A stretch of 64,000 bases of DNA, from assembly GCF_009728735.1 (NCBI RefSeq), contig NZ_CP024636.1, forward strand, positions 3,866,504 to 3,930,503, given 5' to 3'. The notes under the pieces are model-generated. The model had not been told where the DNA came from and ran no database searches. It saw only the letters and a program-made list of their open reading frames with translations. The position numbers and the translations under genes are program-made. The DNA is from Pantoea phytobeneficialis (GTDB taxonomy: Bacteria > Pseudomonadota > Gammaproteobacteria > Enterobacterales > Enterobacteriaceae). Shown in pieces: positions 1 through 64,000 of the stretch (the first letter of the stretch is position 1; the number at the start of each line of letters is the position of its first letter).

Positions 1-961
1 GCGGGACTTTATAGCTGAGATCGAGCTGCTGTTCCGGCGCGGAAATATAGGCGCTGGTGGTCAGGCTATGACCGCTGTCATTAATCCACGGCTTTTTCCA
101 GGTGCCTTTCAGACGCGGCCCGACATCGGTGGAGTAACCGATACCGGTTTCGATGGTGTTTTCCGTGCGCGGAGAAACCACGGCATTGAGCGGCAACACT
201 TTGGTTTGTCGCCCTTTATCAAATTCGGGTGCCACCACGACCGAGTTGAACCACCCCGTGGCGGAGAGACGGCGGTTTAGTTCTGCCAAATCGCGCGAGC
301 TGTAGGGATCGCCCTCTTTAAACGGCACCAGATTGCGCAGATAGGCTTCATTAATCTGCGATCCCTGAAAAGTTACATCACCAAAGCGATAACGTGGGCC
401 GCTGTCATAGTCGATGTTCCAAAACGCCTCACGACGCTCCACTGACACGCCAAGCTGGCTCTGCTTAAAGTCACCGTCGAAATAACCATTACGCAGCGCC
501 AGGCTGGAGAACCCGCTTTTAAATTTGTCGTAATCACCATGATTGAGCTGAGTACCCACCTTCGGGGTGCCCTGCTTAACCCAAGCTTTGTAGTCGGGAT
601 CGTTTTTCGCGGCGCCTTCCACCACGATGGTACTGCCGCCAATCTTGACAGGCTCTCCGGCCGTGACGCGCGCGATTAATACCGGGCGTCCCCCCTGCGG
701 CGGTGCCGGACGCGATTCGAAATCAATCTGAGGCTCATAGTAACCCAGGGCGCGTAGCCCCTCTTTAACCGCTACGGCAACACGCGCGCGGAAACGACCG
801 TCGTTGGAAACCTCGTCGCTACCAATGGTGGAGAGGCGCGCCCTGACGTTTTTCTCTAAATCCCCGGATAAGCCTTCCAGCTGCAATCGCACCTTGGCCG
901 CATGAAGGGCAGGTGCGACCAGCAACAGGCTGGCCATGCAATAAATATGAAATCGTGGCAC
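1..961 (-). CDS. tamA: TamA, outer-membrane translocation and assembly module subunit (N-terminal part; gene runs off the window)
   Basis: Outer-membrane Omp85-family protein that works with the inner-membrane-anchored TamB in outer-membrane biogenesis. About 320 codons are visible. They hold a signal peptide (residues 1-21, ending ALHA), the periplasmic POTRA repeats (roughly 22-265), and the first strands of the C-terminal barrel. The C-terminus lies beyond position 1. I chose the GTG at 961 because AGGAG lies just upstream; an in-frame ATG at 937 would leave a shorter, poorer signal peptide. In E. coli tamB follows tamA, and that would fall outside the window. The flanking gene differs from E. 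coli: ytfL is divergent, and msrA is not between them. Confidence 0.93.
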
Positions 962-983
962 GCTTACTCCTGTTAATAATGCC

Positions 984-1011
984 TGCCCCTATTCCGCAGG
1001 GGCATTTTTTT
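984..1011 (+). terminator. Intrinsic-terminator-shaped hairpin in the tamA leader, pointing away from tamA
   Basis: A perfect 7-bp stem (TGCCCCT 984-990, AGGGGCA 998-1004) with a 7-nt loop is followed by seven T on the plus strand. No plus-strand gene precedes it; the hairpin is 23 nt upstream of the tamA start on the other strand. It could stop antisense transcripts leaving tamA, or act as a hairpin in the tamA 5' leader. Confidence 0.6.
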
Positions 1012-1231
1012 GTTTCGCGGGTAAAACCCGTGCAGGCATACCCATCAGCATAGCCGCTCTTTTCCCCGAACAGCTGCGTAAAAACGGCAATTAAGCCAAA
1101 TCGTGTCTATTGTCGGCAAATGACCGGAGCGATACAACAACGAAGCGGCGCTTCTGCGGGTTCTTGACAAGCACTCAGACTAATCTTAAGCGCTGTTACG
1201 TCTCCGCTGGCGGCATGATGAGCGCTGCTGC

Positions 1232-1237
1232 TATAAT
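1232..1237 (+). promoter_or_regulatory. Candidate ytfL promoter (-10 TATAAT)
   Basis: A perfect TATAAT stands in the 451-bp tamA-ytfL intergenic region. The -35 region is poor (TGGCGG at 1208-1213 with an 18-bp spacer), so this is supported mainly by the -10. Transcription starting near 1244 would give a leader of about 170 nt. A second element, TTGACA at about 1163, has no good partner. Confidence 0.4.
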
Positions 1238-1246
1238 CACCGTCCG

Positions 1247-1385
1247 GCAGGCATCGCCTGCTTTCATTTCTGCCCCGACGTTTACTGACTTGTCGAATTG
1301 GCGCAGACATTTTTGGCACGGATAGCCCTGTTTGACTGGTAAGTACCGGATGTACGCCCTTTCTGAGCTGCCCAGGCCAAAAATG
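1247..1385 (+). promoter_or_regulatory. Probable structured 5' leader of ytfL
   Basis: Just after the predicted start lies a 6-bp hairpin (GCAGGC 1247-1252, GCCTGC 1256-1261). Further on, CATTTTTGGC (1308-1317) is perfectly complementary to GCCAAAAATG (1376-1385). That forms a 10-bp helix closing a 58-nt domain, with small inner pairings such as GTAC/GTAC. The domain ends 27 nt before the ytfL ATG. I do not recognise it as a known riboswitch class. The pairing is seen; the regulatory role is inferred. Confidence 0.4.
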
Positions 1386-1412
1386 ACAAGTGATTAACCC
1401 AACGGACCATTT

Positions 1413-2756
1413 ATGCTCGATAGCTTACTTGTCATTCTTTTACTGATTATTATCAGTGCCTTTTTTTCTCTGTCGGAAATCTCGCTGGCGGCTGCCCGCA
1501 AGATCAAGCTTAAACTGCTGGCTGATGAAGGAAATATTAATGCTCAGCGTGTCCTGAAGATGCAGGAGACGCCGGGTATGTTCTTTACCGTGGTGCAGAT
1601 TGGCCTGAACGCGGTGGCGATCCTCGGTGGTATCGTCGGCGATGCGGCCTTCTCCCCCGCTTTTAACTCGCTGTTCACCCGTTTTGTCTCGCCAGAGCTG
1701 GCCGATCAACTGAGCTTTATTTGCTCCTTCACCATCGTCACCAGCATGTTCATTCTGTTTGCCGATTTAACCCCGAAACGGGTTGGCATGATCGCCCCGG
1801 AAGCCATTGCGCTGCGTATCATCAATCCGATGCGCTTTTGCCTGCTGGTGTTCCGCCCGTTGGTATGGCTGTTTAACGGACTCGCGAACGTCTTCTTCCG
1901 TATTTTTAACCTGCCGATGGTGCGTAAGGACGACATCACCTCCGATGACATCTACGCCGTGGTGGAAGCCGGTGCACTGGCCGGGGTGTTGCGTAAGCAG
2001 GAACATGAGCTGATTGAGAACGTGTTCGAGCTGGAGTCCCGCACCGTGCCTTCTTCCATGACGTCGCGTGAAAATATCGTCTGGTTTGATCTGCACGAAG
2101 ACGAAAGCAGCCTGAAAGCGAAAATCGCCGAGCACCCGCACTCCAAATTCCTCGTCTGCGATGGCGATATTGACCATATTGTCGGTTATGTCGATTCCAA
2201 AGAGTTACTGCTGCGCGTACTGGGTAATCAAAGCATGACGCTAAACAGCGGCGTGCAAATTCGCTCTGCGTTGATTGTGCCGGATACGCTGACGTTATCC
2301 GAAGCACTGGAAAGTTTTAAAACCGCCGGTGAAGATTTTGCGGTGATTATGAACGAATACGCGCTGGTGGTCGGTATTATCACGCTCAATGATGTGATGA
2401 CCACCCTGATGGGCGATCTGGTCGGTCAGGGGCTCGAAGAACAGATTGTGGCGCGTGATGAGAATTCGTGGCTGGTGGAAGGCGGTACGCCGATTGATGA
2501 CGTGATGCGCGTGCTGCATATCGATGAGTTCCCACAGTCGGGCAACTATGAAACCATCGGCGGCTTTATGATGTATATGCTGCGCAAGATCCCGAAACGT
2601 ACTGATTTTGTGAAGTTTGCGGGTTATAAGTTTGAAGTGGTGGATATCGACAGCTATCGCATCGACCAGTTGCTGGTAACGCGTATTGATGAACGCCCGC
2701 CGGTGCTGAATGTGGCGAAAAACGCCGCCGCTGATGCTGAAAATCCCTCATCGTAA
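1413..2756 (+). CDS. ytfL: YtfL/PaeA, CNNM-CBS-CorC membrane protein, polyamine exporter
   Basis: 447-residue inner-membrane protein, the same length as E. coli YtfL and aligning throughout. The N-terminal DUF21/CNNM transmembrane domain covers roughly residues 1-190, starting with a hydrophobic segment at 3-22. A CBS-domain pair follows at about 205-330, then a CorC/HlyC C-terminal domain from about 345. E. coli YtfL has been renamed PaeA and linked to cadaverine and putrescine export in stationary phase (established knowledge). It is transcribed away from tamA, with a long, apparently structured leader, and is followed by an intrinsic terminator. Alternative names describe it as haemolysin-like or a magnesium/cobalt efflux relative; nothing here suggests a haemolysin. 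Confidence 0.93.
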   Translation: MLDSLLVILLLIIISAFFSLSEISLAAARKIKLKLLADEGNINAQRVLKMQETPGMFFTVVQIGLNAVAILGGIVGDAAFSPAFNSLFTRFVSPELADQLSFICSFTIVTSMFILFADLTPKRVGMIAPEAIALRIINPMRFCLLVFRPLVWLFNGLANVFFRIFNLPMVRKDDITSDDIYAVVEAGALAGVLRKQEHELIENVFELESRTVPSSMTSRENIVWFDLHEDESSLKAKIAEHPHSKFLVCDGDIDHIVGYVDSKELLLRVLGNQSMTLNSGVQIRSALIVPDTLTLSEALESFKTAGEDFAVIMNEYALVVGIITLNDVMTTLMGDLVGQGLEEQIVARDENSWLVEGGTPIDDVMRVLHIDEFPQSGNYETIGGFMMYMLRKIPKRTDFVKFAGYKFEVVDIDSYRIDQLLVTRIDERPPVLNVAKNAAADAENPSS

Positions 2757-2775
2757 CCACGCGATAAAAAATTCA

Positions 2776-2799
2776 GGGCGCCATCGGCGCCCTTTCTTC
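2776..2799 (+). terminator. Intrinsic terminator of ytfL
   Basis: Perfect 7-bp stem GGGCGCC/GGCGCCC with a 3-nt loop, followed by TTTCTTCT, lying between the convergent ytfL and ytfK stop codons. Confidence 0.8.
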
Positions 2800-2802
2800 T
2801 GC

Positions 2803-3009
2803 TTAATTGTACTCGGCTTGTAGCCGCAGCACCTGGCGATTGATTTCGGACATCACGCTTAAGTGCTGCACGTCTTTGACGCGCGGGATAAGCACCTTCC
2901 CTTTATCGAACTCGAATGCGCCAACGTCCTTGATGTACAACCTTCCTTTAAATAGCGTTTTTACGTATTTCGCAATTTGCAGCGGATTATAACGCTGGAA
3001 GATCTTCAT
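2803..3009 (-). CDS. ytfK: YtfK, small stringent-response modulator
   Basis: 68-residue protein beginning [16 protein letters not shown], the same length as E. coli YtfK and nearly identical across its whole length. In E. coli YtfK stimulates SpoT-dependent (p)ppGpp accumulation and its gene responds to phosphate limitation (established knowledge). The start at 3009 is preceded by AGGAG at about 3021; the reading frame stays open upstream to 3186, but that extension does not resemble the family. It is convergent with ytfL and divergent from ytfJ, with an 8-bp inverted repeat between the two. I found no clean Pho box. Confidence 0.93.
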
Positions 3010-3099
3010 GCTGTTCTTAACTCCTGTACAGATGTAAAACGCTTCGCCGTTGCCAAAATCGGTACGAGCCCATGAAGCGCAAATGAGGCCTAAACTATA

Positions 3100-3123
3100 G
3101 AACATCCTGCGTTGCGGATGTTC
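3100..3123. repeat. Perfect 8-bp inverted repeat between ytfK and ytfJ
   Basis: GAACATCC (3100-3107) and GGATGTTC (3116-3123) flank an 8-nt centre. Read on the minus strand, TATAGT immediately follows the repeat and could be the ytfK -10, which would place the palindrome in the promoter. It is an operator candidate for ytfK; the protein that would bind is unknown. Confidence 0.45.
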
Positions 3124-3327
3124 CGAAAAAATGATTTTTTTACTGAATTGACACATCATTACAGAACACTCTGTTATCACGGTCACACAATCCAGTATAA
3201 ACCTTCGGACATTAAGGAATTGTGGCGTTGGTTACAAAGCTGTGAACTCGCCGCGACAGGGCGCATCATCCACGCTTATTATTGCAGGAACATGACCAAC
3301 TGGTCTGATCACTCAGGAGCAACTTTC

Positions 3328-3882
3328 ATGCGATTGCCACATCTGGTGTTTGCACTGGCGCTACTTTTACCTAATCTCGCTGCGGCACACCTGTTCAAAC
3401 AGGGGGAGCGCGTACCTGCGGTCGGTATCAATGACAAAGGAGAATTGCTCTGGCAGCAGGATAAATTTAGTTATCGCCCGTGGAATAGCGCGCAGCTCAT
3501 CGGCAAAGTGCGGGTCATCCAGCATATTGCCGGGCGATCGTCAGCTAAAGAACAAAATGCGGCATTGGTTGAAGCCATTAAAGCCGCCGGTCTGCCACAT
3601 GACCGCTACCAGACCACCACCGTGGTCAATACTGACGATGCCATTCCAGGCACCGGTATGTTTGTACGTAGCAGCATCGAAAGTAATAAGCAGCAATATC
3701 CGTGGTCGCAATTTATCGTCGATAGCAACGGCAACGCGCGTAAAGCCTGGCAACTGGAAAGTGGCGGTTCAGCGGTGGTGGTGCTGGATAAGAGCGGGCA
3801 TGTGCAGTTCGCCAAAGATGGTGCACTGACGCAACAAGAAGTACAGCAGGTGATGACGCTGTTACATCAACTGCTGAAGTAG
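3328..3882 (+). CDS. ytfJ: YtfJ family periplasmic protein
   Basis: 184 residues, the same length as E. coli YtfJ and closely matching it. A signal peptide covers residues 1-20 (hydrophobic core FALALLLP, cleavage after LAAA). The mature part is a single thioredoxin-fold-like domain with the conserved stretches GKVRVIQHIAGR, VNTDDAIPGTGMFVRSS and YPWSQFIVDS. Its biochemical role is not established. ATG 3328 is chosen because AGGAG lies 8 nt upstream and a signal peptide follows; an open frame from 3112 is not part of the gene. The TAG stop is embedded in the first REP unit downstream. Confidence 0.92.
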   Translation: MRLPHLVFALALLLPNLAAAHLFKQGERVPAVGINDKGELLWQQDKFSYRPWNSAQLIGKVRVIQHIAGRSSAKEQNAALVEAIKAAGLPHDRYQTTTVVNTDDAIPGTGMFVRSSIESNKQQYPWSQFIVDSNGNARKAWQLESGGSAVVVLDKSGHVQFAKDGALTQQEVQQVMTLLHQLLK

Positions 3883-3972
3883 CGGCGCGATTTATCGCGT
3901 GCCCTGGCCTTTCAACGGCGCGATTTATCGCGCGCCCTGGCCCTTCAACGGCGCGATTTATCGCGCCGTTAC
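3880..3972. repeat. Tandem array of three REP palindromes, 33-bp period
   Basis: Three copies of the core palindrome GGCGCGATTTATCGCG start near 3883, 3916 and 3949, exactly 33 bp apart, separated by CCCTGGCCyTTCAAC. The first overlaps the ytfJ stop codon; the last ends as a full palindrome (CGCGCCGTTAC). The same family recurs at 16290-16347 and 48110-48225. The array lies between the convergent ytfJ and cysQ. Confidence 0.88.
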
Positions 3973-3987
3973 GTTACGGTTTGCGGA

Positions 3988-4734
3988 TCAAAACAGCGAC
4001 ACGCGAAAGCCAGGATTGAGGAACGATTCACGCGGAGCATAGTCAAGGGTTTTGCCGGTCCAGTCATGCACATGCGCGCCTGCGGCGATCGCGACGGCGT
4101 GTCCGGCACCGGTATCCCAAATGTTAGTTGGTCCAAAGCGCGGGTAGAGTTGGGCCTTCCCCTCTGCTACCAGGCAGAATTTTAGTGATGAGCCGATGGC
4201 CGTCGTCTGATGTTCACCCAACTGCTGCAAATACTCTTTCAGTTCCTCATCCTTATCAAAATGGGAACGGCTGATCACCACCAGCGGCGGGCGTGCATCG
4301 CGCACATGCACCTGGGTTTTGTTGCCCCCTTCTTCTTTCCAGGCTTTGCCTTCCGCAGCGGAATAAAGCACGCCGATGGCGGGCGCATACACCACACCCA
4401 GCACGGGTTTTCCTTTTTCAATCAGGGCGATATTTACCGTGAACTCACCATTACGCTTGATAAACTCTTTGGTACCGTCCAGCGGATCGACCAGCCAGTA
4501 ACGCTGCCAGTGCTGACGGATTTCCCAGCCTGGTGGATCTTCCTCTGACAACACCGGTACGTCAGGCGTCAGGCTATTCAGCCCGCTCACAATGACTTTA
4601 TGCGCGGCGAGATCAGCTGCCGTGACCGGAGAGTCGTCAGCCTTGCGTTCGATATCCATCGGCTGTACGCCGTTGTAAACCTGCATAATCGCATCGCCCG
4701 CCTCACGAGCCAGCTGGCAAATTTGCTCTAACAT
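3988..4734 (-). CDS. cysQ: CysQ, 3'(2'),5'-bisphosphate nucleotidase
   Basis: 248 residues, typical for CysQ. It hydrolyses 3'-phosphoadenosine 5'-phosphate (PAP), the by-product of sulfate assimilation, to AMP. The metal-dependent, lithium-sensitive phosphatase signature is complete: EEDPPG at 64-69, DPLDGTKEF at 83-91 and [10 protein letters not shown] at 206-215. Together these supply the acidic ligands of the inositol-monophosphatase fold. It is divergent from cpdB, as in E. coli, across a 284-bp intergenic region where I could not assign a convincing promoter. No anomalies are visible. Confidence 0.95.
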
Positions 4735-5018
4735 ACTTCACCTCTTTTTCTGCTGATTCTGCTTACTCGCTGCCAACGGTAAACCTGTATCCATTTTAGC
4801 AGGCGACCCGTGTTACCCGAGGCACACGCCGGGGCGAGCGCAATCTATTTTAATATCAATATCATAGTTCAACGCATGCCGTCATCTGTGACCTGATGCT
4901 CTGTGGCATCGGTACAGCCACATGGCAAAACCCTGAAGCACATCACGTTTTCATCTGACAATTTGTCACCTTTTTACATTATTTTGAGAGGCCAATTGGA
5001 CAGCAACAAGGAGGCAAC

Positions 5019-6965
5019 ATGTTCAAAGTGAGCATGGCGTTACTGACATTCGGCCTTTCAGCCGCTCTGGCACAGGCCGCAACGGTGGATTTGCGCATTC
5101 TGGAAACCACCGATCTGCACAGCAATATGATGGACTTTGACTATTACAAAGACACCCCAACAGAAAAGTTTGGCCTGGTACTTACCGCCACGCTGATTCA
5201 TCAGGCGCGTTCGCAAGTCAAAAATAGCGTGCTGGTGGACAATGGCGACATCATTCAGGGCAGCCCGCTCGGTGATTACATGGCAGCGAAAGGGTTGAAA
5301 CCCGGCGAAGTCCATCCGGTGTACAAAGCGCTTAATACGCTGGATTACAGCGTTGGTAATCTCGGCAACCACGAATTTAATTATGGCCTGCCTTATTTGA
5401 AAAAAGCGCTGGCGGGCGCGCGTTTTCCTTATGTGAACGCCAACATTATTGACCTGAAAAGCGGAAAACCGCTGTTTACCCCTTATCTTATTAAAGAAAC
5501 GACCGTCACTGACCGCGACGGGAAGCCACAAAAGTTAAAAATCGGTTACATCGGCTTCGTTCCGCCGCAGATTATGATCTGGGATCGCAACAATCTACAG
5601 GGAAAAGTTCGCGTTGATGACATCACGGAAACAGCGAAGCGTTATGTGCCGGAAATGCGTACAAAAGGTGCTGAAATAATCATCGCTATCCCACATTCCG
5701 GTTTAAGCAGTGAGCCGTATCACGCCCTGGCGGAAAACTCGGTTTACTACCTCAGCCAGGTTCCAGGCATTGATGCCATCATGTTTGGGCATGCGCATGC
5801 GGTGTTCCCGAGTAAAGATTTTGCCGCTATTAAAGGCGCAGACATTGCACAGGGGACGCTGAATGGCGTGCCCGCCGTGATGCCTGGCATGTGGGGCGAT
5901 CACCTCGGTGTAGTCGATCTGGTGTTGGATAACGCCGGCGGTCACTGGCAGGTGAAGCAGGGCAAAGCCGAGGCGCGTCCGATTTATGATAGTGTGACCA
6001 AAAAATCACTGGCTGCTGAAGACGTCGGGTTGGTGAAAGTACTGGCACAGGATCATCGTGCTACGCGCGCCTTTGTCGCCAAACCGATCGGCAAATCCGC
6101 TGATGTGATGTACAGCTATCTCTCGCTGGTACAGGACGATCCTACAGTGCAGATCGTCAATAACGCCCAGCGTGCCTATGTTGAACATTTTGTTCAGGGC
6201 GATCCCGATCTCAGCCGCTTGCCGGTACTGAGTGCGGCGGCCCCATTCAAAGCGGGTGGTCGCAAAAACGATCCGACCAGCTACGTGGAAGTGGAGAAAG
6301 GCAATCTAACCTTCCGCAATGCCGCAGACCTCTATCTCTATCCCAACACCCTGGTGGTAATGAAGGTCAGCGGGGAGCAGGTGAAGGAGTGGCTGGAGTG
6401 TTCTGCCGGGCAGTTTAACCAGATCGATCCACACAGCACTCAACCACAATCGCTGATCAACTGGGACTTCCGCACCTATAACTTTGATGTCATTGACGGC
6501 GTGCAGTATCAGATTGATGTCACCCAACCGGCGCGCTACGACAACGAATGTCAGCTGATCAATAAAGATGCCTCACGTATTAAGGATCTCACCTGGCAGG
6601 GCAAACCCATTGATCCCGGCATGACATTCCTGGTGGCAACCAATAACTATCGCGCTTACGGCGGCAAATTTGCGGGGACAGGAGATAAGTTTGTGGCGTT
6701 TGCTTCGCCCGATGAGAACCGCTCGGTGGTAGCGGCTTATATCAGCAGCGAAACCAAAGCGCATGGCGAGGTTAAACCGCAGGCGGATCATAACTGGCGT
6801 CTGGCAGCGATTCATACCTCTACGCCGTTAGATATCCGTTTCGAAACCGCACCTGGCGCGAAAGCTACTGGCTTTATCCAGCAACACGCGGATTATCCGA
6901 TGAAAGCGGTAGGAAGTGACGAGATTGGTTTTGCGATTTGGCAGGTAAATTTACAACAGCAGTGA
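5019..6965 (+). CDS. cpdB: CpdB, periplasmic 2',3'-cyclic-nucleotide 2'-phosphodiesterase / 3'-nucleotidase
   Basis: 648 residues against 647 in E. coli. It degrades 2',3'-cyclic nucleotides and 3'-nucleotides in the periplasm, allowing nucleotide scavenging. A signal peptide covers residues 1-20 (cleavage after AQA). The N-terminal metallophosphoesterase domain shows TTDLH at 30-34, DNGDIIQG at 74-81, NHE at 117-119 and the late FGHAHAVFP metal ligands. The 5'-nucleotidase C-terminal domain follows from about 350. The start has a strong ribosome-binding site (AAGGAGG). The gene is followed directly by convergent fklB, whereas E. coli has qorB, ytfF, ytfE and cycA in between. Confidence 0.95.
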
Positions 6966-6973
6966 GGGATGGC

Positions 6974-6992
6974 GGGCGGCAAATCGCCGCCC
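6974..6992. terminator. Hairpin between convergent cpdB and fklB
   Basis: Perfect 7-bp stem GGGCGGC/GCCGCCC with loop AAATC fills the 37-bp gap between the two stop codons. There is no T-run on either strand, so it may be a weak or factor-assisted terminator. Confidence 0.35.
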
Positions 6993-7002
6993 TGCCTGAG
7001 CC

Positions 7003-7623
7003 TTACAGGATTTCCAGCAGCTCTACTTCAAAGATCAGGGTGCTGAACGGCGGGATGGAGGCACCCGCGCCACGCTCACCGTAGGCAATGTTATGAGGGA
7101 TAACCAGTTCCCATTTGGAACCAACCGGCATCAGGGTCAGAGCCTCAATCCAGCCGGCAATCACGCCGCTTACCGGGAATTCTGCCGGTTCGCCACGCGC
7201 CACAGAGCTATCAAACACGGTGCCGTCAATCAGTTTACCGGTGTAGTGCACACGCACGCGGTCCTGACGAGACGGGATAGCCCCATCACCCTGTTTGATC
7301 ACGCTGAATTGCAGACCTGATTCGGTGCTGCTTACGCCTTCACGCTGTGCGTTCTGCTCAAGGAACTTCTGACCTTCTGCCGCCATCGCCTGTACGCGCT
7401 CACGACGCACGCCTTCAGCACGCTCGTGTACTTCGCGCAGGGCGCGGTGAACCACATCAACCGGAACTGCCGGTGAATTCCCTTCCAGCGCGTCGCGCAG
7501 GCCCGCGAGCAGCGCTTCCGGCTGCAAACCTTGCAGTCCGGACTCCAGCAGCTGCTGGCCTACCTGTAAACCGATACCGTAACTTGCTTGTGCTTCGACG
7601 CTGTCGAATGAAGGGGTTGTCAT
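7003..7623 (-). CDS. fklB: FklB (FKBP22), FKBP-type peptidyl-prolyl cis-trans isomerase
   Basis: 206 residues, the same as E. coli FklB. It catalyses prolyl cis-trans isomerisation. The N-terminal helical dimerisation region (about 1-95, containing [17 protein letters not shown]) is followed by a C-terminal FKBP domain (about 110-206). That domain carries the conserved strands [19 protein letters not shown] and [17 protein letters not shown]. There is no signal peptide, so it is probably cytoplasmic. In E. coli it is next to ytfB, and the same adjacency holds here, with the genes divergent. Confidence 0.95.
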
Positions 7624-7839
7624 CTTGTTTCCTTAATCCCGGAGAAAAATAGAAACGGCAGCATAACAGCGCAGGCCGCTGGCGTAAAATCTCGCGCATC
7701 ACAGATGACATTTCTCAGGGAAAGAGAAACAATACAGACGTCAAATTTTTCAATGCTGGCAGGCACTTCGTGCCCACATTGCCCATACTACACTAGAGGA
7801 GAGGATGAGCCTTTCCTCCGTCGAGATAAGAGAGAATAC

Positions 7840-8484
7840 ATGGGCCAGATCGCCCCACGACGTCGCAGGACGCGCGCATCGCGTACTTTTTTACCCTGGT
7901 TGCAACGTTGGCTGCCGCAAGGTAAACGCCAGGCCGCCAGTGAGGAGGTTTCACGAATGGCTTCAGCTACCCCTTCCCGCTTTGTTGGCGGTCTGCACCG
8001 CGTCTGGCATCTGCTGGACAATGTTCGCTGGATGGATCCCCTGCCCGCGCTGCACCGGCGCGGTATCGTGATTGCGCTGCTGGTTATCCTGTTAGCCTTT
8101 CTGTGGCCCAGCAGCACGCCGCAGTATCCGGTGGAACGCCCGGTCAGCGAAAGCGCACCCAAAGAGGTACCGATGCAGGCGGAGATTTATGACAACAAGA
8201 GCACACCAGCCGCTGATTCACAGGGTGAGTGGCACACCTATACCGTTGCCTCTGGCCAGACGCTGGCGCAGCTGTTTCGCGATAACAATTTACCGGTGAA
8301 TGATGTGTTTGCGATGGCACGAGTGGAAGGCAACGATCAACCGCTAAGTGCGTTGCAAAGTGGTCAGCAGGTGAAAATTCGTCAGAATGCCCAGGGTGTG
8401 GTGACAGGATTAACCGTGGACAGCGGCAACGGACCGGTGCTGTTTACCCGTCAGCCAGACGGCAGCTTTATCCGCGCGCAATAA
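7840..8484 (+). CDS. ytfB: YtfB, OapA-family cell-division protein
   Basis: As called, 214 residues: a basic N-terminal stretch (PRRRRTRASR), one transmembrane segment (about residues 86-102, GIVIALLVILLAFLWP), a linker, and a C-terminal OapA/LysM-like domain starting near WHTYTVASGQTLAQLF. E. coli YtfB is a division-ring-associated inner-membrane protein whose C-terminal domain binds glycans (established knowledge). The start is uncertain. ATG 7840 has only a weak GAGAG site, whereas in-frame ATG 7957 has a perfect AGGAGG 8 nt upstream. The 7957 start also gives an N-terminus of E. coli-like length before the conserved MDPLP motif (175 residues). Either form keeps the membrane segment. Confidence 0.88.
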   Translation: MGQIAPRRRRTRASRTFLPWLQRWLPQGKRQAASEEVSRMASATPSRFVGGLHRVWHLLDNVRWMDPLPALHRRGIVIALLVILLAFLWPSSTPQYPVERPVSESAPKEVPMQAEIYDNKSTPAADSQGEWHTYTVASGQTLAQLFRDNNLPVNDVFAMARVEGNDQPLSALQSGQQVKIRQNAQGVVTGLTVDSGNGPVLFTRQPDGSFIRAQ

Positions 8485-8514
8485 CAAAAAAGCCGGCACA
8501 AGGCCGGCTTTTCC
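8485..8514. terminator. Bidirectional intrinsic terminator between ytfB and rplI
   Basis: Perfect 7-bp stem AGCCGGC (8491-8497) and GCCGGCT (8503-8509), with AAAAA on one side and TTTT on the other. It can end transcripts from both convergent neighbours. Confidence 0.85.
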
Positions 8515-8530
8515 GCATTACCGAGTAAAA

Positions 8531-8980
8531 TTACTCAGCAACTACATTCACAACCAGTTTCGCGAACACATCGCCGTGAACCTGGAAGTCAACTTCGTGC
8601 TCACCAACGGTGCGCAGAACGCCGTTCGGCAGACGAACTTCGCTCTTAGACACTTCAACGCCAGCTGCAGTTACAGCGTCAGCGATGTCGCGAGTACCGA
8701 TGGAACCGAACAGTTTACCTTCGTCGCCTGCTTTAGACGCAACGGTAACGCTGCCCAGAGCATTGATTTTCTCAGCGCGCGCGTTAGCAGCTGCCAGAAC
8801 TTCAGCCAGTTTGGCTTCCAGTTCAGCGCGACGAGCTTCGAATTGCTCCAGATTTTTCTTGGTAGCTGGTACCGCTTTCTGCTGCGGGAACAGGAAGTTA
8901 CGTGCGTAACCCGCTGCAACGTTTACCAGGTCACCCAGGTTACCCAGGTTTACTACTTTATCAAGCAGAATAACTTGCAT
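8531..8980 (-). CDS. rplI: Ribosomal protein bL9
   Basis: 149 residues, as in E. coli. It is a 50S subunit protein with a compact N-terminal 23S rRNA-binding domain ([16 protein letters not shown], about 1-52), a long central helix ([20 protein letters not shown]), and a C-terminal domain. It is the last gene of rpsF-priB-rpsR-rplI, 38 bp after rpsR, and its transcript can end at the bidirectional hairpin at 8485-8514. No anomalies are seen. Confidence 0.98.
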
Positions 8981-9018
8981 TACCTTATCCTCTTAAAGTC
9001 GTGGTTGACGGCGGCCGA

Positions 9019-9568
<550 letters not shown>

Positions 9569-9574
9569 GTTGGA

Positions 9575-10065
<491 letters not shown>

Positions 10066-10358
10066 TGAAACACACCTCTGAATGCAGCTGAAAAATTGAC
10101 GCGTAATCATACTGACGTTGCCCGCTAAACTCAAGCGGACAATTCATCAAATGGCGTGCTACGTGCCAGGTAAGGCGTCATTTTGTGCTAACGATGACAA
10201 TTCAGTGGGTTAAGCGGTGTGACGACAAAAAGGCTGAACAACAGGTTCAACAGGCCTGGCTGGCAGCAATTTGGTGAAGAACTAAACTATTTATGGGCGC
10301 AACGGTTCGGCTTGTCGTCGGCGTCTGAGAGTGAATTCCCTGTAGTGAGGAGTCGATT
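10066..10358. other. Intergenic stretch between the rpsF promoter region and the small exported-protein gene
   Basis: No gene, tRNA or repeat is seen. A short imperfect repeat (CTGAACAACAGGTTCAACAG, near 10233) and scattered weak promoter-like hexamers occur, none convincing. In E. coli the much larger ula region occupies this junction. Confidence 0.5.
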
Positions 10359-10565
10359 ATGAAAACTTTCGTTATCGCTGCTTTACTGGGTCTCTTCCTG
10401 TCTACTCCCGCGGTTGCCAGCACTACTGATTATGCGCAGCAGATGCGAAGCAACAGCAGCCAAGCGGCATCAGGCCCTGTCTACGTCAACCGGCTGGGCG
10501 CACCCAGTGATAACCACACCGGCGCCAATAGCAGCGCGGCTGAACGGTTATCGTCTCAATTGTAG
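10359..10565 (+). CDS. Small exported protein of unknown function (68 residues)
   Basis: I do not recognise this protein. A convincing signal peptide covers residues 1-20 (MKTFVIAALLGLFLSTPAVA, cleavage after AVA). The mature part is about 48 residues, polar, rich in Ser, Asn, Ala and Gln, and lacks cysteine. The start has a strong ribosome-binding site (GTGAGGAG, 9 nt upstream). The gene ends just before an 8-bp GC hairpin. It is an isolated gene between the rpsF operon and convergent yjfP. Its composition resembles small periplasmic stress proteins, but I see no DUF1471 motif. Confidence 0.7.
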   Translation: MKTFVIAALLGLFLSTPAVASTTDYAQQMRSNSSQAASGPVYVNRLGAPSDNHTGANSSAAERLSSQL

Positions 10566-10581
10566 TCCGGTGTGTCGTAAC

Positions 10582-10605
10582 GGGCTGGCGGTGGATTGCC
10601 AGCCC
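10582..10605. terminator. Hairpin between the small exported-protein gene and yjfP
   Basis: Perfect 8-bp stem GGGCTGGC/GCCAGCCC with an 8-nt loop in the gap between convergent genes. There is no U-tract on either strand, so its efficiency is doubtful. Confidence 0.45.
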
Positions 10606-10614
10606 GAATTCATT

Positions 10615-11364
10615 TCACAGATGATGTTTGAAAAAACTCACCAGCGCGCACAACGCTGAAGGGGTGATTTTGTGCCCAATCTGCTTCTCCGACAGAAAGG
10701 TTAACTTGCCGTCGAGTTGCGCTTCACGTAATGCCTTCTCCAGCCGCACCGTTTCGGCAAACGGCACCACTTCATCAGCTTCGCCATGCCATAACAACAG
10801 AGGTCGGTTCGCCAGTTTTTCGAGGTGCTGGCTGGGATCATAAGGGGCCAGCGGTGCCAGACGTGCGGCAAAAGTTTCTTTTTGCTCCGGCGTGCGCGCC
10901 ACCAGCGGTGGAAACAGCATATGGCTCAGTTGCATAAAGTAGCACGACCCCATCATACAGGCGACGCTGTGGATCTGCGGATAACGTGCCATTGCCCCCA
11001 GCGCCGTCATCCCGCCCATCGACGCCCCCGCCACAGCAAAGCGTTCTTCCGCAATCCAGTCTTTTTCCCGCAGTGCCGCTTCCAATAGCGGCACTTCGTC
11101 GATGTTTTGTCTGAGAATCTCCCAAAAATGCGTCATGCGGGTTTCGGTATCGCCGTTATAACGCGCACCATGCATATCCGCATCCGGCATCACCACACGA
11201 AACCCCGCCTGTGCCAGGGCAACCGCAAAGTAGCTGTACACCTCTTTCGACGAGGTGAAGCCATGATAAAACAGCACGGTCGGTAAACGCGCCTGCCGCT
11301 GTCCCGCGGGTGCCGCATGGATACACTGGATTCCTGCCAGTGTTTCCGTCGCCAGTTCAATCAT
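10615..11364 (-). CDS. yjfP: YjfP, alpha/beta-hydrolase esterase
   Basis: 249 residues, equal to E. coli YjfP, a carboxylesterase active on short acyl esters. The oxyanion-hole region FYHGFTSSKE (about 44-53), the nucleophile elbow GASMGG, an acid in LLWHGEADEVVP and a histidine in QIGHKITP make up a serine-hydrolase triad. No signal peptide is seen. ATG 11364 is preferred over the frame opening at 11391 because GGAGG lies 4-8 nt upstream and the N-terminus then matches the family. A Fur-like sequence lies immediately upstream. In E. coli yjfP neighbours bsmA; here a chemoreceptor gene separates them. Confidence 0.9.
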   Translation of the reverse strand: MIELATETLAGIQCIHAAPAGQRQARLPTVLFYHGFTSSKEVYSYFAVALAQAGFRVVMPDADMHGARYNGDTETRMTHFWEILRQNIDEVPLLEAALREKDWIAEERFAVAGASMGGMTALGAMARYPQIHSVACMMGSCYFMQLSHMLFPPLVARTPEQKETFAARLAPLAPYDPSQHLEKLANRPLLLWHGEADEVVPFAETVRLEKALREAQLDGKLTFLSEKQIGHKITPSALCALVSFFKHHL

Positions 11365-11376
11365 GTCGCCTCCGTT

Positions 11377-11392
11377 GAGAATGATTATCACC
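11377..11392 (-). promoter_or_regulatory. Possible Fur box upstream of yjfP
   Basis: GAGAATGATTATCACC matches most of the first two hexamer units of the Fur consensus (GATAATGATAATCATTATC). It lies 13-28 nt before the yjfP start, a position where repressor binding would block transcription. This rests on one motif match. Confidence 0.25.
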
Positions 11393-11461
11393 TGCTCAAG
11401 TGTAAACCCTGCACTTCAAAACGCGAGTCACTTCACATTTTTGTGCGAATAATTTCCACCC

Positions 11462-11488
11462 TAAACCTTTTGCCCAGTTTGCCGTTGA
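11462..11488 (+). promoter_or_regulatory. Sigma-28 (FliA)-type promoter of the chemoreceptor gene
   Basis: TAAACCTT (11462-11469), exactly 11 nt, then GCCGTTGA (11481-11488). The enterobacterial sigma-28 consensus is TAAAGTTT-N11-GCCGATAA, so each half matches 6 of 8 with ideal spacing. It lies 37 bp upstream of a methyl-accepting chemotaxis gene, the expected type of target. Confidence 0.65.
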
Positions 11489-11525
11489 TCTTGTATCCCT
11501 TCATCCACATCAACATAGGTAATTT

Positions 11526-13457
11526 ATGAAGCGTCTCTCTCTCAGCGCAATGGGTCTCGGCATCAAGCTGTCTGTACTGACGTCTTTAAGCGTAGCCGTG
11601 GTACTGCTGACCCTCACCCTGACCCTGAGCCACAACGCCGCTCGCCAGCTGGAGCAACTGGCGACTGACGATATGCAAAATCAGGTGCAGGGCATCAGCG
11701 AGATGGCCACCATGTTTAATACCACCCTCTCTGCCGAGGTGGCGAATTACACCCGATTGTTTCAGAGTTTTCTGCCGAAGCGCTTTAGTCGCGATGAAAG
11801 CGCCCGCATCCAGGTGGGCGACATCAACACGCCGACCCTGCGTGCCGGGCTGAAAACCCTCAACCTTGACCAGATTGCGGTGGATGATTTCCTCGATCGT
11901 ACCGGTGCCGTGTCGACTGTTTTCGTGCGTGACGGTGATGATTATGTCCGTATCGCAACGTCGCTGAAGAAGGAAGACGGCAACCGTGCGATCGGCACCC
12001 GACTGGACCGCAGCAGCGCCGCCTGGCGTAACGTCAATCAGGGCAACGTTTATCGTGGCCTGGCTACCTTATTTGGTCACCGTTACATCACGCAATATCA
12101 GCCCGTCACCGATGACAGCGGTGCGGTGATCGGCATCCTGTTCGTCGGGGTACAAATCGATAAACAGTACGCGCTGATGCGCGAAAAAGTGCTGGCCCGC
12201 CATCTCGGCGACAGCGGGCGCTTCTTTGTGCTGAACGGTGCAGCCGGTGCCACTCAGGGACAATATCTGTTTGATAGCCAGCGCGAAGGCAAATTGCCGC
12301 TGTGGAGTGCGGCGACACAGCAACAATTGCTGAACGAGCCAAAAGGTCTGGTCGCCATTCCGCTGGACGGTGAAACCAAACTTCTGGCCTGGCAGCAGTT
12401 GCCGGGCTGGAACTGGATTATTGCCGGGGAAGTCAGCCAGGCCAGCCTGCTGGCTCCGATTACCCAAAGCCGTAACCTGTTTATCGCTATAGGTCTGGCG
12501 TTGGTGATTGCCTTTGCCATCGGCTTTATGTGGTACAGCCGCCGGGCCATCACCCGCCCGCTTCATCAGGTGATCCATTTAGCCGAGGAGTATGCGGCAG
12601 GGAATCTCCAGGCGCATCTCGACTCGACTCGCCATGATGAAATTGGCCAGTTAGTGGCGGCGATTAACGGCATTGGTGATGGCCTGGAGCAGATCGTCGG
12701 TCAGGTGCGCCAGACTGCACAGCAGATCAGCCAGGGCACCGACAATATTGCCGCCAGCAGCCAGAACATCAGCGAACAGATTGGTCGCCAGGCCAGCAGC
12801 GTGGAACAAACCTCCGCCAGCATGGAACAGTTTGGCGCAACCGTAGCGCAAACTGCGGCCAACGTGCGCCAGGCGCTGGTATTGGTGGGTGAGACTGACC
12901 AGACCGTGTCCCTGGGTGGCAAAACCGTATCACGTTCGGTCAGCACCATGACCGAAATACGCGTCGCCTCGCAAAGCATCGCCGATATCACCCATGTGAT
13001 TGAATCTATCGCGTTCCAGACCAATATCCTGGCACTGAATGCGGCGGTAGAAGCGGCACGAGCCGGTGAGCATGGTAAAGGCTTTGCCGTGGTGGCGGCG
13101 GAAGTTCGCGCACTGGCGCAGCGCAGCGCCCAGGCAGCCAAAGAGATTGACGGACTGATCACCCGCTCCATCAGTAAGGTAGCGGAAGGTCATGCCCTGT
13201 CTGAGCAGACGCGTGATGCCATGCAACACATTGTGGAACATATCACGCAGGTAAAAGCCCTGATGGGTGAGATCAATGTTGCCGCACAGGAACAGGCCGC
13301 AGGCATTGGTCAGGTGAATCTGGCGATGAACCACATCAGCCAGGCTACCCATCAGAACAGCGATCTGGTGACTGAATCTGAGGCCACCGCCCAAAGCCTG
13401 AGTCAGCAGGGCCATCATCTGACCCAGCTGGTGAGTATTTTTCATCTCAAGTCATAA
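11526..13457 (+). CDS. Methyl-accepting chemotaxis protein with periplasmic Cache-type sensor
   Basis: 643-residue transmembrane chemoreceptor. TM1 lies near residues 12-34. A large periplasmic region (about 35-315) resembles the Cache_3/Cache_2 fusion sensor and has the characteristic [20 protein letters not shown] segment. TM2 lies at about 317-338, then HAMP (about 340-393) and the cytoplasmic signalling domain. The conserved hairpin tip includes [20 protein letters not shown] (about 492-511). The C-terminus (SIFHLKS) lacks the NWETF-like pentapeptide that recruits CheR/CheB, so it probably relies on other receptors for adaptation. The ligand is unknown; this sensor class often binds small organic acids. 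A sigma-28-type promoter precedes it. It is an insertion relative to E. coli order. Confidence 0.92.
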
Positions 13458-13512
13458 TGCGGCAGGGGAAGATGGCATACACTTGAGCCATCTTCCCTGA
13501 ACCGGAGCTACC

Positions 13513-13839
13513 ATGCGCGTTTCGTTATTTCTGGCCTTCAGCCTGCTGTTGAGCGGCTGCTCGGCACTGACGCCAACTCCCAAAGCGCCACCGCCACCCA
13601 CCACACATGCTCAGGAAATTAATCGAGCGCAGAGCTACGGCCTGCCCAAACTCGGTACCATCAGCGCTCAGGTGCGCGGCTCGCCGGATGATGCCCAGCG
13701 CGCTATCGCCGCCAGAGCGAATCAGTTGGGTGCGACGTATTATCAGGTTTTGATGCTGGATGAGACGGTTTTGCCCGGTTTCTGGTACGCCACCGCCATC
13801 CTTTATGGCCCCTCAACCGGAACAGGCTCGCAGCAGTAA
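13513..13839 (+). CDS. bsmA: BsmA (YjfO), biofilm/peroxide-stress lipoprotein, DUF1471 family
   Basis: 108 residues. A lipoprotein signal peptide (MRVSLFLAFSLLLSGC) puts the lipidated Cys at 16. After a Pro-rich linker (TPKAPPPPTT) comes the short DUF1471/YhcN-like fold (GTISAQVRGSPDDAQRAIAA ... LGATYYQVLML ... WYATAILYG). E. coli BsmA supports biofilm formation and peroxide resistance. The lipobox and the position beside aidB support the assignment. Its 3' end overlaps the 3' end of convergent aidB by 27 bp. The gene begins 55 bp after the chemoreceptor stop. Confidence 0.85.
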   Translation: MRVSLFLAFSLLLSGCSALTPTPKAPPPPTTHAQEINRAQSYGLPKLGTISAQVRGSPDDAQRAIAARANQLGATYYQVLMLDETVLPGFWYATAILYGPSTGTGSQQ

Positions 13840-15441
13840 CCGCGAGTTAAGATCGTGGCTTAATGGCCGCTGCCCGCGCGTATCGAGAAACTGCTGACAC
13901 CAGCCATCGGCCAGTGGCGGTTCAGCCACTTTGAGCAGGATGGCCGCCGTGGCCAGTTGCAACAGTTCCGTCGTGACCGCGCGCGCTTGCCCCTCCTGCA
14001 CATTGCCGAGACGCAAACGCAGTTGCCGCCAGCGACGGTCGAAATGACGGTTGCAGCCTTTGACTGTCTCCAGTTCATCACTGATCATCGCCAGCATATC
14101 GGATTGCCGGTTCAGAACCCGTAGCACATCCAGGCACATCACATTGCCGGAGCCTTCCCAGATGCTGTTGACCGGCATCTCACGATACAGGCGTGGCAGT
14201 TCGCTTTCTTCGCAATAACCAATGCCGCCGAGCACCTCCATAGCTTCGGCCACAAAGGGTATCCCGGCCTGGCAAATAACATACTTGGCTGCGGGAGTGA
14301 ACAGCCGCGCATAGAGGCGCTCATGCTCGCTGACCGGGGTTGACCAGGCACGAGCCAGACGCAGCAGCAGGGCTGTTTGTCCCTCTAGCTGGAGCGCCTG
14401 CTGTGCCAGCACCGTGCGCATCAGGGGCTGATCGCTGAGATTTTTGCCCATCACCTGGCGTTGTTGCGCATGATGCAGGGCGATGGAGAAGGCGCGACGC
14501 ATCAGCCCGTGACTGCCAAGCGCGCAATCGAAACGCGTCATTCCTCCCATCTTCAGAATCAGACGGATGCCTTCGCCCTCTTCGCCCATTAACCAGCCGA
14601 TGGCGTCCTGGAATTCCACTTCGCAGCTGGCATTGGAACGGTTGCCGAGTTTGTCTTTCAGACGTTCAAGCCGAATGGCGTTACGCTCGCCATCCGGTAA
14701 CAGGCGCGGCAGGAAAAAGCAGCTCAGGCCACCCGCGGTCTGTGCCAGGATCAGGTGCGCATCGCTTTGCGGCACCGAGAAAAACCATTTATGCCCGACG
14801 ATACGATAAGTCTCACCTGGCCCACGCCCTCCCAGCGGTTCCGCGCGTGTGCTGTTGCTGAGCACATCAGTGCCGCCTTGCTTCTCGGTCATCCCCATGC
14901 CAATCAGCAAACCGCGCTTTTTATTACCGGGTTGATGATGTGCATCATAACGGTCGCTCAGTAACGCATCGCGCCAGTCGGCGTAGGGCTCAGGTAGATG
15001 GTTTTGCAGCAGCGGGATGGCGGCATGGGTCATGGTCACCGGACAAAGAGAGCCCGCTTCTACCTGCGCGTGCAAAATAAAACGCGCGGCGCGCGCGACC
15101 ATCGCATTGGGTTGTACATCGGGTTGCCAGCTCAGATTATGCAGGCGGCTGGCGCATAATCCCTGCATCAACAGATGCCAGGCGGGATGAAAACGCACCT
15201 CATCCAGTCGTTCGCCGCGCGCGTCATAGCGCACCAATTCCGGTGGCTGAGCATTGGCCAGTCGCCCCAGTTCCAGTGATTCGGCACTGCCGAGTTGCAG
15301 GCCCACAGAGGCCAGCCACTCTCGATCCCAGCTGGCACCTTCACGCGCGACAGCTTCGCATAACGGCAGATCGCGGGTGAACAGGTTGCTGTTGCTCAGT
15401 GGCTGAGGTTGATTGAAAACGTTGTGAGTGGTCCAGGTCAT
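13813..15441 (-). CDS. aidB: AidB, acyl-CoA-dehydrogenase-like adaptive-response flavoprotein
   Basis: 542 residues (541 in E. coli). AidB is an FAD-containing acyl-CoA dehydrogenase relative, induced in the Ada response, that binds DNA and protects against alkylation damage. It also shows weak isovaleryl-CoA dehydrogenase activity. Visible family features are MTEKQGGTDV, the flavin-site segment RIVGHKWFFS, the core AFSIALHHAQQRQVMGKNL, and YCEESELPRLYREMPVNSIW. A C-terminal helical DNA-binding region begins near 450. The N-terminus WTTHNVFNQPQPLSNSNLF matches E. coli. I did not find an Ada box. It is monocistronic by position, with rlmB 85 bp upstream. Confidence 0.95.
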   Translation of the reverse strand: MTWTTHNVFNQPQPLSNSNLFTRDLPLCEAVAREGASWDREWLASVGLQLGSAESLELGRLANAQPPELVRYDARGERLDEVRFHPAWHLLMQGLCASRLHNLSWQPDVQPNAMVARAARFILHAQVEAGSLCPVTMTHAAIPLLQNHLPEPYADWRDALLSDRYDAHHQPGNKKRGLLIGMGMTEKQGGTDVLSNSTRAEPLGGRGPGETYRIVGHKWFFSVPQSDAHLILAQTAGGLSCFFLPRLLPDGERNAIRLERLKDKLGNRSNASCEVEFQDAIGWLMGEEGEGIRLILKMGGMTRFDCALGSHGLMRRAFSIALHHAQQRQVMGKNLSDQPLMRTVLAQQALQLEGQTALLLRLARAWSTPVSEHERLYARLFTPAAKYVICQAGIPFVAEAMEVLGGIGYCEESELPRLYREMPVNSIWEGSGNVMCLDVLRVLNRQSDMLAMISDELETVKGCNRHFDRRWRQLRLRLGNVQEGQARAVTTELLQLATAAILLKVAEPPLADGWCQQFLDTRGQRPLSHDLNSRLLLRACSG

Positions 15442-15526
15442 AACGGCTCCTCGCGCTTACCCGTCACACTAAGTATGAGGACGACGCGCAGTTATGCCTG
15501 GCACAGAAACTAATTTGCGGTGGGGA

Positions 15527-16261
15527 TCACGCCTGACGTTGGCGTACGGCCTCAAACAGGCAAATGCCGGTGGCTACCGAGACGTTGAGGGAGGAGACGC
15601 TGCCCGCCATCGGAATGCTGATCAGTTCATCGCAATGTTCACGGGTCAGACGGCGCATGCCCTCACCTTCCGCCCCCATCACCAGCGCCAGGGACGCCGG
15701 CAGCTTGCTCTGATACAACGTATGATCGGCTTCACCGGCGGTACCGACGATCCAGACCTGATATTCCTGGAGCAGACGCATGGTGCGCGCCAGGTTGGTG
15801 ACACGAATCAACGGGACGTTTTCTGCGGCGCCACAAGCCACTTTCTTCGCCGTCGCATTCAGTTGCGCCGAGCGATCTTTTGGCACGATCACCGCGTGCA
15901 CACCAGCCGCATCGGCACTGCGCAGGCAGGCACCGAGGTTATGCGGATCGGTAACACCATCAAGGATCAACAGGAACGGATTCTCAATGGATTCCAGCAG
16001 ATCCGGGAGATCCCCTTCCTGATAATTTTTACCCGGCTTCACGCGCGCCACGATACCCTGATGTACCCCGCCTTCTGCCTGACTATCGAGCCACTGGCGG
16101 TTCGCGACTTGCACGGCAATTCCCTGAGCTTCCAATGCAGCGATCAGCGGTTGCAGGCGACGATCGTCACGGCCTTTGAGGATAAAGACTTCCTGAAAAC
16201 GCTGGGGGTCACGCTCCAGCAACGCCTGCACGGCATGGATACCAAAAATTATTTCACTCAT
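15527..16261 (-). CDS. rlmB: RlmB, 23S rRNA (guanosine-2251-2'-O)-methyltransferase
   Basis: 244 residues (243 in E. coli). A SPOUT/TrmH-family enzyme that 2'-O-methylates G2251 in the 23S rRNA peptidyl-transferase P loop. An N-terminal substrate-binding domain ([20 protein letters not shown]) precedes the SPOUT domain. Its knot motifs are visible: [33 protein letters not shown] and [20 protein letters not shown]. It is the last gene of nsrR-rnr-rlmB; the REP pair at 16290-16347 lies between rnr and rlmB. Confidence 0.97.
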
Positions 16262-16289
16262 TACTTAGCTCAAGGTTGGATGTCGAACA

Positions 16290-16347
16290 GTAGCGGCGCA
16301 ATTCATTGCGCGCTTTGTAAAATCTGCGCGCTAAATCGCACCGCTAC
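16290..16347. repeat. Inverted pair of REP palindromes (BIME-like) between rnr and rlmB
   Basis: GTAGCGGCGCAATTCATTGC starts at 16290, and the reverse complement of a near-identical unit (GTAGCGGTGCGATTTAGCGC) ends at 16347. A short AT-rich middle separates the two. They belong to the same family as the arrays at 3880 and 48110. Sitting inside an operon, they could fold into hairpins that separate rnr and rlmB mRNA stability. Confidence 0.82.
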
Positions 16348-16371
16348 GAAATGTGCCGGAACTTTATGGCA

Positions 16372-18810
16372 TCAGGCTTCGCTGGTTTTCTTCTTCGCCG
16401 CACGCTTCGCTTTTGTGGCGGCGGCGATTTTACGGGTTTTTTCGGAGACTTTTTTGCTTTTTTTCTCGCTTTTCGCTTTGGCCGGTTTTTTCTTGCCACT
16501 GCGGAAAGCCTCATCCGGCTCGAAATTCACGCTTTTACCGGCGTCACGGCGACGCTTCGCCGGAGGCTTGCCGCCACGCTTCTCGCGCTCACGGACGGTT
16601 TTGCCCTCACCACGCGGCACACGCTTGCTGGAAATCAGCGCGAAGTCGATTTTGCGTTCATCCATATGCACCGCTTCAACCCGTACTTCTACCGCGTCAC
16701 CGAGACGATAAGTACGTCCGCCGGACTCGCCGATCAGGCGTTGGCCCACCGGATCGAAACGATAGTAATCATTATCCAGCGATGACACATGCACCAGACC
16801 ATCGATAAACAAATCGTTGAGACGCACGAAGAAACCAAAACCGGTCACGCTGGAGATCACACCGTTAAAGACGTTACCCACCTGATCCTGCATAAAGTCG
16901 CATTTCAGCCAGTCGGCGACGTCACGGGTGGCTTCGTCAGCACGGCGCTCAGTCATCGAGCAGTGCTGACCGAGTTGCAGCATCTGCTGCATGTCGTAGT
17001 GATAACCGCCGGTAGCCGTGGTGTTGCCCTTCTCTTCACCCTGCTCTTTCGCCAGCAGATACTTGATAGCGCGATGCAGCAGCAGATCCGGGTAGCGGCG
17101 AATCGGCGAAGTAAAGTGTGCATACGACGCCAGCGCGAGGCCAAAGTGGCCGCGGTTTTCCGGGTCGTACACCGCTTGTTTCATCGAACGCAGCAGCATG
17201 GTTTGCAGCATTTCCGCGTCCGGTCGATCGGCTATTTGCGTCAGCAACTCGGCATAATCGATCGGCTGCGGTTTGCTGCCACCCGGCAGGCTCAGACCCA
17301 GTTCGTTGAGCACGGTGCGGAAACTGGTGATGCTGTCATCACTGGGACGATCGTGATCGCGGAACAACGCGGGTTCTTCGTTCTTCTCAACAAAGCGCGC
17401 TGAAGCGATGTTAGCGAGGATCATGCACTCTTCAATCAGCTTGTGCGCATCGTTACGGACCGTGCGCTCGACACGTTCAATGCGGCGATCGGCGTTGAAG
17501 ATAAATTTGGCTTCTTCGGTTTCAAACGAGATGCCGCCACGCTGTTCACGCGCCTTTTCCAGCACCTGGTACATCCGATGCAACTCTTCAAGATGCTTCA
17601 CCAGCGGAGCATATTGCTCACGCAGCTCCGGGTTACCTTGCAGAATGTTCCACACTTTGGTGTAGGTCAGACGTGCGTGTGAATTCATCACCGCTTCATA
17701 GTGTTTGTAACCGGTGAGTTTACCGCTGGCGGAGATGGTCATTTCACACACCATACACAGGCGATCGACCTGCGGATTCAGTGAGCACAGACCATTCGAC
17801 AGCACTTCCGGCAGCATCGGGACAACCTGGGACGGGAAATAGACCGACGTGCCGCGCTGGTGCGCTTCGTTGTCCAGCGCCGTGCCCGGACGCACGTAAT
17901 AGCTGACATCGGCAATCGCTACCCATAAGCGCCAGCCGCCACCGCGTTTTTTCTCGCAGTAGACCGCATCGTCGAAATCGCGTGCATCTTCACCATCAAT
18001 GGTGACTAACGGCAGTTGGCGCAAATCGACACGGCCTTTCTTCGCCGCTTCTGGTACTTCTTCTTTCAGTTGAGCGATCTGCTTTTCTACCGCTTCCGGC
18101 CAAACATGGGGGATTTCATGGGTGCGCAGCGCCATATCAACGGCCAGACCGGTTCCCATGTTGTCACCAAGCACTTCGGTGACTTTACCCAATGCCTTGG
18201 TACGACGTGTTGGGCGCTGGGTGATCTCCACCACCACCACGGATCCCATACGCGCATTCAGCGTCTGGTCCTGCGGGATCAGGATATCAAAGCTCAGACG
18301 GCTGTCGTCCGGCACCACAAACCCCGTGCCGGCATCGGTAAAGTAACGACCAACAATCTGGCTGTTGCGCGGTTCCAGTACCCGCACCACGCGTGCCTCG
18401 CGGCGGCCTTTACGATCCGCACCGCCAGGTTGTGCCAGAATCACGTCGCCGTGCAGACACAATTTCAACTGCTCTGCGGAGAGATAGAAATCATCTTTCT
18501 GTCCTTCCACACGCAGGAAACCATAGCCATCACGGTGGCCAATGACTTTACCGCGTAGCAGATCGAGACGTTCTGGCAGGGCGTAACATTGACGACGGGT
18601 AAATACCAGTTGACCATCGCGTTCCATCGCACGCAGACGACGACGCAACGCTTCCAGCTGCTCCTCGCTGGTGATGTTAAGTTCCTGCGCGATGTCCTCG
18701 CGGTTGGCAGGTTTTTCACGCTTTTCTAGTAGCGCGAGGATAAATTCCCGACTTGGAATCGGGTTTTCATATTTTTCAGCTTCTCTGTCCTGAAAAGGGT
18801 CTTTTGACAT
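16372..18810 (-). CDS. rnr: RNase R, processive 3'-5' exoribonuclease
   Basis: 812 residues (813 in E. coli). Degrades structured RNA, including mRNA with REP stems and defective rRNA. It also matures tmRNA together with SmpB. Order of domains: N-terminal helix-turn-helix (about 22-85), two cold-shock domains (about 85-240), RNB catalytic domain (about 255-590) with the metal-binding acidic cluster [14 protein letters not shown]1 domain (about 645-725), and a Lys/Arg-rich tail ([15 protein letters not shown] and more) for RNA and ribosome binding. It starts 16 bp after nsrR, so the nitric-oxide-sensing repressor and rnr are co-transcribed. Confidence 0.97.
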
Positions 18811-18826
18811 TACGGTTCCTCCGATG

Positions 18827-19270
18827 TCATTTTTGATGGATTGCCACCGGCGGTTCGGACAATAAAATTTGGTACAAAGGGTCGTTACCTTTGACGAGAT
18901 CGGCCAGGGTGTAGTTATCCAGTTCTTTCAGAAATAACTGGACCGCATCGTTCAAGGCTTTACGCAAGCGACAGGCTGGCGTAATCGAACATTCACTACA
19001 ATTAACCAATTGTAATGGCTCCATTTTTCTTACAACGTCGCCAATGACAATTTTTTCCGGGTCCATGCCTAAACGAATTCCGCCGTTTTTACCGCGCGTT
19101 GCGGCCACAAACCCGGCCCGACTGAGTTGGTTGATGATTTTGACCATGTGATTACGCGACACCCCGTAGGTATCGGTCACTTCGGTAATGTTGGTCTGTC
19201 TGCCTTCCGGCAACGTCGCCATGTAAATCAGAGCGCGCAGACCATAATCAGTAAAACTTGTAAGCTGCAC
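18827..19270 (-). CDS. nsrR: NsrR, nitric-oxide-sensing Fe-S repressor (Rrf2 family)
   Basis: 147 residues (141 in E. coli). An Rrf2-type winged-helix DNA-binding domain ([16 protein letters not shown], then [19 protein letters not shown]) is followed by the iron-sulfur cluster loop with three cysteines ([13 protein letters not shown]). Nitric oxide attacks the cluster and releases repression of genes such as hmp and ytfE. ytfE, its classical target next to fklB in E. coli, is missing from that spot here. First gene of nsrR-rnr-rlmB. Confidence 0.95.
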
Positions 19271-19433
19271 ATTTACCTCAGTAAATCATCGGATGTTATT
19301 GTTATGCGCCAGCGGGCGTGGTGTTTAATTATGATGATAAACCAGTGTGTGAAGGCCGGTGCGTTTTTTTCAGGCAACTATCGATATTTGCAAGAAAAAA
19401 TGGTGTGAGCGGAGTCAAAGAGCAGATAAGCAG

Positions 19434-19454
19434 AGGCCGGACAGAGTCCGGCCT
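19434..19454 (-). terminator. Probable terminator after purA
   Basis: Perfect 9-bp stem AGGCCGGAC/GTCCGGCCT with a 3-nt loop lies just after the purA stop. On the minus strand it is followed by CTGCTTATCTGCTCTTT, T-rich but without a continuous U-run. Confidence 0.5.
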
Positions 19455-19461
19455 GAGGGGA

Positions 19462-20781
<1,320 letters not shown>

Positions 20782-20826
20782 TTAAAAATGGATTCTACCA
20801 CCTGATTTTCTCACTTTCAGCTCTTT

Positions 20827-20842
20827 TAGCATACGATTGCGT
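20827..20842 (-). promoter_or_regulatory. PurR operator candidate upstream of purA
   Basis: On the minus strand ACGCAATCGTATGCTA matches the PurR consensus ACGCAAACGTTTGCGT at 12 of 16 positions, including both central CG bases. It lies 67-82 bp before the purA start. A downstream TAGAAT with CTGAAA 17 bp before it is a plausible promoter. E. coli purA is PurR-repressed (established knowledge). Confidence 0.55.
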
Positions 20843-20929
20843 GGTTTTTTGCCTGAGTTTTGATCGATACAACATCTTGGGGGAAAATTGACTGCGAGAC
20901 ACAATGCCGCTCAGTCAGAACGCGCATTT

Positions 20930-21127
20930 TTAGCTCGCATGGACGCTAACCATGTAATAAATCACCACACCAGCAACCACCAGGCCGCCACCAAACCGAT
21001 GTAACAAACGATCCGGCATCTGTGCCATTGCCAGAATCATACGCCGCCAGATACGCGGTAAAAACATCGGTCCCAGCCCTTCCAGAACCAGCACCAAAGC
21101 CAGTGCCATCCAGATGGTTGTGTTCAT
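20930..21127 (-). CDS. yjeT: YjeT, DUF2065 small inner-membrane protein
   Basis: 65 residues, as in E. coli YjeT. Two hydrophobic segments (IWMALALVLVLEGLGPMFLP at the start, and GGGLVVAGVVIYYMVSV at the end) suggest a small integral membrane protein. Its function is unknown. The start at 21127 gives the E. coli length and better spacing from GGGGA; an ATG one codon upstream (21130) is possible. It lies between hflC and purA, as in E. coli, and is separated from hflC by an intrinsic terminator. Confidence 0.88.
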   Translation of the reverse strand: MNTTIWMALALVLVLEGLGPMFLPRIWRRMILAMAQMPDRLLHRFGGGLVVAGVVIYYMVSVHAS

Positions 21128-21138
21128 CATTCTTTCCC

Positions 21139-21168
21139 CAAAAAAAAGGCCGACATCATTGTCGGCCT
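21139..21168 (-). terminator. Intrinsic terminator after hflC
   Basis: On the minus strand GGCCGAC, 6-nt loop, GTCGGCC is followed by a run of T (the plus strand shows AAAAAAAA at 21140-21147). It lies 18 bp past the hflC stop and ends the hfq-hfl transcript before yjeT. Confidence 0.85.
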
Positions 21169-21185
21169 TAAATTTATATCAGTTA

Positions 21186-22190
21186 TTAACGCGTGGCGTT
21201 AGAGGGGGCCTTCATATAACGGAAGAAATCGCTATCCGGGCTTAAAACCAGAATATCCTGATTATCCGCAAAGCTGTTCTCGTAAGCACGCAGACTGCGG
21301 ATAAAGGCGTAGAAATCCGGATCCTGACTGAATGCATCAGCAAACAGTTTCGCCGCTTCAGCATCCCCTTCACCGCGGGTGATCAACGCCTGACGCTGCG
21401 CTTCAGCCAGCGTACGGGTTACCTGATAATCCGCCTGAGCACGCAATTTTTCCGCCTCTTCCTGGCCTTGTGAACGCTGACTACGCGCAACCGCTTCACG
21501 CTCAGCGCGCATACGGTTGTAAATAGCGTCAGACACTTCTGTCGGCAGGTTGATCTGCTTAATGCGTACGTCGACCACCTCAATACCCAGCGCCGCCATA
21601 CTGTTCGGGTTCGGTGCCGGTTCATTGCTGTTGGTTTCACGCTCCACGCGTGCTGCCGCGTTGGCAATCGCGTCGTCGGCCGCTGGCGTCTGAACTTCGT
21701 CATCGTTGCCCGCGCTACCGGTGTTCAGCGCATCGCGAACATCAGTGGTCAAACGACCACGGGAGTCAGTCACGATGTCTTTCACGTCCAGACGTCCCAT
21801 TTCAGAACGCAGACGGTCGCTGAATTTACGTTTCAGCAGCACTTCAGCCTGCGAAACGTCACCACCACCCGTTGCCAGGTAGTAACGGCTGAAATCGCTG
21901 ATACGCCATTTGATGTAGGAATCAACAATCAGATCTTTTTTCTCTTTGGTGACAAAACGATCTGCCTGGTTGTCCATCGTCTGAATACGTGCGTCCAGCG
22001 ATTTCACAGTTTCAATAAACGGGATCTTGAAATGCAGACCCGGCGCGTACACCAGCGGTTTGTTTTCGCTGTCACGCAGAACCTTGCCGAAACGCAACAC
22101 GATACCGCGCTGGCCTTCCTGTACCACGAACAGTGACGCGTAAAGCACCACCAGCACTACGATAATTACGGCGATAATTGGCTTACGCAT
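21186..22190 (-). CDS. hflC: HflC, FtsH-modulating band-7 membrane protein
   Basis: 334 residues (E. coli 334). Forms with HflK a large SPFH/prohibitin-like inner-membrane assembly facing the periplasm, which binds FtsH and restrains its proteolysis of membrane substrates. One N-terminal membrane anchor (IIAVIIVVLVVLYASLFVV, residues 5-23) precedes the band-7 domain (GIVLRFGK ... YAPGLHFKIPF). A helical region follows, including RAEREAVARSQRSQGQEEAE. It begins 3 bp after hflK, so the two are translationally coupled. Confidence 0.96.
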   Translation of the reverse strand: MRKPIIAVIIVVLVVLYASLFVVQEGQRGIVLRFGKVLRDSENKPLVYAPGLHFKIPFIETVKSLDARIQTMDNQADRFVTKEKKDLIVDSYIKWRISDFSRYYLATGGGDVSQAEVLLKRKFSDRLRSEMGRLDVKDIVTDSRGRLTTDVRDALNTGSAGNDDEVQTPAADDAIANAAARVERETNSNEPAPNPNSMAALGIEVVDVRIKQINLPTEVSDAIYNRMRAEREAVARSQRSQGQEEAEKLRAQADYQVTRTLAEAQRQALITRGEGDAEAAKLFADAFSQDPDFYAFIRSLRAYENSFADNQDILVLSPDSDFFRYMKAPSNATR

Positions 22191-22193
22191 CGA

Positions 22194-23435
22194 TTATTCC
22201 CTCCCCATACGCTGGGTATCGTTACGCAGCGCATTAGCGCGACGCTGATCCATGATGCTGCTCGGACTGTACGATGAAGTGTCGCTATTGCTGGCGCTGC
22301 TATCTGAAACCGGCGGCAGCTTCATCAAATCGGTATTTTTCTGGCCAGGCTGGCCTGGGGCTGCCTGAGCGCCACGCATCAGCTGATCCAGCGGCAGGAC
22401 CATCAGGTTGTTGCCTCGATCGTTAACCAGCACTTTGCGGGTATGGCTGAGCACGCGTTCCATGCTTTCGATGTAGAGACGCTCTCTGGTGATTTGCGGA
22501 GCGGCTTTATATTCCGGCAACATGCGAGCAAAACGCGCCACTTCACCCTGCGCTTCCAGCACGGTACGCTCTTTGTAAGCGCGCGCCTCTTCAAGGATAC
22601 GCTGTGCCTGACCATTCGCGCGCGGCTGTACTTCGTTAGCATAAGCTTCTGCTTCACGTACGTACTGCTCGCGGTTTTCACGCGCGGCAATCGCATCATC
22701 AAATGAGGCTTTCACCTCTTCCGGTGGACGTGCCGCCTGGAAGTTCACATCGAGCAGCGTGATACCCATATTGTATGGACGGATGGTTTCGTCTATTTCA
22801 CGCTGGGTATCGCTACGCACCACGGTACGGCCTTCCGTCAGGATACGATCCATAGTGGAACGACCAATCACGCCACGCAGCGCGCTGTCAGTTGCCTGGC
22901 GCAGGCTATCGTCAGCACTGGTCACGGCAAACAGATAACGCTCCGGATCGGTCACGCGATACTGCACGTTCATTTCCACGCGCACCACGTTTTCATCCGA
23001 CGTCAGCATCACGCCAGAAGCGGCGAGTTCACGCACCGCCTCCACGTTGACGGCTTGGACATGGTCGATAAAAGTAGGTTTCCAGTTGAGACCAGGCTCA
23101 ACCAGATGGCTGAATTTGCCGAAACGGGTGACGACGCCGCGCTCCGCTTCTTTAATGGTGTAGAACCCGCTGGCCGCCCAGATGATCACTGCCGCAGCGG
23201 CAACGATGCCAACCAATTTGCCACCGCTACCACCGCTGCGCTGGCCGTTGTTGTCACTCTGTTTGCCACCGCCCAGTCCACCGAGTTTTTTACTCAGTTT
23301 ACGGAAGATATCATCCAGATCAGGTGGTCCCTGATCGCGACCTCCTTTGTTTCCCCCAGAGTTGCCGCCTTGATTATTGCTGCTTCCCCACGGGTCGCGG
23401 TCCTGTCCGTTATTACCGGGCTGATTCCACGCCAT
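22194..23435 (-). CDS. hflK: HflK, FtsH-modulating band-7 membrane protein
   Basis: 413 residues (E. coli 419). Partner of HflC in the FtsH-HflKC holo-complex. A Gly/Asn-rich cytoplasmic N-terminus (MAWNQPGNNGQDRDPWGSS) precedes one membrane segment (about 75-95, ending VIIWAASGFYTI). The SPFH domain follows (GVVTRFGKFSHLVEPGLNWK), then a coiled region and a C-terminal tail ending DTQRMGRE. I chose the ATG at 23435 because it matches the E. coli N-terminus; the open frame to 23519 adds an unrelated stretch. hflX is 80 bp upstream. Confidence 0.96.
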   Translation of the reverse strand: MAWNQPGNNGQDRDPWGSSNNQGGNSGGNKGGRDQGPPDLDDIFRKLSKKLGGLGGGKQSDNNGQRSGGSGGKLVGIVAAAAVIIWAASGFYTIKEAERGVVTRFGKFSHLVEPGLNWKPTFIDHVQAVNVEAVRELAASGVMLTSDENVVRVEMNVQYRVTDPERYLFAVTSADDSLRQATDSALRGVIGRSTMDRILTEGRTVVRSDTQREIDETIRPYNMGITLLDVNFQAARPPEEVKASFDDAIAARENREQYVREAEAYANEVQPRANGQAQRILEEARAYKERTVLEAQGEVARFARMLPEYKAAPQITRERLYIESMERVLSHTRKVLVNDRGNNLMVLPLDQLMRGAQAAPGQPGQKNTDLMKLPPVSDSSASNSDTSSYSPSSIMDQRRANALRNDTQRMGRE

Positions 23436-23515
23436 GTCTCTACTCCATTTATTGTATTTACGTTTTACCTTACAGCCGATGTACAGGCTGTTCCGGTAAA
23501 TGAGTTGGGCAACGG

Positions 23516-24796
23516 TCAAACAATATAACTGGCTAGCGACGGCTCTTGTTTACATAAACGACGCCAGTCCACAATCGGCATTCGTACGTGTAAACCTACA
23601 CTGCCATCATCTTCATTCCACTCTTTCTCAATCGCCTGTAACTGGTAAAAACGACTGCGCAGACGTCCGGCTTCCGGTGGTAAACGCAGATCATACTGCG
23701 CAATTTCACCCGCCAGACGTTCTGATAGTGCCTGCCATAATAATGGCAGACCGACACCGGTCTGCGCGGAAAGCCAGACGCGAATCGGTTTATTCTCTTC
23801 ATCACGGTCGATACGCGGTTCGAAACCATCCAGCATATCGATTTTGTTCATGATCAGCAGGGAAGGAATTTCGTCGGCCTCAATCTCTGCCAACACTTCA
23901 TTAACTGCCTCGATGTTGTCATTGACGCGTAAATCAGCCGCATCAATCACATGCATCAGTAAGGTGGCCTGACGCGTTTCCTGCAATGTTGCCTTAAACG
24001 CCGCCACCAAATCGTGAGGCAGGTGACGAATAAAACCTACCGTATCTGCCAGCACCACTTCCCCCACATCCGCCACATTCAGACGGCGTAAGGTCGGGTC
24101 CAGCGTCGCAAACAGCTGATCCGCAGCATAAACATCCGCTGACGTGATGGCGTTGAACAGGGTGGATTTACCGGCGTTGGTGTATCCCACCAACGAAACG
24201 GTTGGCACATCGGCTTTAGCGCGCGCCTGTCGTCCCTGTTCACGCTGTTTTTCCACGCGCTCAAGACGGGAAAGGATCAGACTGATACGGTTGCGCAGCA
24301 AACGACGGTCCGTTTCCAGCTGGGTTTCACCCGGACCACGCAAACCGATACCGCCCTTCTGGCGCTCAAGGTGCGTCCAGCCACGAACCAGACGCGTTGC
24401 CAGATGGCGTAGCTGTGCCAGCTCGACCTGCAATTTACCCTCATGGGTACGGGCGCGCTGAGCAAAAATATCGAGAATTAAGCCGGTGCGATCGACAACG
24501 CGACATTCGCACAGCCGCTCAAGATTTCGTTCCTGAGCAGGGGATAAGGCATGATCGAATAAAACGACCGATGCTCCACTCGCTTTCACCGCATCGGCAA
24601 TTTCAACTGCCTTTCCTTCACCGACAAAATATTTGGGATGTGGCGCTTTACGGCTGCCAGTAATAACCTGCAGCGCTTCGACGCCCGCAGAAGAGACAAG
24701 AGTTTCAAACTCCTGCAAATCTTCCAGCTCTTTGTCTTGGGAGAACCAGATGTGTACCAGTACGGCCTGCTCACCGGCATCATAACGGTCAAACAA
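23516..24796 (-). CDS. hflX: HflX, ribosome-associated GTPase
   Basis: 426 residues (E. coli 426). A TRAFAC-class GTPase that splits stalled 70S ribosomes after heat stress. The N-terminal HflX domain contains LIFWSQDK-like beginnings ([17 protein letters not shown]) and the linker [18 protein letters not shown]. The G domain carries [15 protein letters not shown] (G1), [11 protein letters not shown] (G3) and IMNKIDML (G4). It lies 80 bp after hfq and before hflK, in the conserved hfq-hflX-hflK-hflC order. Confidence 0.96.
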
Positions 24797-24876
24797 GCTA
24801 TAACCTCGCTAAAATAAATAACCAGGACGGGAAAACGTTCGCGCTCTCCAGCCCTGGCTTCACGGCAACACAAAAA

Positions 24877-25188
24877 TTATTCTGCGTTATCGCCGTCTTG
24901 TTGTGGCTGCGACTGAGCGGCCTGGTTGCTTCCGCCGTGGTGGTAGTTACTGCTTCCGCCGCCCGCATTGTTGCTATGGTGCGATACCGGACGAGAAGGA
25001 ACCACTGTAGAGATGGCGTGCTTATACACCATCTGGCTAACTGTGTTTTTCAACAAAATAACGAACTGATCGAAGGATTCAATCTGCCCTTGCAGCTTAA
25101 TACCATTCACCAAATAGATCGAAACCGGTACACGTTCACGACGCAGTGCGTTCAAAAACGGGTCTTGTAATGATTGCCCCTTAGCCAT
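24877..25188 (-). CDS. hfq: Hfq, RNA chaperone
   Basis: 103 residues (E. coli 102). Hexameric Sm-like protein that pairs small RNAs with mRNA targets. The Sm1 motif ([20 protein letters not shown], residues 5-24) and Sm2 motif ([11 protein letters not shown]) are essentially identical to E. coli. The unstructured C-terminal tail is rich in Ser, Asn, Gly, His and Gln and ends in an acidic DGDNAE. miaA lies 102 bp upstream and hflX follows. E. coli has several hfq promoters inside miaA and mutL; I did not map them here. Confidence 0.98.
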
Positions 25189-25290
25189 TCTATCTTTTCC
25201 TTATATGCTTGTTGTTTGTTACTTTTTGAACCGTGGTTCAGAAAAACTGCGTAAAAAATTTGCGCACGATAACGGATCAATTGTACACAA

Positions 25291-26241
25291 TCATCCCTGC
25301 TTCGCACTAACAACCTGAAGCACCGCATTACGCGCTAAATCTGGCTCGTCACTGTCTAACCAGTGCACGTCAGGCCAGCCACGTAACCAGGTCATCTGGC
25401 GTTTCGCGAGCTGCCGGGTTGCGCAAATTCCCCGATAAACCATTTCGTTGTAATCGATTTCGCCAGTGAGATAAGACCACATTTGACGATAACCAACACA
25501 GCGAATGGAAGGCATATCCGTATGCAAATCACCTCGTGCAAACAGAGCGCGAGCCTCCGCTTCAAACCCTGACGCCAGCATCTGGTTGTAACGCAACGCA
25601 ATGCGTTGATGTAGCAATTCGCGATTCGCCGGAGCGATTGCGAACTGATACACGTCGTAGGGTAACGCTTCACCGGATGTTTTTGTCAGTTCCGTTAAAG
25701 TTTTACCCGAAATAAAAAAAACTTCCAGTGCTCGCGAAAGTCTCTGCGGATCATTCGGATGAATACGACCACCGGCGACCGGATCGATTTCACACAGCTG
25801 ACGGTGCAAGGCATCCCAACCTTTCTCCGCCGCCATTTGCTCTATCCGCTGACGCACGTCCGGATCGGCCGAGGGCAGCGGCGACAATCCTTCAAGCAAC
25901 GCCTTGAAGTAGAGCATGGTTCCACCAACAAGCAACGGAATCTTACCCCTTTGGGTGATTTCCGCCATTTCTGCCAACGCATCACGACGAAATTCGGCAG
26001 CGGAATACGCCTCCGCCGGGTCGCGAATGTCCAGCAAGCGATGGGGTGCTTGCGCTAACTCCTCTTCGGACGGCTTCGCCGTGCCAATATCCATCCCGCG
26101 ATAGATTAAGGCAGAGTCAACGCTAATAAGTTCCACCGGAAGATGCTGACGCAACGAAATTGCCAGCGCCGTCTTACCGGAGGCAGTCGGGCCCATCAAA
26201 AAAATTGCCTTAGGCCGGCTAGCCTGGTTCAGTTCACTCAT
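25291..26241 (-). CDS. miaA: MiaA, tRNA dimethylallyltransferase
   Basis: 316 residues, as in E. coli. Adds a dimethylallyl group to N6 of A37 in tRNAs reading UNN codons, the first step of ms2i6A. The P-loop [17 protein letters not shown] (about 14-30), [20 protein letters not shown], the [13 protein letters not shown] segment and the tRNA-binding [10 protein letters not shown] region are all present. The start overlaps the end of mutL by 8 bp, indicating translational coupling in amiB-mutL-miaA-hfq. Confidence 0.97.
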
Positions 26242-28075
26242 GCTTCAACGCGTTAATCGCGCTCTCAATCTCAACGGCCTGTAACAGGCCAGAAGGCGGC
26301 GACTTTAACAGTTGCGGGCATAGCCGTTCCAGCTCCGCCAGCAACGTAATCGCCTGCGAGTGATTCCAGTGCGGGGCTTCTGCATTGTCACGACGGGCCA
26401 GCCACTGGGCCAGTGCGAACGCAGAAACCTCTTGCTGCCGGGCGAGATAGCCTAACAGTTCTGGAATCAAGATTTGTAAATTTTGTGTGCGTAACGGTAA
26501 AGGCACCGCGCGGAGCGTCACATGCTGCCCTTCCCGTTGTAAATCAATGCCCATCGCCGTTAACAATGCCGCTTGTCGGCCAATTACCGCCATCTCCTCT
26601 GCCGCGACTTTCAGCCTGACAGGGATCAGTAACGGCTGTGGTTTCAGCCCTTCTTCTCCAGGTTGCAACTGGGCCTGTTTTAGCCAACGTGCGGCCACCG
26701 GTAAAGAGAGTAATTGCAGCGTATCGCCACGCTCCAGCAAGGCATAACATTGACGAACCACGCTCAGTACCCGCCCAAAGCTTTGCACATGAGCCGCAAG
26801 CGGTGTTTCGCTTGCGGGTTTAGGCACGGGGGCCGGGACGGATGGCGCTTTTGCCGGCGTCGGCACGCTGACCGGCGTTTGTATCAGTTTCTGATAGGCC
26901 GCCCCTTCACGCGTGTTATAGCCTGGCTCTTGCGACTGCCAGCCACCGCCCGCAGCGCCTGAGCGACGTGGCGTTGCCGCTGGCTGGGAAAAATGATTTC
27001 CGCCCGCCGCCTGCCGGTTCTCCGGCTGCCACTGTGGCGCAGGTTCTTCTGCGTGTGCAATCGGCAATTCAGCAGCACGGCTGGCCTGTAAGGCGCTCAT
27101 CACCCCTTGCCAGATAAAATCATGGACCAGACGTGACTGGTGAAAACGGACTTCGTGCTTGGCCGGATGAACGTTAACATCCACCTGGTGCGGATCAATT
27201 TCCAGATAAAGCACGTAAGCCGGTTGCTGCTCATCACCTAACTGGGTTTGATAGGCCTGGCGAATGGCGTGATTGATCAGTTTATCGCGCATCATACGGC
27301 CATTGACGTAGCAATATTGCAGGTCCGTCACCTGACGTGAACCGGCCGGATCAGCCACCCAGCCGCGCAGGGCCAAATCATCATGCTGCCAGTCAATCCT
27401 CAGCGCATGCTGCATAAAGGTGGTGCCGCAAATCGCCCCAAGTCGACGCTCACGCTGTGCATCCTGAGTCACGCCACGATACTGGCGCATCAACTTACCG
27501 TTATGGCTGAGCGAGATCGCCACATCGAAACGCGCCAGCGCAATGCGACGAATCACTTCATCAATGTGGGTAAACTCGGTTTTCTCCGTACGCATGAATT
27601 TACGGCGGGCCGGGGTGTTGTAAAACAGGTCGAGGACTTCCAGCGTGGTGCCAACCGGATGTGCCGCCGGTTTAACCGTGACCGCCATTTCCCGCCCTTC
27701 GGCGTAGGCCTGCCAGGCTTCGGTTTGATCTTCAGTACGTGAAGTGAGCGTCAGGCGGGACACCGAACTGATACTGGCGAGCGCTTCGCCACGGAAGCCC
27801 AGGCTGACAATGGCTTCGAGATCGTCCAGCGAGGCAATTTTGCTGGTTGCATGTCGCGCCAGTGCCATCGCCAGTTCATCTTTAGCTATCCCACAACCGT
27901 TATCACGAATGCGGATTAACTTTGCGCCGCCCTTTTCGATGTCCACATCGATACGCGTGGCCCCGGCATCGAGGCTGTTTTCCACCAGCTCTTTCACCAC
28001 CGATGCCGGACGCTCCACCACTTCGCCTGCGGCGATCTGGTTTGCCAGCTGTGGCGGTAAAATCTGTATAGGCAT
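26234..28075 (-). CDS. mutL: MutL, DNA mismatch-repair ATPase
   Basis: 613 residues (E. coli 615). Couples MutS mismatch recognition to MutH cleavage and UvrD unwinding. The GHKL ATPase motifs are intact: [12 protein letters not shown] (motif I), IRDNGCGI (II), [10 protein letters not shown] (III), and the [18 protein letters not shown] segment. A Pro/Ala-rich linker (about 335-440) joins the C-terminal dimerisation domain. The endonuclease motif of non-enterobacterial MutL is absent, as expected where MutH exists. ATG 28075 matches the conserved [20 protein letters not shown] start; the frame is open to 28105. Confidence 0.97.
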
Positions 28076-28118
28076 GGTGGTGATCCTTGTAGCTGGCTGG
28101 CCCACCAGGGGCCAGCAA

Positions 28119-29768
28119 TCAGGATTGCGGGATTTTCAGAGTTTGCCCCAACATCACGTTAGAGGACTTCATATTATTGGCCTGCATGATGGCATTGGGG
28201 CTGACGCCATAATGGGCGGCAATTGCGGTTAATGAGTCACCGCGCACTACCTTATGGCGAACCGGACCACGCGAGGTACTTGCGGTGACGGTCGATTTCG
28301 CCGGCACCTTCAGGCGTTGCCCAACCCAAACCACATCACGTTTCAGGCTGTTCATCTCGCGCAGCGTTGCCATACTGACACCGTATTTTGCGGCGATACC
28401 TGACAAGGTTTCACCACGCGTCACGGTATGGCGTTGTGTCGCACCCGTATATTGCACCGTGCCTGTCGCCGGATTACTGGCGACGCTTACCACTGGTGCG
28501 TTATCCAGCGGGCGGTTTTCTTCCCTTGGGACCGATTGCAACGGGTGCGCCAGGAAGTAATTACGTAACCCTTTATAAATCGACTGTGCAATCTTCTGCT
28601 GATAAGCGCTGCTGCCCAGCAGCCGCTCCTCAGTCAAATTACTGATAAAGCCGGTTTCGACCAATAAAGAGGGGATATCCGGTGAACGTAATACACCGAG
28701 GCTGGCATGCTCAGGCAGACGTTTATGCAACGGCGTAATGCCACGCAACTGCTGCAACACCTTCACCGCCACATCATAGCCAACACGCTGCGAATGGCCG
28801 AATTGCAGATCCAATACCGCCTGGCTCAGATAGGGATCGGCCTGGGTATTCGCCAGCAGATCACCTGCGCCGCCCAGCAGTTCTGATTGTTTCTCTTTCT
28901 GTTCCAGCCAGTTTGCCATTTCGCTGTTCGCGCGACGGTTGGATAGCACCCACACCGAGGCGCCGGTTGCTGAGTGGCTGGGTGCCGCATCGGCGTGAAT
29001 GGATACCAGCAGGTTGGCGTTTTCTTTGCGCGCAACGTCAGAGCGGCCCATCACCGAGATAAAGTAGTCTCCGGTACGCGTCAGGACCGGTTTAAACATC
29101 GGGTCCTGATCCATCAATGCTTTCAATTTACGTGCGATGGCGATGGTGACATTTTTCTCATGCAAACCACGCTGCCCGGTCGCACCGGGGTCCTGGCCGC
29201 CGTGACCGGCATCAATCGCGACAATCACCGGTTCGTTACGACTCACCGCGCCACCGGGACGGATGGTGGTATTACTCCTGCTGACCGTGGTTACCGGGTT
29301 AGCGTTAAACGGATTTCCCTGATTGCTGCTCGTGGTTTCGCGCACCGAGCTGACCGGTGCCGCATTGCGCTTCGCCGTTTGCGTACCGCGAATGGTGAAC
29401 ACCACGCGATACTGATTGCCATCACGCTGAGTCGTTGCGCGGGTACGCGCAGCCTGGGTTAATTCAAATACCAGACGAATACTCTGCTTATCTTGTGGCT
29501 TACTGTTGCGGATACGCTTAACGATATTTTCGCCGCTGAACGTCAACGGCAATCCCTGAATATTGCCGCTCTGGCGGATATCCAGTACCACGCGATCGGG
29601 GTTGTGCAACGGAAAAAAACCGTACACAGGCTGACCGTTAAAGCTCAGGGTGACCGTCGCCTGACTGTCACCATTATCGACTTTGATATCTGCTAATGTG
29701 GCGGCCAGCGCCGAGGTGGAGAACAGGCAGAGCAGCGCCAGCAACGCCATTTTCATCCGTGACATCAT
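28119..29768 (-). CDS. amiB: AmiB, N-acetylmuramoyl-L-alanine amidase with two LysM domains
   Basis: 549 residues. Periplasmic zinc amidase that cleaves septal peptidoglycan; in E. coli it is activated by EnvC. A signal peptide ends near SALA (about 23), followed by an AMIN septal-targeting domain (about 24-125), a linker, and the amidase_3 domain (about 188-405). Zinc and catalytic elements are [20 protein letters not shown] and [10 protein letters not shown]. Two C-terminal LysM domains follow, at roughly 450-495 and 505-548. E. coli AmiB is shorter, 445 residues. ATG 29768 overlaps the tsaE TGA as ATGA; a GTG at 29783 would only add five residues. Confidence 0.95.
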
Positions 29769-30241
29769 GCCTGATCCCTGCACTGCTGGAACTGTTGTAG
29801 CAGGGTTTCGCCCTGCGCTGAAACCGCCTGGAGTTCTGCTTCACGCGCATTGTCAACGTAACGCAATGTCAGCGCCAGGTCCGGTTCAGGTAAGACACAC
29901 GCACCCTGCTGTGGCCATTCAACCAGGCAAATGGCATCGCCGCTGAAATAGTCGCGAATTCCCATAAACTCCAGTTCTTCCGGATCGGCTAAACGATACA
30001 GGTCGAAGTGGTATAACGTACGGCTATCCAGCGTATAGGGTTCGACCAGCGTATAAGTCGGGCTTTTAACATTGCCCTGATGGCCCAGCGCCTGCAAAAA
30101 ACCACGACTGAATGTCGTTTTACCCGCGCCCAAATCGCCATATAAATAAATCACCAGCGCGCTGTTGCATACGCGAGCCAGCTGCGCGCCAAGTTCAAGA
30201 GTTGCCGCTTCATCAGGCAAAGAAATAACACAGGTCTTCAT
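29765..30241 (-). CDS. tsaE: TsaE, ATPase subunit of the tRNA threonylcarbamoyladenosine complex
   Basis: 158 residues (E. coli YjeE 153). Essential partner of TsaB and TsaD in making t6A37 on ANN-decoding tRNAs. The P-loop GDLGAGKTT (about 35-43), [10 protein letters not shown] and the [18 protein letters not shown] block are diagnostic. It lies 3 bp after nnr and overlaps amiB by the ATGA arrangement, so nnr-tsaE-amiB-mutL-miaA read as one operon. Confidence 0.96.
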
Positions 30242-30244
30242 TCT

Positions 30245-31762
30245 TTATTGTTGGATCATCTCTGGATTAACAAACTGCCACAGCAGCTCGAACAAATCAG
30301 TGGCCAGCATACCGCGTGTACCGCGCTGGCGGGCAACGGCGTCCGCTGCTGCACCATGCGCCACGCAGCCTGCACAGGCCGCATCAAACAGGGCCAGTTT
30401 TTGGCCCATCAGCGCGGCAATAATGCCGCTTAATATATCGCCCATACCGCCAGAGGCCATACCGGCATTGCCAACATCGCTGATGACCAGGTTTCCCTGG
30501 TCATCAGCGATCACCGTACCCGCCCCTTTCAACACCACGACGCCACCGTAGCGTTTGACCAATGTCTGGGCGGCATGGATGCGGTCGCTCTCAATTTCGC
30601 TGGTCTTGACGCCCAGCAGACGCGCCGCTTCGCCGGGATGTGGCGTAATGATGCGATTCTGACGGTAATCCGCATTGATTGCCAGCAGGTTGAGCGCATC
30701 CGCATCCCAAAGCATCGGCTTTTCGCAGGCTACAACCGTTTTCAGCGCCTGTTTACCCCAATCGCGCTGGCCCAAGCCTGGGCCAATGGCAATCACATCC
30801 GCCCATTCCAACGCCTGCTGTAGCCGTTCTTCGACCAGCGCATCCACCATCAGTTCCGGTCGGGCGGTCAGGATTGGCGCGATATTATCTTCATGCGTCA
30901 GCACGCGCACAAGCCCTGCCCCGGCACGCAATGCTGCTTCTGCCGTCATGCGAATCGCGCCCGCCGTTCCCCGATCCCCGCCAACCACCAGTAAACGACC
31001 ATGATCGCCCTTATGCGAGGTGGCTTTACGCGGCTTCAGCCAACGAGAGAGGTCCTGAGCATCAACACGCTGCATCGGTGCCGGGTTACCCGCAAGAAAG
31101 ACCGACAGCCCCAGCTCATCGACATGCAATTGCCCGATATAATCACGCGCTTTGCCGGTAAGTTGTCCGGGTTTCAACACAATCATGCTTAAGGTATGCG
31201 CGGCCAGCATAGTCGCCCCCGGCGCCGTACCGTTGGCTGCCGCCAGCCCTGAAGGCATGTCGATTGCCAGCACCGGTGCCGCATGAGCATTGGCGAGCGT
31301 AATCAGATGGTCATAAGGTGCAGCAGGCGCACGGTTCAGCCCGGTGCCGAGCAGAGCATCAATGATCACCTCAACCTGTTCCGGCCAGCAGGCATCGGCT
31401 GCATGAATCACTCCGCCTGCCGCCAGCCATGCTTCACGCGCTTGCTGCGCTTCTTCCGGTAGCGGTTTGCTGCCTTCACACGCCAGCAGCGTGACCGTGA
31501 TGCCTGCCGCTTGCGCCAGTCGCGCCACCACATATCCATCGCCGCCGTTGTTGCCGTGCCCGCAGAGAACCAACCAGTGACTGGCTTCAGGCCATAAGCG
31601 ACGTGCCAGTTCATAGCTGGCCTGCCCGGCGCGCTGCATCAGTTCATACAGGGTCAGTCCCAGGCTGTCGGCGGCATCGCGCTCCAGTTTTCCTATCGCC
31701 TGCGCAGGCCAGACAGAGTGTGATAAACTGCGCGTGTTAGCGTTCAATTCCTGGTTTCTCAT
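30245..31762 (-). CDS. nnr: Nnr (YjeF), bifunctional NAD(P)H-hydrate epimerase / ADP-dependent dehydratase
   Basis: 505 residues (E. coli 515). Repairs hydrated NADH and NADPH. The N-terminal YjeF_N epimerase domain (about 15-215) holds LVLCGHGNNGGDGYVVARLA. The C-terminal ribokinase-like dehydratase (about 225-500) holds HKGDHGRLLVVGGDRGTAGA, ITPHPGEAARLLG and NAGMASGGMGDILSGIIAAL. Its ATG (31762-31760) overlaps the queG ATG (31761-31763) on the other strand within the tetranucleotide CATG. It therefore has no separate upstream region. Confidence 0.95.
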   Translation of the reverse strand: MRNQELNANTRSLSHSVWPAQAIGKLERDAADSLGLTLYELMQRAGQASYELARRLWPEASHWLVLCGHGNNGGDGYVVARLAQAAGITVTLLACEGSKPLPEEAQQAREAWLAAGGVIHAADACWPEQVEVIIDALLGTGLNRAPAAPYDHLITLANAHAAPVLAIDMPSGLAAANGTAPGATMLAAHTLSMIVLKPGQLTGKARDYIGQLHVDELGLSVFLAGNPAPMQRVDAQDLSRWLKPRKATSHKGDHGRLLVVGGDRGTAGAIRMTAEAALRAGAGLVRVLTHEDNIAPILTARPELMVDALVEERLQQALEWADVIAIGPGLGQRDWGKQALKTVVACEKPMLWDADALNLLAINADYRQNRIITPHPGEAARLLGVKTSEIESDRIHAAQTLVKRYGGVVVLKGAGTVIADDQGNLVISDVGNAGMASGGMGDILSGIIAALMGQKLALFDAACAGCVAHGAAADAVARQRGTRGMLATDLFELLWQFVNPEMIQQ

Positions 31763-32900
31763 GTCATACCCTCTCGATCTTCAACAGCTTGCTCAACAGA
31801 TTAAACTCTGGGGGCGCGAACTCGGCTTCCAGCAAGTCGGTATTTGCGATACCGATCTCAGCCTTGAAGAACCCAGGTTGCAGGCGTGGCTGGATAAACA
31901 ATACCACGGTGAGATGGAGTGGATGGCGCGTCATGGCATGATGCGCGCGCGTCCCCATGAGTTACTACCCGGCACATTGCGGGTGATCAGCGTTCGTATG
32001 AATTACCTGCCGGCCAAAGCGGCCTTCGCCAGCACGCTGAAAAATCCGCAACTGGGTTATGTCAGCCGCTATGCGCTGGGCCGCGATTATCACAAAGTAT
32101 TACGCAATCGACTGAAAAAGCTCGGGGAAAAGATTCAGGAGCAGTGTGGCGAACTGAATTTCCGCCCATTTGTTGATTCCGCCCCGCTGCTGGAACGTCC
32201 ACTGGCAGCCAAAGCAGGCCTGGGCTGGACCGGCAAACATTCACTGATTCTCAACCGTGAAGCGGGTTCGTGGTTTTTCCTCGGCGAGTTGCTGATCGAC
32301 TTGCCGTTGCCAGTAGATACCCCGCAGGAAGAACAGTGTGGCCGTTGTGTCGCCTGTATGACCATCTGCCCGACATCAGCGATTGTCGAGCCGTACACCG
32401 TAGATGCGCGACGTTGTATCTCTTACCTGACCATTGAACTGGAAGGTGCCATCCCGGAAGAGTTTCGCCCGCTGATTGGCAACCGTATCTATGGTTGCGA
32501 CGATTGCCAGTTGATTTGTCCGTGGAACCGCTATGGGCAACTCACCGACGAAGACGATTTTTCACCGCGTGCCGTGCTGCATGCACCACCGCTCACCACG
32601 CTGTTTATGTGGGATGAAGCAAAATTTTTGCGCGTGACTGAAGGGTCGGCCATTCGCCGTATTGGACATCTGCGTTGGTTGCGTAACGTAGCGGTGGCAT
32701 TGGGCAATGCGCCCTGGTCAGAAGAAAATATCGCCGTGTTGCAACAGCGTTCAGGAGAGCATCCCTTGCTGGATGAACATATCGATTGGGCGCTGGCTCA
32801 ACAGCGTGAGAAGCGTGCCGCTCTTAAAGTTGAGGTCCAGCCTGCACAGAAATTGCGTCTGGTACGAGCGATTGAAAAAGGTCTGGCGCGTGATGCGTGA
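31761..32900 (+). CDS. queG: QueG, epoxyqueuosine reductase
   Basis: 379 residues, as in E. coli. Cobalamin-dependent last step of queuosine synthesis in tRNA wobble position 34. Two ferredoxin-type [4Fe-4S] motifs are visible: CGRCVACMTICPTSAI (about 194-209) and CDDCQLICPW (about 244-253). The conserved RPFVDSAPLLERPLAAKAGL lies before them. ATG 31761 gives the E. coli-like MSYPLDLQQLAQ start; the frame is open nine codons upstream. It is divergent from nnr with overlapping start codons, and is followed by the datA-like region. Confidence 0.96.
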   Translation: MSYPLDLQQLAQQIKLWGRELGFQQVGICDTDLSLEEPRLQAWLDKQYHGEMEWMARHGMMRARPHELLPGTLRVISVRMNYLPAKAAFASTLKNPQLGYVSRYALGRDYHKVLRNRLKKLGEKIQEQCGELNFRPFVDSAPLLERPLAAKAGLGWTGKHSLILNREAGSWFFLGELLIDLPLPVDTPQEEQCGRCVACMTICPTSAIVEPYTVDARRCISYLTIELEGAIPEEFRPLIGNRIYGCDDCQLICPWNRYGQLTDEDDFSPRAVLHAPPLTTLFMWDEAKFLRVTEGSAIRRIGHLRWLRNVAVALGNAPWSEENIAVLQQRSGEHPLLDEHIDWALAQQREKRAALKVEVQPAQKLRLVRAIEKGLARDA

Positions 32901-32926
32901 TTGAACAAATTTGCAGGATAAAATCC

Positions 32927-33176
32927 TTTTCCACATGCTGTGAATAAAATTATCAAGCCGATTAACGGGATGCCCCGTTATATCGTCCAGTAAGTTTAAC
33001 AACAGTCTGAAACATGAAAAAATAGATTAAAATCAATAAATTATAAATTTATCGTAAACATTTATACATACATTAGGATATAAGCAATCGTCCAGAGCCT
33101 GTGGATAACTCTGTTCAAAACGGTTTTGCATATAGGGTAAAACGCCGTCTGAATGCACCGGGCAGATTGTGGATAA
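32927..33176. promoter_or_regulatory. datA: datA-like locus: four DnaA boxes around an IHF site
   Basis: Four 9-mers fit the DnaA-box consensus TTWTNCACA: TTTTCCACA at 32927-32935 (plus); TTATTCACA at 32939-32947, TTATCCACA at 33100-33108 and TTATCCACA at 33168-33176 (all minus). Between the pairs, AATCAATAAATTA (33031-33043) fits the IHF consensus WATCAANNNNTTR exactly, in an AT-rich stretch. E. coli datA, which binds DnaA and promotes ATP-DnaA hydrolysis with IHF, lies at the same place between queG and the glyVXY tRNAs. A weaker box (TTATACATA) occurs at 33062. No gene lies in this 425-bp gap. Confidence 0.72.
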
Positions 33177-33325
33177 CCTGCTGGCCTATCAAGGCAGCGA
33201 CTGTCGTCAGTTCATCAATTTTTGACTTTGCAGCATTGCGCAAACTTTCCAGAAAACGGTTTGGCTGCCACAGTTTTAGTTTTGCTCGTGACCGAAGACA
33301 AATAACTTAAATGAATATTCAAAAC

Positions 33326-33401
<76 letters not shown>

Positions 33402-33426
33402 GTAGGAGGTACTGCTATACAAATTT

Positions 33427-33502
<76 letters not shown>

Positions 33503-33528
33503 ATAGGAGGTACTGCTGAACCAAATTT

Positions 33529-33604
<76 letters not shown>

Positions 33605-33654
33605 ATCATCTTGGTTCTGGCCGCACCGAAATTCTTCATCGGTACGGGGTGCGC

Positions 33655-33682
33655 ATTATACGAGAAATCCTTTCCATCGCAA
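33655..33682 (-). promoter_or_regulatory. tRNA-Gly operon promoter
   Basis: On the minus strand TTGCGA, a 16-bp spacer and a perfect TATAAT are followed by a GC-rich discriminator (GCGCACCCC), typical of stable-RNA promoters under growth-rate and ppGpp control. Confidence 0.75.
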
Positions 33683-33766
33683 GAGCCTGAAAGCAAAATT
33701 TTGCGCTTTCTGCGCGTTTGCCGATTAATTCAGCAACCTGCTGTTTTCCTGCGCACCCGAAGGCGA

Positions 33767-34315
33767 TTAAAGCTGCAAAAAATGCTCGCGGTAATACGCC
33801 AGTTCCGCCACGGACTCGCGGATATCATCCAATGCCTGATGGCTGCCGCTTTTTTTGAAGCCTGGCAGGATGTCTGGCTTCCAGCGACGCGCCAACTCTT
33901 TCAGGGTACTGACATCGAGATAACGGTAGTGGAAATAAGCCTCCAGCTCCGGCATATATTTGAACAGGAAGCGACGATCCTGACCGATGCTGTTGCCACA
34001 AATCGGCGAGGTATTAGCAGGCACCCACTGTTGCAAAAATTCGATAGTCGCCAGTTCTGCGGCACGATCGTCAAACTGGCTGGCCTTCACGCGATCCACC
34101 AGACCGCTGTTGGTATGGGTACGCACATTCCAGTCATCCATCAGCGCCAACTGCGCATCGGACTGATGTACCGCCATCACCGGCCCTTCCGCCAGAATAT
34201 TCAGATTGGCATCCGTTACCAGCGTAGCGATCTCAATGATGCGATCGCGTTCTGGATCCAGCCCGGTCATTTCGAGGTCGATCCAAATCAGATTATTTTC
34301 ATTTCCAGCTGTCAT
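33767..34315 (-). CDS. orn: Orn, oligoribonuclease
   Basis: 182 residues (E. coli 181). DEDDh-family exonuclease that degrades RNA di- to pentanucleotides, including pGpG from cyclic-di-GMP turnover; essential in E. coli. First acidic motif [20 protein letters not shown] (about 10-29), then [12 protein letters not shown], and the final [14 protein letters not shown] with catalytic His and Asp. ATG 34315 fits the family start; an ATG at 34345 would add ten unrelated residues. It is divergent from rsgA. Confidence 0.96.
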
Positions 34316-34417
34316 GCATTTTCCGCCCGTTGCCAAAGTCGTCATTACACTAAATTAAGGTGTATCATAGACGTTTTGCCCAGCGGGGCGAAGCCTGGCG
34401 AAAGCGTGAGAGGATGC

Positions 34418-35467
34418 GTGAGCAAAAATAAACTGTCGAAGGGTCAACAACGTCGCGTAAGCGCGAACCATGAGCGTCGTCTGAAGCAACGGAGCGAAAA
34501 GCCGGAACCGGATGATAGCCTGTTTGGGGAGCCAACCGATGGCGTAGTGATCAGCCGCTTCGGCATGCACGCAGACGTTGAAGACAGCGCAGGCGAGGTG
34601 CATCGCTGCAATATTCGTCGCACCATTCGATCGCTGGTTACCGGCGATCGCGTGGTCTGGCGTGCGGCCAATGAGAACGGCGGCAAAGGGATCGTCGAAG
34701 CGGTATACGATCGTACCAGCGTATTGACGCGCCCCGACTTCTACGACGGTGTCAAACCGATCGCCGCCAATATCGATCAGATCATTATCGTGTCGGCGAT
34801 CCTGCCTGAGTTGTCACTTAACATCATCGATCGTTATCTGGTCGCCAGTGAAACCCTGGGGATCGAGCCACTGCTGGTATTGAACAAAACCGATCTGCTG
34901 GACGATGAAGCGCGTGCTTTTGTTGATGAACAGATGGCGATTTACCGCCACATTGGTTATCGCGTCCTGATGGTGTCCAGCCGCGCCAAAAACGGCCTCG
35001 ATGAGCTGGAAGCTGCGTTAACCGGACGTATCAGCATCTTTGCCGGGCAGTCCGGTGTCGGCAAATCCAGCCTGCTGAATGCGCTGCTGGGCCTCGATGT
35101 CGCGGGTGATGAGATCCTGACTAACGACGTGTCGGATGTTTCAGGTCTTGGCCAGCACACCACCACTGCCGCACGCTTGTACCATTTCCCGCACGGCGGC
35201 GATGTGATTGATTCGCCGGGTGTACGCGAATTTGGTTTATGGCACCTGGAGCCGGAACAAATCACCCGTGGATTTGTCGAATTCCGTGAGTTTCTTGGCA
35301 GTTGCAAGTTTCGCGACTGCAAACACGGCAATGATCCCGGCTGTGCTATTCGTGAAGCGGTAGAGAACGGCATCATCGATGCTTCTCGCTTCGATAACTA
35401 CCACCGAATTCTGGAAAGCATGGCGCAAGTAAAAACGCGTAAAAACTTTTCCGCCAGCGAAGATTAA
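34418..35467 (+). CDS. rsgA: RsgA, small-subunit biogenesis GTPase
   Basis: 349 residues (E. coli 350). Circularly permuted GTPase that checks late 30S maturation. An N-terminal basic tail and OB-fold (about 35-105, starting [19 protein letters not shown]) precede the permuted G motifs in the order G4 (LNKTDLL), G1 ([15 protein letters not shown]), G3 (DSPGVREFG). A C-terminal zinc domain follows with [14 protein letters not shown]. The start is GTG (34418-34420) with GAGAGGA just upstream. The same frame stays open far upstream through the tRNA genes, but that stretch is not part of the protein. Confidence 0.95.
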
Positions 35468-35469
35468 CG

Positions 35470-35599
35470 GTTATACCCAAAATCATTCGAACGGCAGGAA
35501 GGCGGCAAACGAGTGAATCCCAGGCGCTTACTCAGGTAAGTGACTGGGGTCAGCGAGCCCAGCCAACGCACCTGCCGTTTGAAGGATGGAGGGTATACA
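35470..35599. repeat. ERIC element
   Basis: An approximately 130-bp element bounded by TTATACCC and GGGTATA. It contains the diagnostic core GTGAATCCCAGGCGCTTACT and AGGTAAGTGACTGGGGTCAG, matching the ERIC1/ERIC2 primer regions. It lies in the rsgA-psd gap and would form a long hairpin in transcripts. Such elements are non-autonomous and typical of Enterobacterales. Confidence 0.93.
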
Positions 35600-35684
35600 A
35601 CGGCACATTCGCCAACTGACCGGGGCGCTGCTACAATCCGCCCCCTTTTGTATAAACGATGTGTAATAAAGCCAGGAGGCTAAG

Positions 35685-36581
35685 GTGTTTGATCGTTTTA
35701 AGCTCGGCCTGAATCATATTCTGCCTAAGAAAGGACTGACCGAACTTGCCGGTTGGGGTGCCAGTCGTCGTGGTGGCTGGCTGACCAAAGCGGTCATCGA
35801 TATTTTTGTCTGGTACTACAAAGTGGATATGGCGGAAGCCAGCAAACCAGACACCGCCAGCTATCGCACCTTTAATGATTTCTTCGTGCGCCCGTTAAAA
35901 GAGGGGGCTCGCCCGATCGATCCCGATGCCACGCTGCTGGCTCTGCCTGCCGATGGTGCCATCAGTCAGTTAGGTCGCATCGAAGGGGATCAGATTTTCC
36001 AGGCCAAAGGCCATTACTACTCGTTGCAGGCACTGCTGGCGGGTAATGATACACTGGCGGAACAGTTCCAGGACGGTGAGTTTGTCACCACTTACCTCGC
36101 CCCGCGTGATTATCACCGGGTACATATGCCGTGTAACGGTATCCTGCGCGAAATGATTTACGTGCCAGGCGACCTTTACTCCGTCAACCCTCTGACCGCG
36201 CGTAACATTCCAAACCTGTTTGCACGTAACGAGCGCGTGATTTGTGTGTTCGATACCGATCATGGTCCGATGGTACAGATTCTGGTTGGTGCAACCATCG
36301 TGGGAAGTATCGAAACCGTTTGGGCCGGTACCATCACGCCGCCACGCGAAGGGGTGATCAAACGCTGGCACTACCCGGCAGCCGATCATGATGGCGCGGT
36401 AGTGCTGCTGAAGGGCCAGGAAATGGGACGCTTCAAGCTGGGTTCCACCGTCATCAACCTGTTTGCCCCGAAGCGCGTCAAACTGGCAGAGAGCCTGGAA
36501 GCGGAGAGCAAAACCCGTCTTGGTCAGCCGCTGGCTATCGCGCTGCCGCAGCAGGGTGAAACCACCCCGCTCGCCGACTAA
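35685..36581 (+). CDS. psd: Psd, phosphatidylserine decarboxylase proenzyme
   Basis: 298 residues (E. coli 322; the shortfall is in the variable C-terminal tail). Makes phosphatidylethanolamine from phosphatidylserine at the inner membrane. The self-cleavage motif LGST is at 252-255, with Gly253-Ser254 forming the pyruvoyl group. The conserved [16 protein letters not shown] and [20 protein letters not shown] are intact. The start codon is GTG with AGGAGG 6 nt upstream. It is 14 bp before mscM and almost certainly co-transcribed with it, as in E. coli. Confidence 0.96.
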
Positions 36582-36595
36582 CAGGACAACTCCCT

Positions 36596-39500
36596 GTGCG
36601 TGCCTTTCTTATCCTGCTGCTGAGTTTGTGGCTCAGCAGCCCTGTTTTTGCGGCCAGCGTGCCGCAAGCCAGTGACCTGAAACAGGAACTGGATGCCGTC
36701 AAATCCGCTAAAAGCTCCCCTGCCCAAACCGAACAAATTCAGACGCTGGAAACGGCACTCAATTTCCTTGCTGAACGCGATGATTCGCTGGAGCGGGCAA
36801 AGCAATATCAGCAGGTAATTGACGACTTCCCCCGTCTGGCGCGAGAACTACGCCAGCAACTCGCCAGCATGACCAGTGAGAGCAGCAAAACGGTGCGCAA
36901 TAATATGAGCAGCACCGAACTGGATCAGGAGATTTTGCAGGTCAGCAGTCAGTTACTGGAAGAGGGACGTCAGGCACAGCAGGAGCAGGATCGCGCACGC
37001 GAAATCAGCGATTCGCTGTCGCAGTTGCCGCAGCAGCAGACCGAGGCGCGCCGGGCCATGACGGAGAGCGACCGTCGCGTGCAGGGCGCGTCAACCGCCA
37101 CCACCCCGCAGGAACAAGCCCAGATCTATGCACGTCAGGCGGAGAACGCCGCCAACAAAGCGCGTGTGGATGAACTGGAACTGGCGCAACTCTCCGCCAA
37201 TAACCGTCAGGAATTGGCGCGCATGCGTGCCGAAGTGCATCAACGTCAGGCCTCACAACTGGATAATTACCTGCAAGCGCTGCGCAATCAGTTGAACAAT
37301 CAGCGCCAGCGTGAGGCTGAACAGGCACTGGAACGTACCGAGCAATTGGCGGAAAACAGCGGCGATCTGCCCAGCGCCATTAGCGAACAATTCCGGGTAA
37401 ACCGTGAGCTGTCTGCTGACCTTAATCAGCAGGCACAACGCATGGATTTGGTCGCCTCGCAGCAACGCCTGGCGACCAATCAGACGTTGCAAGTTCGTCA
37501 GGCACTGAGCACCCTGCGTGAGCAATCGCAATGGCTGGGCGCATCGAACCTGTTGGGCGAGGCCTTGCGCGCGCAGGTGGCGCGTCTGCCGGATATGCCC
37601 AAATCACAGCAGATCGACAACGAAATGGGCCAGTTGCGCGTACAACGGCTCCGTTATGAGGATTTGCTGGAGCGTCAGCAGGCATTACGCAAAGAGAAGC
37701 AGGATGATGGCACGCCTTTCACCAGTGAACAGAGCCGCATTCTGGAAGCCCAGCTGAAAACTCAGCGCGAGTTGCTTAACTCCTTAATTTCCGGCTGCGA
37801 TACGCTGATTCTGGAAATCACCAAACTCAAAGTTTCCAATACCCAGCTACAGGATGCACTGACGGAAGTGCGCGATGCCACCCATCGTTATCTGTTCTGG
37901 ACCGCTGATGTCAGTGCGGTTGACCTGAGCTTTCCGGTGGATACCGCACAAGCCCTGGCACGGCTGTTATCGCTTGATACGCTGGGCCAGTTAGGCAAAG
38001 CACTGGCGATGATGTTTACCAGCAAGGAAACGGTGCTACCGATTCTGGGAGCCGTGCTGCTGGTTGGGTTCAGCATCAGTTCACGCCGCCACTATCATGC
38101 TTTTCTGGCACGAGCCGCCAGCAAAGTGGGCAAGGTGACACAGGATCACTTCGGCCTGACAATGCGCACGGTGTTCTGGTCGATTCTGGTCGCCGTGCCG
38201 ATTCCGGTGTTATGGGCGGCCCTCGGTTATGGTTTGCAGGAAGCCTGGCCCTACCCGATAGCGGTGGCAATTGGCGATGGCATCACCGCCACGCTGCCTC
38301 TGCTGTGGGCGTTTATGATCAGCGCCTCTTTTGCCCGCCCCAATGGCCTGTTTGTCGTGCATTTCCGCTGGCCTCAGGCGCGTGTGGCACGCGCAATGCG
38401 TTATTACTCGCTTACCGTTGGCCTGATTGTGCCGTTGATCATGCTGTTGATCGCTTTTGCCAACCTGGAAGATCGTGAGTTCTCCTCGACGCTTGGCAGG
38501 CTGTGCTTCATCCTGATTTGCGGTGCATTAAGCATCGTGACCGTCAGCCTGAAGCGCGCCGGCATCCCGCTGTACCTGGATAAAGAAGGCAACGGCGATA
38601 ACTTTATCAACCGCATTTTGTGGAACCTGATGATCGCCATTCCACTGGTTGCGGCCCTCGCCTCCTGCATTGGCTATCTGGCGACTGCGCAGGCACTGCT
38701 GGCACGCCTGGAAACTTCCGTCGGCATCTGGTTCTTCCTGCTGGTGATTTACCATATTGTTCGCCGCTGGATGTTAATCCAACGCCGCCGTATCGCCTTT
38801 GACCGCGCCCGCCAGCGTCGTGCAGAAATGCTGGCCAACCGTGCGCGCAGTGAAGAGGATAAAGAGCAGCCTGCCACCAGCATTGAGGGCGTGGGAGTGG
38901 AAGCGGATGAACCCATCATCGATCTGGATGCTATCAGCGCCCAGTCGCTGCGCCTGGTTCGTTCGATTCTGACCCTGATTGCCCTGGTGTCGGTGATTGT
39001 GTTGTGGTCGGAGATTCACTCGGCGTTCGGTTTCCTCGAAAATATCCGCCTGTGGGATGTCAGCACCACGGTGCAGGGGGTGGAAAGCATCCAGCCAATT
39101 ACCCTCGGTTCGATTCTGATCGCCATTCTGGTGCTGATTATTACCACCCAGTTGGTGCGCAATATGCCTGCGCTGCTGGAGCTGGCGCTGTTGCAGCACC
39201 TGAGCCTGACGCCTGGCACCGGCTACGCCATCACCACGGTGACCAAATATATCCTGATGCTGATTGGCGGACTGATTGGCTTCTCGATGATTGGCATTGA
39301 ATGGGCGAAGCTGCAATGGCTGGTCGCCGCGCTGGGTGTTGGTCTGGGCTTCGGTTTACAGGAGATTTTCGCCAATTTTATTTCTGGCCTGATTATCCTG
39401 TTCGAGAAGCCGATTCGTATCGGCGATACCGTCACCATCCGCGATCTCACCGGGAGTATCACCCGCATCAATACCCGTGCGACCACCATCACCGACTGGG

Positions 39501-39937
39501 ATCGCAAAGAGATTATCGTGCCGAATAAGGCGTTTATTACCGAGCAGTTCGTTAACTGGTCGCTTTCCGATTCGGTGACGCGTGTGGTGCTGACTATCCC
39601 GGCACCGGCTGGGGTGAATAGCGACGAAGTGACCTTGATCCTGAAACAAGCGGCCGAACGCTGTACCTACGTACTGGATACGCCGCCCCCGGACGTGTTC
39701 CTTGTCGATCTGCAACAAGGTATCCAGTTGTTTGAACTGCGAGTCTACGCCGCCGAAATGGGCCACCGCATGCCGCTACGCCATGAACTGCATCAGCTGA
39801 TTTTGCATGGTTTTGCCGAGCACGGTATCGAAATGCCCTTCCCGCCTTTCCAGGTTCGTATGGAAACCCTGGGCAAGAAAAGCCCGGCCAGCAATGGCAC
39901 ACCTGCGGCACGGAATTATAAGTCGGGTGGGTTGTAA
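36596..39937 (+). CDS. mscM: MscM (YjeP), miniconductance mechanosensitive channel, MscS superfamily
   Basis: 1113 residues (E. coli 1107). Large MscS-family channel protecting against hypo-osmotic shock. A signal peptide (residues 1-20, ending VFAA) is followed by a long periplasmic coiled-coil region (about 25-480, rich in Gln, Arg, Glu and Leu). About eleven membrane segments follow (480-970). The MscS pore and beta domain includes ALGVGLGFGLQEIFANFISG, FEKPIRIGDTVTI and IIVPNKAFITEQFVNWSLSD. The start is GTG, consistent with coupling to psd. Downstream the neighbour is mdh, not the frd region of E. coli. Confidence 0.95.
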   Translation: MRAFLILLLSLWLSSPVFAASVPQASDLKQELDAVKSAKSSPAQTEQIQTLETALNFLAERDDSLERAKQYQQVIDDFPRLARELRQQLASMTSESSKTVRNNMSSTELDQEILQVSSQLLEEGRQAQQEQDRAREISDSLSQLPQQQTEARRAMTESDRRVQGASTATTPQEQAQIYARQAENAANKARVDELELAQLSANNRQELARMRAEVHQRQASQLDNYLQALRNQLNNQRQREAEQALERTEQLAENSGDLPSAISEQFRVNRELSADLNQQAQRMDLVASQQRLATNQTLQVRQALSTLREQSQWLGASNLLGEALRAQVARLPDMPKSQQIDNEMGQLRVQRLRYEDLLERQQALRKEKQDDGTPFTSEQSRILEAQLKTQRELLNSLISGCDTLILEITKLKVSNTQLQDALTEVRDATHRYLFWTADVSAVDLSFPVDTAQALARLLSLDTLGQLGKALAMMFTSKETVLPILGAVLLVGFSISSRRHYHAFLARAASKVGKVTQDHFGLTMRTVFWSILVAVPIPVLWAALGYGLQEAWPYPIAVAIGDGITATLPLLWAFMISASFARPNGLFVVHFRWPQARVARAMRYYSLTVGLIVPLIMLLIAFANLEDREFSSTLGRLCFILICGALSIVTVSLKRAGIPLYLDKEGNGDNFINRILWNLMIAIPLVAALASCIGYLATAQALLARLETSVGIWFFLLVIYHIVRRWMLIQRRRIAFDRARQRRAEMLANRARSEEDKEQPATSIEGVGVEADEPIIDLDAISAQSLRLVRSILTLIALVSVIVLWSEIHSAFGFLENIRLWDVSTTVQGVESIQPITLGSILIAILVLIITTQLVRNMPALLELALLQHLSLTPGTGYAITTVTKYILMLIGGLIGFSMIGIEWAKLQWLVAALGVGLGFGLQEIFANFISGLIILFEKPIRIGDTVTIRDLTGSITRINTRATTITDWDRKEIIVPNKAFITEQFVNWSLSDSVTRVVLTIPAPAGVNSDEVTLILKQAAERCTYVLDTPPPDVFLVDLQQGIQLFELRVYAAEMGHRMPLRHELHQLILHGFAEHGIEMPFPPFQVRMETLGKKSPASNGTPAARNYKSGGL

Positions 39938-39965
39938 AAATGAGGTGCGCAGTGGATGCGCACCT
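39938..39965 (-). terminator. Terminator of mdh, between convergent mscM and mdh
   Basis: Perfect 8-bp stem AGGTGCGC/GCGCACCT with a 7-nt loop. On the minus strand it is followed by CATTTTT, so it points out of mdh; on the plus strand the tail is not U-rich. Confidence 0.75.
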
Positions 39966-39972
39966 GGTCAGT

Positions 39973-40908
39973 TTATTTCACAAACTCTTCGCCCTGAGCG
40001 ATATCTTTCTTCAGCGTATCCAGCATGCCGGTTAACGCCTGTTGCTCAAAGGCGCTGAGCGGTCCGAGTGGACGGCGCTCCACGATACCGGTTTTGCCCA
40101 ACAACAGTGGCTGCGAGAAGAAACGCGCGTATTCGCCATCCCCTTCCACATAAGCACATTCGACCACGTTCGCTTCCCCTTGCATGGCGCGTACCAGCGA
40201 CAGACCGAAACGTGCCGCAGCCTGACCCATTGACAGGGTCGCTGAGCCGCCACCGGCTTTGGCTTCCACCACTTCCGTACCGGCGTTTTGGATACGTTTG
40301 GTGAGATCCAACACTTCCTGCTCACTAAAGCTAACGCCTTTGACCTGCGACAGCAGCGGCAGAATAGTGACGCCAGAATGCCCCCCGACCACGGGTACGT
40401 CGATCTCGCCGGGTTGCTTGCCTTTTAACGCCGCAACAAAGGTGTTGCCGCGGATAATATCCAGTGTAGTTACGCCAAACAGCCGGTTTTTATCATACAC
40501 ACCCGCTTTCTTAAGCACCTCTGCCGCAATCGCCACCGTGGTGTTAACCGGGTTAGTGATCACGCCAATCAAGGCCTTGGGTGCGGTGCTCGCCACCTGC
40601 TCAATCAGGTTACGAACAATGCCTGCGTTAACGTTAAAGAGGTCGGCGCGGTCCATGCCGGGTTTACGTGCCACTCCGGCGGAAATCAGCACCACATCGG
40701 CTCCCTTCAGTGCGGGTGTGGCATCTTCACCACTAAAACCCTCAACTTTCACTGCGGTAGGAATATGGCTGAGATCCACAGCCACACCCGGCGTAACCGG
40801 GGCGATGTCATAAAGCGAAAGGGCTGAACCTGCGGGTAATTGGGTCTTAAGCAACAGTGCTAGCGCCTGGCCAATACCACCAGCGGCACCGAGAACGGCA
40901 ACTTTCAT
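39973..40908 (-). CDS. mdh: Mdh, malate dehydrogenase
   Basis: 311 residues (E. coli 312). TCA-cycle oxidation of malate to oxaloacetate with NAD. The Rossmann loop [18 protein letters not shown] (residues 3-20), substrate arginines in [22 protein letters not shown] and the catalytic His in [12 protein letters not shown] are present. ATG 40908 is preceded by AAGGAG and matches the universal [14 protein letters not shown] start; the frame stays open to 41016. It is divergent from argR, as in E. coli. Confidence 0.97.
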
Positions 40909-41182
40909 CCTGGACTCCTTATTAAGGTGGGGCAGAGATCTGCCGGGTTTCCATCGGGTTACGAGTTTAATCAACTTCTCAGGCGATAGCGACAATACCC
41001 GTCGCGCTATTAACACTGACGCCGCAATACGGCTCCCGAGACATCCACACTTCAGAAGTCGCCTGAATGATCATAGGTCGCAGCCAGAAGACAGGGGTCG
41101 GCAATGATCAGTCATTTTGTTGTTACCACTTCAATAATATAACAACATTGCAACCTTCGCTTTTGCGCGCCACGCCGCGATT

Positions 41183-41291
41183 TTGGCGTAGCGGTAAATC
41201 TCTGTTATGATCGCCGCCCTCGCAGGTTATCCCGGCGAACCCCTCACCTGTTTATTGCATAAAAATTCATTTAAATGCATAATCATTTATC
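41183..41291 (+). promoter_or_regulatory. argR promoter and two ARG boxes
   Basis: TTGGCG (41183-41188), a 17-bp spacer and TATGAT (41206-41211) form a good sigma-70 promoter. Downstream, ATTGCATAAAAATTCATT (41254-41271) and AATGCATAATCATTTATC (41274-41291) fit the 18-bp ARG-box consensus WNTGAATWWWWATTCANW and are 2 bp apart, the usual tandem arrangement. This implies autoregulation by ArgR with arginine. The rest of the 429-bp mdh-argR gap holds no gene; the mdh promoter was not resolved. Confidence 0.75.
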
Positions 41292-41334
41292 TGCATGGGC
41301 TTGTTGCCCAACGCATCCCTCTTTTTATTGGTAA

Positions 41335-41808
<474 letters not shown>

Positions 41809-41820
41809 AACCCTGCCCGC

Positions 41821-41843
41821 TACCGGCAGATTACCTGCCGGTA
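41821..41843 (+). terminator. Hairpin after argR
   Basis: Perfect 9-bp stem TACCGGCAG/CTGCCGGTA with a 5-nt loop, 12 bp after the argR stop. A U-tract is missing, so termination would be inefficient or factor-assisted. Confidence 0.45.
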
Positions 41844-42243
41844 ACAACTCGGCCATTCCCTTTACCCGCCGTCACGCTTGAAGAAAAATCCTCAAGAAAC
41901 AATACATTAAGTATATTCTCGTCCGTTCTCACGCCCGATAATAATTGGTAGGACCTTTTATCCTGCTTAACCTTTAGCGCTATTTTACACTGCTTTACAC
42001 AACAACATCAGCTATATACCCCACTCGCAGCGTATCAGCCAGCTGGATCAACCGTATTATTTCGCACAGAAAGATAAAATAACATAGGTCATTGTTTTTA
42101 CATGTAATTAACAGGTGTTGTGCAGAAACCAGGCGGTTTTTATAACACTCAGTTATTAAAAGTTGTCATAAGGACAAAGAATAACAACCAAACATTATTA
42201 GCAGAATATTAATTTCATGAGTGATTAGATCTATACTTCTTTT
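41844..42243. other. AT-rich intergenic region between argR and the yhcN cluster
   Basis: About 400 bp with no coding signal, RNA gene or repeat that I can identify. It is more AT-rich than its surroundings, consistent with a long regulatory region for the stress genes. A TATACT at 42232-42237 is a possible -10, with a poor -35. Confidence 0.5.
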
Positions 42244-42259
42244 CGTGATGCAAATCACA
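42244..42259 (+). promoter_or_regulatory. CRP-type palindrome upstream of the yhcN cluster
   Basis: CGTGATGCAAATCACA is a near-perfect CRP half-site pair (TGTGA-N6-TCACA with one change), with an exact GTGAT/ATCAC dyad. It lies 41-56 bp before the first yhcN-type start. If TATACT at 42232 is the -10, bound CRP would sit over the transcription start and repress. Confidence 0.55.
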
Positions 42260-42299
42260 CCAAACAAAAAGAGAAAAAACAGAAGACGAGGAAATAATC

Positions 42300-42563
42300 A
42301 TGAAAGTTAAAACTACTATCGCAACCATGAGCATTCTATCTGCCCTGTCATTTGGCGCTTTCGCCGCAGATTCTATTAATGCTGATCAGGCAATGAATCT
42401 GCAACCGGCCGGCACCATCAGTGTCAGCGGCACGGCTGGTTCGCCGATGGATATCCATCAGCAACTGAGCGAAAAAGCAGACCAGCAAGGTGCTAAAGCT
42501 TATCGCGTGATCGAAGCGCGTAATGACAACACCTACCACGCGACTGCTGAACTTTATAAATAA
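42300..42563 (+). CDS. yhcN: YhcN-type periplasmic stress protein, copy 1 (DUF1471)
   Basis: 87 residues, the same length as E. coli YhcN, which responds to acid and peroxide stress. Signal peptide 1-22 (cleavage after FAA). The mature DUF1471 domain holds TISVSGTAGSPMDIHQQLSE, KADQQGAKAYRVIEARNDNT and the C-terminal YHATAELYK. This copy looks closest to E. coli YhcN by its DSINADQA mature start. GAGGAA lies 7 nt upstream of the start. First of three tandem paralogues on the same strand, 89 bp before copy 2. Confidence 0.92.
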   Translation: MKVKTTIATMSILSALSFGAFAADSINADQAMNLQPAGTISVSGTAGSPMDIHQQLSEKADQQGAKAYRVIEARNDNTYHATAELYK

Positions 42564-42652
42564 GTTCGCCGAAACAAGACGCAATGTGAAAGGCAACCCA
42601 TTTGAGACGCGATTGCGCTCAGGTTGCTGACCCAAATTCAGGAGAGTGAATC

Positions 42653-42925
42653 ATGAAAACTAAATTATCTATCGCAGTGCTGAGCCTGGCTTCCGTTCTT
42701 TCTTTCGGTGCCAGCGCAGCAAGCCTGATTACCAATGAGCAGGCAGACACCATGAATCTTCAACCGCTGAACCAAACCATCAGCGTGAGTGGCCGTGATG
42801 GCGACCAGAACAACATCCGTCAGGAACTTTCTGCCAAAGCCGATGCTCAGGGTGCCAGCCACTATCGCATCATTGAAAACAATCAGAATGACACCTACCA
42901 CGTCACTGCTGAACTGTACAAATAA
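42653..42925 (+). CDS. YhcN-type periplasmic stress protein, copy 2 (DUF1471)
   Basis: 90 residues. Signal peptide 1-22 (ending ASA), then a DUF1471 domain diverging from copy 1 (TISVSGRDGDQNNIRQELSA, DAQGASHYRIIENNQNDTY, ending HVTAELYK). The middle of this copy is the most changed of the three: the conserved GSPMD-like segment is replaced by GDQNN and the tail is Asn/Gln-rich. It has its own ribosome-binding site (AGGAG). Probably a paralogue from local duplication; it could be co-transcribed or separately promoted from the 89-bp gap before it. Confidence 0.9.
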   Translation: MKTKLSIAVLSLASVLSFGASAASLITNEQADTMNLQPLNQTISVSGRDGDQNNIRQELSAKADAQGASHYRIIENNQNDTYHVTAELYK

Positions 42926-43028
42926 TCGATAAATGATTATCCGGCGCCCAAACGGCGCCTGGATATGAATCGACGACCCGCTACCCACTTACCACCGCAG
43001 GTTGTTGATTGTAATGAGGAGACGAACA

Positions 43029-43292
43029 ATGAAAATCAAAGCAACCATCGCAACCGCTAGCCTGCTCTCACTGTTGACCTTCGGTGCCTCTGCGGCACAA
43101 CTGGTCACGGCGGAACAGGCTCAGAATATGCAGCCTGCGGGGACAGTGACCATCAGTGGTACTGCCGGTGCACCAATGGATTATCGTGCTCAGCTGTCGC
43201 AAAAAGCCGATGAACAGGGTGCCAGCGCCTATAAAGTGATTGAAGCCCGCACCGGCGACAACTATCACATCACTGCTGAACTGTATAAGTAA
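43029..43292 (+). CDS. YhcN-type periplasmic stress protein, copy 3 (DUF1471)
   Basis: 87 residues. Signal peptide 1-22 (ending ASA), mature part starting AQLVTAEQAQNMQPAGTVTI, with GTAGAPMDYRAQLSQKADEQ and the tail NYHITAELYK. It keeps the APMD motif of copy 1. ATG 43029 follows GAGGAG; an upstream in-frame start at 43002 would only add nine residues ahead of the signal peptide. It is followed by a clear intrinsic terminator, so the three genes may form one unit. Confidence 0.92.
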   Translation: MKIKATIATASLLSLLTFGASAAQLVTAEQAQNMQPAGTVTISGTAGAPMDYRAQLSQKADEQGASAYKVIEARTGDNYHITAELYK

Positions 43293-43321
43293 TTCCTCGT
43301 CAACTGCTTGACGAACCCTTT

Positions 43322-43345
43322 GGCCCCGCTCGCCGGGGCCCTTTT
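43322..43345 (+). terminator. Intrinsic terminator of the yhcN cluster
   Basis: Perfect 7-bp stem GGCCCCG/CGGGGCC with a 5-nt loop, followed by CTTTTT. It lies just before the convergent yhcO stop. Confidence 0.88.
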
Positions 43346-43349
43346 TGCG

Positions 43350-43619
43350 TTACTTCACATTAAAGCGGAGCTGGCCATCCAGCTCCTCTTCTGCTTCATC
43401 AAACAGCAAAATCAACGCCCCATAGCGACGCTTCTGTCCTGATCCTAAGTGAATAAACTCAATCTCCAGCGGTAACGGCAGTTGCTCGCCTGTCACCACT
43501 TCCCAGAGATCGTCCAAATCAGTAATCGCCAGATCCGCCAGCGCAAAACGGTCACTGAACTGGCGGAAGAAGTGCGCCTGATCGACGATTTCATCGAAAT
43601 CAAAACGTTCGATTCTCAT
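43350..43619 (-). CDS. yhcO: YhcO, barstar-family protein
   Basis: 89 residues (E. coli 90). Small acidic barstar-like protein, presumed ribonuclease inhibitor by family only. The core IERFDFDEIVDQAHFFRQF and the C-terminal GALILLFDEAEEELDGQLRF match E. coli YhcO. No barnase-type gene lies nearby, so the target is unknown. ATG 43619 aligns with the E. coli start; the adjacent ATG at 43622 is equally usable (AAGAGAG upstream). It is convergent with the yhcN cluster, the conserved neighbourhood. Confidence 0.88.
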   Translation of the reverse strand: MRIERFDFDEIVDQAHFFRQFSDRFALADLAITDLDDLWEVVTGEQLPLPLEIEFIHLGSGQKRRYGALILLFDEAEEELDGQLRFNVK

Positions 43620-43804
43620 CATGACGACTCTCTTTTCTGTACCACTGCCCATTAAACCGGGTAGCCTGCGTTGATATGTTTGTGTTGCTGCGGGGTGTGG
43701 ATGCCCTCCTTCCCCCTGACAGTTTGCATCCCGTCAGGAAAGTATAGATGGCATTACCGGTGGGTTTTGTGAGAGTGAGCCACCGCATCACGCGGTGGCT
43801 GGTT

Positions 43805-45757
43805 TCAGATTTGAATCAATGTGTTCTGATACTTACTCAGCATGCTGGCTAAACGTTTTACCGGCTCCGTTACGCTGCTCGGTGCCGCGTAGTGCTGGAG
43901 TTTCTCCTGATAGACATCCAGCTCGCGTAACAACTGCTCAAAATAGACACGTCGTTTATCATCGCTACGCGTCGAGATCACCTGGTCAGCAGTGGATCGC
44001 AGCTGACGGTGATAGGCGGAGAGATCTGCATTGATCGGCACCTCGGCATTGCGTAAGCGTTGATGGCCGATAATCAGCGTCAGCGCGATACGGTATTTAT
44101 TGATATCGCCGGGGAACAGATTGAGCAGCAGAAACAGTTGCTGATACAGCGCCGGTAAGTGATTCTCGCGACGACGCGCCTGATTGGTGGTCATCGCCGC
44201 CACCGCCGCATACATAAAGCGATTCAGCAACTTACGTCCGGTACGCGCCTTAGATTTGTCACGAATCAGCAGAATCACCATCATCGCCACAAAACATCCA
44301 ATCACCTGGCCCAACACGTTGTCGAGAAACACGTTGAACTCGAACTTCATCGGGTTATCCAGTACCAGCACGTTGATGGTACCAATCAGGGCACCTAACG
44401 TTCCCAGTTGGCGACGCTGGACAAAGATGCCGCCAATAAAGCCCAGCAGGCCAATCGCGATGCAAAGCAGCAGCATACTTTGCTGGGTTGCAGGCAGGAC
44501 GTATATAAAGTAGAGCGCACCCAGCGGCACTGCGACCGTCATACCGTAGAGGAAGTCTTTTGCCATCATCAATGGATTAGGGGTGCGCATCGCCAGTGCG
44601 GTGATTACCGCCAGCATCACCATACAGCCACTGCCAGAGGTCCAACCGGTGTACAACCAGAAAAGTGAGCCAATCGCCGTCGCCGCAAATGTACGTACGC
44701 CGTTAATCATCGCATGGTGGGTTTCGGCAGAACGCGCCTGAATCACCACTTCACGTTGCAGAATACCGTCTTCCAGCGTAGTGATGCGGCTGTTGCTCCT
44801 GACGCCATTAATCAGCAACAAGTATTCGGTAGCCGCCCCCACCCAGCTGGCTAAGGTCAGTGGAGTGGACTTGCTGCTGACGCCAATTACCCGGCGCATG
44901 ATTTTCATGCGCTTGTGCACGTCATCAACGCTTTTCACCTCTTTCTCGATCAGCAATCGATACTGCGGCGGAATGTAGTCCGGGCGGGAATTCTGGATCA
45001 GGAAGGTTTCTGCGGCCTGCGTAATCAAGGTCAGGGATAAAGTATTCAGCATTTGCAGACGACGGCTGCTGTTTTTCCAACGCGAGGATTCCATCATCAA
45101 CTGGCTGCGCATGGTGTTCAGCGCCGTGGTGCGGCGCACCAGCGCGCTCCAGGCTTTGTCGACTTCTTCTTTATCGCCGTGCGCGACACAAAGTTGCAGC
45201 AGTTTGTAGTGCGCCACCAGCAGCGAATCCACTTCCTGGTCGATCACTTTTTTAATCGAACGGGGCGAGAAGATCATATCCGCCAGAATGGCACACAAAA
45301 TACCCAGCACGATTTCGCTACAACGCTCAACCGCAAACTGCGGAGCCAGCGTCAGCCCACCACTGGCATCGGCGGTGACAACGATAATCAGCGCGGTGTA
45401 GCCTGCCAGACCCAGGGCGTAGGAGTTTTCGACTTTAATCAGCGAGGAGAGCCAGACGCAGAAGCCGGCCCACAGGCAACATAACAGTAGCATCACTACC
45501 GGGGCACGCACCGTGGCGATCATGATGGTCAGAGCCGCCGCGCTACCAATAAAGGTCCCGATAATACGCAGGATGCCGCGATAGCGCAGCGCGCCGGAGT
45601 AGGGATCACCTCCGGCGACAAAGGCGGTGCCACCCGCCACTATCCCGGCGGTCATCACCGCCCAGCGCGGCGTTTCCAGATTGAAGTGAAAGCCGATAAT
45701 CAGCGCCGCTACCAGCGCAAATGTCAGCTTCACCGGGAAACGCAGGAACTCAATCAT
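43805..45757 (-). CDS. aaeB: AaeB, p-hydroxybenzoic acid efflux subunit (FUSC family)
   Basis: 650 residues (E. coli 655). Inner-membrane pump component exporting aromatic carboxylic acids with AaeA. Two blocks of membrane segments (about 10-155 and 355-505) alternate with cytoplasmic helical regions, the typical FUSC layout. The beginning [20 protein letters not shown] matches the family. It follows aaeA by 9 bp in aaeX-aaeA-aaeB, controlled in E. coli by AaeR with aromatic acids as inducers. Confidence 0.95.
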
Positions 45758-45766
45758 ATCGCCCTC

Positions 45767-46696
45767 TTAACCAAACTCACGCAGGCGATTAAACAATTTG
45801 CTCATCGGTGAGGCTTGCGTCTTACGATCCTTCTCACCAGTAATCACCACGGTAGCGGTGGTGCCAGCCGGGAAGCGATTGCCAGGCTGATCGTCGAGAT
45901 GAATACGCACCGGTACACGCTGCGCCAGACGCACCCACTCCAGATTGGAATCAACAGTGGCCATGCCTTTGCTGTCATTGGTGCTGCTGCTGTCGGTAAC
46001 ACCGGCTGCGATGCTGTCGACGGTGCCACGCAGCACGGTATTGCTACCCAGCGGGGTGATTTCCGCACGGAAGCCCGGGCGTACGCCATCCAGCTTGGTT
46101 TCTTCCATATAGGCCAGCACGTAGAACGTATGCTGCTGCACCAGAGCCACCGCCACTGAACCACGGGTAATAAACTCGCCTTCATAGACGTTAAGGTTGG
46201 TCACCCAACCGTCAGACGGTGCCTTGATGGTGGTACGATCCAGGTCGATGGCCGCCAGATCGCGCGTCGCAATAGCTTTCGCCAGCTGATGCTCGGTGGT
46301 GGTCAGATCGTTGTTGGCCTGGTCAATGGCTTCACGCGACATCGCGCTGGTGCCGAGTTGGTTACGGCGCGCCGCTTCACGACGTTTTTCGTTGGCGACA
46401 GCCTGGTAATACTCGACATCGGCCTGTGCTTCATCCAGCGCCTTCTGGTAACGGGGGCGGTCAACCACAAACAGGGTATCGCCCTTCTTCACCAGTTGGT
46501 TATCACGGACCGGCACCTCGGTGATCAAACCGGTCACATCCGGAGAGATCGCCACGACATCGGCAGAGAATTTAGCATCACGCGTCCACGGGGATTCGGT
46601 GTAGAACACCCAGGCGCGGAAGATGATCACGATAGCGACGACAACCAGCAGGAGAGTAATCGCGTAGCGCGCGATTTTTCTTATTAGCGCTTTCAC
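45767..46696 (-). CDS. aaeA: AaeA, p-hydroxybenzoic acid efflux membrane-fusion protein
   Basis: 309 residues (E. coli 310). Periplasmic adaptor of the AaeAB pump. One membrane anchor (about residues 11-30, [20 protein letters not shown]) precedes the split biotinyl-lipoyl domain ([20 protein letters not shown] and [20 protein letters not shown]), with an alpha hairpin between and beta domains after. It lies 8 bp after aaeX and 9 bp before aaeB. Confidence 0.96.
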
Positions 46697-46704
46697 TTAA
46701 AACC

Positions 46705-46908
46705 TCAGACGAATAAACGGGATACAAGGTAAAACACACAGCAATAAAGCGCTGTGTTAAAAAGTGCCGGATGCCAAACCAGATCGTACAATCCGCTGGG
46801 CGTCAGCACGCGTTTCACCAGCCAGAACAGCGCCAGCGAAACTATGAGTTCAATGAAGATGGGCGGGAAAGACAGCCCAAATACGACAAATACCGGAAGC
46901 ACACTCAT
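46705..46908 (-). CDS. aaeX: AaeX, small membrane protein of the aae operon
   Basis: 67 residues, as in E. coli. Two hydrophobic segments ([20 protein letters not shown] and a C-terminal [17 protein letters not shown]), DUF1656 family. Role unknown; not strictly required for efflux in E. coli. First gene of aaeX-aaeA-aaeB. The 269-bp gap to divergent aaeR should hold the AaeR operator; I could not pick a single convincing T-N11-A site. Confidence 0.95.
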
Positions 46909-47177
46909 TTCGGTTCCTTAGTTCGACCTTGCCGGATTGCACCGATACCTGCCCGCATGCCACATGGCACAAGGGGTTGATGATAATGGGATGACGGGTA
47001 GACTGATGGCAACATTCAGGCCGTTTGAGCTAATCATAGCGTATCATCTGACAAACACAGGCAGATTCACTGCCGTGTTAAGGTGCGGTGAAATGACCCA
47101 GCGTGCGTATAGTAACGCGCTTGACTATACGTTATCTACATATTGTGAGCTAAATCACTTTTTAGCCAGAGTAAACA

Positions 47178-48095
47178 ATGGAACGACTTAAAGGCATGTC
47201 CATCTTCGCCAAAGTGGTTGAATTAGGATCCTTCACCGCCGCGGCACGTCAGCTTCATCTTAGCGTTTCGTCGATTAGCCAGATAGTCGCGAAACTGGAA
47301 GATGAGCTCCAGGTCAAGCTGCTGAATCGCAGCACCCGAAGCATTGGCCTGACCGAAGCGGGCAGAATTTATTATCAGGGCTGCCGCCGCATGCTGGCAG
47401 AGGCGATGCAGGTCCACGAACAACTGTATGCCTTCAACAACACGCCCATTGGTATTTTACGTATCGGCAGCTCATCGACAATGGCGCAAAATGTCCTCGC
47501 TGATATGACCAGCGATATGTTACGCGAATATCCGGGTTTGAGCGTCAATTTAGTCACCGGCATTCCGGCACCGGATTTGATTGCTAACGGGCTGGATCTG
47601 GTGATCCGCGTCGGTGAGTTGCAGGATTCCAATCTGTTCTCGCGTCGCCTGGGCGCGATGCCGATGGTGGTATGCGCGGCCAAAAGCTATCTGGTACAGC
47701 ACGGCACGCCGGAAAAGCCTGGCGAGATCGATAATTTTTCGTGGCTGGAATATAGCGTGCGCCCGGACAACACCTTTGAGTTGATTGCACCGGAAGGGCT
47801 GGTCACGCGTCTGACGCCGCAGGGACGTTTCGTGACCAATGATTCGCTAACGCTGATCCGTTGGCTGAAAGCCGGGTGCGGTATCGCCTATGTCCCACTG
47901 ATGTGGGTGATAAACGAGATCAACACCGGTGAGATCGATATCCTGTTTTCACAGTATCAGTCGGCCCCCAGACCGGTTTATGCGCTGTACACCGAAAAAG
48001 ATAAGCTGCCGCTGAAAGTGCAGGTGTGTATCGACTATCTGACCGAGTATTTCAAACGGGTAGCGCGCCAGTATCAGCAGCACCGTAAAAACTGA
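47178..48095 (+). CDS. aaeR: AaeR, LysR-type regulator of the aae efflux operon
   Basis: 305 residues (E. coli 309). N-terminal winged helix-turn-helix (MERLKGMSIFAKVVELGSFT, then AARQLHLSVSSISQIVAKLE). The C-terminal effector-binding domain from about 90 contains GILRIGSSSTMAQNVLADM. In E. coli it activates aaeXAB in response to aromatic carboxylates. It is divergent from aaeX. The transcript probably ends at the second REP unit, which is followed by seven T. Confidence 0.94.
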   Translation: MERLKGMSIFAKVVELGSFTAAARQLHLSVSSISQIVAKLEDELQVKLLNRSTRSIGLTEAGRIYYQGCRRMLAEAMQVHEQLYAFNNTPIGILRIGSSSTMAQNVLADMTSDMLREYPGLSVNLVTGIPAPDLIANGLDLVIRVGELQDSNLFSRRLGAMPMVVCAAKSYLVQHGTPEKPGEIDNFSWLEYSVRPDNTFELIAPEGLVTRLTPQGRFVTNDSLTLIRWLKAGCGIAYVPLMWVINEINTGEIDILFSQYQSAPRPVYALYTEKDKLPLKVQVCIDYLTEYFKRVARQYQQHRKN

Positions 48096-48109
48096 GCATA
48101 AGTACTGTC

Positions 48110-48225
48110 GCGGCGCGATTTATCGCCCAATGCGTATCCGTACTCATTCGTAGCGGCGCGATTTATCGCGCGTTTTTTTGCCATCGTAAAGGTCAAAAGA
48201 GCGCGATTTATCGCGCCGCTACGGT
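48110..48225. repeat. Cluster of three REP palindromes between aaeR and tldD
   Basis: Units GCGGCGCGATTTATCGCC (near 48110), GTAGCGGCGCGATTTATCGC (near 48150, continuing GCGTTTTTTT) and GCGCGATTTATCGCGCCGCT (near 48201). The middle unit, a 6-bp GCGCGA/TCGCGC stem plus T-run, has the form of an intrinsic terminator for aaeR. Confidence 0.88.
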
Positions 48226-48237
48226 TCAGTGCTTAAA

Positions 48238-49683
48238 TCAGGCGGTTCCGCCGACCGTGAGTTTATCCAGCTTCAGTGTCGGCTGCCCCACACCCACTGG
48301 CACGCTCTGGCCTTCTTTACCACAGACGCCAACGCCTTTATCCAATGCCAGGTCGTTACCCACCATGGAAATCTGCTGCATAGCTTCGATACCGGAGCCA
48401 ATCAGCGTGGCACCTTTTACCGGTTTGGTCACTTTACCGTTCTCAATCAGATAGGCTTCCGATGTTGAGAACACAAACTTACCGGAGGTGATATCCACCT
48501 GGCCGCCACCAAAGTTCGGCGCGTACAGGCCATATTCTACGCTTGCGATAATGTCCTGCGGCGTGGATTTCCCCGCCAGCATATAGGTGTTGGTCATACG
48601 CGGCATCGGCAGGTGCGCATAAGATTCACGACGGCCATTGCCGGTAGGGTTGACGCCCATCAGACGCGCATTGAGCTTGTCCTGCATGTAACCCTTCAGC
48701 ACACCGTTTTCAATCAACACGTTGTACTGTCCCGGTACGCCTTCATCGTCCACCGCCAGCGAACCACGCAGACCCTCGATGGTGCCATCATCGACCACGG
48801 TACAAAGTTCAGACGCCACCAACTGGCCCATTTTGCCGCTGAACACCGAGGTGGCACGACGGTTAAAGTCGCCTTCAAGACCGTGTCCAACCGCTTCGTG
48901 CAGCAGCACGCCCGGCCAGCCAGCGCCCAGTACCACCGGCAGCGTCCCTGCCGGAGCAGCAACCGCCGAGAGGTTCACCAGCGCCATCCGCACCGCCTCA
49001 CGCGCCCAGGCATCTGCACGCACATCACCGCTTTCATCGGCGAGGAAGAATTCATAACCGGTACGCGCGCCGCCGCCGCTGGAGCCGCGTTCACGTTTAC
49101 CCTGATCTTCCACCTGAACGCTGATCGACAGACGAACCAACGGACGCACATCAGCGGCCAGCGTGCCATCGGTCGCGGCCACCAGCACCTGCTCATAAAC
49201 CCCGGTCAGGCTGGCATTCACTTCCTGGACACGAGGATCAGCGGCGCGCGCCACTTTATCCACCCGATGCAACAGGGCGATTTTGTCTTCACGCGTCAGG
49301 CTATCCAGCGGATTGACCGGTGCGTACAGCGAGCGGTTGATCACAGCCGAAAGGGTATGGGCTTTGCCATTGCCCTGTTCGCGTACGATGCTGCGTGCGG
49401 CTTCAGCCGACTGGCGCAAAGCATTCAGGGTGATCTGGTCAGCATAGGCGAAACCGGTTTTCTCACCGCTGACCGCGCGAACACCGACGCCCTGATCGAT
49501 ATGATACGAGCCGTCTTTAATGATTTTGTCTTCCAGCACCCAGGATTCGTGGAAACTGGACTGAAAATAGAGATCGGCATAGTCCAGACGACGTTCTGAA
49601 AGCTGCCCTAACAGGGAAAAAAGGTCCTGCTGATTAATGCTGTTCGCAGTTAGCAACTGCTCACTTACCAGATTCAGAGTCAT
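48238..49683 (-). CDS. tldD: TldD, metalloprotease of the TldD/TldE complex
   Basis: 481 residues, as in E. coli. With TldE (PmbA) forms a zinc-dependent heterodimeric protease that processes microcin B17 and degrades the CcdA antitoxin. The metal motif [11 protein letters not shown] (about residues 262-272, HExxxH type) is intact. The C-terminal beta domain ends [16 protein letters not shown]. The partner pmbA is not in the window, as in E. coli, where it lies elsewhere. It follows yhdP with a 65-bp gap. Confidence 0.96.
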
Positions 49684-49748
49684 CGTTTCTCACTCATTTT
49701 ACGCTCAGATATTTCATAGCCTGCGGCAATTCCCCGACGGCGTCAAAT

Positions 49749-52700
49749 TCACTTCTTGTCGTTTTCGCGCGGTTTGCGTAGCACTTCATTGATTTCCGGC
49801 TTATCCAGAGGGCCGCTGATGTGGTAACGCAATAGCGAAATTTTACTCCACAGTGGTCCCAGCACTTTACTGGCGGCAAATACCGCCGCGCCGACCACCG
49901 GGTTGATCACAAACGCGGTTGCGACGCCCACGGAGGCAGAGATCTCGGGTGCCACCACCGCTTCCATATCAATCTCGCGTTTCACCAGGTCCACTTTACC
50001 CTGCATGGCGATATCCGCTTCAAGACCATCCACCAGCAAGTTATCGGTATGCATCACGCCATTTTCAATCCATGCGGTGCCGTTGATCGAGTCAAAAAAG
50101 AAGCCCTGACTGAAGGTGTCGCTGAAATCAAAACGCAACTTACGCAGTAACGCATCAAAACTCATCAAACGCAGCAACTGTCCGGCACGGCCGGTATTCA
50201 CATCGGCGATTTGGCCTTTACCAAAATGGGATTTCAGCGTGCCACTCAGCGTCGGCTCTGAAGGTTGCCACGGCGCAGAACGCCAGTGCAAATCGTAGTC
50301 GACTTTAAAAGGCGCATCACGCAGCGGGGTGTTCACGCCAAACCAGTTGGTGGCATCGTTAATGTTTTTGCCACTCAGCGTCCCTTTCAGAGAAGTACGC
50401 TGCTCACCCGGTTTATTCACCCACTCACCATTGATACTCAGCTTCGAGCTACCGGTGTCCACCGAACCGTTAGTAAGTGCTAACGTATCGCCACGCGGTT
50501 GCAGCAGCGCCTGCATATGGCCAAATTTCTGCCCGCGCAGCCAGCACTCCTGGCAGCGCCATTGCAGAGCTGGCCAGCCGGAGAAGTTAATCGTGGTGTT
50601 GTCACTGAAAGGTGATGATGTTTCACCCTCTTTTCCTGCCCATTCCGGATTGTAATAGAGGTAACTCAGCGCCAGCTGCCACGGAGCATTTTGCGCAGTC
50701 ACCAGACTACCGCGTGCTTCGCGGCTATCCAACTGTACCTGAGTGTTACCGGTCGGCCCCTGAGTCACCGTCGCATTGACATCATGCCACTGCTGGCCCG
50801 CCAGGGTCAGCGCCGGTGTATGCAACGTGACATCACCCGGCAGCAACGCACCACCGACACTGGTTTCCCCCTGCGCATTGCGCGAACCACCCGTGCCTGC
50901 CAGCAATCCCATCCAGGCTTCACCGTTAATTTCCGGCAAATTCAGCACCATGCCGCGATTTTCCGGCAGCTTCGGCGTGGTTTTTGTATCGTTGAGCCAG
51001 ATACCACGATCGACCCGCAATTGAGGTTCCAGCAGCCAGCGGCTGTTAAAGCGATGATTTCCCAGCACGCTACCACTCAGTTCGAATCCGTTGAGATTAC
51101 CATTGGCGGAGATTGTCATCGGCATCGCCGCTCCCGCTTTCTTATCCAGCGGAGCAGGTAAGTGACTGCTTACATCTTTGCCATCACCACTCAGATCAAC
51201 CTTGTAGCTGGCCCCACCTTTATGCGGCAGAGTGATGTCGACATTCCCCTGCCACGCCAGGTTGCCGCTTAATTGGCTGGTGACTGTCGCGGGCAGCATC
51301 TTCAGCTTCGCCAGCTGCCAGTCGCCCAGCAGCTTAACGTTGACGCCAAAGTTGTCCGGGTTCTCCTGGGTACTGAAGCTGACGCCCACCGGCTGCCCGA
51401 ACCAGTTCGCCTGCATCTCCTCGCTTTCCAGGTTGCCATTGTTATAACGGAAGCGCCCGGTCAGGTTGTTCAGCGTGGTATTCAACGGTTTGATGTGCAA
51501 GCTGTTATTGTTCATCACCACATTACCGCTGGCATGAACCAGCTCGCCATCCAGCGGGATGTCGAGATTGAGATGGCCGCGGGTGTTGCCTTTAATCTGC
51601 AATTGTTGCAGGGCGGCCCCCAGCGTGGGTTTGAGCGGCGTTTGCTCGAAATAATCGGCAATCTGCTTGCCCTCACCACTCAGATCGCCGTCAATAATCA
51701 GCTTCTCTTTCAGGTAATCCGGGATGATCGCGCTGATATTGCGGGCGTCCACCTCTCCCAGTTTCGCCTGTTCGGCCTTCATCCACAGGCCGTCATTGAC
51801 GAAGTCGAGGTCAATGTCGAGATTATTGATTGCCGGCCAGCCGGGCTGGAATTGATAGGTAGCCTGACGTAACGGCACCCACACTTCAAACATGCCGTCG
51901 TTATGCTTAAACGGGAAGAGTGTCGGATCGCCGGCAAACAGCAAGGTGGCGTTATCCACCTGACCGCCTTTGATGGCATCGCTGAGATAGTGAGTCAGGC
52001 CGTGGCCCATCAGCGGTTCCGGGAAATAACGCCAGGCATCACCGGCATCGGTTACACGAATACCCGCCAGGATATCGAGACGCGGGGCTTTGCCGAGATT
52101 TTGCTGATAAAGAAAATCCCCGCGCGCCCATAGCGAACGCGCCTTCACGTCCAGTTGATGACCATCCAGTGTCAGGCCATTGTCATCATGTCGCCAGTTA
52201 AGCTTGCCGGTAACCTGCTGAATTTGTAGTGGAGCCTGGAACATGTCGCCGTAGGGCACTTCTGCCTGCCCCATCGCTACATCCAGCATGCCATTACTCA
52301 GGCTACCGCTGGCGCTGCCGCTCAGATTGCTGATGCCCGGTAACAGTTCCCAGTGCTGCCAGCTTAAATCTCGCCATTTGGCCTGAAGGCGGGTTTGCTC
52401 CGGCTGCTGCAACGGAATATCCAGCGCCAGCGCTTCAATCTGACCCTGCGGCTGTAGCGCCCGCCAGTTATCAAACATCGCCGGAGAGAGGGGCTGGAAC
52501 AGCGGCACCAGCGGTGCCAGACGTTGCAGATCCAGTTGGGTGGCACGCACGCGGATTTCCGGCGCGTTATTCGCCCCAAGCAACTGTTTATCTTCCGGTC
52601 TCCACAGCAGCGAGAAATGTCCCGGTGCCCAGGCGACACCATCGGTGCTGAGACGGGTTTGTGGTACGGACAGCATCCAGCCATTCTGGAAGCGCGACAG

Positions 52701-53564
52701 ATGGGCCGTTAAGCCGTCCACCTGCAACTGATGATCGCCCTGATCGCCACGCCAGCGCGCCCCGCCCTGACGTAACAGCAAATCGCCAGCATAGACATCG
52801 CCATCACGCAGGTTGACCCACGCGGCAAGACTGAAACGTGCACTTTCGAGGCTGGTGTTATCACGCAGCCAGCGGCCAATCCACGGGCGCACATCCACGT
52901 CATCCGCCTGCATCCAGATACGCCCGGTATCCAGCAAGCCATTATTATCGCTGAGGTCAAGACGTACCTGTACCACGCCATGCTGCCCGGTAAAACTGGA
53001 CAGGCTCACTTCCCCTTCCGCACGGTGCCGCGTTTTTTCGTTCAACCAGGTCAGGCGAGGGATCGCCAGCTCGGCGTGTTGTCCGGAGGGCGTGAGAAAA
53101 CGGATACTGCTGTCACGCAGGTCGAAGTGGTCAAACTGCCGCAGGAAAAGTTCGTTGATTTGCGTGGGTTTGAAGCTGTTTTTCTGTTCATCGCTGGTCA
53201 GGAGTTGGCGATTGAGTTCAAGGCGCATCTGCCAGAAGGTGAGATCACGAAACTGCCAGCGCCCCTGAAGCAACGACTGCCAGATATTCAGCGCCAGGTT
53301 GACCCTACCAATATGCATTTGCCCCTGATCTTTCAGGGCAATGTGCAGATCGCGGATCTGTAACGTGGGGCCGAAGTTTTCCCACCGGCCCTGCAACTCA
53401 CTGGCTTGTACCGGCACGCCAGTGACGCGCGATACGGCTTGCAAAATGTCGCTGCGGTAGCTGTTGAGATGCGGCATGACGAGGCGCAGCCCGCTGACCA
53501 GCAGCGCCACAATAACGATGATTGTGGCGAGCAGCAGTAACAAAATCCTCGGCAACCGCCTCAC
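49749..53564 (-). CDS. yhdP: YhdP, AsmA-like envelope lipid-transport protein
   Basis: 1271 residues (E. coli 1266). Inner-membrane-anchored AsmA-family protein. With TamB and YdbH it supports phospholipid transport to the outer membrane (established in E. coli). One N-terminal membrane anchor (about 5-28, ILLLLLATIIVIVALLVSGL) is followed by a very long beta-rich periplasmic region containing repeated AsmA-like strands. A DUF3971 portion lies in the middle and an AsmA C-terminal domain includes GQIADVNTGRAGQLLRLMSF. tamA, encoding the TamB partner, happens to lie at the other end of the window. Confidence 0.95.
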   Translation of the reverse strand: MRRLPRILLLLLATIIVIVALLVSGLRLVMPHLNSYRSDILQAVSRVTGVPVQASELQGRWENFGPTLQIRDLHIALKDQGQMHIGRVNLALNIWQSLLQGRWQFRDLTFWQMRLELNRQLLTSDEQKNSFKPTQINELFLRQFDHFDLRDSSIRFLTPSGQHAELAIPRLTWLNEKTRHRAEGEVSLSSFTGQHGVVQVRLDLSDNNGLLDTGRIWMQADDVDVRPWIGRWLRDNTSLESARFSLAAWVNLRDGDVYAGDLLLRQGGARWRGDQGDHQLQVDGLTAHLSRFQNGWMLSVPQTRLSTDGVAWAPGHFSLLWRPEDKQLLGANNAPEIRVRATQLDLQRLAPLVPLFQPLSPAMFDNWRALQPQGQIEALALDIPLQQPEQTRLQAKWRDLSWQHWELLPGISNLSGSASGSLSNGMLDVAMGQAEVPYGDMFQAPLQIQQVTGKLNWRHDDNGLTLDGHQLDVKARSLWARGDFLYQQNLGKAPRLDILAGIRVTDAGDAWRYFPEPLMGHGLTHYLSDAIKGGQVDNATLLFAGDPTLFPFKHNDGMFEVWVPLRQATYQFQPGWPAINNLDIDLDFVNDGLWMKAEQAKLGEVDARNISAIIPDYLKEKLIIDGDLSGEGKQIADYFEQTPLKPTLGAALQQLQIKGNTRGHLNLDIPLDGELVHASGNVVMNNNSLHIKPLNTTLNNLTGRFRYNNGNLESEEMQANWFGQPVGVSFSTQENPDNFGVNVKLLGDWQLAKLKMLPATVTSQLSGNLAWQGNVDITLPHKGGASYKVDLSGDGKDVSSHLPAPLDKKAGAAMPMTISANGNLNGFELSGSVLGNHRFNSRWLLEPQLRVDRGIWLNDTKTTPKLPENRGMVLNLPEINGEAWMGLLAGTGGSRNAQGETSVGGALLPGDVTLHTPALTLAGQQWHDVNATVTQGPTGNTQVQLDSREARGSLVTAQNAPWQLALSYLYYNPEWAGKEGETSSPFSDNTTINFSGWPALQWRCQECWLRGQKFGHMQALLQPRGDTLALTNGSVDTGSSKLSINGEWVNKPGEQRTSLKGTLSGKNINDATNWFGVNTPLRDAPFKVDYDLHWRSAPWQPSEPTLSGTLKSHFGKGQIADVNTGRAGQLLRLMSFDALLRKLRFDFSDTFSQGFFFDSINGTAWIENGVMHTDNLLVDGLEADIAMQGKVDLVKREIDMEAVVAPEISASVGVATAFVINPVVGAAVFAASKVLGPLWSKISLLRYHISGPLDKPEINEVLRKPRENDKK

Positions 53565-53730
53565 ACACCTCTCCTTGTCTTCCGCCGGATTACGGATCGA
53601 TACCTCTCATGCCCTGACCGTTATCAGTGCGGAACAATCGGGACGAAAGCGCATGTTAACCCAAAAAAGGGGGTATTTTTAGCCCGATTCCATGACAAAA
53701 CGTCGTGCAAGGCCAGCATTAACAAGAAAA

Positions 53731-55200
53731 TTACATCATCACAACGTCAAACTGCTCCTGCGTGTAGAGCGGCTCAACATGGACTTTCACCTGTTTGCCG
53801 ACGAAGATCTCAACTTCGGCTAACGCATGTGATTCATCGCTCTTCAGCGCTTCCCCCACCGCCGGTGACACGTACACCAGGAAACGGTCTGAATCGTAGG
53901 CATGGTGGACACGCACGATCTCACGCATGATCTCGTAGCAAACAGTTTCCACCGTTTTCAGCGTGCCGCGTCCTTTGCACACCGGACAATCAGCACACAG
54001 CACATGCTCGATACTTTCGCGCGTGCGTTTGCGGGTCATCTCAACCAGCCCAAGCGCTGAGAAACCGTTGATCCCGGTTTTAACCCGATCTTTACTCAAC
54101 GCGCTTTCCAGCGAATGCAACACCCGGCGGCGATGGTCATCGTTACTCATATCGATGAAATCGATGATGATAATGCCGCCAAGATTGCGCAACCGTAGCT
54201 GACGAGCAATTGCCTGTGTCGCTTCGATATTGGTGTTGAAAATGGTTTCGTCCAGATTGCGATGGCCAACAAACGCACCGGTATTGATGTCGATGGTGGT
54301 CATGGCTTCGGTTTGATCGATGATCAGATAACCGCCGGACTTCAATTCAACTTTGCGATCAAGCGAACGCTGGATCTCATTCTCCACATCGTAGAGATCA
54401 AAGATGGGTTGTTTGCCGCTATACAGCTCCAGCTTGCTGGCCATCTCCGGGATATATTCACCGGTGAATTCCACCAGCAGATCGCAGGTCAGACGCGAGT
54501 CTACGCGGATGCGGTCCAACGCGGCCCCGGCGAAATCTCGCAACACACGCTGCGCCAGCGCCAGTTCGCCATACAGCAGGCAACGGGTCTGGTTACGCTT
54601 TTTGCGCTCACTGACTTTGGTCCACAAACGCTTGAGGAATGCAGCATCCTGCGCCAACTCTTCCTCGCCAATGCCTTCAGCAGCAGTACGGATGATAAAG
54701 CCACCAAGATCATCACAATAGGCGGCCACTACCGCTTTCAGGCGTTCGCGCTCCGCTTCGCTTTCAATACGCTGAGAAACGCCAACGTGTGAGGCTCCCG
54801 GCATAAATACCAGATAACGCGAAGGCAGGGTAATGTCGGTGGTCAGGCGTGCACCTTTGGTGCCAAGCGGATCTTTGACCACCTGTACCATCAGGTCCTG
54901 CCCCTGACGCACCAGTTCGGCAATATCGCGTACGCTGAAATTCTTCTGCTCATCACCGGCAACACATTCGGTGTGCGGCATGATATCGGAAGCGTGCAGA
55001 AAGGCAGCCTTATCAAGGCCAATGTCGACAAACGCCGCCTGCATGCCGGGTAGCACACGGCTGACGCGTCCTTTATAGATGTTGCCCACAATGCCACGGC
55101 GCGCTTCGCGCTCGATGTGGATTTCCTGCAAAATGCCGCCATCAATATAGGCGACGCGCGTTTCAGAGGGTGTCACATTTACCAGCAGTTCAGCCGTCAT
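53731..55200 (-). CDS. rng: RNase G
   Basis: 489 residues, as in E. coli. Endoribonuclease of the RNase E/G family that matures the 16S rRNA 5' end and cuts some mRNAs. S1 domain (about 35-125, [20 protein letters not shown]), RNase-H-like and 5'-sensor regions, catalytic acidic motif [13 protein letters not shown] and [24 protein letters not shown] DNase I region, then the zinc-link CPVCKGRG. There is no RNase E-type C-terminal scaffold. The start overlaps the yhdE stop by 11 bp. Confidence 0.97.
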
Positions 55201-55783
55201 CTTGTCCCCTTAGCGCACGCAGCGACTGGAAATTGCTGAGCAACTCTCCGGTCTCAACCAGCGGTAACCCCACCACTGCGTGATAGCTTCCATTAATTTT
55301 GCGGACAAAGTTTCCGCCAATGCCCTGTATCCCGTAAGCGCCGGCTTTATCCATCGGTTCGCCACTGGCGATATAGTGCGCAATTTCTTCTGCCGTGATC
55401 TTGCGGAAAGTCACGTCTGTAACAACCAGGCAATCCAGCTGTCGCTGACGATCGGCCAACGCCACTGCGGTCATAACCTGATGTGTCTGCCCGGAAAGCT
55501 TACTCAGCATCTGCTGAGCATGGTCGGCATCGCGTGGTTTTTCCAGCACTTCGCCATTCAAAACCACGATGGTGTCAGCACCCAGTACCGGCAGATCCTG
55601 CGGGGCAACCTTCACACCAGCCGAAGCTTTATCACGCGCCAGACGGCAGACATAGGCTTCAGCAGCCTCTTCAGGCTGACGCTGCTCTTCCACATCCGTG
55701 ATCAGACGTTCAAATTGCAGGCCAAGCTGCGTCAACAGCTCACGTCGACGCGGTGAACCGGAAGCCAGGTACAGGGTTATCAT
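55190..55783 (-). CDS. yhdE: YhdE, Maf-family dTTP/UTP pyrophosphatase
   Basis: 197 residues (E. coli 197). House-cleaning nucleoside-triphosphate pyrophosphatase acting on dTTP, UTP and some modified nucleotides. The Maf signature [15 protein letters not shown] (about 7-21) and the conserved [20 protein letters not shown] are present, as is [13 protein letters not shown] near the C-terminus. In the mreC-mreD-yhdE-rng series: 8 bp after mreD and overlapping rng. Confidence 0.96.
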
Positions 55784-55791
55784 AGTTTTCC

Positions 55792-56280
55792 TTACTGAAC
55801 AGCGAACTGACGGCGAATCTTTCTCATTAATAAGAATAGCCAGGGCCAGAGAATGCCGTCGACAACGCTACTCCAGAAGATTTCCGGACGAAAGGAGACA
55901 TTGATCACCAAAAATTCCGCCCAGAAAACAATAACATCCACCGCCAGCGATAGCACCATAACCATTAATGCCTGCTGCCACAACGCTAAGTTACGGAAAA
56001 GCTGGAATTTAAAGGCTACCAGATAGGCGATGATACTCAACGCCAGCGCACGTACGCCCAGCGTTGAGCCTGCCACCAGGTCCATGATGGCACCCAGCAC
56101 GAAGCCAGTACCCACATTCACCCGATGTGGCAGCGCCATTACCCAATAGATCAGGATCAGCAACAACCACGATGGCCGGAACATGTAGATTTGTTCGGGC
56201 CAGGGCATGATTTGCAGGATGAGGGCAATCAGAAAGGACAGCCAGATAACCCATCGGCCCTGGCTGCGATAGCTACTCAA
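55792..56280 (-). CDS. mreD: MreD, rod-shape membrane protein
   Basis: 162 residues (E. coli 162). Five or so hydrophobic segments, beginning [19 protein letters not shown]; part of the elongasome that sets rod shape, joining MreC to MreB and RodA/PBP2. Its ATG overlaps the end of mreC by 4 bp, so the two are translationally coupled. No anomalies. Confidence 0.95.
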
Positions 56281-57302
56281 GGCTGGCCTCCACGCGAGTT
56301 CGCCGGTGTTACCTGCGAACTACTGCCACTATTGGCAGGTGCGGGTGGTCCCATTTGTTGACTGGCTGGTGCAGGTGGCCCCATTTCACCGGCGGGCGGT
56401 AACACTTGCGGCATCATCTGCATTAAACGTTCATTAGCGACACGATGCACTTCATCCGGCGCCATTGGCATATCGCCGTTACGATCGGCACCCCACAGCA
56501 GCAGCAGATAGCGCAGACGCTGTAAGCCCGCCGTTGGATGGGCCTGGATAATGGTGTACGCACGCTGCGTATCCACTTTCACCGATGACACCACACCCAC
56601 CGGATAACCTTCCGGGAAGCGACCACCCAAGCCCGAGGTCACCAGCACATCACCCACACGAATGTCGATGTTGCCCGGTAAATGTTCGAGTTGCAGGTCT
56701 TCATTACAGCCGTTACCGGCCGCAATCACGCGGATATCATTACGCAGCACCTGAATAGGCAGCGCATGGGAAGCATCACAGATCAGCAGCACACGGCTGG
56801 TCACCTGACCTACCGCCACCACCTGTCCGACAACACCTTTATCGCTGATCACCGGCTGGCCTTCGTAAACGCCGTTTACGCTGCCCTTGTCGATAACCAC
56901 CTGATCGGTGTAGGGATCGGTGCCAGTGGAGATCACCTGCGTCACCATTTTGTGTTCATCCTGACGCAGCGGTGAGCCAAGCAGCTCGCGAAGACGCGCG
57001 TTTTCCTGCTTGTATTGCCCCAGCATGAGCAGGTCGCTGTTCTTCAGGAAGAGTTCACGGCGCAGTGCTTTGTTTTCCTGCTCCAACTGCTGGCGAGATG
57101 CCAGCGTGGCAGAGACGCCGTCAAGCAGCTCTCTTGGCCCGTTTGCCAGGAAGTAAAAGGGACTGACCGAGGTGTCCAGGTAGTTGCGGATCTGGGAAAA
57201 AGAGCCCACGCGACTATCAGCGATAATAATCGCGATCGCCACAATGACTGCCAGAAAAAGGCGCAACTGCAGGGATGGCCCCCTGCTAAAAATCGGCTTC
57301 AT
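56277..57302 (-). CDS. mreC: MreC, rod-shape periplasmic scaffold
   Basis: 341 residues (E. coli 367). Bitopic protein: short cytoplasmic N-terminus, membrane segment (about 12-29, [20 protein letters not shown]), coiled coil (about 65-105, [18 protein letters not shown]) and two beta-barrel domains. The C-terminal tail is Pro/Ala/Gly-rich with the local repeat MGPPAPA occurring twice. The difference from E. coli length is in this tail. It starts 195 bp after mreB. Confidence 0.96.
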
Positions 57303-57497
57303 AAAATCTGCGTGTTCCTCGACATCAGGGAAGAAGCGCGGGTGTTAAGACCTGCGCCTCCATGGCTGGACGCATCATAGTCATATCCCCTTTCTTCAAA
57401 TTGCAGGTACGCTGATTACATGCGTTCCCACAGCCTGAATAAGGGGTCAGGCGCTAATTCCCTGCGCAATTTGACCAGGGTCACAGCCGATGAGGAT

Positions 57498-58851
<1,354 letters not shown>

Positions 58852-60798
58852 CTATATCCGGTAACGTTGCGAATGCTTTTTCACGTTACTGTTCACCGGC
58901 AGCGACGGCGCAAAAAAATCGCCCTGCCCGCCGGATACGCCAAGCCCCGCCAGCGTTTGCCACTCCGCACGCGTACGTACGCCAGCCGCAAATACCTGAG
59001 TCGGCGTGGACTTACACACCTCCAACAGGCTTTGCACAAAAAGCTGATTTTCCGTGCGTCGTTCAATATTGCGCACCAGACCGGGGTCCAGTTTGATTAA
59101 CTCAACGGGAAATTGCTTGATGTAGGCGCTGCTTACTACCGTTAACCCCGCCTGGTTGACGGCGATGCGACAACCAAACGCACTGAGCATTTTGAAAACC
59201 GGCACTAAACGGTTGATGTGTTGACAAACATCCGCCTCGGCAAGTTCAAATAAAAAGCGTTTTCTTTGCGATTTACTGCACTGGAGTAAAAGTTTTTGCA
59301 ACCAGCGCTGAAAAGAACGCTGTACCAGTGAATCAATATTCACCGGCAACGCCAGCGTTTCATCGGGCCACACCTCTGATAACGCAGCGATACGGGTCAC
59401 CATCTGACGGTCCCAGCTTTCAGCCATGCCCAGTTGCTGTACCAACGGCATGAACTCCGCCGACACCACTTCTTTATCACCATCAAAGACGCGAGCCAGC
59501 ATCTCACGGTGATGGACTTTACCGTCCAACAACACGGCGGGCTTCTGATACAAACGTGGTCCACCACGGCTCTGGGTGTTCTCCAGCAAGGTGCGCCAGC
59601 GCACGCTGCCACGTCCCATCTCAAGAGGGTTGCCCTCGCCAATTGACCAGCTGTTCCCCCCTTGCAACGCCGCACGACGGGTCGCCATTTCAACATTTTC
59701 CATCACCTGCGGCACGCTTTGCCCGCTGCGCCAGGCGCTGATACCAATATGGATAAGATCATCGCGATCCAGCATGCGCATCGGTGGCAATGAATCCACC
59801 GCATTGATCAGTTGATCGGCAATACTGTTCGCTTCTTTCAGGGTGCGGTGCGGCAGCAGCACCGCGAAGTCGCTGCGGAAATAGCGCGCCAGCAAGGCGC
59901 CAGGATAACGCAGCACAAAGGTCGACAACATGTTAATCAGGTCAAAAAGATACTCTTCAGCCAGTGCCGGACCGAGGGTTTCATGATGCGTTTCGAGATC
60001 GGGCAAACGTACCATCATCACCACGCCATGCGTGCCGACATCTTCCTGATCTTCTAACAGGGTCGCCAGTTGGTTGTCGAAGAACAATCGATTATTCAGA
60101 CCGGTACGGGAATCCTGCGCGGCAAAGGTGCGAATTAAAGTGTCGATACGCAGTCGCTGTTCGCCTGCTTCGCGTAAATCATGTAGCAGCAGATCAATGG
60201 CGTGGCTGGCTTTGGGCGGCCATTCCGACTCCTCTCCAACGCGCGACTGACGATCGCCCGCCAGAATACGTTCCGAGCGCGCTTCCAACCGCTCCATATT
60301 GCGCCAGTGACGGTTCAGCCAGCGATGCGTCATCACCAACAGCGAGGCCATGATCAGCACCACGCTAAAAATAACGATCAAGGTGTAGGCACCCGTGAAG
60401 GAACGAAACCAGGTTTTGGCCGGGTCCAGTACCACAACGCGCAGCGACAGACCGGATGAGTGCACCAGCGGCAGATCAAACTGAATAAAGCGGTTTGGCT
60501 CATCCTCCAGCATCGGGTTTTCATGGCGAGCCAGGCGAAACAACATGCGGTCACCGCTGTGTAATTCGAGTTGTTCAGCATTGATAACCGGCATCAGACG
60601 CGTCAGCCATTGCGTCAGATCCTGGGGCGACTGGGTGAGCAGGGCTTTGTCGACTTCGGTAGCCAGCGTTTGTACGCGGGTTTCAACGCGCTGCTGTGAT
60701 AGCCAGATAAAACTAAAAGCGCAGCCGACCAGCATCAGTAACATCGCCAGTAAGCTTAATAATGTAATAAACGCAGAAAACTTCGTGGTTAATCGCAT
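58852..60798 (-). CDS. csrD: CsrD, regulator of CsrB/CsrC small-RNA decay
   Basis: 648 residues (E. coli 646). Membrane protein with two segments near residues 8-32 and 135-158, a HAMP-like region, and degenerate GGDEF and EAL domains. The GGDEF signature is replaced by FRSDF and the EAL motif by EML, so neither synthesis nor breakdown of cyclic-di-GMP is expected. In E. coli CsrD targets the CsrA-sequestering RNAs CsrB and CsrC for RNase E. ATG 60798 gives the conserved MRLTTKFSAF start; the frame stays open to 60948. Confidence 0.95.
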   Translation of the reverse strand: MRLTTKFSAFITLLSLLAMLLMLVGCAFSFIWLSQQRVETRVQTLATEVDKALLTQSPQDLTQWLTRLMPVINAEQLELHSGDRMLFRLARHENPMLEDEPNRFIQFDLPLVHSSGLSLRVVVLDPAKTWFRSFTGAYTLIVIFSVVLIMASLLVMTHRWLNRHWRNMERLEARSERILAGDRQSRVGEESEWPPKASHAIDLLLHDLREAGEQRLRIDTLIRTFAAQDSRTGLNNRLFFDNQLATLLEDQEDVGTHGVVMMVRLPDLETHHETLGPALAEEYLFDLINMLSTFVLRYPGALLARYFRSDFAVLLPHRTLKEANSIADQLINAVDSLPPMRMLDRDDLIHIGISAWRSGQSVPQVMENVEMATRRAALQGGNSWSIGEGNPLEMGRGSVRWRTLLENTQSRGGPRLYQKPAVLLDGKVHHREMLARVFDGDKEVVSAEFMPLVQQLGMAESWDRQMVTRIAALSEVWPDETLALPVNIDSLVQRSFQRWLQKLLLQCSKSQRKRFLFELAEADVCQHINRLVPVFKMLSAFGCRIAVNQAGLTVVSSAYIKQFPVELIKLDPGLVRNIERRTENQLFVQSLLEVCKSTPTQVFAAGVRTRAEWQTLAGLGVSGGQGDFFAPSLPVNSNVKKHSQRYRI

Positions 60799-61093
60799 CC
60801 CTGTGCCTGTAATCACTGCGGTTATGAATGGAAAAGAACCGTCTGCACGAGCCTCACTGGCGCAAACCTGAGCAAAATAGCATAAATCACCGTCTGAAAC
60901 AGCGTTCCGCCGAGATCGCGGTGCAGACAAAGGCGAGTATAACGACAAACATCGTCCACCTGACTTTCACCGGATTTTTTTCGTCCTATTCTCAAGATAA
61001 GCGCAACCAGGAAATTTCACATTTTGCCGCACTTACTGGCAGGCTGCGCAGGGTTTGATCATGCTTGCTTTATTTATGCAGCCGGAGAATTCC

Positions 61094-62098
61094 ATGAAGA
61101 CAAAGCATTCCCTTTCTGAAGCTGATGTCACGCCAGAAAGCATCTTTAATATGCAGCGTCGTCAGGTGCTGAAAGCGCTCGGATTAGGTGCCGTTGCTGC
61201 CAGCCTGTCGGGCGGCGCCCAGGCCGATGTCCTGAGTTGGTTTAAAGGTAACGATCGTCCCGCAGCCCCGGCCGGTAAAGCGCTGCAATTTAGTAAACCG
61301 CCCGCCTGGCAGGCCGATTTGCCGTTAACGCCATTCGATAAAGTCGCAGGCTACAATAATTTCTACGAATTTGGCCTGGATAAGGCAGATCCAGCGGCCA
61401 ATGCCGGGACATTAAAAACCGATCCCTGGCAGTTACGTATTGAAGGTGAAGTCGCCAAACCGATCACGCTGGATATGGATGACATCTTTAAACGTTTTGC
61501 GATGGAGCAGCGGATATATCGCATGCGCTGCGTAGAGGCCTGGTCAATGGTGATCCCCTGGGTGGGATTTGAGCTGAACAAGCTGCTGAAACTGGCAGAA
61601 CCCACCAGCAACGCCCGTTTTGTTGCGTTCCAGACGTTATATGCCCCGGATCAAATGCCCGGTCAGAAAGACCGCTTTATTGGCGGTGGACTGGATTATC
61701 CCTATGTTGAGGGGCTACGTATGGATGAAGCCATGCATCCGCTCACTCTGCTCAGCACCGGCGTGTATGGCAAAGCATTACCTCCGCAAAATGGTGCCCC
61801 AATCCGCCTGACGGTACCGTGGAAGTATGGTTTCAAAGGCATCAAGTCGATTGTCAAAATTACCCTGACGCACGATCAGCCGCCCACCACCTGGAACCAG
61901 ATCGCCGCAAATGAATATGGTTTCTATGCCAACGTTAACCCGCATGTTGACCATCCGCGCTGGTCACAAGCCACCGAGCGTTTTATCGGTCCGGGAGGTA
62001 TTTTGAAGGTAGAACGGCAACCAACGCTGCTGTTTAACGGTTATGCCAAAGAGGTCGCTTCGTTGTATCACGGGCTGGATTTACGGGAGAACTATTGA
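61094..62098 (+). CDS. msrP: MsrP (YedY), periplasmic methionine-sulfoxide reductase, molybdopterin subunit
   Basis: 334 residues, as in E. coli. Repairs oxidised methionine in envelope proteins. Twin-arginine signal ([12 protein letters not shown]) with cleavage near AQA, then the sulfite-oxidase-fold molybdopterin domain. The molybdenum-ligand Cys lies in [15 protein letters not shown]; also [20 protein letters not shown] and [20 protein letters not shown] 61094 follows GGAGAA; the frame is open upstream to 61055. It is adjacent to msrQ (no gap), so the two form an operon. In E. coli the pair lies elsewhere in the chromosome. Confidence 0.96.
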
Positions 62099-62701
62099 GT
62101 GCGCCTGACATTACGTCATATCACCTGGCTTAAAGTGGTGCTGCACCTGGCGGCTTTTTTACCGTTCGTCTGGTTGTTTTTCGCCGCTAATCAGGGTTGG
62201 TTAAGTGCCGATCCGGCCAAAGATATCCAACATTTTACCGGCAGAATGGCGCTTAAATTGTTGCTGGCGACCTTGCTGGTCAGCCCGTTAACCCGCTATG
62301 CCAAACAACCGCTGCTGATTCGTACCCGCCGCCTGCTGGGTTTGTGGTGCTTTGCCTGGGCCTGTCTGCACCTGACAAGCTACTACTTGCTGGAACTTGG
62401 CGTCGATAATCTGCGATTACTCGGCAGCGAACTGGTTTCCCGACCCTATCTGACCTTGGGGATTATCTGCTGGGTGATCCTGTTCGCATTGGCCGTCACC
62501 TCCTTCCAACGCGCACAACGCAAACTGGGACGGCGCTGGCAAACGCTGCATAATGGTATCTATCTGGTGGCGATCCTCGCCCCCATTCACTATCTTTGGT
62601 CTGTTAAAGTCCTGTCACCACAGCCGTTGATCTATGCCCTGCTGGCGCTACTACTGTTAGCCTGGCGTTACAATAAGTTGCGAAAACTCCTGTCCAGATA
62701 A
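62099..62701 (+). CDS. msrQ: MsrQ (YedZ), haem-binding membrane subunit of MsrPQ
   Basis: 200 residues (E. coli 211). Six-helix haem b protein that passes electrons from the quinone pool to MsrP. Membrane segments begin at [20 protein letters not shown]; histidines such as those in [21 protein letters not shown] helices, CLHLTSYY and [10 protein letters not shown] are candidate haem ligands. It starts with GTG directly after the msrP stop (TGAGTG), indicating translational coupling. Confidence 0.94.
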
Positions 62702-62933
62702 TTCCTGCAAGGTTGTCTTCCGGCTGCAATTTCTGTTAAAAGGTGTGGCCTTCAGGCCGCATCCGATCATCTTCGCAGATAAGACCAGTATTTTGCTGCG
62801 AATTGCGACGAAACGGATATAATGCCCGGCTTTATTGCAAGACACGTCTTCTTTTTCACTCCGAAGAGTGACAAAGCAAGAATGTCGCGGTATTTTACGC
62901 GATGCCTGAATAATTGCAGGAGATAGCAGCAAG
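62702..62933 (+). promoter_or_regulatory. aroQ-accBC upstream region
   Basis: 232 bp. A perfect TATAAT stands at 62818-62823 but has no good -35 at 17 bp; TTGCTG with a 19-bp spacer is the nearest. If used, the leader to aroQ is about 105 nt. E. coli accBC also has a long leader and is autoregulated by AccB. Confidence 0.4.
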
Positions 62934-63386
62934 ATGGCGCACAAATTTCACATACTGCTTTTGAACGGACCCAACCTGAATTTACTGGGTACGCGCGAGC
63001 CTGAGAAGTATGGTCACACGACACTGGCGCAAATTGTCAGCGATCTGACGCAACAGGCCGATCAGCACCATGTGAAATTGAGTCATCTGCAATCGAACGC
63101 GGAGTTTCAGTTGATTGATCGTATCCATGAGGCCAGAGGCAATGTGGATTACATCATCATCAATCCTGCCGCGTTCACGCATACCAGCGTCGCGCTGCGT
63201 GATGCCCTGCTGGCGGTGAGCATTCCTTTTATCGAGGTGCATCTCACGAACGTGCATGCCCGCGAACCGTTCCGCCATCACTCCTATCTTTCCGATGTAT
63301 CTGCCGGCGTCATTTGTGGACTTGGCGTTGATGGATACTCGTGGGCTTTACAAACGGCGGTCAAACGCCTGACACATTCCAATTAA
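62934..63386 (+). CDS. aroQ: AroQ, type II 3-dehydroquinate dehydratase
   Basis: 150 residues. Converts 3-dehydroquinate to 3-dehydroshikimate in the shikimate pathway; dodecameric flavodoxin-like enzyme unrelated to the type I AroD of E. coli. Motifs: [19 protein letters not shown] with the catalytic Tyr loop, [20 protein letters not shown], and [25 protein letters not shown] lies upstream of the start. It is 21 bp before accB, giving an aroQ-accB-accC operon. Confidence 0.97.
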
Positions 63387-63407
63387 ACAGAGTACGGAAC
63401 CACACTC

Positions 63408-63878
63408 ATGGATATTCGTAAAATTAAGAAACTGATCGAACTGGTTGAAGAGTCCGGCATCGCTGAGCTGGAAATCTCTGAGGGCGAAGAGTCCGTTCGC
63501 ATCAGCCGTTCACCTGCCAATGTCGGTTATCCTGTTATGCAGCAGGCTTATGCTGCACCTGCACCGCAGATGGCTCCTCTGGCCGCTGCTGTTGCCCCAG
63601 CTGCTGCCCCAGTAGCCGCTGAAGCTGCCAAACCAGAAATCACTGGTCACATCGTGCGTTCACCGATGGTCGGCACCTTCTATCGTACCCCGAGCCCGGA
63701 TGCGAAAGCCTTTATCGAAGTCGGCCAGAAAGTTAACGTCGGCGACACCCTGTGCATCGTTGAAGCGATGAAAATGATGAACCAGATCGAAGCCGATAAA
63801 TCCGGCGTGGTGAAAGCGATTCTGGTGGAAAGTGGCCAGCCGGTTGAATTTGACGAGCCGCTGGTTGTCATCGAATAA
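63408..63878 (+). CDS. accB: AccB, biotin carboxyl carrier protein of acetyl-CoA carboxylase
   Basis: 156 residues, as in E. coli. Carries biotin between biotin carboxylase and carboxyltransferase in the first step of fatty-acid synthesis. N-terminal association domain (1-38), an Ala/Pro-rich linker (about 45-75, [20 protein letters not shown]) and the biotinyl domain with EAMKMM, where Lys122 is the biotinylation site. accC follows after 11 bp. Confidence 0.98.
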
Positions 63879-63889
63879 CGAGGCGAACC

Positions 63890-64000
63890 ATGCTGGATAA
63901 AATTGTCATTGCTAACCGCGGTGAGATCGCGCTGCGCATTCTGCGTGCCTGTAAAGAGCTGGGCATCAAGACTGTGGCGGTTCACTCCACGGCAGACCGC
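63890..64000 (+). CDS. accC: AccC, biotin carboxylase (N-terminal fragment; cut by the window end)
   Basis: Only the first 37 residues are visible ([20 protein letters not shown] at the start), the standard N-terminus of biotin carboxylase, which carboxylates AccB-bound biotin using ATP and bicarbonate. Its position 11 bp after accB confirms the assignment. The rest lies beyond the window. Confidence 0.95.

Follow-up and report, generated by a model that had tools for sequence, protein, structure and literature searches.

A probable datA locus between queG and tRNA-Gly genes of a Pantoea-like bacterium and the spacing that it shares with other enteric bacteria

Introduction

The datA locus of E. 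coli is the closest described system to the element that we report here. Passages of PMC5742627 and PMC10950094 describe its DnaA boxes 2, 3, and 7 and its IHF site as essential and its box 4 as stimulatory. As set out in parts of the same two papers and of PMC5835720 and PMC10380432, the essential boxes share one orientation, and box 1, which overlaps the tRNA terminator, is dispensable. In E. coli, these sources report, IHF-bent DNA brings DnaA on boxes 2 and 3 together and the bound ATP is hydrolyzed, so that datA acts as a switch that inactivates the initiator protein DnaA. According to excerpts of PMC10950094, read-through from the tRNA-Gly operon governs the dissociation of IHF from datA in E. 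coli. datA lies ∼10% of the E. coli chromosome from oriC (84.6 to 94.6 min), and DARS2 lies ∼21% from oriC on the other replichore, as given in part of PMC4585315.

Here, we describe an element between queG and three tRNA-Gly genes in the window, i.e., the whole stretch of 64,000 nucleotides that was analyzed. The element is itself of an already known kind, datA, and we compare it with its E. coli counterpart, with queG loci of other enteric bacteria and with those of other families.

Results

The first-pass annotation had described four DnaA boxes in two pairs around an exact IHF consensus, in AT-rich DNA with no gene and at a position like that of E. coli datA. All of this was borne out. The sites lie where they had been placed (Table 1). 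The 425-bp gap between the end of queG and the first tRNA-Gly gene has a GC content of 35% compared to 54% for the window and contains no known gene, and the order of queG, three tRNA-Gly genes, and orn matches that of E. coli MG1655 (nnr, queG, three tRNA-Gly, orn, rsgA, psd). Besides queG and orn, nnr and psd were confirmed in the window by NCBIfam, and the genes for both IHF subunits, ihfA and ihfB, are present above the cut-off. Short ORFs extend into the gap, one of which (33101-33310) lies entirely inside it; an Rfam scan found only the three tRNAs above threshold and no match in the gap itself.

Table 1. The predicted datA element and its neighbors, in coordinates of the window.
Feature	Coordinates	Strand	Basis and remarks
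queG (epoxyqueuosine reductase)	31761..32900	+	NCBIfam TIGR00276, 508 bits; ORF; left neighbor, reads towards the element
DnaA box 4 counterpart, TTTTCCACA (E. coli TCATCCACA)	32927..32935	+	TTWTNCACA match
DnaA box 3 counterpart, TTATTCACA (same letters in E. coli)	32939..32947	-	TTWTNCACA match
Predicted IHF-binding-site counterpart, AATCAATAAATTA	33031..33043	+	Exact consensus WATCARNNNNTTR
DnaA box 2 counterpart, TTATCCACA	33100..33108	-	TTWTNCACA match
DnaA box 7 counterpart, TTTTGAACA, 1 misfit (E. coli TTGTAAACA, 2 misfits)	33112..33120	-	12 bp from box 2, orientation as box 2
DnaA box 1 counterpart, TTATCCACA (E. coli ATATCCACA)	33168..33176	-	TTWTNCACA match
Three tRNA-Gly(GCC) genes, glyV-X-Y counterpart	33326..33604	-	Rfam; reading towards the element
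orn (oligoribonuclease)	33767..34345	-	NCBIfam NF003765, 304 bits; right neighbor

The motif TTWTNCACA has four matches on the two strands of the window, all within 32927-33176. By datA criteria, box 2 (TTATCCACA) and box 3 (TTATTCACA), which share the minus strand, are the high-affinity pair. Boxes 4 and 3 face each other, and boxes 3, 2, 7, and 1 share one orientation. A simple promoter and terminator scan, which carries little weight, gave no clear promoter and no intrinsic terminator in the stretch from the tRNAs to box 1. Shortly past queG, at 32963-32980, lies a 7-bp inverted repeat (TAACGGG-ATGC-CCCGTTA) with no T run behind it, as judged by eye.

For the comparison with E. coli, box labels were assigned from the descriptions in passages of PMC5742627, PMC10950094, PMC5835720, and PMC10380432. 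We infer that the two-misfit TTGTAAACA is the published box 7, which is described in parts of PMC5835720 and PMC5742627 as next to box 2 and as sharing the directionality. Read from queG, the MG1655 series is TCATCCACA(+), TTATTCACA(-), the IHF site TATCAATAGGTTA, TTATCCACA(-), TTGTAAACA(-), and ATATCCACA(-) at 0, 12, 105, 174, 186, and 241; in the window, TTTTCCACA, TTATTCACA, AATCAATAAATTA, TTATCCACA, TTTTGAACA, and TTATCCACA follow one another at 0, 12, 104, 173, 185, and 241. The steps from box 4 to box 3, box 3 to IHF, IHF to box 2, box 2 to box 7, and box 2 to box 1 are 12, 92, 69, 12, and 68 bp in the window and 12, 93, 69, 12, and 67 bp in E. coli. The two loci thus agree in their neighbors (queG, three tRNA-Gly genes, and orn), in the order and orientation of boxes 4, 3, 2, 7, and 1 and the IHF site, and, within 1 bp, in each step. 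They differ in that boxes 4, 1, and 7 of the window are nearer the consensus and in that about half of the spacer letters have changed (39/83 identical between box 3 and IHF, 26/56 between IHF and box 2); the identity of the box 2-box 7 unit is 19/21. Moreover, the tRNA-Gly genes begin ∼18 bp from box 1 in E. coli and 149 bp from it in the window (33177-33325). By the same measure, this distance is 66-76 bp in four relatives (L003, L007, L101, and L102) and 160 bp in L103.

The clustering of the boxes, and not their number, sets the locus apart from chance. The total of TTWTNCACA in the window is not enriched, with four seen and 4.5 expected in shuffles. However, four boxes in one 250-bp stretch occurred in 0/300 dinucleotide shuffles of the window, and four boxes in the AT-rich gap occurred in none of 20,000 local shuffles, in which the largest number was three. 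The score for E. coli-like geometry is 4 in the gap, and none of 20,000 gap shuffles exceeded 2. The exact IHF consensus WATCARNNNNTTR is present five times in the window (3.3 expected) and alone is not rare, appearing in 1,660 of 20,000 gap shuffles (∼8%); it therefore counts solely through its position. The whole 5.7-Mb genome has 57 copies of the perfect box TTATCCACA, and the full list, read by eye, has two of them within 250 bp at just two places, this locus and the mutH-rppH gap. This survey was built on the 57 perfect boxes and not on the 385 places from the first box search.

We examined 69 (53 and then 16 more) of 80 named queG loci, leaving out L054, L061, L065, L066, L067, L069, L070, L074, L075, L077, and L081. 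The enteric comparison comprises 42 loci, i.e., 40 named loci, the window, and MG1655, with boxes 2 and 3 as selection criteria. The box 3/box 2 pair, sought at 150-175 bp, is present in 42/42 loci at 159-165 bp, and at exactly 161 bp in 27 of them. A search at 80-105 bp from box 3 placed the best IHF-like site 91-95 bp from this box, and 68-71 bp from box 2, in all 42. It has 0, 1, 2, or 3 mismatches in 19, 17, 4, and 2 loci, respectively, i.e., at most one in 36/42; in two Pantoea relatives, it has one. Box 7 has one misfit in 15 loci, two in 25, and three in two. Box 4 varies, with at most one misfit in 18/42 loci and at least three in 18/42; its 9-mer TTTTCCACA is common to 5/5 Pantoea rows of this comparison, the window counted. 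For box 1, the range searched was 55-85 bp from box 2, and no more than one misfit was present in 31/42. The part kept throughout the family is thus box 3, the IHF site, box 2, and box 7, while boxes 4 and 1 come and go.

For element statistics, 11 of 99 pattern matches were set aside as other loci. When the IHF site was sought freely on both strands of the remaining 88 elements (at most one mismatch), 52 had a single best site at 91-95 bp from box 3 and 11 had one elsewhere; 19 had tied sites, and six had none. Column statistics are based on the 58 of 88 elements with 170 bp, of which 48 remained once near-duplicates were removed. Box 7 played no part in the selection; its columns average 1.6 bits in these 48, with 2.0 bits for each letter of TGTT, and the CTC between box 7 and box 2 averages 1.7 bits. 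The spacer from IHF to box 2 is nearly free (0.31 bits), and that from box 3 to IHF is more conserved (0.83 bits). Within the latter, ∼20-75 bp after box 3, the enteric family has a conserved block (TTG-n4-TCAA, CAAGnGATC, TAACATTTTGAAAT), which is largely replaced in the window (32948-33030). We know of no name for this block, which may in part serve as a weak contact for DnaA or IHF.

These comparisons revise the first-pass annotation. It had held that box number and spacing differ from those of E. coli and that the element may be a minimal core of datA; however, spacing is the same within 1 bp at each step, box 7, the counterpart of an essential E. coli box, had been overlooked, and each of E. 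coli boxes 1-4 and 7, like the IHF site, is matched by a counterpart in the window. The conservation among relatives that it proposed to check is borne out for box 3, the IHF position, box 2, and their spacing (42/42) and for box 7, and boxes 4 and 1 are variable; the IHF site has 2-3 mismatches in 6/42 loci and is thus not strictly conserved.

tRNA-Gly genes lie downstream of the element in 30 of the 40 named enteric loci; they read towards it in 30/30, as in E. coli and in the window, and begin within 150 bp of box 2 in 25. Eight of the 40 (L011, L021, L030, L032, L034, L035, L038, and L039) have no tRNA-Gly in ∼2.8 kb and yet keep the datA geometry; in the other two, the contig ends too soon for this check. 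Because the core is kept in these eight loci, control by tRNA read-through is unlikely to be universal.

We also searched 295 genomes of the GTDB family for the pattern TGTGNRTAA-N143..165-TGTGGATAA irrespective of position. It is present in 192/295 genomes and occurs once in the genome of the window. By size, as counted from the table, it is present in 187/194 genomes of at least 2.5 Mb and in 5/101 smaller ones. A control with the gap shifted by 24 bp (167-189) matched 18/295, so that chance may account for part of the 192, and the reversed pattern matched four by our count. The matches were counted as a whole, and some clearly belong to other loci, e.g., a tandem repeat in G404; most of them, not all, should be datA. 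Among the seven larger genomes that were missed, three, all of one genus, carry the element next to queG at a spacing of 164 bp, with one misfit in box 3; two have no QueG match, one has queG without a box cluster, and in the last the QueG match is partial and boxes are absent. In a wider sample of the order, 61/295 genomes matched, including 20/23 within the family, in which the three misses are genomes of 1.0-1.2 Mb; the 41 matches outside the family were not checked singly, and several look like other loci.

On the 4,332,738-bp contig C1, oriC is near 4,317,950, as placed from mnmG at 4,318,323 and a box at 4317950 together with sequence inspection; dif is at 2,153,264, and the two are 50% apart. 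The element lies 418.5 kb from oriC, i.e., 9.66% of the 4.33-Mb C1 if the contig is taken as a whole circle, compared to ∼10% for datA in E. coli. The mutH-rppH gap (L171 1215-1342; C1:2,749,214-2,749,341), the sole other close pair of perfect boxes, is likely the DARS2 of this genome. Assuming that C1 is one correct circle, this pair shares its replichore with datA and is separated from oriC by 36% of the chromosome.

Outside the family, we sought QueG in 30 genomes and obtained 23 matches, 22 of which were testable downstream since one gene runs off its contig. A box cluster follows queG in 4/22 of these genomes. Two of the four, each from a different family, show the box 3/box 2 arrangement of enteric bacteria at 165 and 161 bp, with box 2 followed by CTCTGT and no exact IHF consensus. 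The other two belong to a third family, presumably Vibrionaceae, and have a Vibrio-type element. The remaining 18 loci have no TTWTNCACA within 700 bp. Likewise, eight named queG loci, from Pseudidiomarina, Bowmanella, Oceanimonas, Pseudoalteromonas, Alteromonas, Moritella, Shewanella, and Psychromonas, have no TTWTNCACA.

In 21/21 named Vibrionaceae loci (L041-L079), a box A on the minus strand comes after queG and precedes, by 48 bp, a box 4 that reads TTARNCACA. In the same 21 loci, an IHF-like site lies 100-104 bp after box 4 (at most two mismatches, sought at 96-107 bp), and a facing box lies 18-19 bp before box 2, behind which comes (C/G)TCTGT. A box 3 with no more than one misfit is present in only five of the 21. 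This cluster thus shares with the window its place downstream of queG and the succession of box 4, IHF-like site, and box 2 followed by TCTGT; in the seven loci scanned for it, tRNA-Gly is also present further downstream. It differs in the extra box before box 4, the facing box, a box 3 that is mostly more than one misfit from the consensus, and a distance of 125-129 bp from IHF to box 2. The Vibrionaceae box 4/box 2 pattern is present in 187/197 genomes of the third family above, presumably Vibrionaceae, and the reversed pattern in 13 by our count; some pattern matches are other loci. Our literature searches returned no description of datA, or of a stretched queG-linked form, in Vibrio, although one could exist beyond the papers reached. 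An RctB site of V. cholerae is likened to datA in part of PMC3937223.

The arms on the two sides of the IHF site differ by a similar length in both groups. In 21/21 Vibrionaceae loci, the distance from box A to IHF (148-152 bp) exceeds that from IHF to box 2 (125-129 bp) by 22-24 bp, and the enteric arms (91-95 versus 68-71 bp) differ by 22-25 bp. Enteric arm lengths correlate (Spearman 0.64, kinship uncorrected; 71 elements with IHF at 84-100 bp and at most one mismatch). In a set of 77 Vibrionaceae elements (73 distinct), from which six of 83 stretches below the score cut had been dropped, an IHF-like site (at most two mismatches) lies 99-104 bp after box 4 in 70, and the other arm mostly moves along, from 99/122-124 to 104/129, with one element at 100/131. 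The 48-bp box is present in this set by selection and is free of selection only in the count of the 21 named loci. Among the seven exceptions, L060 and L214 list no site there, and L153, L154, L196, L197, and L221, from one Vibrionaceae group, break the rule at 90/124. In these five, the arm from box 4 to IHF is about one helical turn shorter (90 versus ∼101 bp), with the other arm nearly unchanged. Relaxing the motif and widening the choice of sites abolishes the Vibrionaceae correlation (0.05, p 0.66). Given this loss and the five loci, we rejected arm-length matching as a firm claim.

Discussion

Synteny, the order, orientation, and spacing of its sites, its recurrence at 42/42 enteric loci, and its distance from oriC support the element in the window as an orthologue of E. 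coli datA. We consider it highly probable (about 0.92) that it is the datA locus of this Pantoea-like bacterium, where it would act by IHF-bent juxtaposition of DnaA and ATP hydrolysis. IHF-dependent hydrolysis of DnaA-bound ATP would be its most likely function. We suggest that ATP-DnaA would line up head to tail on the two high-affinity boxes, 2 and 3, and that the low-affinity box 7 would extend box 2. Bound between boxes 3 and 2, IHF would bend the 161-bp segment, bringing DnaA on box 2 into contact with DnaA on box 3. The DnaA oligomer would then hydrolyze ATP and release ADP-DnaA, so that replication is not restarted too early. At ∼420 kb from oriC, datA would be duplicated soon after initiation. 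We infer binding, bending, hydrolysis, and timing at this element from its likeness to E. coli datA.

Alternatively, the locus could act by titration only, soaking up DnaA with IHF as an aid to binding and without ATP hydrolysis. Titration was the role in which datA was first described, passages of PMC5835720 also report direct titration in E. coli, and boxes 4 and 1 of the window are nearer the consensus than those of E. coli. Titration, however, depends on the number and strength of boxes and requires neither a spacing of 159-165 bp nor a weak box 7 kept beside box 2, and we regard it as unlikely. Less likely still is that the cluster mainly blocks transcriptional read-through from the tRNA-Gly operon or queG, with replication control as a secondary effect. 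The convergent queG and tRNA genes that flank the site and the absence of an intrinsic terminator in our scan from the tRNAs to box 1 fit such a role, as does a statement in part of PMC10950094 that glyV-X-Y read-through reaches datA in E. coli and is lowered by box 2. Yet a roadblock would need no IHF-centered spacing, and the geometry is kept in the 8/38 testable named enteric loci that have no tRNA-Gly in ∼2.8 kb downstream.

Nor does the layout fit a site that recharges DnaA, a reading to which we give very little credence, even though DARS2 also combines DnaA boxes with an IHF site and acts on the nucleotide state of DnaA (PMC8682772, in part). According to passages of the same paper, boxes I and II of the DARS core must be opposed; here, boxes 3, 2, 7, and 1 are co-oriented. 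DARS2 also differs in carrying Fis sites and in performing the opposite reaction. DARS2 sits at the mutH promoter, as stated in part of PMC5835720, whereas the element has queG and tRNA-Gly as neighbors. Judged by the described layout, the element thus lacks the three-box DARS2 core with opposed boxes I and II at the mutH promoter, although its boxes 4 and 3 do face each other; its place is that of datA, and the mutH-rppH gap is the better DARS2 candidate. Finally, a chance cluster of motifs in AT-rich DNA might be invoked because the box total of the window equals the chance expectation; with four boxes in 0/20,000 local shuffles and the geometry in 42/42 enteric loci, its probability is negligible.

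Beyond this locus, the stretched Vibrionaceae form is the part of the wider pattern most worth following. Bacillus subtilis and Streptomyces coelicolor have DnaA box clusters that, to our knowledge, are unrelated to datA in position and layout. In passages of PMC5742627, these clusters, which repress untimely initiation, are called analogous to datA. With enteric bacteria and Vibrionaceae, the similarities described above hint, tentatively and with the odds somewhat against it, that datA may be an old distance-locked DNA machine common to both. It could have been stretched in Vibrionaceae, with box A in place of box 3, the arms of the IHF hairpin matched by evolution, and the block in the box 3 arm binding a further factor.

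Having returned to datA as the preferred reading of the element in the window, we note that conservation shows what selection keeps, i.e., box 3, the IHF site, the box 2-box 7 unit, and their spacing, and not boxes 4 and 1 or the adjacency of tRNA-Gly. The natural variants offer tests of the proposed IHF loop and of control by tRNA read-through. Altogether, these comparisons suggest that DnaA inactivation by a DNA site may be general in enteric bacteria, and possibly in Vibrionaceae, rather than a peculiarity of E. coli.
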